7,574 bases of DNA from contig JABIQT010000161.1 in the NCBI GenBank assembly GCA_018667995.1, forward strand, positions 1 to 7,574, written 5' to 3'. The position numbers were made by a program, and so were the translations under genes. Origin of the DNA: Candidatus Latescibacterota bacterium. GTDB lineage: Bacteria > JAAXHH01 > JABIQT01. The notes under the pieces were generated by a model that was given only the letters and a program-made list of their open reading frames with translations, ran no database searches and was not told where the DNA came from. Positions 1-7,574 of the stretch are shown here, one piece after another (positions within the stretch are counted from its first letter, which is position 1; the number at the start of each line of letters is the position of its first letter).

Positions 1-491
1 TAGGGGATAGGGCAAACTGGCATTTAATTGGTCATCTACAGACGAATAAAGTCAAACACGCGGTTCGCGTCTTTGACATGATACACTCCGTAGACCGTCT
101 TCAGCTGGGGCAGGAAATCAGCAAACGCTGCGAGGCGCTTGGAAAGAAAATTCCCGTACTTGTCCAGGTTAAGACATCGGACGAGGAATCCAAGTCTGGA
201 ATAGCACCGGCAGAAGCTGAAGAACTAATCGGTCATTTGGCTGGACTACCGGGAATAATGGTAATGGGATTAATGACCATACCTGCATTTGCCGATGACC
301 CCAATGGCTCTCGCCCTGCCTTTTCAGAACTTCGTAAACTCCGGGACCGGTTAGTGGCTACGGCCATTGACGGGGTGGAAATGCGATATCTATCTATGGG
401 TATGTCGAACGATTTTGAAGCGGCCATAGAAGAAGGCTCGAATCTTGTTCGGGTTGGCACTGCTATCTTCGGCGCGAGGCCACAGCCTTGA
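1..491 (+). CDS. yggS: YggS/PROSC-family PLP homeostasis protein, 5' truncated by window edge
   Basis: This is the C-terminal two thirds of a YggS (YlmE, PLPBP) family protein, a cytosolic single-domain PLP-binding barrel that buffers pyridoxal phosphate and affects amino-acid and keto-acid balance; no enzymatic reaction is established for the family. The frame is open from the first base. The first recognisable motif is WHLIGHLQTNKVKH (bases 18-59), matching the family WHFIGxLQxNK signature. Later come VLVQVKTSDEESKSG (the family V-x-x-S-x-E-x-SKxG strand), GLMTIPAF, and the phosphate-binding end LSMGMSNDFEAAIEEGS followed by VRVGTAIFGAR. The PLP-attaching lysine normally lies in the first 40 or so residues and is outside the window, so its presence cannot be judged. 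An internal ATG at 78 is not the start, because conserved family sequence lies upstream of it. The TGA stop is directly followed by the yggT ribosome-binding site, so the two genes are almost certainly cotranscribed. Family assignment is very secure. Confidence 0.96.
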   Translation, partial: GDRANWHLIGHLQTNKVKHAVRVFDMIHSVDRLQLGQEISKRCEALGKKIPVLVQVKTSDEESKSGIAPAEAEELIGHLAGLPGIMVMGLMTIPAFADDPNGSRPAFSELRKLRDRLVATAIDGVEMRYLSMGMSNDFEAAIEEGSNLVRVGTAIFGARPQP

Positions 492-496
492 GGAGG
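491..496 (+). promoter_or_regulatory. Ribosome-binding site that fixes the yggT start
   Basis: AGGAGG at 491-496 lies five bases before ATG 502 and overlaps the last base of the yggS stop codon. It selects ATG 502 over an in-frame ATG at 445 that lies inside yggS and would add 19 residues unlike the family. Confidence 0.85.
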
Positions 497-501
497 CCGT
501 A

Positions 502-1332
502 ATGGGATTACTTGATCTGGCCATGAGGCTGTATATGCTGGCTCTGGGGCTGCGAATGATTCTGCCCACGGTGACGCCGTTTACCGATAATCCGATTCTT
601 CGCGGCATGTACCAGGTAACCGAGCCATTCCTGCAGTTTCTTCGTCAGTATGTGCCCAAAAGTCGGCAGGGGTTAGACTGGTCGCCTCTTGTAGGGATTC
701 TGCTGGTTATGATTGCTCGTGGCGTTTTGTTGAGCCTTGCGGCGGGACTGCCCTTAAGTGCCGGGCTGATTGATAGTGCTTTGGAGATTGAGGATTTTGC
801 GGTTACTGCGCTATCCGTGGTATTTCTGGGTGTTTTCTTTATCTCGATGGGTACTCCATTCGGCTTCAGTCAGATAGGCCAGGTAATGGTCAATGTGACT
901 GATCCAGTGCTCTTTCCCTTAAGACGATTCATAGGGCGGGCATCCAGCGGTGCAGACATCGCCGCTCTGGTGGCCATTGTCCTTGTCGGTCTGATTGATG
1001 GACTGGTTCAGTATCAGATCCAGGCAATGTTTGGTGGCCAGGAGGTCGCTGCCGATATTGGATCCTATCTCGTAGGCGGGGTAGCGAATGTCTTGATCAC
1101 ATTGCTTGATATGCTATTCTACATCATATTCGCACGTGTGATTCTGAGCTGGTTTAGTCCGGATCCGTCTACGCCTGTTTTTCAATTATTGATCATCTAT
1201 ACCGATCCGATTCTCGCGCCCATACAGCGGATTATGCCATCCACCTATGGAATGGATTTTTCTCCTATTATCGCCGCGATGATCATAGGGTTTGTACGCT
1301 CAAATGTAGTACCGCTACTGATGCAACTATGA
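502..1332 (+). CDS. yggT: YggT-family membrane protein with three YGGT modules
   Basis: This is a 276-residue integral membrane protein of the YggT/YlmG/YCF19 family. The family has been linked to osmotic tolerance, septum or envelope organisation and, in plastids, nucleoid distribution; its molecular activity is not firmly known. The sequence shows three successive copies of the module: residues 1-80, about 97-173 and about 200-276. Each has a hydrophobic helix, a T-[DE]-P-x-L signature (TEPFL at 40, TDPVL at 133, TDPIL at 234), a basic loop and a second hydrophobic helix starting near DWSPLVGILL, ADIAALVAIV or MDFSPIIAAM. That predicts about six membrane segments. The third copy is the most canonical, with ARVILSWFSPDPSTP. 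Usual family members have one module (about 90 residues) or two (about 190). The start at ATG 502 is set by a strong ribosome-binding site. It is flanked by yggS and divIVA, as in the Gram-positive ylmE-ylmG-divIVA cluster. Confidence 0.93.
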   Translation: MGLLDLAMRLYMLALGLRMILPTVTPFTDNPILRGMYQVTEPFLQFLRQYVPKSRQGLDWSPLVGILLVMIARGVLLSLAAGLPLSAGLIDSALEIEDFAVTALSVVFLGVFFISMGTPFGFSQIGQVMVNVTDPVLFPLRRFIGRASSGADIAALVAIVLVGLIDGLVQYQIQAMFGGQEVAADIGSYLVGGVANVLITLLDMLFYIIFARVILSWFSPDPSTPVFQLLIIYTDPILAPIQRIMPSTYGMDFSPIIAAMIIGFVRSNVVPLLMQL

Positions 1333-1339
1333 AACTGTC

Positions 1340-1346
1340 GAGGTGA
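1340..1346 (+). promoter_or_regulatory. Ribosome-binding site favouring the GTG 1349 start of divIVA
   Basis: GAGGTGA at 1340-1346 matches the anti-Shine-Dalgarno complement. It is correctly spaced for GTG 1349, whereas the alternative GTG at 1343 lies inside it. Start 1349 also gives the usual DivIVA opening, M-S-L-T-P. Confidence 0.7.
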
Positions 1347-1348
1347 CT

Positions 1349-1849
1349 GTGAGCCTGACCCCTGAGGAAATTCAGAGCCGGGAATTCAAGCAGCGCTGGG
1401 TAAGTGGCTATGACATGGACCAGGTCGAGTCTTTTCTCAAGGCTGTGGCCGGAAGCTACGAAACTCTGTTGACTGAGAACGAGGCCCTCAAGGAGGAAGT
1501 CGCCGGCATGACCGGAGAACTCGACAGCTTCAGGACCCGACGAAGGCACCTTGAGGAAGCTCTGGTATCCGCCCAGCAGGTGATAGACGAAATGAAGGTA
1601 AATGCGCGTAAAGAAGCCGATCTAATTGTAAAAGACGCTGAGCTCCAGGCTGACCGCTGGATAGCGGATGCCAATACTCAGGTGCTGGAGACCAAGCGGG
1701 AACTCAATAATCTGGAGATGTTTCGAAGAGATTACGAGATCAAACTGAGATCACTTCTTGAATCGCACATGGCCATATTGGATGCAAAGAATGCACTGGG
1801 GCCACGGAGCGAACAGTCTGGTGACTCAGGGATTTCACCGCAGTCATGA
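1349..1849 (+). CDS. divIVA: DivIVA-domain cell division/polarity protein
   Basis: This is a 166-residue DivIVA/GpsB-type protein. The family binds negatively curved membrane at poles and septa and recruits division, chromosome-anchoring or wall-growth proteins. Residues 1-33 hold the N-terminal membrane-binding domain: SLTPEEIQSREF, then GYDMDQVESFL, equivalent to the family GYDxdEVdxFL. In the tip loop between these, W17 sits where B. subtilis has the membrane-inserting F17, and the loop is one residue longer (RWVSGYD against SFRGYD). Residues about 30-145 are heptad-rich coiled coil, including the conserved stretch ARKEADLIVKDAELQADRWI, which resembles the second coiled-coil part of B. subtilis DivIVA. 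The last 20 residues are polar and probably disordered. GTG 1349 is preferred on its ribosome-binding site. The stop overlaps the next gene by four bases (ATGA), which implies translational coupling. Family assignment is secure; the exact polar or septal role is inferred. Confidence 0.93.
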   Translation: MSLTPEEIQSREFKQRWVSGYDMDQVESFLKAVAGSYETLLTENEALKEEVAGMTGELDSFRTRRRHLEEALVSAQQVIDEMKVNARKEADLIVKDAELQADRWIADANTQVLETKRELNNLEMFRRDYEIKLRSLLESHMAILDAKNALGPRSEQSGDSGISPQS

Positions 1850-2607
1850 GTGAATCTTACGTCCCCGGATTCAAGGATTTGGTGTCGATTGCTGACGACA
1901 TACGTCAGCGTGTCGACGCCTCATCGATCATTGGCTTTGCCGCCTTCGAAGGTCTGTCTCGCGACTCGATTGACTTTGAGACATTAGACGAAAGCTGGCG
2001 CCCGTTTGTCGGTTTGAAGATGTTGAACGGCACAGCCATTCTCATGGTCGCTTCATCGGATGATGGGACGTCTCAAGACCGAACTGCTGGAATTCGAATT
2101 TTGAAGCAGATGGACGGTGCGTTCCTCTTGACAGTAGGACGCTGCACAACATTGCACGCAAGAATACCTGAAAACGGGTTGGCGTTGATCGCGGACCATA
2201 TAAATCTAACGGGATCGAACCCACTTAGTGGCCCGAATGATGATGAAATTGGTCCCCGCTTTTCAAGTATGACGGAACCGTATAGGTTCAGGCTTCTTAA
2301 GCTGGCTGAGGAGCTCGCGCTCGCTGAAGGACTCACCGCACACAGGTGTGTCTTTGCCGGCATTGCGGCCTCCCCGACGGCCGCCGAATGCAGATACCTG
2401 GCTTATACGGGAGCAGATGTATACGGATTTGGAATCACATCCGACACGATTGTCGCGAATCATACCGATTTGGCTGTGATTGCACTCGCTGATGTTATTG
2501 CGAGTCGCATTCCCGAAGGACCAGTGTCGCGTGGGAGCATGCCGTTAGATGCGACGCGACTTTCTGATTCCCTGTCTGTGATGGTAGAGCGAATATTAGC
2601 GTCGTGA
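1846..2607 (+). CDS. Purine nucleoside phosphorylase-like protein, probably catalytically inactive
   Basis: This is a 253-residue protein with the fold of trimeric (class I) purine nucleoside phosphorylases, which normally split inosine or guanosine with phosphate. The family is recognised from DHINLTGSNPLSGPN (118-132) with GPRF (136-139), then AAECRYLAYTGAD (179-191) and IVANH (202-206). By my manual alignment to human PNP, the active-site residues are gone. There is no GSGLG phosphate loop near residues 28-40, no GRxHxYEG motif (SSDDGTSQ stands there), and no NAAGG loop (TVGRCTTL at 96-103). The GPSFET motif reads IAASPT, so Glu201 aligns with P177. GMS reads GFG (194-196), and Asn243 aligns with A219. 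The frame is intact and hydrophobic positions are kept, so this looks like a selected pseudoenzyme rather than a decaying gene. ATG 1846 overlaps the divIVA stop by four bases and has no good ribosome-binding site, so translation is probably coupled. A ligand-binding or scaffold role with DivIVA is possible but unproven. Confidence 0.8.
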   Translation: MSESYVPGFKDLVSIADDIRQRVDASSIIGFAAFEGLSRDSIDFETLDESWRPFVGLKMLNGTAILMVASSDDGTSQDRTAGIRILKQMDGAFLLTVGRCTTLHARIPENGLALIADHINLTGSNPLSGPNDDEIGPRFSSMTEPYRFRLLKLAEELALAEGLTAHRCVFAGIAASPTAAECRYLAYTGADVYGFGITSDTIVANHTDLAVIALADVIASRIPEGPVSRGSMPLDATRLSDSLSVMVERILAS

Positions 2608-2623
2608 TCTTTTCGATCACGGC
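2601..2623 (+). other. RNA hairpin across the stop codon of the PNP-like gene
   Basis: Bases 2601-2609 (GTCGTGATC) pair with 2615-2623 (GATCACGGC), with one G-U wobble, around a TTTTC loop. The seven inner pairs are perfect. The stop codon TGA (2605-2607) lies inside the 5' arm. No T-run follows, so it is not a standard intrinsic terminator on either strand. It may slow ribosomes, protect the 3' end of upstream mRNA or be a processing site. The hairpin itself is seen directly; the function is inferred. Confidence 0.5.
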
Positions 2624-2651
2624 CCGAGGCAACGGAGCATCTTCATTTAAT

Positions 2652-2656
2652 GGAGG
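2652..2656 (+). promoter_or_regulatory. Ribosome-binding site of the TraR/DksA-family gene
   Basis: GGAGG lies five bases before ATG 2662. It is a strong independent site, in contrast to the coupled start of the gene upstream. Confidence 0.8.
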
Positions 2657-2661
2657 ATTGA

Positions 2662-3033
2662 ATGAAAGCGAAGGACATTGAGCGTTACGAGAAACTATTG
2701 CTTGAGAAGCGCAAGTCACTCATGCACGAACTTGGTTACTTTGGTGACAAGACGCTAAATACAAACGTGAGAGACGTGTCTGGGAGCCATCCCTATTCTG
2801 AGCATCCGGCTGACCAGGGCACTGAAATGATGGAGCAGGAACAGGCTTATAGTCTAGCCACCCGTGAAGGGCGGTTCCTATTTCATATTGATGAGGCCCT
2901 CAACCGTGTGAAGGACGGTACATATGGGATTTGCGCGGAATGCAAGGAGCCGATTAACTCCAAGCGATTGGAAGCTGTACCCCATGCACGGATGTGCATT
3001 GAATGCAAATCCCGTGAGGAAGATCCCAGTTAG
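2662..3033 (+). CDS. TraR/DksA-family C4 zinc-finger protein (YlyA/YteA-like)
   Basis: This is a 123-residue protein of the TraR/DksA superfamily. These proteins reach into the secondary channel of RNA polymerase and modulate promoter opening, often together with ppGpp. Residues 1-80 form the helical hairpin. Its tip reads HPADQGTE (48-55), equivalent to the E. coli DksA tip DPADRA: one acidic residue is kept (D51) while the other is His48, and the key Ala is Gly53. Residues 88-118 form the zinc finger with all four cysteines (C91-A-E-C94 and C112-I-E-C115), preceded by the family DGTYGIC pattern. At 123 residues it is a little shorter than E. coli DksA (151). The tip fits the Gram-positive YlyA/YteA type better than true DksA, so ppGpp cooperation should not be assumed. 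Its place directly before lspA matches ylyA of B. subtilis. The reading frame continues without another stop into lspA after its TAG. Confidence 0.92.
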   Translation: MKAKDIERYEKLLLEKRKSLMHELGYFGDKTLNTNVRDVSGSHPYSEHPADQGTEMMEQEQAYSLATREGRFLFHIDEALNRVKDGTYGICAECKEPINSKRLEAVPHARMCIECKSREEDPS

Positions 3034-3069
3034 AATTTCCTGACAGCGGAGTCGAGTAGTACTGTCCTA

Positions 3070-3663
3070 TTGGCACTTCTGCCCCGGTTTCGCCGATTGT
3101 TTCAGGTTGTCACTGATCTTGGCGCGGGCCACATCTTGGTCTATCCATTGCCATTTCTTATCATAATTCTGCTATCCGTCGTGATTCTGGATCAGGTGAC
3201 AAAGTACATCGTCCAGCAGAACATGACATTGCACGCGTCCATACCGGTACTCAGCGATTACGTACGGCTGACGTATATTCACAATCCCGGCGCGGCATTT
3301 GGTATCATGCCCGGCAACCGATGGCTGTTTCTCGCCCTCTCCCTAGTTGCATGCGGCGTATTGATATACTATTTCTATGCCTTGCCGGCCGATGAACGCT
3401 GGGGACGGCGCGCGCTCATGGGGATTCTTGGTGGCGCCGTCGGGAATCTCATCGATAGAGTGCGATTCGGTGAAGTTACTGACTTTGTAGATGTGGGCAT
3501 AGGGACCTACAGGTGGCCGGTGTTTAATGTGGCCGACATGGCCGTCACGATTGGAGTCGCGATTCTGTTCCTGCGCCTCTCTTCGTTACCCAAGAACGAA
3601 AAACAGGAACAGGCTTCCGAAGATCAAGGTGAGCTCATCAATAGTGAGGATCGTACCTCCTGA
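3070..3663 (+). CDS. lspA: Lipoprotein signal peptidase (signal peptidase II)
   Basis: LspA is the inner-membrane aspartyl protease that removes signal peptides from diacylglyceryl-modified prolipoproteins. The call gives 197 residues, against about 150-170 for most of the family. There are four membrane segments: about 27-40 (PLPFLIIILLSVVI, running into DQVTK at 41), 85-103, 112-127 and 151-168. Conserved motifs are DQVTKY (41-46), HNPGAAFGI (71-79), GGAVGNLIDR (121-130) and VFNVADMAV (151-159). The catalytic pair is D129 and D156, so the enzyme should be active. The start is uncertain: no ATG or GTG lies in frame between the upstream stop (3031-3033) and the middle of the first membrane segment. 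TTG 3070 is the likeliest codon but has only a distant GGAG (3047-3050). TTG 3097, 3136 or 3148 would give a more normal N-terminus. The last 24 or so residues are charged and overlap the rluD start. The product confidence is high; the start confidence is low. Confidence 0.93.
   Translation: MALLPRFRRLFQVVTDLGAGHILVYPLPFLIIILLSVVILDQVTKYIVQQNMTLHASIPVLSDYVRLTYIHNPGAAFGIMPGNRWLFLALSLVACGVLIYYFYALPADERWGRRALMGILGGAVGNLIDRVRFGEVTDFVDVGIGTYRWPVFNVADMAVTIGVAILFLRLSSLPKNEKQEQASEDQGELINSEDRTS
3626..3632 (+). promoter_or_regulatory. Ribosome-binding site supporting the rluD start at GTG 3644
   Basis: AAGGTGA lies 11 bases before GTG 3644, inside the 3' end of lspA. The alternative in-frame GTG at 3629 overlaps this site and has little of its own upstream. 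Confidence 0.5.
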
Positions 3664-4600
3664 GGCCCCACGTCAAAGAATTGACAGGTACCTGGCCGAT
3701 GCGGATACGGGACTCTCTCGTAGTAAGATTCAGAATCTGATTCGAAGTGAGGCCGTAGCGGTAAACGCGCGCACGGTAAACCGGCCTGGACAGAATATCG
3801 GTCCGGGAGATGAGATTCGAATCGCAGTGCCCGTGGATCAACCGGTCCAGGCTGAACCTGAAGATATCCCGTTAGACATCATATACGAAGATGACGCCCT
3901 GCTGGTTGTGAATAAGAGCCCGGGAATGGTCGTACATCCAGCCTGCGGCCATAGAAGTGGAACGCTCGTAAACGCACTGTTATATCATTGCGGCAGATTG
4001 TCATCCCCCGGCGAGTCGTTTCGTCCCGGAATCGTCCATAGACTTGACAAGGATACGTCGGGTTTACTGGTCGTTGCCAAGCGAGACGATGTCCATGTGG
4101 ACCTGGCGCAGCAGATAGAGGCACGATCGGCGACCAGGCGGTATACTGCTGTTGTCTGGGGGCTTCCTTCCCCTACCGCCGGAAGCGTCGATGAACCCGT
4201 AGGTCGCCACCCCCGTCATCGACAAAGGATGGCCGTTGTCTCCAATGGAAAGCCAGCAGTCACACACTACGAAGTGACAGAAACGCTGGCGTTCTGCTCA
4301 GTCCTATCTGTCAAACTTGAAACGGGACGGACCCATCAGATTAGGGTGCACATGGGGCATCTTGGAAATCCTGTATTCGGTGACAGCACCTACGGGGGAC
4401 GGGTAAAACGACTCGGTCGCCTCTCTCCACCGGACCGCAGGAGCGCTCGGGGCGCTCTGGAACAGATGCCCCGGCAGGCGCTGCATGCCGCAGAACTTGA
4501 GTTCTGTCATCCTCTCACAGGTGATATCATCTCTTGCAAGGCCCCGATTCCGGAAGATATGACAGGACTCTTGAGGCAACTTCGCATTAGCAGCTATTAG
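3644..4600 (+). CDS. rluD: RluD-type 23S rRNA pseudouridine synthase
   Basis: This is a 318-residue RluA-family pseudouridine synthase, called RluD/YlyB-like because it carries an N-terminal S4 RNA-binding domain. RluD isomerises uridines of helix 69 in 23S rRNA, in the cytoplasm. The S4 domain covers about residues 9-62 (RQRIDRYL, LSRSKIQNLI, AVAVN, GDEIRIAVP). The catalytic domain follows from about residue 75: IIYEDDALLVVNKSPGMVVHP, shown here as 79-99, and then the signature HRLDKDTSGLLVVAK (132-146) with catalytic Asp135. GRTHQIRVHM, FGDSTYGG and ALHAAELEF are also present. Length is normal for the family (about 300-326). GTG 3644 overlaps lspA by 20 bases, and GTG 3629 is the alternative. 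Reading further upstream in this frame only gives residues shadowing lspA. It follows lspA as ylyB does in B. subtilis, and it appears to end the conserved cluster. Confidence 0.94.
   Translation: MRIVPPEAPRQRIDRYLADADTGLSRSKIQNLIRSEAVAVNARTVNRPGQNIGPGDEIRIAVPVDQPVQAEPEDIPLDIIYEDDALLVVNKSPGMVVHPACGHRSGTLVNALLYHCGRLSSPGESFRPGIVHRLDKDTSGLLVVAKRDDVHVDLAQQIEARSATRRYTAVVWGLPSPTAGSVDEPVGRHPRHRQRMAVVSNGKPAVTHYEVTETLAFCSVLSVKLETGRTHQIRVHMGHLGNPVFGDSTYGGRVKRLGRLSPPDRRSARGALEQMPRQALHAAELEFCHPLTGDIISCKAPIPEDMTGLLRQLRISSY
4571..4600 (+). promoter_or_regulatory. Weak candidate sigma-70 promoter for the GAF-PP2C gene
   Basis: TTGAGG (4571-4576) and TATTAG (4595-4600) are separated by 18 bases, each matching four of six consensus positions. 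They lie 31-60 bases before ATG 4631. A chance match is quite possible, but the functional break after rluD makes a separate promoter reasonable. Confidence 0.2.
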
Positions 4601-4630
4601 AACGCTACCCACCCAGAGATTTGATAACTT

Positions 4631-6436
4631 ATGTCACTATTGCCATCTGAAGAACAGGCCGGAATCCCGGCTGTGCCGCACATCAATGGACGATGGCAGC
4701 GTGTTGCCGCGTCCATGACGTCGATGACGGCATCGCCTGACGGCGCGTCTTTGAGGGCAACCATTCAGGAGATCGTGCCCGAAGCACTTGGCGCGGTGGA
4801 TTGTGCGTTCATCGTACTCGACGAGTCGTGTGACCAAATCGTCTTTGAGAGCCGCCATCAGGATCACCATTCTCGGAAGCCGACTCCCGATTTTGAGATA
4901 TTCCGAACCTGGCTGGTTTCGCAGCCAACGGTTGTGGTGATTGATGATTGCCGGACCGTGACATGGCCTTCCCAGGTCCAGCTGACAGAGCCGAAGACAA
5001 TGCAGCCTGTCTTGATCGTGCAGGACAAGGTAGATCCGGCTATGTTCAATTTGCTCGTTGTTTTCGGCGAGTCGGTGGCGGCTATTTTTTCAGACGAAGA
5101 CCTGGAAGTTGCGAGGGCATTGACCGTCCACGCAGGGCTGGCAGTGCGGCATGTTCTGCGCGAAGAAAATGCCCGAAGAGAGGTAATGGGACGCACCGCA
5201 CTCTACGAGGTCGGTAAAAGAATCAGCGCATCGCTCGCCATGGACGAGGTGTTGTCTCTCATCATAGACTCGCTGCAGCGTGTGGTTCCCTATGACGCGG
5301 CAGTGATATTTCTGCTCGAGCCCGAACAGGATCGAATCGTCGTGCAGTCTGGCCGTGGGTACGGCGAAGACGCGGATTCGCTCATTCACCTGAAGGTCGG
5401 AGATGGAATCAGCGGGTGGGCCGCAAAGACGGGGCTGGCTGTTATAGTTCCCGACGTTAAAACCGATGACAGGTATGCTCAGTCGCGGTCTGAAACCATG
5501 TCCGAAATGGCTGTGCCTCTCATGAAGGGGCTTGAGGTGATCGGCGTCTTTAACATCGAGAGTGATCGGATCGACGCGTACGATGAGATGGACCGCGCCC
5601 TCCTCGAATCCTTCGCTTCTCAGGCGGCGGTGGCTATTCAGAATGCTAACCTGCACGAAGAATCTCTCCGAACACGGCAGCTAGAGAAGGAGTTGGAAGT
5701 CGCTGGCGATATCCAGCGAATGCTCATGCCACGCAAGTTTCCCACGGTCTCTGGACTCTCGCTGAATGTATACCACGAGCAGTGTATGGAGGTCGGCGGC
5801 GACTTCTACGATGCCTTTGCCCTTTCCAATCAATACATTGCTATGGCTGTGGGCGATGTGGCCGGGAAAGGCGTACCTGGCGCAATAACTATGGCGTCGT
5901 TGTACACGGTATTTCACGAGTATGCGACCGATCCACTGAATACGCCCAGCGATGTCATGACCGTTGTGAACGAACGACTACATGACGATCGCGGGACTGA
6001 TCTATTCGCGACCCTGTTCTACGGTGTATTGAGCTTGAGCAATGGTAACATGAGATACTGCAATGCCGGGCATCCGCCGCCCATTCTATATCGTACTGAT
6101 GGTAGCGTATCGTTGCTGGATACAGGCGGATTGATTCTCGGGCCCTTTCTGAAGGCTGAATACCAGGTAGGTTCTGTCGACATTTCCGAAGGTGATGTGC
6201 TCGTCCTCTATACGGATGGCGCCATCGAGGCTCGAAATAAGAAAAACGAACAGTTTGAGATAGAGGGCTTGATTCGTGTTCTTCAAACTTGCCCCGGACT
6301 TTCGGCGGACGAAATCAAGGAGTTCTTGACCACAGCCCTGAAGCGGCACACGGGCGGGTCAACACATCACGATGATGTGACGATTATTACACTGAAGGTT
6401 ATGGCGGGTTTTCACAGCGCTTTACGAGTAGAGTAG
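4631..6436 (+). CDS. GAF-GAF-PP2C (SpoIIE/RsbU-type) serine/threonine phosphatase
   Basis: This is a 601-residue cytosolic sensor phosphatase with no signal peptide or membrane segment. Residues about 38-175 form a divergent GAF-like domain (VDCAFIVLDE, MFNLLVVFG, FSDEDLEVARALTVHAGLAV). Residues about 187-340 form a canonical GAF domain (ISASLAMDEVLSLIID, VGDGISGWAAKTG, VPDVKTDDRY, SEMAVPL, IGVFNIES, FASQAAVAIQNA). A helical linker (340-366), with QLEKELEVAGDIQRMLMP at 350-367, is typical of RsbU-like proteins. The PP2C domain (about 370-590) keeps its metal-binding motifs: GGDFYD (389-394), VGDVAGKGVPGA (407-418), NAGHPPP (478-484), LYTDGAIEA (526-534) and HHDDVTIITLK (579-589). Family members dephosphorylate STAS-domain anti-sigma antagonists to free sigma factors. 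What the GAF domains bind cannot be read here. ATG 4631 has no clear ribosome-binding site; ATG 4718 is a weaker alternative. It starts 30 bases after rluD, so it could be cotranscribed with it. Confidence 0.93.
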   Translation: MSLLPSEEQAGIPAVPHINGRWQRVAASMTSMTASPDGASLRATIQEIVPEALGAVDCAFIVLDESCDQIVFESRHQDHHSRKPTPDFEIFRTWLVSQPTVVVIDDCRTVTWPSQVQLTEPKTMQPVLIVQDKVDPAMFNLLVVFGESVAAIFSDEDLEVARALTVHAGLAVRHVLREENARREVMGRTALYEVGKRISASLAMDEVLSLIIDSLQRVVPYDAAVIFLLEPEQDRIVVQSGRGYGEDADSLIHLKVGDGISGWAAKTGLAVIVPDVKTDDRYAQSRSETMSEMAVPLMKGLEVIGVFNIESDRIDAYDEMDRALLESFASQAAVAIQNANLHEESLRTRQLEKELEVAGDIQRMLMPRKFPTVSGLSLNVYHEQCMEVGGDFYDAFALSNQYIAMAVGDVAGKGVPGAITMASLYTVFHEYATDPLNTPSDVMTVVNERLHDDRGTDLFATLFYGVLSLSNGNMRYCNAGHPPPILYRTDGSVSLLDTGGLILGPFLKAEYQVGSVDISEGDVLVLYTDGAIEARNKKNEQFEIEGLIRVLQTCPGLSADEIKEFLTTALKRHTGGSTHHDDVTIITLKVMAGFHSALRVE

Positions 6437-6449
6437 TCCTAATGTAGGA
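6437..6449 (+). repeat. Short perfect inverted repeat after the phosphatase gene
   Basis: TCCTA-ATG-TAGGA begins one base after the stop codon: five perfect pairs around a three-base centre. It has no T-run and is too short to be a convincing terminator. The 67-base gap it sits in is otherwise empty apart from the ribosome-binding site of the next gene. Confidence 0.3.
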
Positions 6450-6490
6450 ACAGGGCTCCAATGCATCCGGCAAAGGGTATGCTGAAACAT

Positions 6491-6497
6491 AGGAGGT
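6491..6497 (+). promoter_or_regulatory. Strong ribosome-binding site fixing the GTG 6504 start
   Basis: AGGAGGT lies six bases before GTG 6504. It is the strongest Shine-Dalgarno match in the window and settles the GTG start of the oxidoreductase. Confidence 0.85.
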
Positions 6498-6503
6498 TTT
6501 ACT

Positions 6504-7466
6504 GTGGCGGTCAGAATCGGATTCATCGGTACAGGCGGGATCGCGAATCACCATCTCAATCTATTGCCCAACATTGATCGGGCGCATCTCGTCGCTTTCT
6601 CTGATGTGGTGGAGGAAAAGGCGAACGCCGCGGCCGAACGATTTGGCGGTACCGCCTACACGGACTTCCGCGAGATGCTTCAGCGCGAAGAGCTGGACGC
6701 CGTATACGTGTGCGTGCCGCCATTCGCGCATGGCGATGCGGAGATGGCAGTCATTGAGCACGGCCTGCATCTATTTGTCGAAAAACCTCTGGCCACAGTT
6801 CTGAGCGTGGCAGAGAACATCTCCTCCGCGGTAGATGCCTCGGGTATTATCGCCTGCGTGGGATATAACTGGCGTCATCAGGACACGACGGATCGGGCGC
6901 TGGAATTGCTGAAGGGGCGCCGTCCAGCTCTGGGTATAGGATATTGGATAGGTGGCGCACCTGGTGTTCCCTGGTGGCGTGTCAAGGCTCAGTCTGGAGG
7001 TCAGATCGTGGAACAGACGACCCATGTTTTCGATACGGCTAGATACCTCATGGGTGAGGTGACCTCGGTCTACGCCGCGGGCTCGACGGGCTTGATGGAC
7101 GATATGCCCAATTACGATGTGGAAGATGCGAGTACCGTGTCTCTCACTTTTGAGAGCGGAGCGGTGGCCTCCATAGTATCAGGCTGCGTTGCGGATCAAG
7201 GCTATGGCACAGAGATGCAAGTCATCACCCGCGGATTAACGATCAAACTGGGCGCGAACCTCACAGTAGAAGAGAATGGTAAAACCACCACCTACAAAGG
7301 TTCGAGAAATCCCTATCAATTTGAAAGCGAACTGTTCTTGCAGGCCGTTGAGAGCGGTGACCGATCAAAGTTGAGAGCGACCTATGCCGATGGGGTAAAG
7401 ACGCTGGCTCTTACGTTGGCGGCAAATGAATCTATCCGGACTGGAGACGTTGTGAAAATGGCTTAA
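6504..7466 (+). CDS. Gfo/Idh/MocA-family NAD(P)-dependent oxidoreductase
   Basis: This is a 320-residue cytosolic oxidoreductase of the glucose-fructose oxidoreductase / inositol dehydrogenase family. Residues about 1-120 form the Rossmann domain: GFIGTGGIANHH (6-17) is the dinucleotide loop, AFSDV (31-35) ends the second strand with an acidic residue as in NAD-preferring members, and VYVCVPPFAHGD (67-78) and EKPLA (93-97) follow. Lys94 of EKP is the usual catalytic lysine. The C-terminal substrate domain includes GYNWRHQ (120-126), a tryptophan pair in PWWRVKA (156-162) and GGQIVEQTTHVFDTARYLMG (165-184), where H174 is the likely catalytic histidine. At 320 residues it is at the short end of the family (about 330-380). 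The substrate, probably a sugar or cyclitol, cannot be inferred. GTG 6504 is set by a strong ribosome-binding site. It is functionally unrelated to the cluster upstream, and the 67-base gap allows its own promoter, although no clear one is seen. Confidence 0.93.
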   Translation: MAVRIGFIGTGGIANHHLNLLPNIDRAHLVAFSDVVEEKANAAAERFGGTAYTDFREMLQREELDAVYVCVPPFAHGDAEMAVIEHGLHLFVEKPLATVLSVAENISSAVDASGIIACVGYNWRHQDTTDRALELLKGRRPALGIGYWIGGAPGVPWWRVKAQSGGQIVEQTTHVFDTARYLMGEVTSVYAAGSTGLMDDMPNYDVEDASTVSLTFESGAVASIVSGCVADQGYGTEMQVITRGLTIKLGANLTVEENGKTTTYKGSRNPYQFESELFLQAVESGDRSKLRATYADGVKTLALTLAANESIRTGDVVKMA

Positions 7467-7499
7467 AGGAGAGCACACCTGATAGCAGGAGCTCAATTC

Positions 7500-7520
7500 C
7501 TTGACCTACCTTCAGTCAAG
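7500..7520 (+). repeat. Inverted repeat downstream of the oxidoreductase gene
   Basis: CTTGAC (7500-7505) and GTCAAG (7515-7520) form a perfect six-pair stem with a nine-base loop. No T-run follows on either strand, so a terminator is unlikely. It could be an operator half-site pair or chance. Confidence 0.25.
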
Positions 7521-7535
7521 CTACTGGGGTGTAAG

Positions 7536-7574
7536 GTGAGGCTTTTCTATCTGGGGCAATCACGGGCCATTCAA
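7536..7574 (+). CDS. Possible start of a further gene, cut by the window edge
   Basis: GTG 7536 opens a frame that runs off the window (M-R-L-F-Y-L-G-Q-S-R-A-I-Q). GGGGTG at 7526-7531, four bases upstream, could serve as a ribosome-binding site. The same frame is open back to the oxidoreductase stop at 7466, and AAAGGAG (7465-7471) also sits there with a correctly spaced CTG at 7479. The start could therefore lie further left with a rare codon. Only 13 codons are visible and no family can be recognised. On the opposite strand one frame also enters from the right edge and stops at TGA near 7518-7520, so a convergent gene end is the alternative. Confidence 0.25.
   Translation, partial: MRLFYLGQSRAIQ

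Follow-up and report, generated by a model that had tools for sequence, protein, structure and literature searches.

A class I purine nucleoside phosphorylase relative encoded behind divIVA, with a predicted loss of catalysis and a retained interface loop

The window, which is the whole stretch of 7,574 nucleotides analysed here, stems from a metagenome-style assembly (6.06 Mb, 1165 contigs, 85% complete) and encodes a degenerate class I purine nucleoside phosphorylase (PNP), referred to below as the pseudoenzyme, among the following features:

78..491, + strand: 3' part of yggS, its start outside the frame (TIGR00044 above cut-off, match from profile position 98)
502..1332, + strand: yggT-type membrane protein (PF02325, 138 bits)
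1343..1849, + strand: divIVA, DivIVA domain, 168 aa (PF05103, 117 bits)
1846..1849, + strand: ATGA overlap of the divIVA stop and the pseudoenzyme start (shared with L068 of genus g4, absent from g3 and g5)
1846..2607, + strand: pseudoenzyme of 253 aa, a degenerate class I PNP linked to divIVA, from profile matches, structural matches and alignment
2194..2283, + strand: kept block of the interface loop, DHINLTGSNPLSGPNDDEIGPRFSSMTEPY (residues 117-146, corresponding to 134-166 in calf PNP), from the loop columns kept, pN/pS and PMC9916683
2365..2391, + strand: AASPTAAEC (residues 174-182), what is left of the purine-binding motif GPxxETxxE (Phe200-Glu201 deleted; Glu205 equivalent E181 kept)
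2662..3033, + strand: DksA/YteA-like zinc-finger protein (above cut-off for PF01258, below it for TIGR02890 and TIGR02420)
3070..3663, + strand: lspA, signal peptidase II (TIGR00077 above cut-off)
3647..4600, + strand: rluA/rluD-type pseudouridine synthase (TIGR00005 above cut-off)
4631-6436, + strand: GAF-SpoIIE phosphatase, 3' of rluD
6504-7466, + strand: GFO/IDH/MocA oxidoreductase

The phylum was sampled with 16 genomes of one order, with genera g1, g3 (12 species), g4 and g5 among the carriers. The pseudoenzyme gene is present in 15 of the 16, split across two contigs in one of them (G009), and stands in the order yggS-yggT-divIVA-pseudoenzyme-dksA-lspA-rluD wherever the contig is long enough, so that decay in a single genome or an assembly error is ruled out and the worry that only one genome might carry the degenerate form does not apply. 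As DksA is unmatched in the remaining genome (G001, 83% complete) along with the pseudoenzyme and DivIVA, a co-loss of the latter two is unusable as an argument. No relative contains an internal stop, and within g3 the pseudoenzyme shows a median dN/dS of 0.32 (range 0.20-0.42; 45 pairs; Nei-Gojobori), compared with 0.27 for the intact PNP of these bacteria, 0.155 for divIVA, 0.15 for lspA and 0.022 for dksA. The unbroken frames and this ratio rule out a decaying pseudogene and bear out the claim of an earlier sequence-only reading of this DNA that the frame is intact; the gene is under selection.

With respect to class membership, the pseudoenzyme reaches 36.8 bits against PF01048 (PNP_UDP_1; cut-off 25.1), the Pfam domain thus being recognized, and stays far below the cut-offs of the NCBIfam PNP equivalogs NF006054 (94 versus 218 bits) and TIGR01700 (69.8 versus 293 bits). 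Two AlphaFold2 models of the single chain, one built on just 13 degenerate relatives (pLDDT 79.9), the other on a mixed alignment (86.9), have exclusively class I PNPs as top structural matches (Foldseek, VIA-align), the best being 4lna with Z 23.1 and 4m1e with Z 26.8 (2.8 A over 245 residues). The whole chain is thus predicted to adopt the class I PNP fold, and both the domain match and the superposition on PNP, which the sequence-only reading had proposed, agree with its claim that the structural signature of the class is kept. Common to the pseudoenzyme and class I (trimeric) PNPs (PF01048/TIGR01697) are the fold, the loop DHINxxGxNPLxGPNDxxxGxRFxxM and the GADV and AxxH elements, whereas the phosphate, ribose and purine sites are missing from the pseudoenzyme, Phe200-Glu201 are deleted and the NCBIfam scores fall short.

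The extent of the active-site loss was read from an alignment that combined 42 active PNPs with six intact PNPs from the phylum, three relatives from a second phylum and nine pseudoenzymes; the residues of the active site and of the interface loop, taken in calf numbering from PMC9916683, were located in it by motif. Lost throughout the pseudoenzyme family are the phosphate loop, His64, Arg84, His86, Tyr88, Glu89, Asn115-Ala116, Met219-Ser220 and Asn243, with the GRxHxYEG loop and NAAGG absent. At the phosphate site (Ser33 loop, Arg84, His86, Ala116, Ser220) the required residues are missing, the Arg84 column being kept in at most one of the nine members; at the purine site Glu201 is deleted in 9/9 and Asn243 is changed to Lys, Ala or Ser. 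The earlier statement that catalytic and phosphate motifs are replaced consequently holds family-wide as to the losses, which do recur in the homologues, but not as to their manner: Phe200-Glu201 are gaps in all nine aligned members (SGPP--TPAE in L007 versus GPxxETxxE in active enzymes) rather than Glu201 being replaced by Pro177, and the segments of His64 and GRxHxYEG, both indeed lost, are mostly deleted and not substituted. Glu205 is kept in 6/9, and every member has Phe or Tyr where calf PNP has Phe159. Overall, the alignment shows that the catalytic site is gone, and the protein is predicted to be non-catalytic; as the purine-contacting residues and most of the phosphate/ribose site have disappeared, purine binding, which had been suggested from the sequence, is unlikely.

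Unlike the active site, the loop has largely been kept. Among columns conserved in at least 90% of active PNPs, and counted as kept when three or more of the four lineages have them, the pseudoenzymes retain 14/17 in the loop (134-166) versus 1/14 in the active site (Fisher p 4e-5), and in genus g3 the loop block has a pN/pS of 0.116 versus 0.50 before and 0.45 after it. The pseudoenzyme is hence selected as a protein, and selection is strongest in the loop. In calf PNP, loop 141-168 forms the main subunit interface and packs against residues 87-91 and 196-205 of the adjacent subunit, into the active site of which Phe159 extends (PMC9916683). These receiving faces are mostly deleted in the pseudoenzyme, which disfavours an ordinary homotrimer. 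In the first model, certainty is lowest at approximately residues 121-147, where the family is most conserved. Such a pattern would fit a segment that becomes ordered through contact with another chain, but is only a hint. A putative role as an oligomeric partner is the most likely function.

The ATGA overlap at 1846, from which expression in step with DivIVA had been concluded, is present as described, but is found in two of the four genera (g1 and g4), and no special coupling is conserved. In g3, divIVA and the pseudoenzyme gene lie 10-122 nt apart where this is measurable, and an 11-nt overlap with dksA is observed in all 12 species, while g5 has gaps of 71 and 105 nt and keeps the gene with an overlap on neither side. 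Expression in step with DivIVA may occur at the level of the operon.

Outside the phylum, a class I PNP is located directly behind divIVA in 31 of 70 other-species loci (L118-L147, L157-L196), the 70 being a non-random set that scored among the best in 384 surveyed genomes. By motif, 25 of the 31 possess all four catalytic motifs and six possess three, the unmatched pattern in the six being NAAGG, for which close variants such as STACGA are present. Like the pseudoenzyme, divIVA-linked active PNPs (L118, L124, L138 and Ca. Eisenbacteria L049) combine the position behind divIVA with the long loop, and several loci show the arrangement yggS-(yggT)-divIVA-PNP-dksA-lspA-rluD; unlike it, they have intact catalytic motifs, L049 ending at the contig edge before the Glu201 motif. 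In G076 (L152) a long gene, by eye an isoleucyl-tRNA synthetase, lies between PNP and dksA. Because intact PNPs occupy the position in many other species, the position behind divIVA looks inherited, and the pseudoenzyme is most simply read as the resident PNP of the operon after loss of catalysis. The basis for this descent is mainly gene order, as the tree unites the pseudoenzymes in one clade (100/100) on a long branch and leaves its attachment to the PNPs unsettled.

A second class I PNP, unlinked to divIVA, is encoded in all 14 genomes that were read for it and carries GTGFG, GRxHxYEG, NAAGG, GPxFET and mostly ISN; the NPLxGPND...RFPDM loop is absent from it. With 12/14 active-site and 4/17 loop columns kept (p 1e-3), the intact PNP and the pseudoenzyme have undergone opposite losses. 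A recent origin of the pseudoenzyme by duplication of the other PNP in its genome is disfavoured by gene order and an identity of only 26% over part of the chain, although the tree allows a common clade (AU p 0.54 for pseudoenzymes together with the intact PNPs of the phylum, not rejected). A YlmD-type enzyme (PF02578) as a substitute for PNP was matched in none of the 16 phylum genomes.

The same pairing is seen in a second small phylum (four incomplete genomes). In three of these (G021, G059, G061) a divIVA-linked PNP has an intact loop and an eroded active site, which in G021 and G059 is gone nearly completely; the least eroded, G061, has lost His64, Asn115-Ala116 and Glu201, with a GRxHxYEG-like motif and Met219-Ser220 remaining. 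The fourth (G060) provides a fragment with a changed Glu201, so that erosion of the divIVA-linked PNP appears graded across this phylum (L115, L116, L117, L203). All four genomes encode a separate short-loop PNP with GR(H)HYYEA, NS(A/V)GA, GPxYET and TN. The degenerate PNPs of both phyla may have a single shared origin: the best tree during topology testing joins them (75/97), while the first tree allows one event or two.

We consider it probable, at roughly 0.6, that the pseudoenzyme is an old divIVA-operon PNP which lost catalysis once the other PNP took over and has since been kept as a protein that has no catalytic function and probably forms oligomers. The divIVA-linked copy would be ancestral and kept by vertical descent, while phosphorolysis would be supplied by the second, short-loop class I PNP of the same genome; the operon copy could then have lost its active site while its PNP fold and interface loop remained. 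Made alongside the other proteins of the divIVA-dksA-lspA operon, the protein would dock with its loop on a protein chain, either itself or a putative partner, and any role in division would be presumptive. A point against this account is that the loop may merely be needed for the fold. This consideration leads to the view of the gene as a relict under weak general selection, with the loop required for folding of a long-loop PNP and the frame kept for translational coupling between divIVA and dksA. The overlaps, with ATGA in two genera and the 11 nt in all 12 g3 species, and the faster evolution of the rest of the pseudoenzyme than of its neighbours (0.32 versus 0.155 for divIVA and 0.022 for dksA) are compatible with a relict; its dN/dS, however, lies near that of the working paralogue (0.32 versus 0.27), coupling would not preserve specific loop residues across four lineages, and g5 keeps the gene without overlaps, so that we regard a relict as unlikely.

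Prozymes, for example of trypanosomatids, are pseudoenzyme activators. As in these systems, a dead paralogue is here under selection beside an active copy, any pairing with which is putative, and the pseudoenzyme could assemble as a prozyme-like subunit with the intact PNP of the cell, each supplying the loop or the receiving faces that the other has lost. The reciprocal counts (loop 14/17 and site 1/14 in the pseudoenzyme, 4/17 and 12/14 in the intact PNP), the location of faces 87-91 and 196-205 (PMC9916683) within motifs kept by the intact PNP only, and the recurrence of the pairing in a second phylum all point in this direction. On the other hand, the two genes are unlinked, and an old long-loop copy next to an acquired short-loop copy would give an equal pattern. 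Short-loop class I PNPs elsewhere (M. tuberculosis type) are active homotrimers, and the intact PNP thus needs no help; an assembly with it appears decidedly improbable. Slightly less doubtful, and still improbable, is the broader proposition that in the two phyla PNP has been split into complementary halves, an unlinked active-site copy and a loop-only copy in the divIVA operon, the latter being a prozyme-like regulator or structural partner that would link purine salvage with a division/stringent-response operon.

A DivIVA-associated scaffold or polarity factor, as suggested by the sequence-only reading, would agree with the adjacency of divIVA in all family genomes with both genes on the contig and, by analogy, with the purine enzyme YlmD. 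This purine-nucleoside phosphorylase (PMC6978800) is distinct from PNP and encoded within the Gram-positive ftsZ-ylmD-ylmE-sepF-divIVA cluster; in Streptomyces, deletions of ylmE and, less severely, of ylmD affect sporulation septation (PMC5943314). Like the pseudoenzyme locus, the YlmD/FAMIN (PF02578) arrangement unites a gene of the purine-nucleoside phosphorylase type with a yggS homologue and divIVA in a division cluster, but the enzyme has an unrelated fold and is catalytically active. YggS we take to be the homologue of YlmE. That the same division genes have come to adjoin two unrelated purine phosphorylases is an analogy that is suggestive only. Gene order alone supports the tie, and it is weakened by the active PNPs behind divIVA in 31/70 loci, which make the position uninformative on the dead form; a scaffold of this kind is accordingly given little credence. 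Least probable is a purine or nucleotide sensor with a rebuilt pocket: the Tyr192 position stays Tyr or Phe, Thr202 is mostly kept and a gene for a DksA-like regulator is adjacent, but the phosphate, ribose and purine contacts are all lost and no new conserved polar set has emerged at those sites.

A literature search, with most subscription journals outside its scope, found no publication on the divIVA-PNP pair or on a phylum-wide PNP pseudoenzyme. The family which probably descends from the divIVA-operon PNP represents a natural experiment that separates the needs of PNP catalysis from other retained features and points to the interface loop. The family also turns attention to the divIVA-PNP gene pair, widespread and apparently undescribed, and through it to a possible non-catalytic role of the active PNPs in that operon.

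The conserved gene block reaches past rluD, as a GAF-SpoIIE-like gene follows it also in g3 (L148) and g5 (L150), and in G002 a GFO/IDH/MocA-like gene is likewise located 3' of the SpoIIE phosphatase (L148 914-1951). Upstream of yggS, a divergent gene, by eye for a ComM-like (Mg-chelatase type) ATPase, is observed in g3 (L148 8646-10334, + strand) and g5 (L150 3096-4667, - strand).
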